Below the pieces are notes generated by a model. It saw nothing but the letters and a program-made list of their open reading frames with translations. It had not been told where the DNA came from and searched no databases. The translations under genes were made by a program, and so were the position numbers. 39,877 nucleotides of DNA from a virus, in IMG/VR virus record IMGVR_UViG_3300035670_000549, positions 1-39,877 of that record, one strand, 5' to 3'. Each line of letters starts with the position of its first letter. Within the stretch, counting starts at the first letter, position 1. Of the stretch, positions 1-39,877 are shown piece after piece.

Positions 1-126
1 AGTGGTGGTGAATTTCTTCCGTCTGTAGCATCAGGAGGAAGTGCTACATATTTCTGTGATTACTGGTATACATCATTACCGGCAAGTGGTGAGTCTTTAC
101 GCACCCTCCTGGTCGGCGGTGCTGCG
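1..126 (+). repeat. 126-bp direct repeat, left copy (matches 39599-39724)
   Basis: Bases 1-126 are identical to 39599-39724 and in the same reading frame. The segment encodes the constant part of the lectin-like domain just upstream of the variable codons. It contains many adenines that are unchanged between copies, so it lies outside the mutagenised region. The window begins inside this repeat, which suggests that an assembly or extraction boundary fell on it. Confidence 0.95.
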
Positions 127-225
127 GCTCATGGCGCGTATGGCGGTCTCGGTTATGCGTATGCGTATTATTCGCCTGCGTCTACGTATGCGTCTTTCGG
201 GTCTCGCCTTTGCTTTTTACCGTAG
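1..225 (+). CDS. C-terminal fragment of a DGR-variable lectin-like receptor-binding protein (5' end outside window)
   Basis: The frame is open from base 1 (AGT GGT GGT GAA) to TAG at 223-225, giving 74 residues. Residues 1-42 are identical to residues 354-395 of the 428-aa protein at 38540-39826. The next 23 codons are heavily substituted but indel-free. A conserved SFGSRLCF tail follows, then LP and stop instead of MGA. This is the C-terminal end of a C-type-lectin-fold DGR target, presumably a phage receptor-binding protein. It lacks the tandem hairpins that follow the other copy. It could be the end of a second target gene or a partly duplicated relic. The missing 5' end prevents a decision. 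Confidence 0.7.
   Translation, partial: SGGEFLPSVASGGSATYFCDYWYTSLPASGESLRTLLVGGAAAHGAYGGLGYAYAYYSPASTYASFGSRLCFLP
127..216 (+). other. DGR variable repeat (VR), left copy
   Basis: Codons 127-195 align one-to-one with 39725-39793. They differ at 21 nucleotides: 14 first, 5 second and 2 third codon positions, with no indels. Bases 196-216 (TTCGGGTCTCGCCTTTGCTT plus T) are identical again, the expected place for the 3' initiation-of-homing sequence. At 13 of the 21 sites neither copy carries A. This fits independent adenine mutagenesis of both copies from an unseen template rather than one copy being the template of the other. Confidence 0.75.
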
Positions 226-261
226 CACGAAACACGGACAAAACGAAAACGAAAAATAATT

Positions 262-891
262 ATGAAAACAATATCAAACATACCTTTTCCTGTTTCCGCT
301 AAATGGAACGAATATCAGACGGTTTTGTACTCGAATCAAACTTCATTCACAAATGAAGATGGCGAAACGATGTACGAGGCTGACATGACAATAGTAGGTG
401 AAATGCCTGTGATTGAAGTTAAGCAATCAGTCATACCCGGATTCATCCTTTGCTCAATCTCTGATTATTTCAAGATCAACAAAAAACTGTCAGATTTGAA
501 AAGCTATCAGATCGGCAAAGCAACTGAAAGAGTAAGCGGAGTTAATCCACGGGCTGCAAAAACAAATGTTCAAATTGATGAGGAAGGAAACGAAAGCTAT
601 GAAGCAAAAATAGTTTTCAAAGTTTCAAGTCAGAACCTGATTGATTACCCCGAAATCTTTGAAGGATTCGAGGTAGTTCAAAACTTTGTACCTGTTGATG
701 CACCACTTGACTTTGTTGAGTTGATGAATATCGACAGCGACACGATGCTATGGATAGCACAACACTGCATTAGGCTTCATGTCAGCTTTGATGGGCTGGT
801 GGTAAGTTTGCCGTTAGCTTATCTTGACGCTGTACCGGAAGATGTGATTAAGGCTATGAATGACTTGGGTGTAACCGTAATCTTTGAGTAA
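262..891 (+). CDS. Hypothetical protein, 209 aa
   Basis: I do not recognise this 209-residue soluble protein. It has no signal peptide or membrane helix. The N-terminal half is rich in beta-strand-like stretches, and the C-terminal part (LAYLDAVPEDVIKAMNDLGV, about residues 185-204) looks helical. The ATG follows an A-rich leader after the truncated receptor gene. Its TAA overlaps the ATG of the next small gene (TAATG), so it leads the lysis-side operon. From its place between the tail-fibre fragment and the lysis genes it may be a virion-associated or fibre accessory protein, but that is positional inference only. Confidence 0.75.
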   Translation: MKTISNIPFPVSAKWNEYQTVLYSNQTSFTNEDGETMYEADMTIVGEMPVIEVKQSVIPGFILCSISDYFKINKKLSDLKSYQIGKATERVSGVNPRAAKTNVQIDEEGNESYEAKIVFKVSSQNLIDYPEIFEGFEVVQNFVPVDAPLDFVELMNIDSDTMLWIAQHCIRLHVSFDGLVVSLPLAYLDAVPEDVIKAMNDLGVTVIFE

Positions 892-1058
892 TGAAATTGA
901 CAAAAGGAAAATACTTGGTGGTTAAGCACAACGGACAGTTAAAGCGGGTTAAAATGATTGACAAAGGCGATGCTGTGATCTTTCCGGCAACCGGATCAGA
1001 GGTGATGGAAAAGACGCTGAGTAAGTTGACCAAAGACGAAAAGGATAAATTAAAATGA
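891..1058 (+). CDS. Small basic hypothetical protein, 55 aa
   Basis: A 55-codon gene fills the space between two longer genes. Its ATG shares the last A of the upstream TAA, and its TGA overlaps the next ATG (ATGA). Such coupling at both ends is good evidence that it is real. The product begins MKLTKGKYLVVKHNGQLKRV and ends in a lysine-rich helix. The N-terminal half looks like a small beta domain. No function recognised. Confidence 0.65.
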   Translation: MKLTKGKYLVVKHNGQLKRVKMIDKGDAVIFPATGSEVMEKTLSKLTKDEKDKLK

Positions 1059-1684
1059 TCCTGCGATATGTCATATGGCTCATCGTAATTCAGTTGTTTT
1101 ACGGCTTTTTAGGGAACATTTTTTTGTTCTGGATAGCTTTTATGTTTCGTGATAAGATACGCCGGAAAAACAAGCCTAAATTACTTTGGGGGTTATTGCA
1201 TGACGGTTGCGACTACGGAGATGAATTTTTCCTCAAAAAATACAAGAATAAAAAGAACTTTTGGACTGCATGGAATTGGGCGTTTAGAAATCCTTTGCAC
1301 AATTTTTATTACAGCCATAAAATCATTGGCCCGCATACCGATTTTAAGGGTTACGCTACAATTCAAAGCAATAGATCGGATTCCGGTAAAGCATGGAGAA
1401 CATTGCTCACCAACGATAATAATGGAATTTTTGCCCACAAATACGGCAAATGGATAAACACCGATGCATCAATTTTAGGTAAACAAAAAATTACTTTTAG
1501 CATAAACGGAAAGCGATACTTTCGATATTCCGGTGCAAAACCTGTCAGACTATGGAAAAAACTTTGGTACATATGTGAGTACAAATTCGGCTTTGAAAAC
1601 TCAAACTGGGCAATTCAATTTCATCCATTTGAGTTCAAACGATTGAACGCGAGAAAAATTAACTATACAAAAATTCATTTATAA
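1055..1684 (+). CDS. Phage membrane-anchored protein of unknown function, 209 aa
   Basis: Residues 1-30 form a strongly hydrophobic N-terminal helix followed by positive charges (FRDKIRRKNK), so the protein is probably anchored with its C-terminus in the cytoplasm. The body is rich in Trp, Tyr, Phe and Lys and contains HDGCDYGDEFF and FRNPLHNFYY. The architecture resembles the uncharacterised phage DUF7338-type proteins seen near lysis genes, but I am not certain of that assignment. It overlaps the upstream gene by 4 nt and is 3 nt from the next one. Confidence 0.75.
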   Translation: MILRYVIWLIVIQLFYGFLGNIFLFWIAFMFRDKIRRKNKPKLLWGLLHDGCDYGDEFFLKKYKNKKNFWTAWNWAFRNPLHNFYYSHKIIGPHTDFKGYATIQSNRSDSGKAWRTLLTNDNNGIFAHKYGKWINTDASILGKQKITFSINGKRYFRYSGAKPVRLWKKLWYICEYKFGFENSNWAIQFHPFEFKRLNARKINYTKIHL

Positions 1685-1687
1685 ATT

Positions 1688-2029
1688 ATGGACGCTATGA
1701 GTGAAAAGGATTTCATCAAAAAGTTGTGGCAATCAGTCGCCGCCGGAGTTCTGATAATGATTATCACATCTGTTGCTACATCTGTATTGACCGCAAGACA
1801 AACGGACGAACGTAGCAAACGAAACGAAGAAAATATAATGGTATTGCAGGAAACAACGGTTAAAAAAGGCGATGACAACGGAATACATCAAACGCTCATA
1901 GATCAGATTCAAAAGAATGAAAGTAAAATACAGTCAATCGAAAAAGAACAGGACGAAAATTTCAAATACCTGATCGACAAACTTGATAAGATCAATCAAA
2001 ACATTTTGGAGTTGCACCAAAAGAAATGA
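1688..2029 (+). CDS. Membrane protein with coiled coil, holin/lysis-accessory candidate, 113 aa
   Basis: One transmembrane helix (about residues 14-35, VAAGVLIMIITSVATSVL) follows a short N-terminus. About 75 residues of charged, heptad-like coiled coil come after it (QTLIDQIQKNESKIQSIEKE onward). A single membrane helix plus coiled coil directly before an endolysin suggests a holin, antiholin or spanin-like role. The topology alone cannot separate these. The start MDAMSEKD is chosen because it directly follows the previous stop. MSEKD at 1697 is an alternative. Confidence 0.7.
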   Translation: MDAMSEKDFIKKLWQSVAAGVLIMIITSVATSVLTARQTDERSKRNEENIMVLQETTVKKGDDNGIHQTLIDQIQKNESKIQSIEKEQDENFKYLIDKLDKINQNILELHQKK

Positions 2030-2030
2030 T

Positions 2031-2519
2031 ATGAAGCCCGAAGAATACATAACCCGATACCTCCAGATATGCCAACAGATTGAAAAAGATACGAAAATAC
2101 CGGCACTTGCAATTTTAGCACAAGTTGCCCTAGAAACCGGATGGATGAAATACGCTCCAGGATTCAATTTTTTCGGAATGAAGGCGGTTAAAGGACGTCC
2201 TCATCAACTTTTGCAGACCATTGAATACTCAAAAAAGCCCAAAATTCAGGTTTACAAAATAATAAAATCTGTATATAACGAAAAAACAGGACTTTATAGG
2301 ATTGTTTGTTTAGATTATTTTCGTAAATTTGAAAACGAAACAGAGGCGTTCTCGGAATATACAAAAATGTTGCTGAACAAAAGGTATCTGCCTTCATTAC
2401 GTTGGCACTATTCACCGCTAAGATACCTGATAGCAAATTGGCGGGCAGGATACGCAACTGATCCGAAGTACGCTAAGAAAATGGCCGCAATGTTAAACAG
2501 CATAAAACGAAGGCTATGA
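2031..2519 (+). CDS. Endolysin, GH73-like glucosaminidase (FlgJ-type), 162 aa
   Basis: This should cleave the glycan strands of host peptidoglycan during lysis. The family signature is clear: residues 24-37 (PALAILAQVALETG) carry the catalytic-type Glu (E35 in ALETGW), followed by NFFGMKAVKGRP (46-57), as in FlgJ and other GH73/glucosaminidase domains. At 162 aa it is essentially one catalytic domain without a wall-binding module or signal peptide, so it needs a holin for release. I use ATG 2031 (MKPEEY), just after the upstream stop. A longer in-frame extension to 1983 would overlap the previous gene and lacks homology-like character. Confidence 0.85.
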   Translation: MKPEEYITRYLQICQQIEKDTKIPALAILAQVALETGWMKYAPGFNFFGMKAVKGRPHQLLQTIEYSKKPKIQVYKIIKSVYNEKTGLYRIVCLDYFRKFENETEAFSEYTKMLLNKRYLPSLRWHYSPLRYLIANWRAGYATDPKYAKKMAAMLNSIKRRL

Positions 2520-2656
2520 ATATCCAAATTACCGACCTCCAACTTTTCGCAGCAATTCTTTATAGTTCAGTATTTGCGCTGATAGTTTTCCATGCCGTAA
2601 TTCTTGCATACCGACAGGCGAAACAAAACCAACACAAAATAAATAAATATGAGTAA
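2516..2656 (+). CDS. Small single-pass membrane protein, 46 aa
   Basis: The ATG overlaps the endolysin stop (ATGA) and the gene ends 8 nt into the next one. The product begins MNIQITDLQLFAAILYSSVF. One hydrophobic helix (about residues 9-31) is followed by a basic, Gln-rich tail (YRQAKQNQHKINKYE). Size, topology and the place directly after an endolysin fit a lysis accessory protein (small holin or i-spanin-like). There is no family-level evidence. Confidence 0.65.
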   Translation: MNIQITDLQLFAAILYSSVFALIVFHAVILAYRQAKQNQHKINKYE

Positions 2657-3128
2657 CGAAGACATTGTAAAAGATTGTTTGAAAAAGAACATTATGCCAG
2701 GTCGCAGGACTTTGGTAAAACTCTATGGTGTAAACCAATACAGAGCGGTTAAAATCGCTGATATGCTACGAGGAAGGATACCAATACATGAAACCGAAAC
2801 GATGCCGAAAAACGGCGTTAAAATGCTTTTGCCGGAAGAACCGATAGCTATTCCGATGCCTGTTAAAAAAGGATTGTCGATTGATCAGATCCGTGCAAAA
2901 CATGACACGCATTTTATCATTGCACAAGCAGCCGCAAGAATTGAAAAGGATATGTTTTTTACAAATTCTGATTTTGTGGCTATGTGCAGTTTTCCCGGAA
3001 ACTCAGGTTATAGGGATACACTCGAAAACTCCGACTTTGATAAATACAAAGGAAAAGCCGGAGGTATGATTTATTGGGGCCATCCCGATTCAATAAAACA
3101 ACTTAAAACGGAAGGAGTATTAAGATGA
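2649..3128 (+). CDS. Helix-turn-helix-like phage protein, 159 aa
   Basis: Residues 18-42 (GRRTLVKLYGVNQYRAVKIADMLRG) read as a helix-turn-helix of the kind that selects DNA by a second helix, so DNA binding is plausible. The middle is Pro-rich (PEEPIAIPMPVKK). The C-terminal part (SIDQIRAKHDTHFIIAQAAARIEKDMFF onward) is an unrecognised domain. The gene overlaps the metallophosphoesterase start by 4 nt. The partner's N-terminus contains a similar DEIRSRH motif (here DQIRAKH), so the two may be functionally linked. Confidence 0.7.
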   Translation: MSNEDIVKDCLKKNIMPGRRTLVKLYGVNQYRAVKIADMLRGRIPIHETETMPKNGVKMLLPEEPIAIPMPVKKGLSIDQIRAKHDTHFIIAQAAARIEKDMFFTNSDFVAMCSFPGNSGYRDTLENSDFDKYKGKAGGMIYWGHPDSIKQLKTEGVLR

Positions 3129-4195
3129 ACGGATTTTCAAGTGATGAAATAAGATCACGACACTCAGAAGAAATTGAAGAACTGCATAAGCAGTTGGACG
3201 ATAAGGATAGGATTCTTTCGACCTATCGCGCTGAACATGGAAAACTGGAAGTGTTTTTTAAACGTGTTATTGACAGCATCAAACCGATTATGCCTTTCGA
3301 TTCGGTGTATGAAAGGATGCAAAAACCATCTTCGGTATCATCTGAAATCGGGGCTGTTTTCCATGTTACAGATAGCCATATGGGAGCTGTTCAGGAATCA
3401 GATGAGATCGAACAATTCAATGAATTTAACCCTGATATTTGCGATGCCAGAAATATCGCATTTGTCAGGCGTGGTATTGATTGGGTAAATCTTCACAGAA
3501 CATCATATCACGTTAAAAACATTCACCTGATTTTAACAGGGGACTTGATAAGCGGAGATATTCACGATGAACTTCGGGTAACAAATGCTTTCCCTGTTCC
3601 TGAACAGGTCGTAAGAGCCGCTCAGATTCATGCAAAGCAGATTGCTTTACTTGCACCGCATTGTGAACAGTTGAACGTGCATTTCATTTCCGAGGACAAT
3701 CACAGCAGGTTAACAAAGAAACCGCAAGCAAAGGAAGCCGGGAAAAACAGCTATAATTACCTGGTCGGGAAAATGATTGAAATTTACGTTCAGAATATTA
3801 AAAACGTGAATTTCAACCTGTATGCCATGCATGAGAAAGTGATTCAGGTCGAGAACCGGAACTATCTAATCAAACACGGACACGGAATAAAAGCCTGGAT
3901 GGGGATTCCTTTCTACGGAATTGAACGCAGTATTGCCCGGGAATCAACCGCCAGGCAAAACATCATAATGGATGACATACAGCGAGCAAAAGACATCGGA
4001 TTCCATAAGATTGTCATGGGCCACTTTCATACACCTATGGACCACTGGCTGTATTCAATCGGTGGATCAGTTCAGGGGACGGATGCTTATGATCATTCTG
4101 CAGGCCGGTATTCTCCGCCAACACAATCGGCTTGGCTTGTTCACCCAAAATACGGAGAGTTTAACCGGATAAATTTTAACCTGAAACATATTTGA
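3125..4195 (+). CDS. Calcineurin-like metallophosphoesterase, 356 aa
   Basis: This is a predicted metal-dependent phosphoesterase acting on a nucleic acid or nucleotide. Family motifs appear in order: DSH (VTDSHMG, about residue 83), GDL (ILTGDLISGD, about 140), a D-N-H motif (ISEDNHSRL, about 190) and two His motifs (IKHGHG about 249; VMGHFHTP about 300). An N-terminal coiled coil (residues 8-40, EIEELHKQLDDKDRIL) precedes the catalytic domain and could mediate oligomerisation. It is translationally coupled to the helix-turn-helix-like gene upstream (ATGA-type overlap). Its substrate cannot be told from sequence. Repair nuclease activity is possible. Confidence 0.85.
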   Translation: MNGFSSDEIRSRHSEEIEELHKQLDDKDRILSTYRAEHGKLEVFFKRVIDSIKPIMPFDSVYERMQKPSSVSSEIGAVFHVTDSHMGAVQESDEIEQFNEFNPDICDARNIAFVRRGIDWVNLHRTSYHVKNIHLILTGDLISGDIHDELRVTNAFPVPEQVVRAAQIHAKQIALLAPHCEQLNVHFISEDNHSRLTKKPQAKEAGKNSYNYLVGKMIEIYVQNIKNVNFNLYAMHEKVIQVENRNYLIKHGHGIKAWMGIPFYGIERSIARESTARQNIIMDDIQRAKDIGFHKIVMGHFHTPMDHWLYSIGGSVQGTDAYDHSAGRYSPPTQSAWLVHPKYGEFNRINFNLKHI

Positions 4196-4431
4196 TGAAA
4201 AAAATTTGGTCATGGCTCGATGGAAAAAAACTGCTTATTGGAACAGCCATACGTTTTGCGGGGATGGGAGTGTCGGCTTTTTTTCCTCACCTGATGACAC
4301 AGGAGCAGGTAACGTTTGTCATAACTATTGGCGATGTGATCGCAGGGGTTGGAGGTTTACACAAACTGGCAAAAACCGAAACAGCCAAAAACATGACCAA
4401 AAATTTTACAACAAATCGGAACAAGAAATAA
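4195..4431 (+). CDS. Two-helix membrane protein, holin candidate, 78 aa
   Basis: Two hydrophobic segments are visible: about residues 13-32 (LLIGTAIRFAGMGVSAFFPH) and 38-55 (QVTFVITIGDVIAGVGGL), followed by a basic tail (TKNFTTNRNKK). Short length, two membrane spans and a charged C-terminus match the class II holin layout. I take ATG 4195, which overlaps the upstream TGA. A TTG one codon earlier is also in frame. Confidence 0.7.
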   Translation: MKKIWSWLDGKKLLIGTAIRFAGMGVSAFFPHLMTQEQVTFVITIGDVIAGVGGLHKLAKTETAKNMTKNFTTNRNKK

Positions 4432-4486
4432 AATCTTTGCTTAAATTTGAAACGAATTATTCTATAAACATTAAAAACTTTGCAAC

Positions 4487-4750
4487 ATGGATGAAGAAAA
4501 AAAAGGAACTGAAAACATAGAGGCAGTATTAACATTCTGTCTTGAACTTGGATTGAAGGTTGCCGATGATCTTGAAGATGGTAAAATATCAACAGGTGAG
4601 GCAGTTTCACTTGCTTTGCAGATACCAAAAGCAATATCAACCGGTAAAAAAATAAAGGAAGCTATTGCGGAAGCAAAAGACATTGATCCCGATGAATTGA
4701 CGAAAATATTGTCGCTTATCGTTGAAAAGCTGAATATTAAAATAGAATAG
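4487..4750 (+). CDS. Acidic helical hypothetical protein, 87 aa
   Basis: This small acidic protein, probably all-helical, begins MDEEKKGTENIEAVLTFCLE and contains ALQIPKAISTGKKIKEAI. No family recognised. It sits alone between a 55-nt gap and the terminator at 4790, so it is the last gene of the lysis-side transcript. A TAAATTTG match to the Bacteroidota -7 box at 4442-4449 lies 38 nt upstream but has no matching -33 element. Confidence 0.65.
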   Translation: MDEEKKGTENIEAVLTFCLELGLKVADDLEDGKISTGEAVSLALQIPKAISTGKKIKEAIAEAKDIDPDELTKILSLIVEKLNIKIE

Positions 4751-4789
4751 TACAGTGTTTTTTCATAGGTTTGGTTTGATTGGTTTTAA

Positions 4790-4817
4790 AGGGGCGTTAT
4801 TGAACGCCTCTTTTTTT
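4790..4817 (+). terminator. Intrinsic terminator closing the lysis-side operon
   Basis: A 9-bp stem (AGGGGCGTT with AACGCCTCT, one G-U pair) closed by the loop ATTG is followed by a run of T. It lies 40 nt after the stop at 4750 and just before a promoter, so it separates two transcription units. Confidence 0.9.
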
Positions 4818-4847
4818 CACTTTTATCTAAAAATAATTATTAAAACA

Positions 4848-4884
4848 TTTGCACATTAGAAAGTTTTACACTATCTTTGGTGTA
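4848..4884 (+). promoter_or_regulatory. Bacteroidota-type promoter with dyad over the -7 box
   Basis: TTTG (4848-4851) and TATCTTTG (4872-4879) are 20 nt apart, matching the -33/-7 consensus. TACAC (4867-4871) and GTGTA (4880-4884) form an inverted repeat that brackets the -7 box, a plausible operator. It drives the small-gene cluster starting at 4905. Confidence 0.8.
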
Positions 4885-4904
4885 TAATTTAAAACAAAAC
4901 AGAG

Positions 4905-5117
4905 ATGAAAGCAACAGATTTAAAAAAAGGTACAAAAATACAAGGCGCAAATGGCCGTATTTTTGAAATCGAAAAAGTAACTGAAAAAAGAATAAGCTGG
5001 TTTGTTGGATTTTCTTTTAAAGGTGGAAATGGCGTTAATACAATGAAAATGACATGGGCAAGTATCAAACAAGCTCAATACTGGATTGACAATGGTGAAT
5101 GGAACATTTTAAATTGA
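4905..5117 (+). CDS. Small hypothetical protein, 70 aa
   Basis: First gene behind the promoter at 4848, so probably strongly and early expressed. The 70-aa product is basic and mostly beta-like (GTKIQGANGRIFEIEKVTEK), with a Trp-containing C-terminus (MTWASIKQAQYWIDNGEWNI). The pattern suggests a small single-domain protein of the type that modulates host functions. No family recognised. Confidence 0.7.
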   Translation: MKATDLKKGTKIQGANGRIFEIEKVTEKRISWFVGFSFKGGNGVNTMKMTWASIKQAQYWIDNGEWNILN

Positions 5118-5156
5118 ATATTAACTGCTGACCTATCGGCATGACGGGGAAACACT

Positions 5157-5267
5157 ATGAAATCACCACAGAAAAAACAGCAAGAAGATCAAATCATTGA
5201 CTTTCTTTTTTGGGCAACTATTTTTGTTGCCGCAGTAATCTTAGTAGAAATCCTTTTAAATGCTTAA
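5157..5267 (+). CDS. Very small single-pass membrane protein, 36 aa
   Basis: The reading frame begins MKSPQKKQQEDQIIDFLFWA and continues through IFVAAVILVEILLNA. A charged N-terminus is followed by one membrane helix (about residues 15-34). It lies in the 150-nt interval between two genes and ends 2 nt before the next ATG. Phage micro-proteins of this form often target the host inner membrane. The call rests on spacing and composition only. Confidence 0.5.
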   Translation: MKSPQKKQQEDQIIDFLFWATIFVAAVILVEILLNA

Positions 5268-5269
5268 TC

Positions 5270-5464
5270 ATGGCACAGAACTACACATCAAATTGGACTG
5301 CCGAAGATCGCTATGAAGGTCGGCAGGAGGCTTTAAAACAGCTCGAAAAGATCAAGGAAAGACGCAAAGGAAAAAAGTTTAAACTCATCCCGCATCCGAC
5401 AGCCCCGCACGGATTTATTGAATTAGAGGTTAAACCAAAAACAAAAAGGAATGAGAACGTTTAA
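5270..5464 (+). CDS. Small basic hypothetical protein, 64 aa
   Basis: Start ATG 5270 (MAQNYTSNW) is chosen because it lies 2 nt after the previous stop. An upstream in-frame extension overlaps the membrane micro-protein. The middle is a charged helix (EALKQLEKIKERRKGKKFKL) and the C-terminus is basic. The gene overlaps the next one by 14 nt. Function unknown. Confidence 0.65.
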   Translation: MAQNYTSNWTAEDRYEGRQEALKQLEKIKERRKGKKFKLIPHPTAPHGFIELEVKPKTKRNENV

Positions 5465-5729
5465 AACAAAAATAACAGGATGTGGATCAGATAAAGCGTT
5501 CACGTTTGAGTGCTATGAAAACACACACCAAATAAATATTGGTGACAAATTCTTGTTTTTCTTTGGAAACATTGCTGATGTTCAGGTTTGTGATTCACAA
5601 ATAATGAAAAGTGAAATCAACAAACACGACAGACCTGAGCAAACTGATTGTATTGATCTTGTTTGTAATTTCTGGAGAAATTGCTATAAGATCAAATCAA
5701 CTGACTTTGATTTAACAATTGTTGATTAA
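5451..5729 (+). CDS. Hypothetical protein, 92 aa, cysteine-containing
   Basis: A soluble 92-aa protein with five cysteines (for example ITGCGSDKAFTFECYENTH and TDCIDLVCNFWRNCYK). The cysteines do not form a clear zinc ribbon. Predicted mixed beta structure. It overlaps the previous gene by 14 nt and sits 6 nt before the next, so it belongs to the same polycistronic unit. Function unknown. Confidence 0.65.
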   Translation: MRTFKTKITGCGSDKAFTFECYENTHQINIGDKFLFFFGNIADVQVCDSQIMKSEINKHDRPEQTDCIDLVCNFWRNCYKIKSTDFDLTIVD

Positions 5730-5735
5730 AACAAA

Positions 5736-5993
5736 ATGAGAACAACGAAAGAACTGTTAATTCTGCTTCGGGATAAATTGCCGGAGTATATGCCACATAA
5801 ATCCGGAGGACTATGCGGAACTATAAATTTTATTAAAAAAGATATGATTATTTCATATGAAGAACATCTGTTGTTATTTGATTTTTTATTAAAAAACAAA
5901 CCATCTATAATTCCAATGGGGTATTATTGGTGGGAAGAAGGCAAACTTGAACCCCGCATTAATTGGTTAAACGAACAAATTGAAAAACTATGA
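5736..5993 (+). CDS. Hypothetical protein, 85 aa
   Basis: An 85-aa soluble protein. Its C-terminus (PMGYYWWEEGKLEPRINWLNEQIEKL) with a Tyr-Trp-Trp cluster and terminal amphipathic helix recurs in many phage and bacterial proteins of unknown function; I cannot name the family. It overlaps the next gene by 4 nt. Confidence 0.65.
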   Translation: MRTTKELLILLRDKLPEYMPHKSGGLCGTINFIKKDMIISYEEHLLLFDFLLKNKPSIIPMGYYWWEEGKLEPRINWLNEQIEKL

Positions 5994-6232
5994 ACATATT
6001 AATCTTAATCGCAATTATTGCCGGATCAATCGGATTGATTGTAACGGCAGTTTTCTTTCTCGCTTTGTATATCACGGATTTTACAGGCATTGATTTTTTT
6101 GATGTGCCGGAATTTAAAGATGACAGCGAAGAAATTAAATTTCTGAAAGAAAACGATATGTTTGATGACACAACGTTATTAATCACGAAAGATACGACTT
6201 ACATTAATAAACCATTTACAATAAAAAAATAG
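5990..6232 (+). CDS. Membrane-anchored acidic protein, 80 aa
   Basis: Residues 1-28 are a long hydrophobic helix (MNILILIAIIAGSIGLIVTA onward). An acidic soluble tail follows, with DFFDVPEFKDDSEEIKFLKE. There is no cleavage-site-like sequence after the helix, so it is an anchor rather than a signal peptide. ATGA overlap with the gene before. Possible host membrane target; function unknown. Confidence 0.65.
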   Translation: MNILILIAIIAGSIGLIVTAVFFLALYITDFTGIDFFDVPEFKDDSEEIKFLKENDMFDDTTLLITKDTTYINKPFTIKK

Positions 6233-6234
6233 CC

Positions 6235-6411
6235 ATGAATGATCCACAAGAAGCACCACTACATGAACCTATTGAATGTCCTGAATGCGGATCAGAAAAC
6301 TACTTTGTCGGAAAAACAAAGGTTTACACTATGAATTTTGACAAAACTAAAGGGACCTGGATCAAAGTTGATCGCTATATTTGTCGGAATTGTTTCTGTA
6401 AATTTGAATAA
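6235..6411 (+). CDS. Zinc-ribbon micro-protein, 58 aa
   Basis: A 58-aa product with CPECGS (residues 15-20) and CRNCFC (50-55): two CxxC knuckles about 35 residues apart, the spacing of a small zinc ribbon. It starts 2 nt after the previous stop and ends just before a promoter, so it closes this cluster. Nucleic-acid or protein binding is the usual role of such ribbons. Confidence 0.7.
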   Translation: MNDPQEAPLHEPIECPECGSENYFVGKTKVYTMNFDKTKGTWIKVDRYICRNCFCKFE

Positions 6412-6416
6412 ATTAA

Positions 6417-6450
6417 TTTGTTTTAATCAAATTTTGCACTATTTTTGGTG
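6417..6450 (+). promoter_or_regulatory. Bacteroidota-type promoter, near-copy of the one at 4848
   Basis: TTTG (6417-6420) and TATTTTTG (6440-6447) are 19 nt apart. The core CACTATTTTTGGTGTA differs from 4869-4884 by one base, including the CAC/GTG dyad around the -7 box. It drives the recombination and replication genes from 6471. The shared core suggests that one regulator controls both units. Confidence 0.8.
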
Positions 6451-6470
6451 TAAATTAAAAACTTAAAGAG

Positions 6471-6698
6471 ATGATAGAAATAAAGTATTTAGGCACAATT
6501 CTTTCTCCCGAAGAAATGGAGGAAGACATTAATAAAGAATGGCTAAAACATTCTGATTCCGATTTCTATAAAAAATTGGATAAGTATGATTTGCACGACT
6601 ACGAACGAGCATACAAATTTGGTGCATACAAAGCGATGTACAAAACATTATACAATAAAATTGAATTTTTAAACGACATCTTAAATTTACAAAAATGA
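6471..6698 (+). CDS. Hypothetical protein, 75 aa, upstream of recT
   Basis: A charged helical 75-aa protein (SPEEMEEDINKEWLKHSDSD and ERAYKFGAYKAMYKTLYNKI). It is the first gene behind the promoter at 6417 and overlaps the recT start by 4 nt. Small genes in this position in recombination operons often encode accessory or anti-host proteins. I recognise no family. Confidence 0.65.
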   Translation: MIEIKYLGTILSPEEMEEDINKEWLKHSDSDFYKKLDKYDLHDYERAYKFGAYKAMYKTLYNKIEFLNDILNLQK

Positions 6699-7489
6699 GT
6701 GAATCAAACAAACCGGCAGTAAAACCTACATTAAGGGGACTGCTCACCCAGGAAAATGTAAAACAAAAATTTCAGGAAATCCTGAAAGAAAACGCATCGG
6801 CATTTACGGCAAACCTTGCTGTAATGGTCAGCAATTCGGCAGCATTGAGTAAATGTGATCCGATCACAGTTATCAGCGCGGCAGTAGTCAGCGCAAGTCT
6901 TAACCTTCCGCTTGATCCGAATATGGGATTTGCCTATATCGTGCCATATGGAGATAAGGCTCAGTTCATGATCGGCTACAAGGGATTTGTTCAGCTTGCC
7001 ATGAGATCAGGCCAATACAAAACTTTAAACGTTACAGAAGTTTACGAAGGCGAACTTATCAGCCAAAACCGTATTACGGGCGAATATGAATTTGATTTTG
7101 CCGCAAAGAAATCCGATAAGATTATTGGATATGCCGGATATTTCAAACTCATTAATGGCTTTGAAAAAACCGATTATTGGCCAATCGAAACCATCGACAA
7201 ACACGGCAAACGCTTTTCTCAAACATACCGGAAAGGATTCGGACTGTGGAAGGATGACTTTAACAGCATGGCCAGAAAGACCGTTTTAAAGAACCTTTTA
7301 TCAAAGTGGGGTATCTTATCGGTTGAAATGCAAAACGCCGTTAAATACGATCAGGGAGTAGTCAGGGACATTGAAGATGGCGAAGTAGACTACGTAGATA
7401 ATGAAGATGTTCATATGCCGAAAATTTCAGAATCAGACTTCCTCGAAAAGCCGGAAGTGCGCAAACCGGAAGATAACAAATTACTGTAA
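6695..7489 (+). CDS. recT: RecT-family single-strand annealing protein, 264 aa
   Basis: This protein anneals complementary single strands during phage recombination, working on 3' tails made by an exonuclease. It shows the RecT pattern: an N-terminal helical region, then PITVISAAVVSASLNLPLDP, GFAYIVPYG, AQFMIGYKGFVQLAMRSGQY and NSMARKTVLKNLLSKW. The last 50 residues are acidic (VRDIEDGEVDYVDNEDV), as in other annealases that recruit single-strand binding partners. Length is typical of the family. The exonuclease at 7676 is the expected partner. Confidence 0.93.
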   Translation: MSESNKPAVKPTLRGLLTQENVKQKFQEILKENASAFTANLAVMVSNSAALSKCDPITVISAAVVSASLNLPLDPNMGFAYIVPYGDKAQFMIGYKGFVQLAMRSGQYKTLNVTEVYEGELISQNRITGEYEFDFAAKKSDKIIGYAGYFKLINGFEKTDYWPIETIDKHGKRFSQTYRKGFGLWKDDFNSMARKTVLKNLLSKWGILSVEMQNAVKYDQGVVRDIEDGEVDYVDNEDVHMPKISESDFLEKPEVRKPEDNKLL

Positions 7490-7508
7490 AATCTTTAAAA
7501 TTAAAATC

Positions 7509-7676
7509 ATGCTAATTAAAAACACAGACGTCAATGGTAATACGTTTTACACGAACGCATTTACGGGCAAAAAAGTAAGAATTCCGAGATTCCGCGGCAA
7601 ATATCAACGAAAACTGCCAAACTATGTTTATGGCACGTTTTTGAAACCATTTGTAATACATGATACAATTTCATAA
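7509..7676 (+). CDS. Small basic hypothetical protein between recT and exonuclease, 55 aa
   Basis: A 55-aa basic protein (start ATG 7509, after a 19-nt gap) that overlaps the exonuclease ATG by one base. It contains FTGKKVRIPRFRGKYQRKLP, a positively charged stretch suited to nucleic-acid contact. Its position inside the two-gene recombinase pair hints at an accessory role. There is no family evidence. Confidence 0.6.
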   Translation: MLIKNTDVNGNTFYTNAFTGKKVRIPRFRGKYQRKLPNYVYGTFLKPFVIHDTIS

Positions 7677-8293
7677 TGGAACAGCGAACTCACGAATGGC
7701 ATCAAGTTAGGGGCGGCAAGTTTACCGCCTCTAACATTCACCGGTTAATGGGAATCAAAGGACTTGGAAAAACCGGAGAAACGTATATCATGGAAAAAGT
7801 TGTCGAATCATTGGGCGTTGAAATTCCTTCTGTTCAAACCTACGTCATGCAATACGGTATCGAAATGGAGCCTTATGCGAAAGCATACTACGAAAGCGCG
7901 ATGGGATGCAAAATACAAGACGTTGCTTTTCAGATTGCAACATGGAATAAAGACGCGGGATGTTCGCCGGACGGATTGATAATCGGGCAAAATAAAGGTC
8001 TTGAAATTAAATGTCCTTACAATCCAGTTCATCATGTTGAAAATTTGCTGATCAAATCACAAGAAGACTTAAAGCAATTAAGAACGGAATATTACTGGCA
8101 AATACAAATGTCAATGGCAGTTTTTGATTTACCTGAATGGGATTTTGTTTCATATCATCCTGAGTTTTCCGGTACAAACCGGATGATGGCAGTTACGATA
8201 AAAGCAAATCCTTCCGACATTGAACTCATGAAACTGCGAATTTCGGAAGCGGTGAAAATTAAAAATGACATTTTAAAAAGGATACGGTTATGA
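7676..8293 (+). CDS. YqaJ/lambda-exonuclease-type recombination nuclease, 205 aa
   Basis: Predicted 5'-3' double-strand exonuclease that prepares substrates for RecT. PD-(D/E)XK core residues are visible: SPDG (D99) and LEIKCP (E110, K112). Upstream lie the conserved RGGKFTASNIHRLMG (12-26) and GIEMEPYAKAYYE (61-73), as in YqaJ domains. The QIQMSMAVF helix (about 142-150) matches the family's glutamine motif. Length is normal. It overlaps the downstream helicase by 4 nt. Confidence 0.9.
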   Translation: MEQRTHEWHQVRGGKFTASNIHRLMGIKGLGKTGETYIMEKVVESLGVEIPSVQTYVMQYGIEMEPYAKAYYESAMGCKIQDVAFQIATWNKDAGCSPDGLIIGQNKGLEIKCPYNPVHHVENLLIKSQEDLKQLRTEYYWQIQMSMAVFDLPEWDFVSYHPEFSGTNRMMAVTIKANPSDIELMKLRISEAVKIKNDILKRIRL

Positions 8294-9660
8294 ATGAATA
8301 CCAGGAATTTTTACAAACCAAACAGCATTCAAATATTGACTATGGGATACAAGCAAAATTTATTCCCGATGCAATGTTTGATTTTCAGAAATATGTTTCT
8401 GAATATGCGATTAAAAAAGGCAGATGTGCTGTATTTTTAGATACCGGACTTGGCAAAACAATTATAGAATTAACAACTGCTCAAAATTACGTAAAACATA
8501 CAAATAAACCTGTATTGATTATAACTCCGCTTGCGGTTGCAGATCAGCATTTAAAAGAAGCCCAAAAATTCGGAATAGAAGATGTTGAGCATACTAAAAA
8601 TGGCAAGTATTCAAAAAAGATTGTTTTGATTAATTATGAAAGACTGCATTATCTAAATCCGAATGATTTTGATTGTGTTATTCTTGATGAAAGTTCTATA
8701 CTTAAAAATTTCGATGGAGCAATCAAAAGTCAGGTGACTACATTTATGAAAAAAATAAAATACAGGTATTTATTCACCGCAACTCCTTCGCCAAATGATT
8801 TTATAGAACTTGGAACCAGTTCTGAGGCCTTGGGTTATTTGGGATATACTGATATGTTGACAAAGTTTTTTACAAACAATGAGGACACAATAAAGCCTCA
8901 AAATATTGGAACAAAATGGATATTAAAAGGACATGCTGAAACTAATTTTTTTAAATGGGTTTCGTCTTGGTCTATTTCAATGAGAAAACCTTCTGATCTC
9001 GGATTTGATGACACCAGATTTATTCTGCCTGAATTAATATTAAATTACCATCCTGTTAAGAATGAAAAGAACTTAGTTGTAAATGGCCAAATCCAATTAT
9101 TTAATCAAGTAGCCAGAAGATTGACAGAGGTAAGGGATGAACAAAAACAGACAATAAAATCAAGATGTGAAAAAGCGGTTGAATTAACAGAAGGACATAA
9201 AAAATCTGTTTATTGGTGCAATCTTAACAATGAAGGTGATCTATTGAACGAAATTGATAAAACCGCATATCAGATAAAGGGATCAATGAACATTGATAAA
9301 AAAGAGGAATTACTTTTGGCTTTTTTTAACGGAGAAATTGACAGGCTTATAACTAAGCCAAAAATGACAGCCTTCGGATTAAATTGGCAGCATTGTAATC
9401 ATACTGTTTATTTCCCTACTTTTAGCTATGAACAATACTATCAATCCATTAGAAGATTTTGGAGATTTGGCCAAACAAAGCCTGTTATTTGTGATCTTGT
9501 TTTTTCGGATGGTCAAAAAAGAGTATTGGATTCACTTTTGGCCAAAACAGAAAAAGCCAATGACCTTTTCACAAAATTAAACAGCAATTTACATTCTGAC
9601 TTTCAGTTAAATAAATCAGAATTTGATAAAAAAATTCAATTACCAAACTTTTTAAATTAA
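8290..9660 (+). CDS. SNF2-type DEAD/DEAH helicase, 456 aa
   Basis: Superfamily 2 ATPase of the compact phage SNF2 type. Visible motifs: Walker A DTGLGKT (51-57), Ia PVLIITPLAV (74-83), Walker B LDESS (132-136), motif III TATPSPND (163-170), and motif VI QSIRRFWRFGQ (385-395) with its arginine fingers. It should translocate on double-stranded DNA, remodelling protein-DNA complexes or helping replication. A DNA methyltransferase follows 5 nt downstream. I see no nuclease or reader domain. Confidence 0.9.
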   Translation: MNEYQEFLQTKQHSNIDYGIQAKFIPDAMFDFQKYVSEYAIKKGRCAVFLDTGLGKTIIELTTAQNYVKHTNKPVLIITPLAVADQHLKEAQKFGIEDVEHTKNGKYSKKIVLINYERLHYLNPNDFDCVILDESSILKNFDGAIKSQVTTFMKKIKYRYLFTATPSPNDFIELGTSSEALGYLGYTDMLTKFFTNNEDTIKPQNIGTKWILKGHAETNFFKWVSSWSISMRKPSDLGFDDTRFILPELILNYHPVKNEKNLVVNGQIQLFNQVARRLTEVRDEQKQTIKSRCEKAVELTEGHKKSVYWCNLNNEGDLLNEIDKTAYQIKGSMNIDKKEELLLAFFNGEIDRLITKPKMTAFGLNWQHCNHTVYFPTFSYEQYYQSIRRFWRFGQTKPVICDLVFSDGQKRVLDSLLAKTEKANDLFTKLNSNLHSDFQLNKSEFDKKIQLPNFLN

Positions 9661-9665
9661 AACAA

Positions 9666-10649
9666 ATGATTAAAAACCAAGTTATCACTGAAGATTATGC
9701 AATTTACGAAAGTGATTGTATGTATGTTTTGCCAACATTAAAAGATGAATCTATTGATCTTTCCGTATATTCTCCGCCGTTTGCAGGATTGTATAATTAT
9801 TCAAGTTCTGAGAATGATTTTTCAAACTGCGAAACAAAGGAACAGTTTTTAAAACAGTATGAATTTTTGATAAAAGAAGTTTCAAGGGTTACAAAACCTG
9901 GGAGAATTACGGCAGTTCATTGTACGGATGTAATGGATTCAAAAACTGGGCATCTTTGGGATTTTCCTCACGAAATAATTAAATTACATGAAAAGTATGG
10001 ATTTAAATATCGAAACAGAATTACCATATGGAAGGAACCTTTAAAGGTAAGAATGAGAACAATGGTTCGTAGTTTAATGCACAAATTAATCGTAGAGGAT
10101 TCGACAGAATGCTTTACTGCAATGCCTGATTATATTTTAATATTTAAGAAAAAAGGTGAAAATGCAATTCCGGTTGAACATCCTTATGGATTACAATATT
10201 ATGCCGGAGCAAGACCGTTTACACCTGAACATGAAGAAACATACGGAAACTATTCTGATTTCCGTAAAAAATGGATTGGATTTTCAGGGGATCAGAGAGA
10301 AAACAAATTAAGTCATTTGACTTGGCAAAGATATGCCTCGGCTGTTTGGGATGACATTAGAATTGATGAGGTTCTGCAATATAAAGAAAGCAAAGATGAA
10401 GATGATGAAAAACACGTACACCCTTTACAACTTGATGTTATTGATAGAATTGTTGAACTTTATTCAAATCCTGGGGAAATTGTTTTAACTCCATTTATGG
10501 GAGTTGGATCTGAGGTTTACAGTCCGGTTTCGATGGGAAGAAAAGCAATAGGAATAGAATTAAAAGAAAGCTATTTTAGGCAAGCTGTAAAAAACCTGAA
10601 AGATGTAAAATTAAGATTTGCAGTTGACACACAACAAAAACTATTTTGA
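9666..10649 (+). CDS. Beta-class-like DNA (N4-C/N6-A) methyltransferase, 327 aa
   Basis: S-adenosylmethionine-dependent DNA amino-methyltransferase. The catalytic motif IV is SPPF (residues 36-39) near the N-terminus. The SAM-binding FMGVGS (277-282) followed by GRKAIGIEL is near the C-terminus; this order defines the beta class. SPPF is more often linked to N4-cytosine than N6-adenine methylation, though residue identity alone is not decisive. The insert between the motifs is the target-recognition region. No restriction endonuclease adjoins it, so it is likely a solitary phage methylase that protects phage DNA. Confidence 0.88.
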   Translation: MIKNQVITEDYAIYESDCMYVLPTLKDESIDLSVYSPPFAGLYNYSSSENDFSNCETKEQFLKQYEFLIKEVSRVTKPGRITAVHCTDVMDSKTGHLWDFPHEIIKLHEKYGFKYRNRITIWKEPLKVRMRTMVRSLMHKLIVEDSTECFTAMPDYILIFKKKGENAIPVEHPYGLQYYAGARPFTPEHEETYGNYSDFRKKWIGFSGDQRENKLSHLTWQRYASAVWDDIRIDEVLQYKESKDEDDEKHVHPLQLDVIDRIVELYSNPGEIVLTPFMGVGSEVYSPVSMGRKAIGIELKESYFRQAVKNLKDVKLRFAVDTQQKLF

Positions 10650-10650
10650 C

Positions 10651-10911
10651 ATGGATATAAAAGAACTCACAGAAAGAAACTACGCGGCAACTGTAAGACG
10701 TGAATTGATCAGCGACAAAACAAAATTCAGGGATTTTTCGCTTAAAATATTGGAGGAATATGCTGAAATCGTTGAAGCGAGATATTCAAAAAAAATGGGA
10801 GAGGAAATCGCTGATCTGATAATTGTCGGATTTTGTATGGCAAAACATTATGAGATCGACATTCAAAAGGAACTTGACAAAAAAACATTATTTAACGAAA
10901 AACGACCATGA
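10651..10911 (+). CDS. MazG-like nucleotide pyrophosphohydrolase-type protein, 86 aa
   Basis: Compact all-helical MazG-like protein. The metal-binding acidic pattern is visible as LEEYAEIVE (about 34-42) and GEEIADLIIVG (50-60), followed by HYEIDIQKELDKKTLFNEKRP. That last stretch matches the family ending in which a hydrophobic helix leads to a KxxxNExR motif. MazG relatives hydrolyse nucleoside triphosphates or (p)ppGpp-like alarmones. Phages use them to adjust host nucleotide pools. I start at ATG 10651, just after the methylase stop; an upstream extension overlaps the methylase. It overlaps the next gene by 4 nt. Confidence 0.78.
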   Translation: MDIKELTERNYAATVRRELISDKTKFRDFSLKILEEYAEIVEARYSKKMGEEIADLIIVGFCMAKHYEIDIQKELDKKTLFNEKRP

Positions 10912-11423
10912 ACAGAAACGTAATACACCGCGTTGAAGTGGAAAAAACGCAGCACAAAATACCGGAAATCGGTAACGTAGTTTTTGAATTATCCACTATC
11001 GGAAGTGATTCAACGTTGACATTGAAACTGCCGGATTTTGAATTTTCGCATATCCTGGTTACCGGAGAAAAAGCCCGTGAAAAGATGAACGAAATTATGG
11101 GAGCCACAACTGAACTTCATTGGATCGTGGCTGACATCGCCGCTGAATCATGCCTTATTCCTACAAATGATCTGATGAAAAAAACCAATAAAGCGGAAAT
11201 TGTCTTTGCCCGATACATGGCTTCATGGTATTTGTACAACTATTGCCAATACAATTTTCACGGAATCGGAAAAATCTTTGGGAAAGATCACAGCACAATT
11301 TTACACGGTGTGAAGTTAATAAATCGTGGATATGAAGATGAGAAATTCTTTCAGCCTCACGAGCGAAACTACATGAAAAGATTTTTGCACTTACTGGAGG
11401 TCAACAATCTCAAAGTGAATTAA
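10908..11423 (+). CDS. DnaA domain IV-like DNA-binding protein, 171 aa
   Basis: The C-terminal half carries the DnaA domain IV pattern: AEIVFARYMASWYLYNY (about 97-112), then FHGIGKIFGKDHSTILHGV (118-135). The latter corresponds to the DnaA signature (IG..FG.RDHSTV.HA) that reads DnaA boxes. The ATPase domain III is absent. Residues 1-90 are unrelated and begin with beta-like sequence. The protein could bind DnaA boxes at the phage origin, or compete with host DnaA. It ends the recombination/replication transcript just before the RNA locus at 11441. Confidence 0.8.
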   Translation: MNRNVIHRVEVEKTQHKIPEIGNVVFELSTIGSDSTLTLKLPDFEFSHILVTGEKAREKMNEIMGATTELHWIVADIAAESCLIPTNDLMKKTNKAEIVFARYMASWYLYNYCQYNFHGIGKIFGKDHSTILHGVKLINRGYEDEKFFQPHERNYMKRFLHLLEVNNLKVN

Positions 11424-11429
11424 TTTTTG

Positions 11430-11437
11430 TATCTTTG
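11430..11437 (+). promoter_or_regulatory. Bacteroidota -7 box (TATCTTTG) for the RNA locus
   Basis: TATCTTTG matches TAnnTTTG exactly and lies 7 nt after the stop of the DnaA-like gene. I find no good TTTG at the -33 position, so the promoter may be weak or activator-dependent. A start a few bases downstream would place the 12-bp stem arm (11441-11452) at the very 5' end of the RNA. Confidence 0.6.
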
Positions 11438-11440
11438 TAG

Positions 11441-11546
11441 TGCTACGATAAATCGAATTACAATGATTTTAATTTAACAACATAGAGCAGGCTCCGGGGA
11501 ATATTCCACTTTCGGTTTATTGTAGCAACCCCGGAGTTTTGCTTTT
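11441..11546 (+). ncRNA. Candidate pseudoknotted small RNA or 5' leader
   Basis: Two long complementary pairs interlock. Arm A 11441-11452 (TGCTACGATAAA) pairs with 11516-11527 (TTTATTGTAGCA), 12 bp with one G-U. Arm B 11492-11499 (CTCCGGGG) pairs with 11529-11536 (CCCCGGAG), 8 perfect bp. The order A, B, A', B' is that of an H-type pseudoknot with only one base between A' and B'. TTTTGCTTTT follows B', so B/B' may also act as a terminator. No gene fits here. It could be a free small RNA, or a leader controlling 11585 and the replication genes. Confidence 0.6.
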
Positions 11547-11584
11547 AAAATTTTACTAATTTTTAAATAAAATTAGAACAGATT

Positions 11585-11782
11585 ATGGGAACAAAATTAG
11601 TTTTTGAAAGTACACAAGAAGGTGTTTCTTATTCCGAATTATCATGCTTTGCGACAGGTGATAATGAATTATATATGGAAATTACTTCTGAAAATGATTA
11701 TCCACAATGGATTACATTAGATCGCGAAACCGCTATTAAGTTAGTCAAAAAACTTAAAACTGAAATATCAAAATTAACCTAA
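11585..11782 (+). CDS. Small hypothetical protein, 65 aa
   Basis: The first gene after the RNA locus. The product is a small beta protein followed by a helix (WITLDRETAIKLVKKLKTEI), a composition seen in many small phage proteins of unknown role. It starts 39 nt after the T-run that follows the CCCCGGAG arm, so its expression may depend on readthrough of that structure. Confidence 0.65.
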   Translation: MGTKLVFESTQEGVSYSELSCFATGDNELYMEITSENDYPQWITLDRETAIKLVKKLKTEISKLT

Positions 11783-11794
11783 TGAATTACCGTT

Positions 11795-12538
11795 ATGAAA
11801 GTATTATCAAACGGTTGGATCAAAATTCACAGGTCAATTTTGGATCACTGGATATGGCAGGATGAAAAATATTCCCGATGGTGGATAACATTGCTTTTAT
11901 CCGTAAATCATTCTGATGCTAAATTTATGGTCGGTGATGAAATATACATGTGTAAATCAGGTGAAAGTTTCAGGTCATTGGATGAGTGGGCAAGGCTTTT
12001 CGGATGCTCAAAAAAGACAGTTGTAAAATTTTTCACAACACTCAAAAAAGACTCGATGATAAACACGAAAATATTGGGAAATGGAAACCGAAGGAAACAC
12101 CTGTTATCAGTAGAAAATTGGCTTAAATACCAGCACGTGGAAACCGAAAAAGGAACGAAACGGAAACCGAAAAGGGAACCGCAAGGAAACCCGAATCTAC
12201 CCCCTAACAATAATGAAGAAGAAATACTTCGTATAAGAATGAAGAGAATAGGCGAATGGGATTTTTCTTTTTTGGAAGATGATTTTAAAATATTTTTAGA
12301 TTGGCTTGAATACAAAAAAGACAGAAAAGAAAGTTACAAATCACAGCGATCAATTCAAATTGCCTACAAAAAAATGAAAGAACTTTCTGGAAACAATAGT
12401 GAGATAGCAAAAAAAATTGTTGAACAAAGTATGGCTAACAATTATGCCGGACTTTTTGAATTTAAACAAAATGGAAAAAATAGCACAAATCATGAGCCGG
12501 AGGAATTCTTTGATAACTCAAGGTTCAAATGGCATTAA
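11795..12538 (+). CDS. Replisome organiser-like protein with N-terminal winged helix, 247 aa
   Basis: The N-terminus (GWIKIHRSILDHWIWQDEKY, then SRWWITLLLSVNHSD) and the following GSFRSLDEWARLFGCSKKTVVKFFTTL-like winged helix (about 50-75) match phage replication initiators of the DnaD/replisome-organiser type. A basic linker (GTKRKPKREPQGNPNLPP, about 117-134) leads to a helical C-terminal domain. It should bind the phage origin and recruit host helicase through the DnaC-like ATPase that overlaps its 3' end. A basic, Asn/Pro-rich linker is usual for these proteins. Confidence 0.75.
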   Translation: MKVLSNGWIKIHRSILDHWIWQDEKYSRWWITLLLSVNHSDAKFMVGDEIYMCKSGESFRSLDEWARLFGCSKKTVVKFFTTLKKDSMINTKILGNGNRRKHLLSVENWLKYQHVETEKGTKRKPKREPQGNPNLPPNNNEEEILRIRMKRIGEWDFSFLEDDFKIFLDWLEYKKDRKESYKSQRSIQIAYKKMKELSGNNSEIAKKIVEQSMANNYAGLFEFKQNGKNSTNHEPEEFFDNSRFKWH

Positions 12539-13139
12539 AAACCTTTGTGATTTTTCGCACGAAAACGAAAAAAAAATAAAGGAAAAATTCATGGAAATCG
12601 GAAAGAATATTGTCGGAAGTAATTTTCAAATAAGAAAAGAAACCCGCGAAATTTTGACCAATATCCTGAAATATTTTACTGGAAACGAAAATGAATATAA
12701 ACTTAGCAAGGGGATTTATTTGTATGGATCTTACGGGGTTGGAAAAACTATGACCATGAAAATAATACAAAGGTTACTTGCTGAAATGTTTCCTTTTTCG
12801 CCAAACGGTTTTCAAATTACAAGCGTTGAGCAAATCATTGATGTTTTCAAAACCGATGGATCAACTGATTATTTTGGATACCGCAAAGAATCAAAGCCGC
12901 TTAATATTTGCATAAACGAATTTGGTAAAAAGATGAATGAAAAGATTTACGGAACGGAGGCTGACTTTGTTGTAAATTCTTTGTTCATGGTCAGATACGA
13001 ATTATTTCAGCTTGGATATTTGACACACGTAACATCAAATTACAAGCCTGAACAAATTAAAGTTGAGCCTATCATCAAAGACCGGATGGTCGAAATGTTT
13101 AATTTTATTGAGATTAAAGGAACATCTTTCAGGGAATGA
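12471..13139 (+). CDS. DnaC-like helicase-loader ATPase, 222 aa
   Basis: AAA+ ATPase of the DnaC/phage P-loop type. Walker A is GSYGVGKT (86-93, with the start used here), preceded by the typical KGIYLYG strand. The Walker B-like strand is NICINEFGKK (146-154), with NE where DD/DE is usual. A sensor-like THVTSNYKPEQI is followed by IKDRMVEMFNFIEI with an arginine in the finger position. It probably loads host DnaB. Start is uncertain: ATG 12471 (used), ATG 12492, or TTG 12510 preceded by GGAGG at 12499-12503. Confidence 0.8.
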   Translation: MEKIAQIMSRRNSLITQGSNGIKNLCDFSHENEKKIKEKFMEIGKNIVGSNFQIRKETREILTNILKYFTGNENEYKLSKGIYLYGSYGVGKTMTMKIIQRLLAEMFPFSPNGFQITSVEQIIDVFKTDGSTDYFGYRKESKPLNICINEFGKKMNEKIYGTEADFVVNSLFMVRYELFQLGYLTHVTSNYKPEQIKVEPIIKDRMVEMFNFIEIKGTSFRE

Positions 13140-13250
13140 AAAACCAAACGATTTACCTTTCTGAGCTACACTGATGCGCAAAATTTAAACGATCTATGAA
13201 AAGTTAATACAACACCACTTAAGTAAAATAATTGATTAAAACGGCTTAAA

Positions 13251-13430
13251 ATGAAAATCAAAAACATTGAAACACTAAAAGAGCTAAAAGATTGTCATAA
13301 GATGGCAGTCAAGCTGACAGACGATGAACCGGATTACACAGTTTCGGGGATTTGCGAAACATGGAACAGCTACTCATTTCGGATATTCAACAAACGAGAA
13401 ACTTTGATATTTTTTGAATGTCAAAAATGA
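13251..13430 (+). CDS. Small hypothetical protein, 59 aa
   Basis: A 59-aa open frame in the interval between the replication and packaging genes, beginning MKIKNIETLKELKDCHKMAV. A charged N-terminal helix is followed by strand-like sequence (YTVSGICETWNSYSFRIF). The 111 bases before it (13140-13250) hold nothing I can name. Moderate support from length, ATG after an A-rich leader, and codon use like its neighbours. Confidence 0.55.
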   Translation: MKIKNIETLKELKDCHKMAVKLTDDEPDYTVSGICETWNSYSFRIFNKRETLIFFECQK

Positions 13431-13479
13431 TTAACATAGAAACTTTCTATAAAGATTTTCATATCATAGATTTTATCTA

Positions 13480-13487
13480 TAAATTTG
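13480..13487 (+). promoter_or_regulatory. Possible -7 box (TAAATTTG) before the packaging genes
   Basis: TAAATTTG fits TAnnTTTG and lies in a non-coding gap 5 nt before the ATG at 13492. No TTTG is seen at -33. So short a leader would give a nearly leaderless message. Weak call. Confidence 0.3.
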
Positions 13488-13491
13488 TGGT

Positions 13492-13608
13492 ATGGAAATC
13501 TTATCAAACTATATCGTGTTGGAATCGTTTGACTGGCTTTGTTATCCGGCCAAACTTTGCAACATCGAATTTGTAGTTTGTATGATGCCCTGGTATATGA
13601 GCAACTAA
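13492..13608 (+). CDS. Short upstream open frame, 38 aa
   Basis: This frame begins MEILSNYIVLESFDWLCYPA and ends in TAA that shares its last A with the ATG of the nuclease gene (TAATG). It may be a real micro-protein or a leader peptide that couples translation into the nuclease. Hydrophobic and Cys-rich (WLCYPAKLCNIEFVVCMMPW). No family. Confidence 0.4.
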   Translation: MEILSNYIVLESFDWLCYPAKLCNIEFVVCMMPWYMSN

Positions 13609-13904
13609 TGATAGAGCAAGTCATATCGAAATACACAGGCGAAAACTTCGTTAAGGAATATCGCTTTCACGGGACACGAAAATTCCGGTTTGATCTTGCT
13701 TGCGTTGAACGAAAACTTGCAATTGAAATTGAAGGAGGTATTTTCACTCAAGGCCGACACACCAGAGGAAAAGGGTATCTCAACGACATGGAAAAGTACA
13801 ATCTTGCAACGGAAAACGGATGGTCGATACTTCGCTATTCACCAATGCAAATACTGAAAACAGAAACACTTGAACAGATAAAACGAACATTGAAACATAG
13901 ATAA
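13608..13904 (+). CDS. VSR/DUF559-like PD-(D/E)XK endonuclease, 98 aa
   Basis: Compact nuclease fold resembling VSR/DUF559: RKFRFDLACVERKLAIEIEGG (about 24-44) gives D29 and E40-x-E42 as the metal site. YLNDMEKYNLATENGWSILRY (58-77) is the conserved helix-strand with the D..K..N..GW..LR pattern. It probably nicks or resolves branched DNA before packaging. It directly precedes terminase and touches it by one base. ATG 13608 is chosen over a longer frame from 13539, because the extension overlaps the upstream small frame and lies outside the fold. Confidence 0.75.
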   Translation: MIEQVISKYTGENFVKEYRFHGTRKFRFDLACVERKLAIEIEGGIFTQGRHTRGKGYLNDMEKYNLATENGWSILRYSPMQILKTETLEQIKRTLKHR

Positions 13905-14266
13905 TGGCTTATGATACTGACAAATTATTTGAACAGGCAAAAGAGATAGTTTCGTCTAATAGTAATATCTATTTTGTTGAAGATTTAGTGGGATATTTAC
14001 CATGTTCAAAGCCTACCTTTTACGATCATTTTCCTATAAATTCTGACAGATTTAACGAACTAAGGGATTTAATCGAAAACAATAAAATAAAGAAAAAAAT
14101 AATAATCAGGGACAAGTTAGGACAAAGCGAAAAAGCCGCTGAATTATTGGCATTGTATAGATTAATTTGCACACCAGAGGAACGGCAAATGCTTAATCAA
14201 CAATACATGGAACACTCAGGATCAGTTCAGCATAAAGTAATACGACCTACGCGCGATGGATCTTGA
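13904..14266 (+). CDS. terS: Terminase small subunit, 120 aa
   Basis: DNA-recognition subunit of the packaging motor. An N-terminal helix-turn-helix is visible (VEDLVGYLPCSKPTFYDHFP, about 25-44). Then comes a charged helical oligomerisation region (ELRDLIENNKIKKKIIIRDK) and GQSEKAAELLALYRLICTPEE, a small-terminase-type core. The order nuclease, TerS, TerL and the 11-nt overlap with TerL support the call. Its target (cos or pac) is not identifiable here. Confidence 0.8.
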   Translation: MAYDTDKLFEQAKEIVSSNSNIYFVEDLVGYLPCSKPTFYDHFPINSDRFNELRDLIENNKIKKKIIIRDKLGQSEKAAELLALYRLICTPEERQMLNQQYMEHSGSVQHKVIRPTRDGS

Positions 14267-15467
14267 TGTTAAAACATATCGCAAAATTATTTTTAACGAC
14301 CTGATTTATAATATTCAGGACGCCAAAACCCGTTTCGTCATGAATTACGGAGGGGCCGGATCAGGTAAATCATTCACCCAAGCGCAACATGAGGTCCTTT
14401 CTGCATTTGAGAAAAAAGAAATTATCCTGGTAATCCGAAAATTTGGGACAACATTAGCCGATTCAGTTGTTCGTTTGGTGAACTCGATAATACAAGATTT
14501 CGAATTATCAGCTCACGTAAATGAAAACAAATCTTCCAGGACACACTATTTTGACAATGGCAGCGAAATCATATTCAAGGGATTGGATGATCCTGAAAAG
14601 ATCAAATCAATTCACGGAGTTACGCGGGTTTGGATTGAAGAAGCCTCTGAACTTTCATTTGAAGATTTTAAGCAGTTAAACCTTAGGCTCAGGGGCCGCG
14701 AAAACCTGCAAATGACGCTTACGTTTAACCCGATTGACACAGAGCATTGGATTAATAAGCATTTCTTTTTAACGCCGGAAATTGCTGAAAAAACGACTTT
14801 CATAAAGACAACCTACAAAGATAACCGGTTCATTGATGATGCTTATAAACTCGAACTTGAAAGCTACAAAACCATTGATGAGAATTACTACCGGATTTAC
14901 GTCAAAGGCGATTGGGGGCTTGCATCGAAAGGCAGGATATTTCCTATTTGGGAAACTATTGATACTTTCCCGGAGATAGATGGGTGGTGGTTAGGGTTGG
15001 ACTTTGGCTATTCAAGTGATCCCTGCGCGATTGTGAAATTCCTTCCGGTAAACGATAGGATTTACTTGCACGAGGTTTGCTATCAAAAAGAATTACTCAA
15101 CTCGGATATTGCCCGGATAATTAAGCAATCAGGATATTCCGGTCAGCCTGTTGTATGTGATTCTGCAGAGCCGAAAAGTATAGCCGAACTCCGGTTGCTT
15201 GGAATAAACGCTATTCCGGCAGATAAGGGACCAGGTTCTGTAAATCACGGAATCGACTACCTGAAAAGTAAAAAAATACTCGTAACTTCGCAAAGTAAGA
15301 ATATCCAACGGGAGAATATGTTCTATTGTTGGAAAATACGCAAGGACGGCGAAATTGTGAACGTACCGGAAGATCGCTTTAATCACGCCATTGATGCGAT
15401 AAGATACGCAGCAGGATTGAACCGCAGCAGGATAGGATTACAAAAGAAATCAACGTTTGATTATTAA
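14256..15467 (+). CDS. terL: Terminase large subunit (Terminase_3/PBSX type), 403 aa
   Basis: ATPase-nuclease that translocates DNA into the prohead. Walker A GGAGSGKS (32-39), an IRKFGTTLADSVV motif (60-72) and Walker B VWIEEASEL (125-133) make up the motor. The coupling-type TLTFNPID follows. The RNase H-like nuclease shows LDFGYSSDPCAIVKF (about 247-261), VCDSAEPKSIAELR (about 299-312) and FNHAIDAIRYA near the C-terminus, giving the three acidic residues. Length is typical. Confidence 0.95.
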   Translation: MDLDVKTYRKIIFNDLIYNIQDAKTRFVMNYGGAGSGKSFTQAQHEVLSAFEKKEIILVIRKFGTTLADSVVRLVNSIIQDFELSAHVNENKSSRTHYFDNGSEIIFKGLDDPEKIKSIHGVTRVWIEEASELSFEDFKQLNLRLRGRENLQMTLTFNPIDTEHWINKHFFLTPEIAEKTTFIKTTYKDNRFIDDAYKLELESYKTIDENYYRIYVKGDWGLASKGRIFPIWETIDTFPEIDGWWLGLDFGYSSDPCAIVKFLPVNDRIYLHEVCYQKELLNSDIARIIKQSGYSGQPVVCDSAEPKSIAELRLLGINAIPADKGPGSVNHGIDYLKSKKILVTSQSKNIQRENMFYCWKIRKDGEIVNVPEDRFNHAIDAIRYAAGLNRSRIGLQKKSTFDY

Positions 15468-15475
15468 TTAACGAC

Positions 15476-16792
15476 ATGAAAATATTTGATCTTTTCAAAA
15501 CAAAAGCGGCCCCTAAATTGGACATAAATCTGCAAGACTTCATGCGGGCCATGTATTCGTACAATATCACTGCCGGAGTGGGTATTCCGATACCTGACAA
15601 AGCGGAAAGCTATATCAATGACGGATACGCGGGAAATGCTGACGTGTTCAGCATTATCAGCAAGATCAATAATATGAGCAAGCAGGGAAGGATTAGATTG
15701 GTTCAAAAGAACTCAAACGGAAAAAGTGCTGAGGTTACAGGTCACCCGCTGAATGATTTTCTATACATGGTCAATCCAGGGATGTCATTTCAAATGTTTT
15801 GGACTGCAACACACATTTATAAATTGGCGGTCGGTAATTCGTATTGGTATAAACCGCTAATCGGCATTGGGAAGGATGCCATGAAAACAAATGAAATACA
15901 TCTCATGCCAGCACAGTTTACGGAGGTGATTACCGGCGATTGGTTGGAACCAGTCAAAGCATATCAGCTTAATTTCACTCCGGCGATTGAACTTGAGAAA
16001 GAAAAGGTTTTCCATCAGAAGTTTTTTGATCCACGTTTTGACCAAACGTTTTTCATCTACGGATTATCCCCGATTAAGGCAGCCGCCCAGGTCGTTTCAA
16101 AATTAAACCAGTCCGAGATAACACAGCAGAAAGCATTTGAGAACAGCTCACCGCCTTATATCCTTTTCCGCAAAAACACTAATGAAGGATATTATGAAGG
16201 CATGACAAAAGAGCAACAGAATGATTTTAAAAAGCAATTAGCCGAATACTCAAAGGATGCTCAAAAGGGAAAGCCGATGGTAACACGCTTTGAACCTGAC
16301 ATTATCAAATTAGGCGTTTCTCCGGTTGACCTGGGGATGATCGAAAGTTCTGCAGACGGTTTACGTAAGCTTTGCAACATTTACCAATTCCCCTCCGTGT
16401 TGATGAATGATAACGCGGCATCGACTTACAACAACATTTCAACGGCAAGGAAAGCGGCATGGACTGATTGTTTAATTCCGCTAAATAAAGAATTTGCCCA
16501 CGACCTTACATATTTCCTGACAGCAGGCATACAGGAATATGAACCGTTTTATTTTGAATATGATACGTCCGAGGTTGACGAATTACAAGAAGGACTGAAA
16601 ACCAAAGTAGATTGGATGCGATTGGCCGGATGGTCAAAGAACGAAATCAGGGAAGCTACAGGCCAGGAAAGGGTAGAAAATCCGATTATGGATGAGCCAA
16701 TTTTCAATCAGGGCGAAATTCCGTTATCAGATATGACACTTTTGCCGGAAGAAAGTAAGGATTTTGTTGATTATTTGCCGAAAAATGCTTAA
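15476..16792 (+). CDS. Portal protein (HK97/phage_portal type), 438 aa
   Basis: Dodecameric head vertex protein through which DNA passes. Recognised by order after TerL, length, and family stretches: FSIISKINNMSKQGRIRLVQ, GHPLNDFLYMVNPG, AVGNSYWYKPL, IYGLSPIKAAAQVV, and the clip/stem region LRKLCNIYQFPSVLMND followed by ISTARKAAWTDCLIPL. The C-terminus (EIRE..GQERVENPIMDEP) is the usual acidic end. An accessory gene island follows instead of the minor head protein. Confidence 0.9.
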   Translation: MKIFDLFKTKAAPKLDINLQDFMRAMYSYNITAGVGIPIPDKAESYINDGYAGNADVFSIISKINNMSKQGRIRLVQKNSNGKSAEVTGHPLNDFLYMVNPGMSFQMFWTATHIYKLAVGNSYWYKPLIGIGKDAMKTNEIHLMPAQFTEVITGDWLEPVKAYQLNFTPAIELEKEKVFHQKFFDPRFDQTFFIYGLSPIKAAAQVVSKLNQSEITQQKAFENSSPPYILFRKNTNEGYYEGMTKEQQNDFKKQLAEYSKDAQKGKPMVTRFEPDIIKLGVSPVDLGMIESSADGLRKLCNIYQFPSVLMNDNAASTYNNISTARKAAWTDCLIPLNKEFAHDLTYFLTAGIQEYEPFYFEYDTSEVDELQEGLKTKVDWMRLAGWSKNEIREATGQERVENPIMDEPIFNQGEIPLSDMTLLPEESKDFVDYLPKNA

Positions 16793-16797
16793 CTTTG
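16763..16797 (+). promoter_or_regulatory. Promoter of the first accessory island
   Basis: TAACTTTG (16790-16797) spans the portal stop codon. TTTG at 16763-16766 is 23 nt upstream, slightly long for the Bacteroidota -33/-7 pair. It would transcribe the small genes from 16828 independently of the late structural genes. Confidence 0.6.
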
Positions 16798-16814
16798 TTA
16801 GAAATATAAAACTT

Positions 16815-16838
16815 AAAACATTAAGAGATGAAAACAGC
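16815..16838 (+). repeat. 24-bp direct repeat across a start codon, copy 1
   Basis: Identical to 17006-17029. It starts AAAACATTAAGAGATG and continues into the first codons, so it covers the leader, the ATG and four codons (MKTA) of the gene at 16828. The repeat suggests cassette-like duplication of a translation start. Confidence 0.9.
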
Positions 16839-17022
16839 AGAATTTATTCCTAACATGAGGTGTTTGTATTACCATACAGTCCCAAACGTTTATGGTGACA
16901 CATCGGCTATTTGTGATTGCGAAACATTACAACAGGCCAAAGAGATTATTAAATCATCAGGTATTGATCAACGGATGATAGTGATCCAAAATGGAAAAAT
17001 AATTAAAAACATTAAGAGATGA
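16828..17022 (+). CDS. Small hypothetical protein, 64 aa
   Basis: First gene of the portal-to-MuF island. The product begins MKTAEFIPNMRCLYYHTVPN and contains CETLQQAKEIIKSSGIDQRM, a layout common in small phage proteins that present a strand-helix-strand fold. No family recognised. It overlaps the next gene by 4 nt, and both genes start inside the same 24-bp repeat. Confidence 0.65.
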   Translation: MKTAEFIPNMRCLYYHTVPNVYGDTSAICDCETLQQAKEIIKSSGIDQRMIVIQNGKIIKNIKR

Positions 17023-17029
17023 AAACAGC
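17006..17029 (+). repeat. 24-bp direct repeat across a start codon, copy 2
   Basis: Second copy of 16815-16838, 191 nt further on. It includes the ATG at 17019 and the same first four residues, MKTA. Confidence 0.9.
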
Positions 17030-17198
17030 CAAAAAAGCATTAGTTGAAATTACAGACGATGACATTGCAACTATCGAAAAAATGCACGATAGGTTAATGG
17101 ATGATCAAGGATTTTATTGTTCTTTGCTTGAAAAATCAAGAATACTTACACATAAGATGTATAGAGCTGTTTATGATCAAGAAAAACAAAAGAGATGA
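17019..17198 (+). CDS. Small helical hypothetical protein, 59 aa
   Basis: A 59-aa product beginning MKTAKKALVEITDDDIATIE, then a likely helical hairpin (KMHDRLMDDQGFYCSLLEKS). It overlaps the genes on both sides by 4 nt (ATGA type), which supports it as a real gene. Function unknown. Confidence 0.6.
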   Translation: MKTAKKALVEITDDDIATIEKMHDRLMDDQGFYCSLLEKSRILTHKMYRAVYDQEKQKR

Positions 17199-17389
17199 AA
17201 ACAATAAAGATTATTTTAGGTGTTTTGGTGGCATTTGCGCTGCCTTATTTAATTGGCAGTTTTTTTATTGACTGCGAAAGACCGATAGACTATTTAGCTG
17301 CATGGGCATTAGGCACTGGACTTGTAGCTATGATCGCCGTAATTGTTTTAGGAGTTGTTGAAATAATTGAAAAAATAGAAAACTTATGA
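17195..17389 (+). CDS. Two-helix membrane protein, 64 aa
   Basis: Two hydrophobic spans, about residues 4-24 (IKIILGVLVAFALPYLIGSFF) and 34-56 (AAWALGTGLVAMIAVIVLGV), joined by a short loop DCERPIDY. A small phage membrane protein in a non-lysis location may act in superinfection exclusion or host membrane interference. That is inference from topology and context. ATGA overlaps at both ends. Confidence 0.65.
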   Translation: MKTIKIILGVLVAFALPYLIGSFFIDCERPIDYLAAWALGTGLVAMIAVIVLGVVEIIEKIENL

Positions 17390-17769
17390 AAACAATCACG
17401 TTAGAAGATGGAAGAAAAATCAGTATTTCGGAAGAGGAATACAACAAGCTGGCTGAAAGGAAGCCGACTTTGGAAGATATATTAAAAAGCTATTATGGCA
17501 GTAATGCTGTGTGGATTACGGACGAAGAACAAAATAAATTTGCATCTATCCGTGACATGATCCTTGTTGCAAAACACCTGAACGGCGACTGGGATGCGAA
17601 AAATGCAGAAAAGTGGTTTGAGTTGTTTTACAATGATTATGATAAAAAAATTGAAATTGGCTTATTTCGTTATACAAAGACATCATTTGCCCGCTTCAAA
17701 GACCGCGACACGGCTGAACTTGCAATTGAAATCCTCGGCGAAGGAACCATTAAAACGGCGTTGCTATGA
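17386..17769 (+). CDS. Hypothetical protein, 127 aa
   Basis: Soluble protein. The N-terminus MKTITLEDGRKISISEEEYN is a short beta hairpin plus helix seen at the start of many phage accessory proteins. The body (AKHLNGDWDAKNAEKWFELF onward, then RFKDRDTAELAIEILGEGTI) resembles small proteins of unknown function common in phages and mobile elements; I cannot name the family. ATGA overlaps at both ends. Confidence 0.65.
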   Translation: MKTITLEDGRKISISEEEYNKLAERKPTLEDILKSYYGSNAVWITDEEQNKFASIRDMILVAKHLNGDWDAKNAEKWFELFYNDYDKKIEIGLFRYTKTSFARFKDRDTAELAIEILGEGTIKTALL

Positions 17770-17963
17770 AACGCGAAATCGGATATTATAAAGTAAAACG
17801 CCAATATCAACCGCCGGAAGTGGGGTATTATACTTGCCACATAACGTGCGGTGTTGAGATTGAATTTTGGCTGCTGATTGCTGATCAAAACCGTTACAAA
17901 GATTTCGACTTTGAAAGCATTGATGAGAAACAAATTGTGTTAACGAAAAAAAGAAAATCATGA
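17766..17963 (+). CDS. Small hypothetical protein, 65 aa
   Basis: A 65-aa predicted beta-rich protein (EIGYYKVKRQYQPPEVGYYT and CGVEIEFWLLIADQN). It overlaps its neighbours by 4 nt on each side. No family recognised. Confidence 0.6.
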   Translation: MKREIGYYKVKRQYQPPEVGYYTCHITCGVEIEFWLLIADQNRYKDFDFESIDEKQIVLTKKRKS

Positions 17964-18058
17964 AATCCTGCCAAAACTGCCGTAAATATCCCTGTAATTT
18001 TTCAGGGTACTTTGAGAAGATGAAAATTAATAGTTGTCCTGACTACGCAAAAAAATGA
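17960..18058 (+). CDS. Cysteine-knuckle micro-protein, 32 aa
   Basis: A 32-aa frame beginning MKSCQNCRKYPCNFSGYFEK, with SCPDYAKK at the end. Four cysteines (CQNC, C, C) could bind one zinc. ATGA overlaps with both neighbours support its reality despite the size. Confidence 0.55.
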   Translation: MKSCQNCRKYPCNFSGYFEKMKINSCPDYAKK

Positions 18059-18579
18059 AAAAATATTTTATAAAAATAGACTTGCGAACAATTCGCAAGA
18101 ATCCAAACGCCGGATCACAAACAACTTATATTCCGGGAAGAAGCACAATAAGATTTACCGGATCAAAATTACCATCATGCCTTGTTGAAGGTGTGAACTG
18201 CTTTATAACGGAGTGGGTTTCTGATCAAAACGGAACAGAGATTAATGGAGTAATAAATGGCTCACTTACGGAAGAACAAATACTAATCATAAAAAAAGAA
18301 ACACCTGATTTTTATATTGAATTTGAAAGGGAAGTAATAACATATAATCATCTTCCTGAACCGGATTACTTTTATGGATATTGCAAAACAAAAGTGAAAT
18401 GTAATTATTGTGGAAGAATATTTAAATACGATAGACTAAATAATCACCATTGGGATGGAGAAACTTTTTTAGATCATTATTGCCCTTATTGTGAAGAGCC
18501 TGAATGTTGTGAAATTGAATATGAAGATATTGAAGATGCTTTAAAAAGAAAAAATGAACGCAGCACAAAAACGATTTGA
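18055..18579 (+). CDS. Zinc-finger hypothetical protein, 174 aa
   Basis: The N-terminal 100 residues are beta-rich (RSTIRFTGSKLPSCLVEGVN). The C-terminal part carries KCNYCGRIFKYDRL (about 117-130) and HYCPYCEEPECCEIE (about 144-158). These are two CxxC knuckles separated by about 28 residues with a His pair between, a zinc-ribbon-like arrangement. The gene overlaps the minor head gene by 26 nt, showing that the island is stitched directly onto the head operon. Confidence 0.65.
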   Translation: MKKYFIKIDLRTIRKNPNAGSQTTYIPGRSTIRFTGSKLPSCLVEGVNCFITEWVSDQNGTEINGVINGSLTEEQILIIKKETPDFYIEFEREVITYNHLPEPDYFYGYCKTKVKCNYCGRIFKYDRLNNHHWDGETFLDHYCPYCEEPECCEIEYEDIEDALKRKNERSTKTI

Positions 18580-19303
18580 AAAGCAAGTCATCCGCAAAAG
18601 AAACCGACTGGAAAAGAAAGGTCAAAGAATGGCATATCGTGCGTTATTAGCGCAAATCCCTGTCGAAATATACACGGTCGATGGAGCAGTCCGGCAAATG
18701 GAATCTGTCAACGATGAGCCGATCAAAGCGTTTTTCAAGAAGTACTACGGCATGGCAGGAAAGGAAATCGGGATGATGTACTTTCAGTTCATGCAAAAGA
18801 AAGACGAATTTCTCGAAAATGTTTTTTTGGCTGAAATGGAAAGATATGCACTTGAGGAGGCCGGCTATCGTATTGTCGAGATCACAAAGACAACGCGCGA
18901 ATTACTGATTAGTGCAACAAGGGAAGCCGTATTTCAGGCAAACAGTCAGGGGCTTGGGGTTGAGAAAACAAAGAACCTTATTTTGGAATATTGCCGTGAT
19001 GCGATCAAACCTTCCAGGGCCAGGGCGATTGCACAAACGGAACTTATCACCGCATCAAATCGGGCAAGTTTCGCAGCAGCCGATAAAACCGGATTAACAT
19101 TCAAGAAATTTTGGTCCACGTCTGGACTGCCGAATATCCGGCCATCGCATTTACAGGCTGAATTTGATAGCATTGGTGGGATAAGTATGGATCAGCCGTT
19201 TTCCAATGGTTTGATGTTCCCAGGTGATCCAGAGGCAAGCAGGGATAGGCCGGAAGAAGTGGTCGGATGCAGGTGTAGTGCGATATTTTTACCTGTATCA
19301 TAG
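18554..19303 (+). CDS. MuF/SPP1 gp7-type minor head protein, 249 aa
   Basis: Head morphogenesis protein bound near the portal, thought to enter the host with DNA or help portal incorporation. Signature in the C-terminal half: ARAIAQTELITASNRASF (about 156-173), FKKFWSTSGLPNIRPSHLQA, then GLMFPGDPEASRDRPEEVVG and CRCSAIFLPVS. This is the His/GDP/VVNCRC-like end of the MuF domain. A basic helical N-terminus precedes it. It stands apart from the portal because of the inserted island. Confidence 0.88.
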   Translation: MNAAQKRFEKQVIRKRNRLEKKGQRMAYRALLAQIPVEIYTVDGAVRQMESVNDEPIKAFFKKYYGMAGKEIGMMYFQFMQKKDEFLENVFLAEMERYALEEAGYRIVEITKTTRELLISATREAVFQANSQGLGVEKTKNLILEYCRDAIKPSRARAIAQTELITASNRASFAAADKTGLTFKKFWSTSGLPNIRPSHLQAEFDSIGGISMDQPFSNGLMFPGDPEASRDRPEEVVGCRCSAIFLPVS

Positions 19304-19323
19304 GAAATCACAAAACTATTTTT

Positions 19324-19331
19324 TAACTTTG
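19324..19331 (+). promoter_or_regulatory. -7 box (TAACTTTG) of the second accessory island
   Basis: TAACTTTG lies 20 nt after the minor head stop and 24 nt before ATG 19355. The -33 position has no clear TTTG. The -7 sequence is the same as at 16790 and 21826. Confidence 0.5.
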
Positions 19332-19354
19332 TTGAAACATTAAAAATAAGAGAG

Positions 19355-19747
19355 ATGGAATCAAAAAATTTATTAGTCGAATTCCTTAAAAAAGAGGGGA
19401 TTTTCGACAAGTTCAAAGAGAACTTTGACCCGGAGTTTGTAGCTGATTGGCTTGGAAAAAAATACACTTTTGATGAATACATTGAAAAATTCAGCAATGA
19501 TCACTGGGGTATTAATTTAGCTTTTTTTTGGGGTGATTCTGTTGATAAGCACGGATACTGGAATGATATTCAAAGCAAATTTGAGGATTTTCTTGAATCC
19601 GTAAACGACAATAAACTCCAATCCGCAATCACCACCCTCGAAACTTACAACTCATGGCGCAGGGGTGCAGAGATTGAACAGCCAAACCCGACAGAGATCG
19701 GGGAGGCTATTGACATTGTTTTAACCGAATTAAAATCAAGATTATGA
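19355..19747 (+). CDS. Hypothetical protein, 130 aa
   Basis: Acidic soluble protein beginning MESKNLLVEFLKKEGIFDKF, with a Trp-rich middle (DHWGINLAFFWGDSVDKHGY). It ends in ELKSRL, the same last residues as the next gene, because both genes finish in a 23-bp repeat. The fold is probably helical. Function unknown. Confidence 0.65.
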   Translation: MESKNLLVEFLKKEGIFDKFKENFDPEFVADWLGKKYTFDEYIEKFSNDHWGINLAFFWGDSVDKHGYWNDIQSKFEDFLESVNDNKLQSAITTLETYNSWRRGAEIEQPNPTEIGEAIDIVLTELKSRL

Positions 19748-19748
19748 A
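19726..19748 (+). repeat. 23-bp direct repeat at a gene junction, copy 1
   Basis: Identical to 20079-20101, 353 nt downstream. It runs from CGAATTAAAATC through the stop of one gene and the ATG of the next (AAGATTATGAA). A repeat spanning a whole gene boundary fits cassette insertion by recombination between junctions. Confidence 0.9.
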
Positions 19749-20100
19749 TTTAAGAGTAGAACATATTTTTGAAAAAAGCTTTAAGAATGATAATTCATTT
19801 AAAGAGAAAGAAAACGTATTTACACTGCTTTCAGGCGGAATAAAATATAATCAACACGAAGTCAGAGAGATATGGCATAGTGGTATTAAATTAGGCATTG
19901 AAACAGGATTGTTTGAGGCAAGTATCGAAGGGAACAGGATTCAATTAGATTCAAATACCCCAGAGGGAAAACATAAGGAATTTTTGATTAAGTTTTATGA
20001 TCTATGTTTTGAGTATGGATGCGGCATACAATATCATCCGAAACACGGATTATGTGTAGTTGATAGATATTTTAAAAACGAATTAAAATCAAGATTATGA
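19744..20100 (+). CDS. Hypothetical protein, 118 aa
   Basis: Soluble protein whose body (LLSGGIKYNQHEVREIWHSG and IKFYDLCFEYGCGIQYHPKH) is an unrecognised mixed fold. It lies exactly between the two 23-bp junction repeats and so looks like one movable cassette. ATGA overlaps at both ends. Confidence 0.65.
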   Translation: MNLRVEHIFEKSFKNDNSFKEKENVFTLLSGGIKYNQHEVREIWHSGIKLGIETGLFEASIEGNRIQLDSNTPEGKHKEFLIKFYDLCFEYGCGIQYHPKHGLCVVDRYFKNELKSRL

Positions 20101-20101
20101 A
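20079..20101 (+). repeat. 23-bp direct repeat at a gene junction, copy 2
   Basis: Second copy of 19726-19748, covering the end of the 118-aa gene and the start of the 79-aa gene. Confidence 0.9.
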
Positions 20102-20336
20102 AATGAAAAAATATTTGGTTTGGGATGCCATAAACTTTGATGCAGAATTTTTTGACGATATTGAATCAGCTAAAAGATGGCTGGAAGAATGCTTTTTTGC
20201 TGATGGGTATTATGCTGATGTTCCTGACATTGAACAATGTGGAATCTTCGAGCTAAAAGTCGGTGTAAAAGTTGACACATCAAAAGAAAGTGAAGGTATT
20301 TGGAGTCATGAGTTTGTAAATGTAAAACCGGAATAA
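20097..20336 (+). CDS. Small acidic hypothetical protein, 79 aa
   Basis: Acidic protein with a strand-helix start (KKYLVWDAINFDAEFFDDIE, SAKRWLEECFF). ATG 20097 is used because it overlaps the upstream stop; ATG 20103 is two codons inside. No family recognised. Small acidic proteins in phage accessory regions are sometimes DNA mimics, but nothing here shows that. Confidence 0.6.
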   Translation: MKMKKYLVWDAINFDAEFFDDIESAKRWLEECFFADGYYADVPDIEQCGIFELKVGVKVDTSKESEGIWSHEFVNVKPE

Positions 20337-20337
20337 T

Positions 20338-20550
20338 ATGAAAGGACCAATAATTCACGTCTATTCAAAAGACGGCAAAATCAAAGTTTTATCTTTCAGG
20401 CAGGCATTGGGAAAACACAACAAGCTGATGAAAGAAGGATGGATTTACACGGCAGTGCTTAATATATTGCAGTTCATTCAGTATTTACACAATGAGTGCA
20501 AAGATGTTGAGGAAGCGGTTAAGGAATTATCAATTCAAAAATCAGAATAA
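20338..20550 (+). CDS. Small hypothetical protein, 70 aa
   Basis: A basic N-terminal half (YSKDGKIKVLSFRQALGKHN) is followed by a helix (NILQFIQYLHNECKDVEEAV). One base separates it from the previous stop. Its last codons fall in a 17-bp repeat shared with the next junction. Confidence 0.6.
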   Translation: MKGPIIHVYSKDGKIKVLSFRQALGKHNKLMKEGWIYTAVLNILQFIQYLHNECKDVEEAVKELSIQKSE

Positions 20551-20555
20551 AATGG
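20539..20555 (+). repeat. 17-bp junction repeat (AAATCAGAATAAAATGG), copy 1
   Basis: Spans the stop of the 70-aa gene and the ATG at 20552. The same 17 bases occur at 20898-20914 at the next gene boundary. Confidence 0.85.
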
Positions 20556-20899
20556 AAGCTATAAGTGAATACAAAGTCGTTACAGCAAGAAAATTACACA
20601 AGTGCGACCTATGTGGTGAAATTATTTTTCCTGGCGAAAAATATGGAACACAGACGCTGAAACACAATTACCTATATCACTGGAAGAATCATCTTAAATG
20701 TGAAGAGCTTGTAATAGCCCTTGACATGGACAATGAATGCGATGAAGGCGTAACGCATGAGGCATTTTATGAAATTATCAGTGAAAAATTCAAAGAAATT
20801 AGTAACGATGAAGATGTAAATTTTCGTGATAAAGCTGATGCGGTGTATCTTAAATATGTGGAATCAAAGAAATTTGGAACAGACATTAAAGAACTTTAA
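20552..20899 (+). CDS. Cysteine-motif (zinc-binding) hypothetical protein, 115 aa
   Basis: Start ATG 20552 (MEAISEYKVV) is taken because it follows the previous stop; a longer frame from 20492 overlaps that gene. The N-terminus has HKCDLCGEIIFPGEKYGT, then HWKNHLKCEEL: a CxxC plus later His/Cys. This matches a zinc-finger layout widespread in phage proteins. The C-terminal half is acidic and helical. Located between two copies of a 17-bp repeat. Confidence 0.65.
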   Translation: MEAISEYKVVTARKLHKCDLCGEIIFPGEKYGTQTLKHNYLYHWKNHLKCEELVIALDMDNECDEGVTHEAFYEIISEKFKEISNDEDVNFRDKADAVYLKYVESKKFGTDIKEL

Positions 20900-20914
20900 A
20901 TCAGAATAAAATGG
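20898..20914 (+). repeat. 17-bp junction repeat, copy 2
   Basis: Second copy of 20539-20555, spanning the end of the 115-aa gene and the ATG at 20911. Confidence 0.85.
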
Positions 20915-21126
20915 CATACTTGTTTATCGACAAAAAAGGAAAAGAAGTTATAGTTTCTGAACTTGTAAAAAGAAACGATGGATACTTTTTTGATCCATCA
21001 CGCGCCGAAATGATCAAACTCCCTACCGGGACGATTGAAAAACTCATCGGTCACAAACTAACTTGGGAAGATGAGCCGGTTGAGTTGACAGAGGAAATTA
21101 TTAACGGAAAAACAACTGAACCATGA
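20911..21126 (+). CDS. Small hypothetical protein, 71 aa
   Basis: A 71-aa protein, beta-rich at the start (AYLFIDKKGKEVIVSELVKR), with an acidic C-terminus (EDEPVELTEEIINGKTTEP). It overlaps the next gene by 4 nt. No family recognised. Confidence 0.6.
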   Translation: MAYLFIDKKGKEVIVSELVKRNDGYFFDPSRAEMIKLPTGTIEKLIGHKLTWEDEPVELTEEIINGKTTEP

Positions 21127-21380
21127 AAAACAAAAAAACACTTAATTGTAATGGAATTTTACCGTGTGTCATGCACTGTGGTAACGTTAGAATGTGGCAA
21201 ATAGATAGTGTGTTGACTGGAACACGATACAAAATTGAAGTAAAAAAATGGTATGGTTGGGTTGGGCCGTCAATTTCTTACTCAGAAGATGGGCAATTTT
21301 ACGATAAAAAAGAAGCTGATAAGTGGTTTGACTATTTGTCAGGCAATAAGGATAAAAAGAAACTGATTGCAATATCATAA
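21123..21380 (+). CDS. Small hypothetical protein, 85 aa
   Basis: A basic 85-aa protein with CNGILPCVMHCGNVRMWQID near the N-terminus and FYDKKEADKWFDYLSGNKDK near the C-terminus. Three cysteines do not make a clear metal site. No family recognised. Confidence 0.6.
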   Translation: MKNKKTLNCNGILPCVMHCGNVRMWQIDSVLTGTRYKIEVKKWYGWVGPSISYSEDGQFYDKKEADKWFDYLSGNKDKKKLIAIS

Positions 21381-21432
21381 AATTGTAACAAAAAGAAATA
21401 TAAGTGCTTAATTAATCAAAACAAACTAAATC

Positions 21433-21573
21433 ATGAAGCCAGCATGCAATCACAAACAGACATATATGTCCTATGTAGCGCGGCACGAATGGGCAGAGCG
21501 AAAGATCAAGCAAGGACACAAACAAAGGCAGTGTCCGGTGTGCAAAAAGTGGTTTTTTAAGTGTGAAATGTAA
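21433..21573 (+). CDS. Zinc-knuckle micro-protein, 46 aa
   Basis: A 46-aa basic protein, MKPACNHKQTYMSYVARHEW to the end KCEM, with C5-x-H7 and QCPVCKKWFFKC (about 33-44), enough ligands for one zinc ion. This class of mini zinc protein recurs in Bacteroidota phages. It is the last gene of the second island. Confidence 0.65.
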   Translation: MKPACNHKQTYMSYVARHEWAERKIKQGHKQRQCPVCKKWFFKCEM

Positions 21574-21616
21574 ACTCAAAAAATGCGACAACTGAAAAAA
21601 AGATGAATAATATTGT

Positions 21617-21624
21617 TATCTTTG
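21617..21624 (+). promoter_or_regulatory. Bacteroidota -7 box (TATCTTTG) for a short transcript
   Basis: TATCTTTG, the same -7 sequence as at 4872 and 11430, lies in a non-coding gap 43 nt after the last island gene. No TTTG at -33. About 43 nt downstream an intrinsic terminator begins, so the product would be a short RNA. Confidence 0.6.
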
Positions 21625-21625
21625 C

Positions 21626-21699
21626 ATTGTAAGAATCTCACCATTACAATCATCTCTTTTGTTTTGGCCTCAGGTATTGACCTGGGGCTTTTTTGTTTT
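21626..21699 (+). ncRNA. Candidate short terminated RNA before the capsid operon
   Basis: Immediately after the -7 box, ATTGTAA (21626-21632) and TTACAAT (21644-21650) can form a 7-bp hairpin with an 11-nt loop. The first bases might be operator DNA rather than RNA. A strong terminator ends the locus. The 8-mer ATTACAAT occurs at a similar distance from the -7 box here (21643-21650) and in the pseudoknot locus (11457-11464), hinting at a related design. There is no open frame. Confidence 0.5.
21667..21699 (+). terminator. Intrinsic terminator
   Basis: Stem GCCTCAGGT (21667-21675) with ACCTGGGGC (21680-21688), 9 bp with one T-G pair, loop ATTG, then TTTTTTGTTTT. The ATTG loop is the same as in the terminator at 4790. 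Confidence 0.9.
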
Positions 21700-21717
21700 A
21701 TATATGCCAAAGAAAAA

Positions 21718-21752
21718 ACCGGTGTCGGTATGGTGGCCGAAATATCACCGGT
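21718..21752 (+). other. Dyad element upstream of the capsid promoter
   Basis: ACCGGTG (21718-21724) is the exact reverse complement of CACCGGT (21746-21752). Inside it, TCGG (21725-21728) pairs with CCGA (21737-21740), leaving a 5-nt bulge. A 17-codon open frame from 21704 (MPKKKPVSVWWPKYHRF) overlaps it but is too short to support. It could be an operator or an RNA hairpin. Confidence 0.4.
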
Positions 21753-21797
21753 TCTGAAATTCTCCGTCATTCACATACAAAAATAATCATAAAAAGT

Positions 21798-21833
21798 TTT
21801 GTTTTTATATTATAGATAAATTTTATAACTTTG
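21798..21833 (+). promoter_or_regulatory. Promoter of the protease-capsid operon
   Basis: TAACTTTG (21826-21833) is 25 nt before ATG 21858. TTTG at 21798-21801 is 24 nt upstream, a slightly long spacer. It lies after a terminator, so the capsid genes need their own start here. Confidence 0.6.
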
Positions 21834-21857
21834 TTGAAAATATAGATTGAATCTATC

Positions 21858-22532
21858 ATGTCAGTAAAGAATAAGCAAATTCAGTTCAAATCGGCATTAA
21901 CAAAAGTGGAGGATGTTGATGAAAAGGGCATTGTCAGGTTTTACGCCTCCGTTTTTGGCAACAAAGACAGGGCCGGCGATGTTGTCGTAAAGGGTGCTTA
22001 TGCCAAAACATTAGCGGAGAACTTCAAAGAAATTCAGCATTTCAAAAACCATGATTCACGTATGATGCCTGGGGTTGTCACGGAAGCAAAGGAAGATGAC
22101 AAAGGTTTGCTTATTACCTCATCGCTGATTATGGGAACGCAATTAGGCCGCGAAACGTACGAGGAATACAAGGCAATGGCAGCGGCCGGAAAATCAATGT
22201 TTCATAGCATTGGTTATTATCCGGTCAAGGAAGATGAGGACCGCGAGAACAGCGTTAATTACCTAAAAGAAATCTATCTCAGGGAGGTGTCAACATTAAC
22301 CGCTCATCCGGCCAATCCATTGGCAACGACCGTTGACGTAAAATCCGAAATCAGCTATTTGGATGAACTGTTGAAATCCGATCTTTCCGACATGAAACTC
22401 GAGGAAATCGAAAAAATGAAAAATACGATTATCGCACTCTATGATAAGAAAGCCGCTTTATTGAAGGCACTTGAAGATCAAAAGGAGCCGCAGATCACAG
22501 CACAAGAATTAATAAACATTTTTAAATTTTGA
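21858..22532 (+). CDS. Prohead protease (HK97 U35 family), 224 aa
   Basis: Serine protease that trims scaffold and capsid during head maturation. The family pattern is present: GIVRFYASVFGNKDRAGDVV (24-43), the catalytic-type His in HFKNHD (H65), and the Ser in SMFHSIGYYPV (S117, S-I-G-Y motif). LREVSTLTAHPANPLA (141-156) is the third conserved block. The C-terminal helix may be scaffold-like. The major capsid gene follows immediately. Confidence 0.92.
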   Translation: MSVKNKQIQFKSALTKVEDVDEKGIVRFYASVFGNKDRAGDVVVKGAYAKTLAENFKEIQHFKNHDSRMMPGVVTEAKEDDKGLLITSSLIMGTQLGRETYEEYKAMAAAGKSMFHSIGYYPVKEDEDRENSVNYLKEIYLREVSTLTAHPANPLATTVDVKSEISYLDELLKSDLSDMKLEEIEKMKNTIIALYDKKAALLKALEDQKEPQITAQELINIFKF

Positions 22533-22543
22533 AAATTACCACA

Positions 22544-23758
22544 ATGGACGAAAAAGAATTAAAAAGCGCACTCGGAGAAATCCGTGATAGCATCGCTGTA
22601 AAAATGGACGCTGTGAAAACGGCAGCCGAACAGCACAAAGCCGATCTGGAAAAACAGATCAATGACATGAAAGCAAACGAAGCAGAATTGCAGAAAGCCT
22701 TAAATGAACTGGCCACAAAAATGGAAAAACAGTCAAAGGTTCCTTCCGAACAGAGCAAATCCTTTGCCGCCGAATTGAAGGAAAAATTACAGGCTGACAT
22801 TGCCAATCTTCGGTCAAAGGGTGCAAAAGTAAGCATGGAAATCAAAGCGTTTTTGGAAACAGCTAACGCTTCGATCACCACAGGTGACAAAATCCCGCTT
22901 CCCTTCCGTGAATCCGGTATCGGCAAAACAGCCGACCGCGCACCGTTTCTCTATGAACTGATTGGGATCAGGCCTGTATCTTCCAATGTTGTTGAGTGGG
23001 TTGAACGCAAAACGCGTACTGACAACAGCGAATTTACAGCAGAAGGAACCGCAACCGCAAGCGAAAGCGTGCTGGGTTATAAAATAGTTTCCCAGACGAT
23101 CAAAAAACTTTCCGCTTACATCAAGGTTTCTAAGGAGTCAATGAATGACATTGATTTTATCATGTCTGAAATCCGTGAAGAACTTGTAACCCTGTTGCTT
23201 CTGAAATTGGATAACACGATTCTTGAAGGAAATGACGCTGTTGACACCAATTCATTCGACGGTATCGAACTTTATTCTCAGGCATTTGCTCCGGGTTGGA
23301 CTTTGGAGGCCGGAATTACACCGACTGATTGGGACGTAATTCTCGCAGCCGGAAATCAGGTTCAGCAAAACAATTATATGCCGAACGTGGCTTTGGTTTC
23401 CGTTTCAAAATTTGGCCAGATGCTTTCACTCCGCGATGGTCAGGGACAGTTTACCCGTCCGGTTTATGTTTCAGGAGATGGCCGTTCAATGACTATTAAT
23501 GGAATGCGTATTCTGCCAAATACCGGAGTTGATGCGGATGACTTCTTTGTGTTCGACAGTTCAAGGGCCGCTTTGTTTGTTCGTCAGGGACTGGAGATAG
23601 AAGTGTACGACCAGAACGAAAGTGATGCTTTGGCTGACCTTCGGACTGTTCGCGCAACCATGCGGGCTGCCATGAGGGTAAAAGGAACCGATGTAAATGC
23701 TTTTGTTACAGGAACCTTTACCGCTGCAAAATCAACTTTAACTGCCGCAGGTGCATAA
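22544..23758 (+). CDS. Major capsid protein (HK97 fold), 404 aa
   Basis: Shell protein of the head. An N-terminal coiled-coil delta/scaffold domain (about 1-90, ELKSALGEIRDSIAVKMDAV onward) would be removed by the protease. The body has HK97-type stretches: LYELIGIRPVSSNVVEWVER, TIKKLSAYIKVSKESMNDID, EGNDAVDTNSFDGIELYSQA, and a C-terminal FVFDSSRAALFVRQGLEIEV with LRTVRATMRAAMRVKGTDVN. I start at ATG 22544; an in-frame TTG at 22529 overlaps the protease stop. Confidence 0.92.
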   Translation: MDEKELKSALGEIRDSIAVKMDAVKTAAEQHKADLEKQINDMKANEAELQKALNELATKMEKQSKVPSEQSKSFAAELKEKLQADIANLRSKGAKVSMEIKAFLETANASITTGDKIPLPFRESGIGKTADRAPFLYELIGIRPVSSNVVEWVERKTRTDNSEFTAEGTATASESVLGYKIVSQTIKKLSAYIKVSKESMNDIDFIMSEIREELVTLLLLKLDNTILEGNDAVDTNSFDGIELYSQAFAPGWTLEAGITPTDWDVILAAGNQVQQNNYMPNVALVSVSKFGQMLSLRDGQGQFTRPVYVSGDGRSMTINGMRILPNTGVDADDFFVFDSSRAALFVRQGLEIEVYDQNESDALADLRTVRATMRAAMRVKGTDVNAFVTGTFTAAKSTLTAAGA

Positions 23759-23769
23759 TCTGAATTAGC

Positions 23770-24375
23770 ATGAAAAAGTTAATCGCTTTATTCTTCGCCC
23801 TGATAGTAGCTATCGGGGTGATGGCTCAGGAAAGGACGCTGACTCAGTACAATTTCCCAAAATCGCAGACTTATTACAAATATACTGCGGTTGCGGCTGA
23901 TACGCTGATTGCAACGAATCAGGATACTATTGATATTCCTGTTTACATCAATAAAGACTTTCCGGTTCAATGGTATGCTAATTTCCAACTTGACACGATT
24001 GCAGGGGCCGATACTACGGTGATTGTCAAAGTGCTTGGAAAGGTATTTGCAGATGAATCATGGACAGACATTACGAACAATACCAGTTCAGCAGTTTCGG
24101 CACAAATTGACCACGCGATAAGTCTTATCACTAATCCATCGTTGAGTATTGCCATACCGTCTTATAGCGATAGTATTGACTTTACGTTTAATGCGGATAG
24201 TACAAACGTGGGATACCTGACAACTGATGCACGAACATTGACCGTTACTCAGACTTATACAGCATCGTATTACAGATACCTGTTGTTTAGGTTGATAATC
24301 TCCGGTGATGATGCCACAGGAACCGGCGTTAAACTGGAAGAAATGGAATTGAAACTTTGGGAAAGAAAGTTCTGA
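23770..24375 (+). CDS. Signal-peptide-bearing protein after the capsid gene, 201 aa
   Basis: The N-terminus MKKLIALFFALIVAIGVMAQ is a textbook Sec signal with cleavage expected at A-Q (about 19/20). The mature part is a beta-rich Thr/Asp protein (ADTLIATNQDTIDIPVYINK and ADTTVIVKVLGKVFADESW). Position directly after the major capsid gene suggests a head decoration or accessory protein, but a Sec signal is hard to square with cytoplasmic head assembly. It ends 30 nt before a terminator. Family not recognised. Confidence 0.75.
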   Translation: MKKLIALFFALIVAIGVMAQERTLTQYNFPKSQTYYKYTAVAADTLIATNQDTIDIPVYINKDFPVQWYANFQLDTIAGADTTVIVKVLGKVFADESWTDITNNTSSAVSAQIDHAISLITNPSLSIAIPSYSDSIDFTFNADSTNVGYLTTDARTLTVTQTYTASYYRYLLFRLIISGDDATGTGVKLEEMELKLWERKF

Positions 24376-24404
24376 TCATAGGAATTAATTGTTAATCTCT
24401 GACA

Positions 24405-24434
24405 AGGGGCGGGTAAAATTGCCTGCCCCTTTTT
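24405..24434 (+). terminator. Intrinsic terminator after the capsid operon
   Basis: AGGGGCGGGTA pairs with TGCCTGCCCCT (11 bp, two G-U type pairs) around a 4-nt loop and leads into TTTTT. It separates the capsid genes from the connector/tail genes, for which I see no clear promoter. Confidence 0.85.
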
Positions 24435-24459
24435 ACTGAAAAACTTAACACGAAATAAA

Positions 24460-24708
24460 ATGGAACGCGAAAACATGAAATTGATACCCCGAATCAAGGC
24501 AATAGTTACGTCAAAAAAATGGAAAGCTCATCCGGTTGGAACGCTCATTGATCTTCCTGTAAATCTTCAAAATGATTTTCTGAAATTCAACTACGGAGAA
24601 ATTTTGCACGAAACTCCGGTAGTGGTACCAGAGGACAAAATCCCCGACATAGAAACTCCCGAAAAAAGAATTGTAGCTAAATCCGGCCGGAAGCCAAAAC
24701 ACAAATAA
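24460..24708 (+). CDS. Small hypothetical head/connector accessory protein, 82 aa
   Basis: A short folded N-terminus (VTSKKWKAHPVGTLIDLPVN, LQNDFLKFNYGEIL) is followed by a Pro/Glu linker and a basic tail (KRIVAKSGRKPKHK). Such proteins occur between capsid and gp6-like genes in Bacteroidota siphophages. ATG 24460 or 24475 (MKLIPR) could be the start. It ends 2 nt before the connector gene. Confidence 0.65.
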   Translation: MERENMKLIPRIKAIVTSKKWKAHPVGTLIDLPVNLQNDFLKFNYGEILHETPVVVPEDKIPDIETPEKRIVAKSGRKPKHK

Positions 24709-24710
24709 TC

Positions 24711-25232
24711 ATGGACTTACAGATCACCAATACAGGAACAGAACCATTATCAGCAAGCGAGGTTAAAAACTACCTTAAAGTTGATTACACGACAGACGAC
24801 ACGCTGATCTCTGACATGATTACAGCCGTTCGTGAATTAGCAGAGGAGTTTCTCGGACGCGCTTTGATAGCAAAAACAATCGTTTTAACCATCCCGAAAG
24901 ATTACGATTTGGAAATTGAATTGCCGTATCCTGATCACAATGCTGTTTCTGCCGTAACGATTAATGGCGATGATGTATTGGCCGATTGCTATATTGCCGG
25001 AAACTACGAAAAGGTGGTTAAGCTGCCATATGTTTACAACGAAATCAACGATGATAACGATGGGTTAGTGATAACCTATACCTGTTTAGGAAATGTACCC
25101 AAAGGCGTAAAAATTGCCATGTTGCAAAACATCGCCGAAATGTATGAACGCAGGGGTAATACTTTTGAGGGTTCAATCGCCACGCTGACAGAAAATACGA
25201 TTGCTAAATTAACCCGCTTTCAAAAGCTATGA
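24711..25232 (+). CDS. Head-tail connector, gp6-like, 173 aa
   Basis: Adaptor ring bound under the portal. The N-terminal half has the HK97 gp6/SPP1 gp15-like helical pattern: LSASEVKNYLKVDYTTDDTL, ISDMITAVRELAEEFLGRAL. A beta part (KTIVLTIPKDYDLEIELPYP) and a C-terminal helix with KIAMLQNIAEMYERRGN follow. Overlaps the head-closure gene by 4 nt, the usual order. Confidence 0.85.
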   Translation: MDLQITNTGTEPLSASEVKNYLKVDYTTDDTLISDMITAVRELAEEFLGRALIAKTIVLTIPKDYDLEIELPYPDHNAVSAVTINGDDVLADCYIAGNYEKVVKLPYVYNEINDDNDGLVITYTCLGNVPKGVKIAMLQNIAEMYERRGNTFEGSIATLTENTIAKLTRFQKL

Positions 25233-25573
25233 ATATCGGGAAATTAAATAAGCGTTTAGTTCTGAAATACGTTTCAGCACGCGTTACCGACAATCAGGGA
25301 GGTTACACGGAAACCGTTTCAACAGCAAAAACTACATGGGGGATGCTTCGGCCTGTTTCGGCCAGGGAACAGCTTATTTATGGTCTGGAACTTGGCAGTC
25401 GGAGTTATGTGTGCGTATTGCGATACGATGCGACATACAAAATAGATCAAAACTATTATATCGAATGGACAGACAGGGGATCAACCACGAGGACATTCAG
25501 AATTGTATCGGTGATTGATGAAGATGAAGGAGCAAAACAAATGACACTACTTATAAATGAAAGAACCGATTAG
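25229..25573 (+). CDS. Head closure/head-tail adaptor protein, 114 aa
   Basis: Small beta-barrel adaptor of the SPP1 gp16 type. Features: GKLNKRLVLKYVSARVTDNQ and GGYTETVSTAKTTWGMLRPV at the start, then RDYDATYKI-like strand pairs and TRTFRIVSVIDEDEGAKQMT at the end, as in this family. Position after gp6-like and before gp10-like is standard. It overlaps the next gene by 17 nt. Confidence 0.85.
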   Translation: MNIGKLNKRLVLKYVSARVTDNQGGYTETVSTAKTTWGMLRPVSAREQLIYGLELGSRSYVCVLRYDATYKIDQNYYIEWTDRGSTTRTFRIVSVIDEDEGAKQMTLLINERTD

Positions 25574-26096
25574 CGTAGATATGACAGAAGTAACAGCAGC
25601 ATTGAACGGACTAAAATCTGTTCCGTGGACTGATGCTTTGGCTATGGTTCTATTCAGGATCAAAGCATTGGCGCAACTACGGTTGACTGATCGGGGACAT
25701 ATTGTTACGTCAAGGCTGAAAAATTCTATTTACGTTCAGATGCCCAAACAATCACAGGCAAATAAGATCGGCCGGGAAATGGGACAGGAAAATAATAAAA
25801 CCTATAAATATGAAGGTGGTTCAGGTGATCGGGAAATGAAAACTGTGAATCTGCAAGTCGGAGAAGGGGCAGTCGGTACAAACGTTGAATATGCCGGAGC
25901 CATTGAATTTGGATCACGGGCGCACGATATAAACAGCCCTGTATTGATTAAGGGCGTTGGTTGGCGGTACATAAAGAAACATCCAGGATTTGCCGGTGAT
26001 TCTTTCCTGTATTGGGCTGCAAAAAATGTGAATAAAGATATAGCTGATTATTTCAAGGAAATAGCATTGCGGAACCAAAAAAAATATAAGAAATGA
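25557..26096 (+). CDS. HK97 gp10-like tail completion protein, 179 aa
   Basis: Family of head-proximal tail components. The GRLKNS-like SRLKNSIYVQMP (about 49-60) and the hallmark VEYAGAIEFGSRAHDI (about 110-125) are visible, followed by a C-terminal helix (WAAKNVNKDIADYFKEIA). The middle insert (GQENNKTYKYEGGSGDREMK) is Gly-rich. ATG 25557 overlaps the previous gene; ATG 25581 is an alternative. Confidence 0.82.
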   Translation: MKEPISVDMTEVTAALNGLKSVPWTDALAMVLFRIKALAQLRLTDRGHIVTSRLKNSIYVQMPKQSQANKIGREMGQENNKTYKYEGGSGDREMKTVNLQVGEGAVGTNVEYAGAIEFGSRAHDINSPVLIKGVGWRYIKKHPGFAGDSFLYWAAKNVNKDIADYFKEIALRNQKKYKK

Positions 26097-26491
26097 ACTA
26101 CCCGGAATCAGCATTATTAACAGGTCTTGTTTCTGCAATCGCGGGGAAAATATCAGGCAGGAATATTTATACCATTCCGCCAAAGGATTTGAGTTACCCG
26201 TACATTTTGATTGATCAGACTTTCATGGAGGAAATCGGCAGCAAAGTAAATTACATTTACCGCTTTGAGCCATTAATTCAGGTGATCCATAAAGATCAAT
26301 CAAAATTATCTACGCTGCTTAGCGATATGCAGGAAATACACGAACTCATAACAAACGGAACCGGATCAATAACGGTATCGGGATATACGGTACTTGCCGT
26401 TGAACTGATAAGCACAAACCGCACATCTGAACTTTATGACTGGGGGCGATTGGACGTAGGATTAATAAGAATGAGAATTGACATTGAATAA
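26093..26491 (+). CDS. Tail terminator/tail completion protein (gp17/DUF3168-like), 132 aa
   Basis: Expected to cap the tail tube at the head end. The pattern is SALLTGLVSAIAGKISGRNI at the start, TIPPKDLSYPYILIDQTFME, then two strands VNYIYRFEPLIQVIHKDQSK and a helix before a final pair of strands. Length and place between gp10-like and tube genes fit. Family assignment rests on order as much as on sequence. Confidence 0.75.
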   Translation: MNYPESALLTGLVSAIAGKISGRNIYTIPPKDLSYPYILIDQTFMEEIGSKVNYIYRFEPLIQVIHKDQSKLSTLLSDMQEIHELITNGTGSITVSGYTVLAVELISTNRTSELYDWGRLDVGLIRMRIDIE

Positions 26492-26516
26492 GTTAACTTT
26501 TTAAAACGTTTTAGAA

Positions 26517-26900
26517 ATGGCACAAAATGCAACAAACATTATCTTGAAGGTGGCCACAAAAGAGTTAGTCGGGGAGTTGAGTTCTTCGCTTAATTCATCT
26601 GTGGACATTATTGATGTTTCATCCAAAGCAGGAGGCAGGACACGAAACATACTTCCGGGCAGGGTTTCAGAATCAATCAGTTTTGAATCCCTTGCCGATG
26701 ACACAAACGCTACGGATTGGGGTTACTCAACGGCACACGCCGCTATGGTTGCCGGTACAAAATTGGCTTTTACAATCACCAGGGCAGCCGTTACAATCAA
26801 ATCAGGGAACTGTTATATAACATCCCTTACGATGGATAACCCTGACAATGATCGGTCCACTATGTCCGGTACACTTGAAATCACAGAAGCAACATCTTAA
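26517..26900 (+). CDS. Major tail tube protein paralogue A, 127 aa
   Basis: Compact tail-tube-type protein. It shares the conserved stretches ATNIILKVATKELVGELSSS, SSKAGGRTRNILPGRVSESI and SFESLADDTNATDWGY with the next gene, along with DNPDNDRSTMSGTLEI at the end. These match the small major tail proteins (TP901-1 type) of Bacteroidota siphophages. It lies 25 nt after the terminator gene and 20 nt before its paralogue. Confidence 0.8.
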   Translation: MAQNATNIILKVATKELVGELSSSLNSSVDIIDVSSKAGGRTRNILPGRVSESISFESLADDTNATDWGYSTAHAAMVAGTKLAFTITRAAVTIKSGNCYITSLTMDNPDNDRSTMSGTLEITEATS

Positions 26901-26920
26901 CGAAATAGGAGGAAATAAAA

Positions 26921-27349
26921 ATGGCTCATAATGCAACAAGTATCATATTACAGGTTGAAGATACAAAACTGATTGGCGAATTATCACAAAGCCTGAACAG
27001 CGCGGTCGATGCGATTGATATTTCATCAAAAGCCGGCGGAAGGGTGAGGGAAATTCTACCCGGGCGAATCTCGGAAAGCATATCCTTTGAATCGTTGGCT
27101 GATGATACCAACAGCACCGACTACGGATATGATGATCTTTACACAGCTATGGCGGCCGGAACGTTGGTATCTGTTAAAATCCTTCGTGTTGATACGTCAT
27201 TAGTTCAGGTTGATCCATCTTTGGAAATTACCGGAAATGGCTACATTTCATCTTTGACTTTGGATAATCCCGACAACGACCGCAGCACAATGTCAGGGAC
27301 TATTGAGATTGATGGGGATTTGACAGTCACAACATATAATCCGGCGTAA
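26921..27349 (+). CDS. Major tail tube protein paralogue B, 142 aa
   Basis: Clear tandem relative of the 127-aa protein. Shared blocks: SSKAGGRVREILPGRISESI, SFESLADDTNSTDYGY, then LTLDNPDNDRSTMSGTIEI. It is 15 residues longer, through a segment before the C-terminal strand (LRVDTSLVQVDPSLEITGNG) and a small tail. Upstream reads aaatAGGAGGaaat, a strong Shine-Dalgarno-like site rarely seen in this genome, suggesting high expression. One paralogue may be the tube and the other a minor or baseplate-proximal ring. Confidence 0.8.
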   Translation: MAHNATSIILQVEDTKLIGELSQSLNSAVDAIDISSKAGGRVREILPGRISESISFESLADDTNSTDYGYDDLYTAMAAGTLVSVKILRVDTSLVQVDPSLEITGNGYISSLTLDNPDNDRSTMSGTIEIDGDLTVTTYNPA

Positions 27350-27350
27350 C

Positions 27351-27725
27351 ATGGGAACAATCAAACTAACACTAACACATTTACGAAAGTTTTGGTTTTT
27401 GAGAATACCTCGGAAGATCAAGACAGGATTTACGTTTTCCAACATGGCCATATTAATTGCCTGCCGGAATTTAAAAATTGATTTGGATGAATTTTTTGAT
27501 TGGGCGGATAAAAACCGTACGCTGTATTTTGCCGAAATGCTGCATAGCGCATACGTGGTGTATTGTCAGGAAAGGTACATAAAGCCGGTATTTGACAAAC
27601 AACAGCTTTTATTTGCCTTTGGGCTTTTAACTGAGGATAAGCGCAAGGAAGTGATGACAGTTTGGGCGCAATCGGAATCTTTTGGGGTAAAGCAAGCAAA
27701 TAAAAAAAAAGTAGTGAAACAATAA
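27351..27725 (+). CDS. Tail assembly chaperone G, 124 aa (0-frame product)
   Basis: Chaperone for the tape measure protein. The body (MAILIACRNLKIDLDEFFDW, ADKNRTLYFAEMLHSAYVVY, LFAFGLLTEDKRKEVMTVWA) has the helical gpG character. It sits between the tube and tape measure genes as in lambda. The 0-frame stops at TAA 27723-27725, just after an A9 run (27702-27710) where a -1 shift would fuse it to the T part. Confidence 0.8.
   Translation: MGTIKLTLTHLRKFWFLRIPRKIKTGFTFSNMAILIACRNLKIDLDEFFDWADKNRTLYFAEMLHSAYVVYCQERYIKPVFDKQQLLFAFGLLTEDKRKEVMTVWAQSESFGVKQANKKKVVKQ
27702..27710 (+). promoter_or_regulatory. Programmed -1 frameshift site (A9)
   Basis: Nine A in codons AAA AAA AAA contain the heptamer A AAA AAA in the correct phase (X XXY YYZ). 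The -1 frame is closed at TAA 27701-27703 and then open to 28069 with no ATG in 27704-27790. The T part can thus be made only by frameshifting or a rare start. Confidence 0.8.
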
Positions 27726-28069
27726 GTTTCGGGGAGTTCTATTTCATATGTGTTGGGTTAGTTCAGATACCTCCGCGCGATTTTTGGCAGTTGACATTTG
27801 CGGAAACTCTGATTAAAGTGCGGGGGTATTATCTGAACAATGATTATCGGAGTGCTGATTTTCGGGCATTATTTACGCTGATGTACAACACAAATGCAAA
27901 ACACAAGAAATCACCGCAGCAATTATGGAAGCTCGAAACCGACAGTTTGTTTAAAAAGTCATACGGACACGAGGAACTCAAGGCCCGAAACGATAAGGTA
28001 AGGGAAATGTTAAGAAACGCAAAGCCCGGGAAAATGAACGCAAAAATAACACAGGATGAAAATAGCTGA
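27710..28069 (+). CDS. Tail assembly chaperone T part (made as a G-T fusion by -1 frameshift), 119 aa
   Basis: After slipping, translation continues SSETISFGEFYFICVGLVQI, then PPRDFWQLTFAETLIKVRGY. The PPRDFW..LTFAE motif is typical of T-type chaperone domains that contact tail protein. The full G-T fusion would be 239 aa (27351-27710 in frame 0, then 27710-28069). The C-terminus (KAR...REMLRNAKPGKMNAKI) is basic. It overlaps the tape measure start by 14 nt. A TTG at 27791 could give a 92-aa free form, but the domain starts upstream of it. Confidence 0.8.
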   Translation, partial: SSETISFGEFYFICVGLVQIPPRDFWQLTFAETLIKVRGYYLNNDYRSADFRALFTLMYNTNAKHKKSPQQLWKLETDSLFKKSYGHEELKARNDKVREMLRNAKPGKMNAKITQDENS

Positions 28070-29759
28070 TCTATTCATAAAACTTGGCCTGAAATCAGAT
28101 GATTTTGATAAGGGTATCGATAAGGCAAAGAACAAAACAAATGCGTTTGCCAATGGCATGAAAAAAATAGGCGGCATGATTGCTGCTGCTTTTGCCGTTG
28201 AGCGGGTTGCTGCTTTTGTCGGGGAATTGACTAAATTATCCGGTGAAGCGGAGGGCGTTCGGGCTGCGTTTGAACGGATTAATGGCGGGCGTTATTTGGA
28301 TGAAATGAAGCAAGCCACAGCCGGAACCGTTTCAGAATTAGAATTGATGAAGCGCGCTGTTTCAGCAAATAACCTCGGGATACCTATTGAAAATCTCGCA
28401 TCGTTGTTTGAGTTTGCAGCAAAACGCGCTCAGGATACCGGCGAATCTGTTGACTTTTTGGTTAATTCAATCGTTACAGGGATCGGAAGGAAATCACCGT
28501 TAATACTTGACAACTTAGGAATTTCAGCCATACAGCTTAAGGAAAAGCTGAAAGGCGTTGGAATGGAAACGGCTTCGGTTGCTCAGGTTGCTGCTGCTGT
28601 TGGTGAAATTGCTGCTGATTCTATGCGTGTTTCAGGTGGAATAATAGAAACCAACGCAACAAAAATACAACAGTTGCGGGCTGCGTGGATGGACTTTAAA
28701 ACAGAGTTGGCCACATCGCCGGAAATATCAAACGCAATCGGTAAAGAATTAGATGACCTGAAAAACATATTTGAGGTTGTTTTTTCGGATAATCTTTCAA
28801 ACTATGAAAAGTTCATCGGCCTGACTTCATTGGGCGGCAAAAATATGCAAATCCTTGCAGATAAATCAAGGGCATTTAAAAACCAACAGAAAGCCGCTGC
28901 CGATGCTATTGATGAATATTCAGCAAATATTCAGGCAGGACGCGCACCATTAGAGCAAAAGATTGAAACGGAAGAAAAACACGTCCAAACAATCGGAGAA
29001 TTAAAAGCCGAAATTGACACGCTTAAAAGCTCGCTGGATAGCTTCAATATTTCGCAGGGTGCTGAAATTCAGTCAACATTGCGGCAAATACAGGCAAAGG
29101 AAAAATTACTCAAAACCCTGACTGAATTACAATCTGTTCAGGCAAGGACTGCGACACCGGAAAGGATGCAAACCATCGGCGGAAATCCAACGGTAACCGG
29201 TCCGCAACTTGATACAGGATTGGAAATTGGCAAACTTGACGCGCTCGCACAAAAGAATAAAGAGATCGTTGAGAAAATGACAAAGGATTGGACACAATTT
29301 AACAACGATTTGAACAGCCTTATTACGGACGGAATTGTTAATATGATTGATGAATTTGCTTATTCGCTTGGTCAGCTTGTTTCCGGAGAAATTAATCTTA
29401 GCGGCTTTTTTGCTAACATACTTGGGCAATTCGGTCAGTTTTTGGGACAAATGGGTAAACTATTGATAGCTTTCGGAGTTGCTCAGCTTGCATTTGGTGA
29501 ATCGCTAAAAAACATATTTAATCCTGCCAATGCTCCAATTTTGATAGCTGCGGGTGCTGCTTTGGTTGCAATATCCGGCGCGATTGGTGGACTTGCAAAA
29601 TCAATGAGTTCAGGCGGTGGTGGATCAACGGCTGCCGGACAGCAAGCATACAAGGTGCAAACCGTAAACGCACAAGATCAAAAACTTGTCGCAAAGGTAT
29701 CAGGCAGAGATTTAGCTTTTGTACTTGAAAAACGAACTAACGTCATGGGGAGGACATAA
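28056..29759 (+). CDS. Tape measure protein, 567 aa
   Basis: Sets tail length and forms the DNA exit channel. The N-terminus (KIADLFIKLGLKSDDFDKGI) is the standard tape measure start. Hydrophobic segments occur at about 36-57 (KKIGGMIAAAFAVERVAAFV) and 455-515 (FFANILGQFGQFLGQMGKLL, ILIAAGAALVAISGAIGGLA). A coiled-coil region lies at about 310-370. The C-terminal Gly/Ser stretch (SSGGGGSTAAGQQ) precedes a short tail. It is short for the family, so the tail should be short. Confidence 0.9.
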   Translation: MKIADLFIKLGLKSDDFDKGIDKAKNKTNAFANGMKKIGGMIAAAFAVERVAAFVGELTKLSGEAEGVRAAFERINGGRYLDEMKQATAGTVSELELMKRAVSANNLGIPIENLASLFEFAAKRAQDTGESVDFLVNSIVTGIGRKSPLILDNLGISAIQLKEKLKGVGMETASVAQVAAAVGEIAADSMRVSGGIIETNATKIQQLRAAWMDFKTELATSPEISNAIGKELDDLKNIFEVVFSDNLSNYEKFIGLTSLGGKNMQILADKSRAFKNQQKAAADAIDEYSANIQAGRAPLEQKIETEEKHVQTIGELKAEIDTLKSSLDSFNISQGAEIQSTLRQIQAKEKLLKTLTELQSVQARTATPERMQTIGGNPTVTGPQLDTGLEIGKLDALAQKNKEIVEKMTKDWTQFNNDLNSLITDGIVNMIDEFAYSLGQLVSGEINLSGFFANILGQFGQFLGQMGKLLIAFGVAQLAFGESLKNIFNPANAPILIAAGAALVAISGAIGGLAKSMSSGGGGSTAAGQQAYKVQTVNAQDQKLVAKVSGRDLAFVLEKRTNVMGRT

Positions 29760-31696
29760 TGGCATACGGATTAAAATATTATGGCAGTTTTAAAGACTAT
29801 TTTGACAGGACTGTACTTATCAACATTTCTGAACGCGATTACTCCGGCGCAACGACTGAAATGAAATTGGCGGGTGCTGCATTGGAATATTCCGGCAGCA
29901 ATAGCGAATTATTTACGCCTATTATTACAAGCTCGCTGACTATCAACGTAGTTTCAGAAACCAACTTCCAATACATTGATTTGTATTCATCAGATGCAAC
30001 AAAATACAAAGTAGTGGTTCAGATTGATACGGTTGATCATTGGATCGGTTTTATCATCCCTGACTTATTTACGGAGCCTTATGTTGGTGCGCCTTACATC
30101 AGTCAGATAGTCGCAACGGACGGCGTTAAGAATTTGGAAAATGAGGAATTTGATATAACGTCAGTTTCCAACCAAATATCAATCTTAGCGCATTGTCTAA
30201 ATAAGATTGAAGAAGGACGCGGCTATTATGATAGCATCAATATTTACGAGGAAAATCAAAACTATACATCGGATTACACGCCACTAACACAGACTTATGT
30301 CGATTGCAACCGATATACAGGAAAGAATTGCTATGAAGTGATACAAGATATTTGCCTGAATTACGGAGCGCGGCTTTATCAGAAAGATGGGGCTTGGCAT
30401 ATCGTTTCTGTGCATGAATTTAAAGGTAGTTTATCTGTTCGTGCGTGGTATGGAGGAACAGCACCACAAACTCCGGCTACTTATGATCCTGAACTATTGA
30501 TCGGAAATGCGGAGGATAATAAAGTGGCTAATGTTGATCAAACGCTGAATATCCTTCCGGGGTGGAAAAAATACAACACACTGATTGATCTGAAAAAGAA
30601 AGAATCATTTATACTTAATTATGATTTTTCGGAATGGGTAATTACAGGATATGTTACGCGAAGAAATGCGATTTGGGAACCTGTAAATTGGCCCGGGACG
30701 GCAGCAACGCGGCGAACAGTTACCGGAAGCGAATCATACTTGTTTTTTACAGACGTAAATTCAACGCCTCAGAAATTCATTACACAAACGATTAATAATT
30801 TCTTTGAGGGTGATCGAAGATTGAAATTTGATATTGAATTTGCAATTTTGCGTGATCGTGTTGCGCCAGGTAATCAGGCGGAATTTTGGATCAGGGTAGA
30901 AATGTATGACGGTGGATCAAATTACTATTATCTTAACTCAAACGGCGCATGGGAAACATCATTGGTGTATATCAACTTGGAAAATGTTCAGCAAACTGAT
31001 GGCCCAACATGGCAAAAATATTCAGTAATTAGTGATGATATTCCGTGCAATGGATCACTTTATGTTTCTGTTTACGCTTCAAGTGATGGACAATTAGCAT
31101 TAAAAACAGTCAAGGGTGAAATCATAAGCCCTGAACAGGTTGTTTATCCTGACACGTTTACACATGAAAATCCGGTAAACGTTCAAAATAATTACATACC
31201 GGATGATATTGAATTAATGACATCCGATTTTCCTGACTATTTGAATGATGATGAATTAACGCCAACTGATGACGTGGCCAACGAGCAGCATATTTACTAC
31301 GGAGGGTTATTTCTGGATTCATCAAAATCTACAGTCACACAACAATGGCAGACAGCCGCGAAAATTGCCACAGAAGGATTCACAAACGCAAAACATCTTC
31401 ACAAAATTGTTGCCGATGAAAAACTGATTATGTCAATCCCGCAATGGGCAATTACAGGAACGATACTCAGCGAAAATCTGAAACCGGATTCCTGCATTAT
31501 TGATTACGGCGTGAACAACAAAAAATACCTGTTTTGCAACGGCGTATTTGACCTACAATCGGCACAATGCAATGGAACGTTTATTGAAATCGGGGCATAT
31601 TCCGGCGGAGATTGGATTCTGGCAGATGGAACTTGGAATGATGATGGAATTTGGATTGACGGCGAAACATGGAACGACACTGATCCGACACCATAA
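29759..31696 (+). CDS. Tail tip/baseplate protein, 645 aa
   Basis: The first gene after the tape measure, touching it by one base. The N-terminal 120 residues (YGLKYYGSFKDYFDRTVLIN, ISERDYSGATTEMKLAGAAL) resemble the distal-tail/tail-tip domain common in Bacteroidota siphophages. A C-type-lectin or jelly-roll-like beta region (FILNYDFSEWVITGYVTRRN to VYASSDGQLALKTVKGEI) lies at about 280-460. The C-terminus has tandem Trp-Asp motifs (DWILADGTWNDDGIWIDGET). It probably links tube to fibres. Exact family not recognised. Confidence 0.75.
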   Translation: MAYGLKYYGSFKDYFDRTVLINISERDYSGATTEMKLAGAALEYSGSNSELFTPIITSSLTINVVSETNFQYIDLYSSDATKYKVVVQIDTVDHWIGFIIPDLFTEPYVGAPYISQIVATDGVKNLENEEFDITSVSNQISILAHCLNKIEEGRGYYDSINIYEENQNYTSDYTPLTQTYVDCNRYTGKNCYEVIQDICLNYGARLYQKDGAWHIVSVHEFKGSLSVRAWYGGTAPQTPATYDPELLIGNAEDNKVANVDQTLNILPGWKKYNTLIDLKKKESFILNYDFSEWVITGYVTRRNAIWEPVNWPGTAATRRTVTGSESYLFFTDVNSTPQKFITQTINNFFEGDRRLKFDIEFAILRDRVAPGNQAEFWIRVEMYDGGSNYYYLNSNGAWETSLVYINLENVQQTDGPTWQKYSVISDDIPCNGSLYVSVYASSDGQLALKTVKGEIISPEQVVYPDTFTHENPVNVQNNYIPDDIELMTSDFPDYLNDDELTPTDDVANEQHIYYGGLFLDSSKSTVTQQWQTAAKIATEGFTNAKHLHKIVADEKLIMSIPQWAITGTILSENLKPDSCIIDYGVNNKKYLFCNGVFDLQSAQCNGTFIEIGAYSGGDWILADGTWNDDGIWIDGETWNDTDPTP

Positions 31697-31724
31697 AATG
31701 ATTAATAATTAAAATTTATAGGTT

Positions 31725-32477
31725 ATGAAAAAGTTATCAATTTTATCAATATTGCTTTTGTTTTCTGTAATGGCATTTGCTCAGCCGTTTTCTACAATCA
31801 ATAACGGAGATGCAGGGAGTACAGTTCGTGCAACATTAAACAGCGCATTGGATTACCTCGATGGGTTAGGGGTTGATATTGAATATTCAGTTGACACAAC
31901 GTCATGGCATTATCCCTGGGCTTCGGGTGACAGGTATGTCCGATATTCGTCCGATTACGGAACTTCGTGGACAGATCCTATTTATCTGTTTTACGATCAA
32001 TCATTTGACACTTTGACAACCTCGCTGATAATTCTCGGAGGTGACACAGTTAGTTCATTCGTTGAAACGCAAGGGTGGGACTCTCTCACATTCTCATCAA
32101 ATTATCTTTATTGGTGGTATAACGGATCAAAATTAGATTCTACACAATTAACAATACCAAGTACAATGATTTACAAAATTTCATTACCAACATCAACAAC
32201 AGTAGCCGGCCGGTGTTCTGCAGCCGTAGAAGGGACAGATTACCCAACCGGTTGGACAGTGGAAGCCGGAACATCGGCAGTAGACTTGAAAGTTACGCAC
32301 GGATTAGGGCGAAGAGTTGCTTCAGTTACGATATTTAGCGTTACCGGGACACAGGAACGGCAGCTATTTAATAATGCAGCCTATTCCGGCATTTACACAG
32401 ACACGGCCAACGAACTGGTTATTGAAAGTTTGGCCACAGTTCAGAAAGAAATTTCTATTTACATCACATTTGAATAA
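31725..32477 (+). CDS. Secreted-type tail/adhesin-region protein, 250 aa
   Basis: Residues 1-19 (MKKLSILSILLLFSVMAFA, then QPF) form a Sec signal with A-Q cleavage. The mature protein begins with a phage-tail-fibre-like start (SYSVDTTSWHYPWASGDRYVR-type, here EYSVDTTSWHYPWASGDRYV). It ends in a beta domain (GLGRRVASVTIFSVTGTQER). Its location between tail tip and fibre genes suggests a virion or adhesin component. The signal is odd for such a protein. Confidence 0.7.
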   Translation: MKKLSILSILLLFSVMAFAQPFSTINNGDAGSTVRATLNSALDYLDGLGVDIEYSVDTTSWHYPWASGDRYVRYSSDYGTSWTDPIYLFYDQSFDTLTTSLIILGGDTVSSFVETQGWDSLTFSSNYLYWWYNGSKLDSTQLTIPSTMIYKISLPTSTTVAGRCSAAVEGTDYPTGWTVEAGTSAVDLKVTHGLGRRVASVTIFSVTGTQERQLFNNAAYSGIYTDTANELVIESLATVQKEISIYITFE

Positions 32478-32483
32478 CCAGAA

Positions 32484-35400
32484 ATGAAAAAACTAATCAC
32501 AATACTACTGTTTTTTTTTAGCCTGTCGGTAATCGGACAGGATGAAATATACCTGCCGGACGTGGCATGGAGGACGAATGTAGATTCAGTAATTTTGCTG
32601 AACACGGATACCTTTTTGGTGAAGGTTGATCCTATTGATCCAAACGAACCAGGGGCGATTAATCGGGTGATCGGAAACTATTTGAAGGATTATGTAGGGC
32701 ATACTTATAAGATCATTGACAGCACATCAACAACGATTACCGTAATTGATTTGCTTGGCATTGGAACAGGCCCGCAACAGGGAAGGCAGGGCATAGTTTA
32801 CAGAACGGTAAACGAAGGAATTGCGCCATATCTTGCACCAATTTTTTATAATCAGCTTGATAATTCAGCACTTGATTATTCGAGATCTGTTGAACTTGAT
32901 GTGATTTACCGGAATTTTGACAATTATATCCATGATACAATTTGGTCAAATATCAATTCAGCTGCTCGATTGTGGGGTGGTCGTATTTGGGATAATGGCG
33001 ATGGAACAGTCGCAATTGGTGCAGGCGCAGGACTTGTGAAAGATGAAGATACAGGGCCGGAAGATATACCAATGTCAATTAATGAAGGTCAGGCAGCACA
33101 TCTTTTCTACGTAACCTGGGATTCAGTCGCATCGCTTTCGTTAACCGATGATGCATACAATTACATTTATTTAGACGGAACCGACACCACAATGAAAGCA
33201 ACCACTAATTTTTATTCAATATCATTTACCGAAGATTTCACGGTCGGAAGGGCTTATCGAAATGGGAATGATATTGTCGTGCGTCTTTGTGGTACAAACC
33301 TATGGAATTTTAACCGTAGAGTTCAGTTATTCGGGGAAGAAGTTTTTCCTGTTGTTCGTGGAACCGGATTGATTTTGGGTGAAGCGGGAACACGAAACAT
33401 CACAGTAACGGCGGGTATTCTTTGGGCGGAACTTGTGAACCGGTTTTCCGTTGATGCTTTTGATAGTTCAGCTGCCGATACTTTCAGTTATTGGTATCGC
33501 GATGGTTTAGGTGATTGGACGCAGGTAACAGGCAATTCACAAATTAATAACCTGAATTACGATGATGGCGATGGCACTTTAGGAACGCTTACTGCAAACA
33601 GATATGGCGTTCATTGGGTTTACGTGGTGCATGATGGAACGGTTCATGTAATCTACGGTCAAGGAGATTACGTTTTAGCCAATGCTCAATTAGCCACACC
33701 TCCATCAACAATACCAGGGCTTTTGGATTCGTATGCTACATTGGTTGGTAAAATAATAATTCAGAAAAGTTCAGACAGTTTCTATTCAACAGAATCGGCG
33801 TTTACTACATTCTTTCAGGTTACAGCCGCATCATCACACAATGATCTCTCAGGATTACAGGGAGGAACAGGCGGTGAATATTATCACCTGACAAGTGCGG
33901 AGTTAGTAAAATTGCAGGATTCAGCTTTGATTGCAGAAACTGATCCATATTACGCAGCAGACAGTGCAAGTATTATTTGGTTTTCTGATACTATCGCAAC
34001 CATCGCGACTAAATATGATCTTGACACGCTAAATGTGAGTAATTCAGGATGGACTGATAACGGAACTAACATAACCTTAACGACAACGACAGACACAATA
34101 AGAATAGGTGATTTTGCTGAAACACCTGCACCTTTTGAGATGAGGGTTTCGTCTGAATATGCTGTCATGTCAATCGAAAACTCATCATCAACAGGCAGTT
34201 CACCAGCAGCTATATCGGCTTATTCAGATGTTGCGACTGGCGGCGTTGGCGTGTATGGCTATGGGAATAAATACGGATTTGAAGGCGTAACTCCATTGGG
34301 CAGTTCAGGGGCCGGTGTGTATGGATCTGGGGCAATAGGCGTTGCGGGTAGCGGTTCATCTTTGGATTTAAGGGCGCAGGGTTCAGGTATAATTGAAGGC
34401 AAAGACGGGTCAGCTCCTGCGACTCCTGCGTCAGGATATTGGAGGATGTGGGGTGCAACAGATAGCTTATATTTTATCAATGACGGCGGAACGGTTTTTA
34501 ACCTTACCGAAACCGGAAGCGCAGGAGCCGAAACTGATCCTGTGTATGCAACGGATTCGGCGAGTATCGTTTGGTTTTCCGATCTTGACACTTTGTCGTT
34601 TATCAGAACCGAAAGTGATCCGGTTTATATCAATGACACGTCAAACATAGCTTATCTGAATCAGGCAAATACATTTTCACAGGATCAGTCGATTGACAAA
34701 ACAAACGCAAAATTCAACATCTATGAAAACGGAACATCGGGAGAAGCGGGATTTCAGCTATACAATCAGGCTAATTCATTAGCGGCAAAATTCGCTTGGA
34801 ATGACGCGTCAAACTATGGATTAGTCGGAACCGTTACATCCAACCCTTTTTACATTAGTGCAGCAAATACCGTTTATCAGGAAGTTGCCACAACCGGAGC
34901 CATGAAATTCAATTCATACGGATCAGGGACGTTTACCGGAACAGCTGCCAAATGGCTTGCGGTTGATGCAGGGGGAAATATCATAGAGGAAGATGCACCG
35001 ACAGGAGGCGGAGGAGGGGGTGACGTTTACAAATCAGGAACTCCGGCTGATAATTATATCGCTGTTTGGACAAACGACAGCACTATTGAAGGAACAAACG
35101 GATTATTCTATGATGGAAGTTATTTGGGAACAGGCGATGGAGATTGGATTACAATTTATGAAAATAATCAAACGACATATGACTTTTTCAAAATAAGTCC
35201 GGCTTTTTCTTCATCAAGTCCGGTTGCAAATATTTGGTACATTGGATGGGACAATTCTCTCGTAGATGCTGACATAACAGGGGGCCTTAGTTTTGACAAT
35301 GCGAACAATAAAGTATTGACATATGGCACAACGGCATTTCAGGCAAACAAGCTATATGATGATGATGGAGATGTGGGAAGTGCAGGGCAAGTATTTTCAA

Positions 35401-36317
35401 GTACAGGTAGCGGAACCGACTGGATCACTGCCGGTGGAAATGTTTCAAATACCGGAACACCTGTAAATAATCAGGTTGCAATATGGACTAATTCAACAAC
35501 AATAGAGGGGGATGCCGATTTTACATTTGACGGAACAAGCGTTGATATTACAGGAAATGTAGAGGGTGCTGCTTTTCTCGGTAAAGAGCAGGGATCGGTT
35601 TCAACTCCAGGATCGGGTCATGGTATTTATTATGCAGATACAGATGGTTATGGATATTACGTTAACGATGACGGAACAAATTATAGGCTTAGCGTTTTTC
35701 AAAATTCAACGTATGGTATTTATGCAAGCACAGACATAGGCATAAATACAACTGCTGTTTCAGGGGTATCGCTTTATGTTACAGCAAGCGGAACTGATTC
35801 AGGAGCAGGGCAATTTGTGACAACATCATCGGCTGGCAATTCGGCTGCCGTAGTCGGCCAACATACTTATACTTCTGGAACTATTTATGGCGGTTATTTC
35901 ACAGCCAACGAAAGCGCGGGAGGCGTTGGAGTTTATGGGGCCGGTGATGCTTATGACTTTTATGCGGGAGGATCAGGAACGGATTACGGCACATCATCAT
36001 CTATTAGGTGGAAAAATAACGTGGTTCCAATTTCTAATCCTTTGCGAAAATTAAGCAAGATTGATGGTGTTTATTTTGATTGGGACCAGGAACACGGCGG
36101 AAAACATTCAGTCGGATTTATTGCTGAACAAGTCGGAGAAGTATTGCCTGAAATCGTTGACTATGAAAAGGATTCTGAGTATGCAATAGGAATGGATTAC
36201 AGTAAAATAACGCCATTACTTGTTGAAGCGGTTAAGGCGCAGCAAAAACAGATCAATATCATGTATGTTGTGATCGGGTTGATGTTTGTAATTTTGATCT
36301 GGAAAATAAAGAAGTAA
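32484..36317 (+). CDS. Large tail fibre with signal peptide and C-terminal S74 chaperone, 1277 aa
   Basis: Receptor-contacting fibre. A Sec-like N-terminus (MKKLITILLFFFSLSVIGQD) opens it. Long beta-repeat regions follow, including repeated ETDPYYAADSASIIWFSD-type segments at about 487, 685 and 711. The C-terminal domain from about residue 1172 aligns with the Peptidase_S74 intramolecular chaperone (SSIRWKNNV for SDRRLKTNI, then GVYFDWDQEHGGKHSVGFIA, EQVGEVLPEIVDYEKDSEYA). The catalytic-type Ser and Lys are present. A membrane helix (MYVVIGLMFVILIW) follows the domain. The S74 part is normally self-cleaved after trimerisation. Confidence 0.88.
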   Translation: MKKLITILLFFFSLSVIGQDEIYLPDVAWRTNVDSVILLNTDTFLVKVDPIDPNEPGAINRVIGNYLKDYVGHTYKIIDSTSTTITVIDLLGIGTGPQQGRQGIVYRTVNEGIAPYLAPIFYNQLDNSALDYSRSVELDVIYRNFDNYIHDTIWSNINSAARLWGGRIWDNGDGTVAIGAGAGLVKDEDTGPEDIPMSINEGQAAHLFYVTWDSVASLSLTDDAYNYIYLDGTDTTMKATTNFYSISFTEDFTVGRAYRNGNDIVVRLCGTNLWNFNRRVQLFGEEVFPVVRGTGLILGEAGTRNITVTAGILWAELVNRFSVDAFDSSAADTFSYWYRDGLGDWTQVTGNSQINNLNYDDGDGTLGTLTANRYGVHWVYVVHDGTVHVIYGQGDYVLANAQLATPPSTIPGLLDSYATLVGKIIIQKSSDSFYSTESAFTTFFQVTAASSHNDLSGLQGGTGGEYYHLTSAELVKLQDSALIAETDPYYAADSASIIWFSDTIATIATKYDLDTLNVSNSGWTDNGTNITLTTTTDTIRIGDFAETPAPFEMRVSSEYAVMSIENSSSTGSSPAAISAYSDVATGGVGVYGYGNKYGFEGVTPLGSSGAGVYGSGAIGVAGSGSSLDLRAQGSGIIEGKDGSAPATPASGYWRMWGATDSLYFINDGGTVFNLTETGSAGAETDPVYATDSASIVWFSDLDTLSFIRTESDPVYINDTSNIAYLNQANTFSQDQSIDKTNAKFNIYENGTSGEAGFQLYNQANSLAAKFAWNDASNYGLVGTVTSNPFYISAANTVYQEVATTGAMKFNSYGSGTFTGTAAKWLAVDAGGNIIEEDAPTGGGGGGDVYKSGTPADNYIAVWTNDSTIEGTNGLFYDGSYLGTGDGDWITIYENNQTTYDFFKISPAFSSSSPVANIWYIGWDNSLVDADITGGLSFDNANNKVLTYGTTAFQANKLYDDDGDVGSAGQVFSSTGSGTDWITAGGNVSNTGTPVNNQVAIWTNSTTIEGDADFTFDGTSVDITGNVEGAAFLGKEQGSVSTPGSGHGIYYADTDGYGYYVNDDGTNYRLSVFQNSTYGIYASTDIGINTTAVSGVSLYVTASGTDSGAGQFVTTSSAGNSAAVVGQHTYTSGTIYGGYFTANESAGGVGVYGAGDAYDFYAGGSGTDYGTSSSIRWKNNVVPISNPLRKLSKIDGVYFDWDQEHGGKHSVGFIAEQVGEVLPEIVDYEKDSEYAIGMDYSKITPLLVEAVKAQQKQINIMYVVIGLMFVILIWKIKK

Positions 36318-36374
36318 AATAATTTAATTTGATAAAATCTATTTAATTCACTAATTTTATAAAAAATTTCTATC

Positions 36375-36680
36375 ATGAAAATATCAGGAAGCATTGTATT
36401 AGCATCGGTCAGGGAAATCACAGGCATTGTTCCGTTAGACGGGCGGTTTTCAGTTCAATTGCTATCGACCAATTTATCCGGTGAAACGACACTGAATTTG
36501 TATCTGTCAGCGGATGGCACAAATTGGGATATTGCACAGGAAGCCGGAGCGGACATTGAGGATAGCATTGTCGATGATGTGACAAAAGTATTGTCATTCG
36601 AGGCTGATCCGGCAATGTATTACAAGATCGTTTTTGCAGGGGCAACAACAGGGACTGTTTCATATGTGAAAAACTATTAA
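36375..36680 (+). CDS. Small tail-module protein, 101 aa
   Basis: All-beta protein (ISGSIVLASVREITGIVPLD, GRFSVQLLSTNLSGETTLNL) ending FAGATTGTVSYVKNY. The size and Thr/Ser/Gly-rich sandwich look like a small adhesion or fibre-attachment domain. It starts 57 nt after the fibre gene, behind an AT-rich spacer without a recognisable promoter, and ends 2 nt before the next ATG. Family not recognised. Confidence 0.65.
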   Translation: MKISGSIVLASVREITGIVPLDGRFSVQLLSTNLSGETTLNLYLSADGTNWDIAQEAGADIEDSIVDDVTKVLSFEADPAMYYKIVFAGATTGTVSYVKNY

Positions 36681-36682
36681 TC

Positions 36683-38539
36683 ATGCCGCAGACTTTCAGA
36701 AGGACTTTCCGATCAACATTGCGGAGGGTGTATATTGCCACATCACAAACCTTCCAGCGGTTTCTTGCATGGTTCAACGCCTACGTTATCCGTGTCGAAG
36801 CAGATAGCGGAACAGTACAAGATGAAACCCTGACCAAAGAAATCTTCCAGCATCTTCAAGACAACGACACCTACGACAATACTCTGTTGTTGATAACTCC
36901 CGAAGGCGGCATAAAGACAAGGGTAAGCGGAAGTAATACGTTTGTCACGAAGGCGTATGATTTTTCCGGTAGTGCAACTCCCAACGATGCCACCCAAACC
37001 ACAGAAGGCAACCAACCGCATCTTAGTGGCAACATCGCACCAAATGAACGGTTAGCTTTCAAGAATCCAAATGGTGATGACACCTATCTGACACATCCGG
37101 CAATTAGCTTTGCAGCAGATGAGGCGTGGAGTGTGACTACGGTGGTGGGGTGGAATTGCGGATCACAAACAGCATCTTACTTATTTGGAAGCAATAGTGA
37201 TACGTCAGGAATTTTTGGTCTTAGAGTTGGAAATTTAAATAAATTTAGGTTTCTTAACAATTCTGCTACATCAGTAACATCAGCGGAGTTTACAAATAAT
37301 GTAGTCGGTAAATTAAGTATATTGACATTAATTGCCGCAGGTGATGGCAGCTTGAAGATATACGTAAATGGATCGATCTATTCCACATTGACAATAGCTA
37401 CCAATTTTACATTTGATTTTTTATATAAAGGAACTTCCTTCACTGTATTTTTACATGAAGGCAAAATCCCCTATCACCGCATCCAACGTTCTGCCATGAC
37501 CGCTGCACAAGTATTATCAGAAGCTACGTTTCTGAGGAGCAAGTATCCGATCATCGAAACCGTTACAATAGGCACACAGGAATGGGCAACGAGTAATTTG
37601 GAAGTTGTTGCCACACCAGTCGGAAACGTGATAGCCGAAATGCAAGCTGCGGCGAGTGTGGAGAAGATTAGCGGTGGTGATTTTGAGGGGGGACTGCCTG
37701 GGACGTTGGCAAGTGGTGATGAAACATCAACTTGGGCACTTAATGCGACTGATCCGATAGGCGGAACACAGGATGGATTATTGGAAGTTACGAGTGCGGG
37801 GACAAATTCGTTAAGACCACTTATTACCATTGGATCTGTAAGGACTGTTGGCAAATGGTATAAATTATCATTCAACTATAAAGTAAATTCTGGTACTTGC
37901 GTCTTGTCGAGAATATATTCAGGTACATCAGTTATTGTAAACGCTACATTGTCTGGATCTGGAATGTTTGAGTATTATTATAAAGCTACCGGAAACGTGC
38001 AGAACTTATATTTCAACGGCACAAACACCTTTTCAGTTCAGCTTGACAACATAAGCGATGTTGAATTGGGTTGGGAAGACGCAACCACTCTCTACACTTG
38101 GCTGACAACAACAGGAGGATACAGTGAAGCAAATGCGTTGAAGGAAGTTGGATGGTGGGCACATTATAGTTCAGACACTGCGAAAGGGGCTATATTCGGC
38201 AAGGCCTACAACGGCTATGCTCTTGACCTGCTTGATGCTGATATAGATGCTTATAATACAGCAAATCCAACAGCAGAATGGGGTTATCATTTACCCACAC
38301 AGGCAGAACAGGAAACCCTGCAAGACTACTTAGGAGCTGATTCAGGTGATGACTTGAAAGCTGATAGCTTGTGGACTGATGGTACAGGAACAAACAGTTC
38401 AGGATTTACAGCACTACCGGGTGGTTATCGTGATTCAGACGGCACATTCAGGGGCATCAATGAATTTACAATCTTAGGTGCTGTTGATGATGATATTGAT
38501 AAGAGGATAGGAAGATACATAAGATTAATAAAAGACTAA
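36683..38539 (+). CDS. LamG plus FISUMP-domain tail protein, 618 aa
   Basis: A short basic N-terminus (RRTFRSTLRRVYIATSQTFQ) probably docks on the virion. Residues about 90-290 form a LamG/concanavalin-like domain (HPAISFAADEAWSVTTVVGW, DGSLKIYVNGSIYSTLTIAT). A FISUMP domain follows (TIGTQEWATSNLEVVATPVG at about 293-312). It is interrupted by about 140 residues of carbohydrate-binding-like sequence (FEGGLPGTLASGDETSTWAL to LYFNGTNTFSVQLDNISDVE). It then resumes with WWAHYSSDTAKGAIFGKAYN, EWGYHLPTQAEQETLQDYLG and SSGFTALPGGYRDSDGTFRG. Likely an accessory adhesin working beside the variable lectin. Confidence 0.8.
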   Translation: MPQTFRRTFRSTLRRVYIATSQTFQRFLAWFNAYVIRVEADSGTVQDETLTKEIFQHLQDNDTYDNTLLLITPEGGIKTRVSGSNTFVTKAYDFSGSATPNDATQTTEGNQPHLSGNIAPNERLAFKNPNGDDTYLTHPAISFAADEAWSVTTVVGWNCGSQTASYLFGSNSDTSGIFGLRVGNLNKFRFLNNSATSVTSAEFTNNVVGKLSILTLIAAGDGSLKIYVNGSIYSTLTIATNFTFDFLYKGTSFTVFLHEGKIPYHRIQRSAMTAAQVLSEATFLRSKYPIIETVTIGTQEWATSNLEVVATPVGNVIAEMQAAASVEKISGGDFEGGLPGTLASGDETSTWALNATDPIGGTQDGLLEVTSAGTNSLRPLITIGSVRTVGKWYKLSFNYKVNSGTCVLSRIYSGTSVIVNATLSGSGMFEYYYKATGNVQNLYFNGTNTFSVQLDNISDVELGWEDATTLYTWLTTTGGYSEANALKEVGWWAHYSSDTAKGAIFGKAYNGYALDLLDADIDAYNTANPTAEWGYHLPTQAEQETLQDYLGADSGDDLKADSLWTDGTGTNSSGFTALPGGYRDSDGTFRGINEFTILGAVDDDIDKRIGRYIRLIKD

Positions 38540-39826
38540 ATGATATACTTAGAAAACGATCAGGCAGACAGGTTGTATTACGGTGTAAGTTGGGATATTA
38601 CAGCAACTTCACCCGATTGCACAAGGACAGGATCAGCCTATCTGCATAATTTATTACCCGTTCATCAAAGAATGAGAACGGCACTATTAAACGCTGACGG
38701 AACGGTGAATTACTACTTAAACCCAACCGATTGGACATTACAAGAGGATGGCACAGCAAGCGATCTCTCAGGCGGTGACGGTGAAGTAATGACAAGATTA
38801 CCTGATGCTTATTGGCAATTTGTGACAGCAGGAAACTTGCGTGAAGTGCGTGTTTCATTAGAACAATTCACTGGCTCAACATTCATCGAAGGTCAGTGGG
38901 TATCATCTTTTGAGGGGGTATTAGATAGGACTAATTCTATCATGAGAAGTATCATCAATACTGATGCTCAGTATCGTGGAGGAAACAATACTTCAGCTTG
39001 GGACGCAGCTGTAAACAGTTTGTTAGGGATGCCTTTCTCAAATGTTTCCCGCACAAACATGAGAACTTACGCACGCGCAAGGGGAACTGGATGGGAGATG
39101 TACAATTATAAGGCCCATAAATTGATGTGGTGGCTGTTTGTGACTGAATACGCAACACGGAATAGCCAAAAGGCTGTAAATACTGCGTTAGACGCAAATG
39201 GATACAAACAGGGCGGTCTTGGAAATGGAGTGAGTACAGCTGACGGCACGGAATGGAATAATTTCAATAGCTATAATCCATTCATACCTTGTGGTGCATC
39301 GAATACCCTTGCAGATGGATCAGGAGAAGTTTCAGTAACAATAACTGATTTCGGGGGCGCAGGAACAGACAGAACATTCAAAGTGCCTCGGTATCGTGGA
39401 ATTGAAAATCCTTTTGGACATATCTGGAAGAATGTTGACGGTATAAATATCAAAATTCAGGCAGACGGTGATGGCGGGGAAACTCAAACATGGATAGCAG
39501 ATGATCCTGCCGACTGGAATGACAGCAATTACACAAACTACACAAATGTAGGATTGCTACCGCGGGCAAATGGATATATGTCTCAGGCATTGTTCGGCAG
39601 TGGTGGTGAATTTCTTCCGTCTGTAGCATCAGGAGGAAGTGCTACATATTTCTGTGATTACTGGTATACATCATTACCGGCAAGTGGTGAGTCTTTACGC
39701 ACCCTCCTGGTCGGCGGTGCTGCGAATTATGGCGCGTATGCGGGTTTCGTGCTTTCGAATTCGAATTATGCGCCTTCGAGTGCGAATGCGGCTTTCGGGT
39801 CTCGCCTTTGCTTTATGGGTGCATAG
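38540..39826 (+). CDS. DGR target: lectin-like receptor-binding protein with variable C-terminus, 428 aa
   Basis: Terminal tail protein, presumably the host receptor binder. The N-terminal third (residues 1-130) is an attachment domain. The C-terminal part has the DGR C-type-lectin-like features: YRGIENPFGHIWKNVDGINI (about 293-312), TYFCDYWYTSLPASGESLRT at about 367-386, LVGGAANYGAYAGF and the final SFGSRLCFMGA. Variable residues are 396-418 (codons 39725-39793). Residues 354-395 are identical to the truncated copy at 1-126. The stop codon lies inside the first of two tandem hairpins. Confidence 0.85.
   Translation: MIYLENDQADRLYYGVSWDITATSPDCTRTGSAYLHNLLPVHQRMRTALLNADGTVNYYLNPTDWTLQEDGTASDLSGGDGEVMTRLPDAYWQFVTAGNLREVRVSLEQFTGSTFIEGQWVSSFEGVLDRTNSIMRSIINTDAQYRGGNNTSAWDAAVNSLLGMPFSNVSRTNMRTYARARGTGWEMYNYKAHKLMWWLFVTEYATRNSQKAVNTALDANGYKQGGLGNGVSTADGTEWNNFNSYNPFIPCGASNTLADGSGEVSVTITDFGGAGTDRTFKVPRYRGIENPFGHIWKNVDGINIKIQADGDGGETQTWIADDPADWNDSNYTNYTNVGLLPRANGYMSQALFGSGGEFLPSVASGGSATYFCDYWYTSLPASGESLRTLLVGGAANYGAYAGFVLSNSNYAPSSANAAFGSRLCFMGA
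39599..39724 (+). repeat. 126-bp direct repeat, right copy (matches 1-126)
   Basis: Identical to bases 1-126 and in frame as residues 354-395. Adenine-rich stretches inside it are unchanged, marking the left limit of the mutated segment at about 39725. Confidence 0.95.
39725..39814 (+). other. DGR variable repeat (VR), right copy
   Basis: The variable codons 39725-39793 are followed by the 21-bp segment 39794-39814, which is identical to 196-216 and ends CTTTGCTTT. That is the expected place for the initiation of mutagenic homing. Two hairpins start 2 nt further on. Non-synonymous first and second positions dominate the differences to copy 1. Confidence 0.8.
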
Positions 39827-39831
39827 CACCC
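39817..39831 (+). other. Hairpin 1 downstream of the VR (overlaps the stop codon)
   Basis: GGGTGC (39817-39822), loop ATA, GCACCC (39826-39831): a perfect 6-bp stem. The TAG stop at 39824-39826 lies in loop and stem. There is no T-run, so it is not an intrinsic terminator. Confidence 0.75.
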
Positions 39832-39833
39832 CG

Positions 39834-39850
39834 GGTCTGCATGGCAGACC
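39834..39850 (+). other. Hairpin 2 downstream of the VR
   Basis: GGTCTGC (39834-39840), loop ATG, GCAGACC (39844-39850): a perfect 7-bp stem, 2 nt after hairpin 1. DGR targets such as the Bordetella phage mtd gene carry a GC-rich hairpin or cruciform just after the VR that aids homing. This one fits by position. Confidence 0.7.
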
Positions 39851-39877
39851 GTAACACGTAGTTCATTGAAAATATTG

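Follow-up and report, generated by a model that had tools for sequence, protein, structure and literature searches.

In Bordetella phage BPP-1, a diversity-generating retroelement (DGR) acts on the tail receptor protein Mtd, the variable repeat (VR) lying at the 3' end of the gene, within a C-type-lectin-type fold, and ending in an invariant 3' block, with a hairpin just downstream that overlaps the stop codon (PMC3240598). In other phages the hairpin that follows the VR carries a GRNA tetraloop (PMC3240598). The locus described here shares these features of BPP-1 and differs from it in that the contig holds neither a template repeat (TR) nor a reverse transcriptase (RT), and in that its hairpins have the loops ATA and ATG instead of GRNA. 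Other known DGR targets include the tentaclins of gut phages, in which a DGR-varied C-type lectin is N-terminal and is followed by Ig domains (PMC10743442), and TaqVP, the DGR variable protein of Thermus aquaticus (PDB 5vf4). To these may be added DGRs of Bacteroidota phages and prophages with targets of PHROG 5302 (loci L003, L004, L008-L011, L013, and others); these targets are 43 to 62% identical to the protein studied here and carry the VR in the same place, but they are followed by a TR and then an RT, whereas the present contig has neither and its second copy of the VR joins the next gene, at position 262, directly.

The window analyzed is the complete IMG/VR record IMGVR_UViG_3300035670_000549, 39,877 bp, classed as linear. 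On its plus strand, a gene encoding 428 amino acids (38540-39826) carries one VR, copy A, at its 3' end, and direct comparison showed that positions 1-126 are identical to 39599-39724 at every base, synonymous sites included. The 69 nt that follow (127-195 in copy B, 39725-39793 in copy A) differ by 21 substitutions and no indel, and the next 21 nt (196-216 and 39794-39814) are again identical, after which the copies diverge completely. The first-pass annotation had reported this succession of blocks, as well as a distribution of 14, 5, and 2 changes over codon positions 1, 2, and 3, and both proved exact on recheck. The changes hit 16 of the 23 codons and alter 15 amino acids within residues 396-418 of 428; codon 414 reads AGT in one copy and TCT in the other, Ser both times. 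No other 25-mer is shared within the window, so the repeat is not a product of chance. Since the window is the whole record, 1-225, with a stop codon at 223-225, is a gene end truncated where the contig begins. Because 1-126 lies at the extreme left of the contig, a point that the first-pass annotation does not make, one complete gene stands at the right end, and the left end has the 3' part of another copy of the same kind. The VR thus lies at the 3' end of the gene and is bounded by an invariant segment in the position of an IMH, as expected of a DGR; the 22-mer TTTCGGGTCTCGCCTTTGCTTT at this place occurs exactly in relative L006 as well. As set out below, the best explanation of the pair, and in our view the probable one, is that A and B are two alleles from one phage population, met at the assembly break of a circular genome, with A linked to a DGR and B either cassette-less or targeted remotely.

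The product of 38540-39826 matches PHROG 5302, a tail protein family (E=6.4e-110), and its AlphaFold2 model, built with 63 related sequences, reached a mean pLDDT of 95.3 and a pTM of 0.93. A sequence search of the PDB returned no related solved structure. A Foldseek search of the PDB placed TaqVP first (5vf4, E=5.7e-8), followed by Mtd (1yu4, E=3e-3) and its Bordetella phage variants (E 3e-3 to 2e-2), then by formylglycine-generating-enzyme-like proteins, with TvpA as a marginal match (E=1.0). The model therefore shows the C-type-lectin-type fold of DGR variable proteins for which the first-pass annotation had proposed to look, through its matches to TaqVP and Mtd. Even so, TaqVP is only 13% identical to the target, with a TM-score of 0.41, and falls outside the tail protein family of the target by sequence, and the whole-chain similarity to Mtd is weak. 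Among viral models, the crAss-like phage tail proteins cr55_1, cr7_1, and cr85_1 came closest, sharing the fold along the whole chain (TM 0.92 to 0.93). Membership in the tentaclins, which share with the target a DGR-varied C-type lectin, was rejected by topology, the variable lectin end being C-terminal here. Judged from sequence and predicted structure, the gene is thus a putative DGR target encoding a phage tail protein. The gene adjoining it upstream (36683-38539) ends in a Fib_succ_major domain (PF09603) and is possibly a second, nondiversified adhesin. Further upstream lie a large tail fiber gene (32484-36317), whose product has an S74 chaperone domain (PF13884) at its C terminus, and two adjacent major-tail-protein-like gene copies (26517-26900 and 26921-27349) that are 63% identical, the first assigned to PHROG 1407.

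Relatives encoding the target gene were collected from IMG/VR (80 loci) and from genomes (28 loci), and 106 loci were scored for TR and RT. A TR lies nearby in 88 of the 106, mostly 164 to 749 nt from the VR, and 86 of those 88 also have a DGR-type RT. Pooled over the 88 loci, 1,492 of 1,539 VR/TR mismatches (97%) face a template A, a base that makes up 29% of the templates; this bias is the signature of a DGR. The RTs match RVT_1 and carry (I/V)GxxxSQ, where GxxxSQ stands in the place of the usual motif, QGxxxSP. Since the bacterial-genome loci with the target gene are mostly from Bacteroidota, the host is probably a member of this phylum too.

Departures from the complete arrangement were also found. 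Of the 91 relatives whose downstream sequence extends for 2.5 kb or more, six have neither TR nor RT nearby, and the cassette-less or decayed relatives are L006, L014, L030, L058, L074, L079, L088, and L108. In L014 about 102 residues of the RT (9545-10168) remain, joined in frame to a C-terminal portion that belongs to the family of the next gene; VR, hairpin, and TR are kept beside it, as in a decaying cassette. L088 (3478-3620) retains the target gene with its VR and hairpin but has no TR or RT, and an apparent tail of the next gene's family left behind suggests a clean deletion of the cassette. The record of L058 (G004:C1:54308-55153) has a cassette-free target and, elsewhere, a distant RT-like open reading frame, a candidate for a remote DGR. 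In L085 (707-4060) a single TR and RT follow a tandem pair of target genes that are 75% identical.

The differences between A and B were compared with the adenines of 33 nonredundant templates from relatives, the window itself holding no TR. The mean template-A frequency is 0.59 at the 21 differing sites and 0.21 at the other 48 sites of the variable block (permutation P=0.0005; P=0.014 when stratified by codon position). At ten of the 21 sites at least 94% of the templates have A, and at five sites 21 to 58% do. The remaining six (143, 148, 152, 153, 154, and 157), at which A occurs in at most 15% of the templates, count against the best explanation. Where two relatives share one TR sequence, their differences fall at a template A in 278 of 292 cases, with no more than three exceptions per pair, whereas A and B show six rare-A sites, and for this reason the two were probably written from different templates; a difference of template or strain in 143-157 is likelier than a single shared template. 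A TR of this phage may nevertheless have A at these six sites.

Hypervariation without a DGR, through positive selection or generic recombination of tail genes between strains, would fit the six nonadenine differences in 143-157 and the unlike DNA that follows the two copies. It is, however, difficult to reconcile with the sharp edges of the block, the enrichment for template A, the DGR-type fold, and a TR and RT in 86 of 106 relatives, and we regard it as very improbable. The claim of the first-pass annotation thus stands in kind, a DGR-varied tail gene being supported by the fold, the TRs and RTs of relatives, and the adenine bias, while the 228 bp alone do not demonstrate the rewriting of one VR from one template.

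A second alternative places two target genes in one genome: the first would end in A, with hairpins, TR, and RT behind it, and the other, a recent duplicate, would end in B and lead into gene 262, a single DGR serving both. Multitarget DGRs are documented (PMC10743442, PMC8008677), L085 has two targets before its single RT, and the DNA downstream of A is unlike that downstream of B. On the other hand, the examined flanks of the 88 TR-bearing loci held no second VR, the pair in L085, the only tandem pair seen, is 75% identical compared with 100% over 126 nt here, and the framework differences argue against a common template for A and B. We therefore consider this arrangement unlikely.

Beyond the target gene the contig has 51 nt left, at the place where TR and then RT lie in relatives, and the search of the rest of the genome for both, proposed by the first-pass annotation, found neither in this contig. 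An RVT_1 profile and tblastn with the RT of L003 detected no RT in the 39,877-bp window, and no TR was found there, the A/B pair being the only repeat of at least 25 nt; the lack of both RT and TR in the contig counts against the best explanation. Copy B was rejected as a TR because its reading frame is open and its variable codons hold few adenines. Also counting against that explanation, a contig continuing copy A was not recovered, the exact hairpin pattern having no match in IMG/VR and two guessed template 21-mers likewise none. For the phage backbone, 1-12000 had no near match in INPHARED, and the upstream tail gene had none in IMG/VR.

What remains downstream of copy A consists of two GC-rich hairpins just 3' of the VR, with stems of 6 and 7 bp, as in cassette-bearing relatives. 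Hairpin 1 (39817-39831, GGGTGC-ATA-GCACCC) overlaps the stop codon and recurs with nearly the same sequence at the same position in L010, L011, L013, and L088; hairpin 2 (GGTCTGC-ATG-GCAGACC) spans 39834-39850. Their 3-nt loops, in place of the 4-nt GRNA loop (PMC3240598), count against the best explanation. As a general marker the post-VR hairpin is weak, a perfect stem of at least 5 bp being present in 35 of 86 relatives with TR and RT and in about 19% of shuffles. Downstream of copy B there is neither hairpin nor cassette but a gene for 209 amino acids of unknown function (262-891, plus strand), and in L006 a homologue of it (41%) likewise lies directly 3' of the target gene, again with no hairpin and no cassette, forming the same junction. 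The N terminus of gene 262 resembles that of the gene found 3' of the DGR cassette/RT region in L008-L011 and L013 (hhalign probability 90.3, E=1.5e-6). These two observations place both contig ends in one neighborhood.

Because B and L006 have neither hairpin nor cassette, and some relatives are cassette-free or decayed, copy B may be (i) a cassette-less allele or (ii) a target served remotely. A variant of this reasoning would make copy B and L006 orphan VRs, which have lost the cassette or are rewritten by a remote or trans-acting RT, with the A/B difference brought about by ordinary recombination between strains. The missing hairpins, the six of 91 relatives with neither TR nor RT nearby, the hairpin of L088 with no TR or RT, the shortened and fused RT of L014, and the RT elsewhere in the record of L058 all agree with it. 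It overlaps with the best explanation, however, and past writing of B by a DGR would be datable only from reads; we consider it possible but somewhat doubtful.

The preferred reading, that of two alleles at an assembly break, also accounts for where the contig ends. The contig encodes terminase, portal, head protease, capsid, tail, lysis, and replication genes as well, so that the simplest reading would be a genome that is almost complete and either circular or permuted. Among the 80 IMG/VR contigs of relatives, seven terminate no more than 200 nt after the target gene, compared with 0 to 3 in other 200-nt bins, and a study of gut phages has remarked that DGR variable repeats break assemblies (PMC8008677). 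The overlap of 126 nt would correspond to k-1 if the assembler, as is common, was run with k=127. This figure and the full divergence of A and B after the block would also suit a chimera in which unrelated phages were joined at a common 126-mer; since the target in L006 is followed by a member of the gene 262 family, and the cassette in L008-L013 by a gene whose N terminus is similar, the ends share a neighborhood, and we think such an artifact highly unlikely. A and B are most simply two alleles of a population at an assembly break, with differing downstream DNA.

Under the preferred reading, a DGR RT would copy the TR with errors at adenines, and its product would replace the 3' end of the target gene, altering residues in the C-type-lectin-like domain of the tail protein with which a siphophage-like virus of Bacteroidota would bind its receptor; the change in receptor specificity proposed by the first-pass annotation may follow. 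Because the DGR would rewrite this part of the gene, the population would hold many versions of the 69-nt block, which the assembler could not cross, and a circular or circularly permuted genome would be cut there. The right contig end would then run into allele A, its hairpins, and the DGR cassette, with TR and RT presumably just past 39877, and the left end would begin 126 nt before the branch and take allele B into gene 262 with no cassette. Both the circular closure and the allelic relation of A and B belong to this reconstruction.

To conclude, the A/B block is the variable region of the target gene, probably caught in two allelic forms where the assembly broke, and DGR targets of this kind are already known. 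DGR-varied receptors are a known way for phages to track changes of the host surface, and the contig shows how a DGR target gene can hide: as assemblies are interrupted within its variable block, the contig loses RT and TR, and the phage appears to be free of DGRs. A further possibility, which we hold to be less likely than not, is that DGR-linked and cassette-free alleles exist side by side in one population, with gain or loss of the cassette at one fixed site where the target meets gene 262, and that lineages may alternate between diversifying and frozen receptors. The cassette-less and decayed relatives turn cassette loss versus remote targeting into a testable question.
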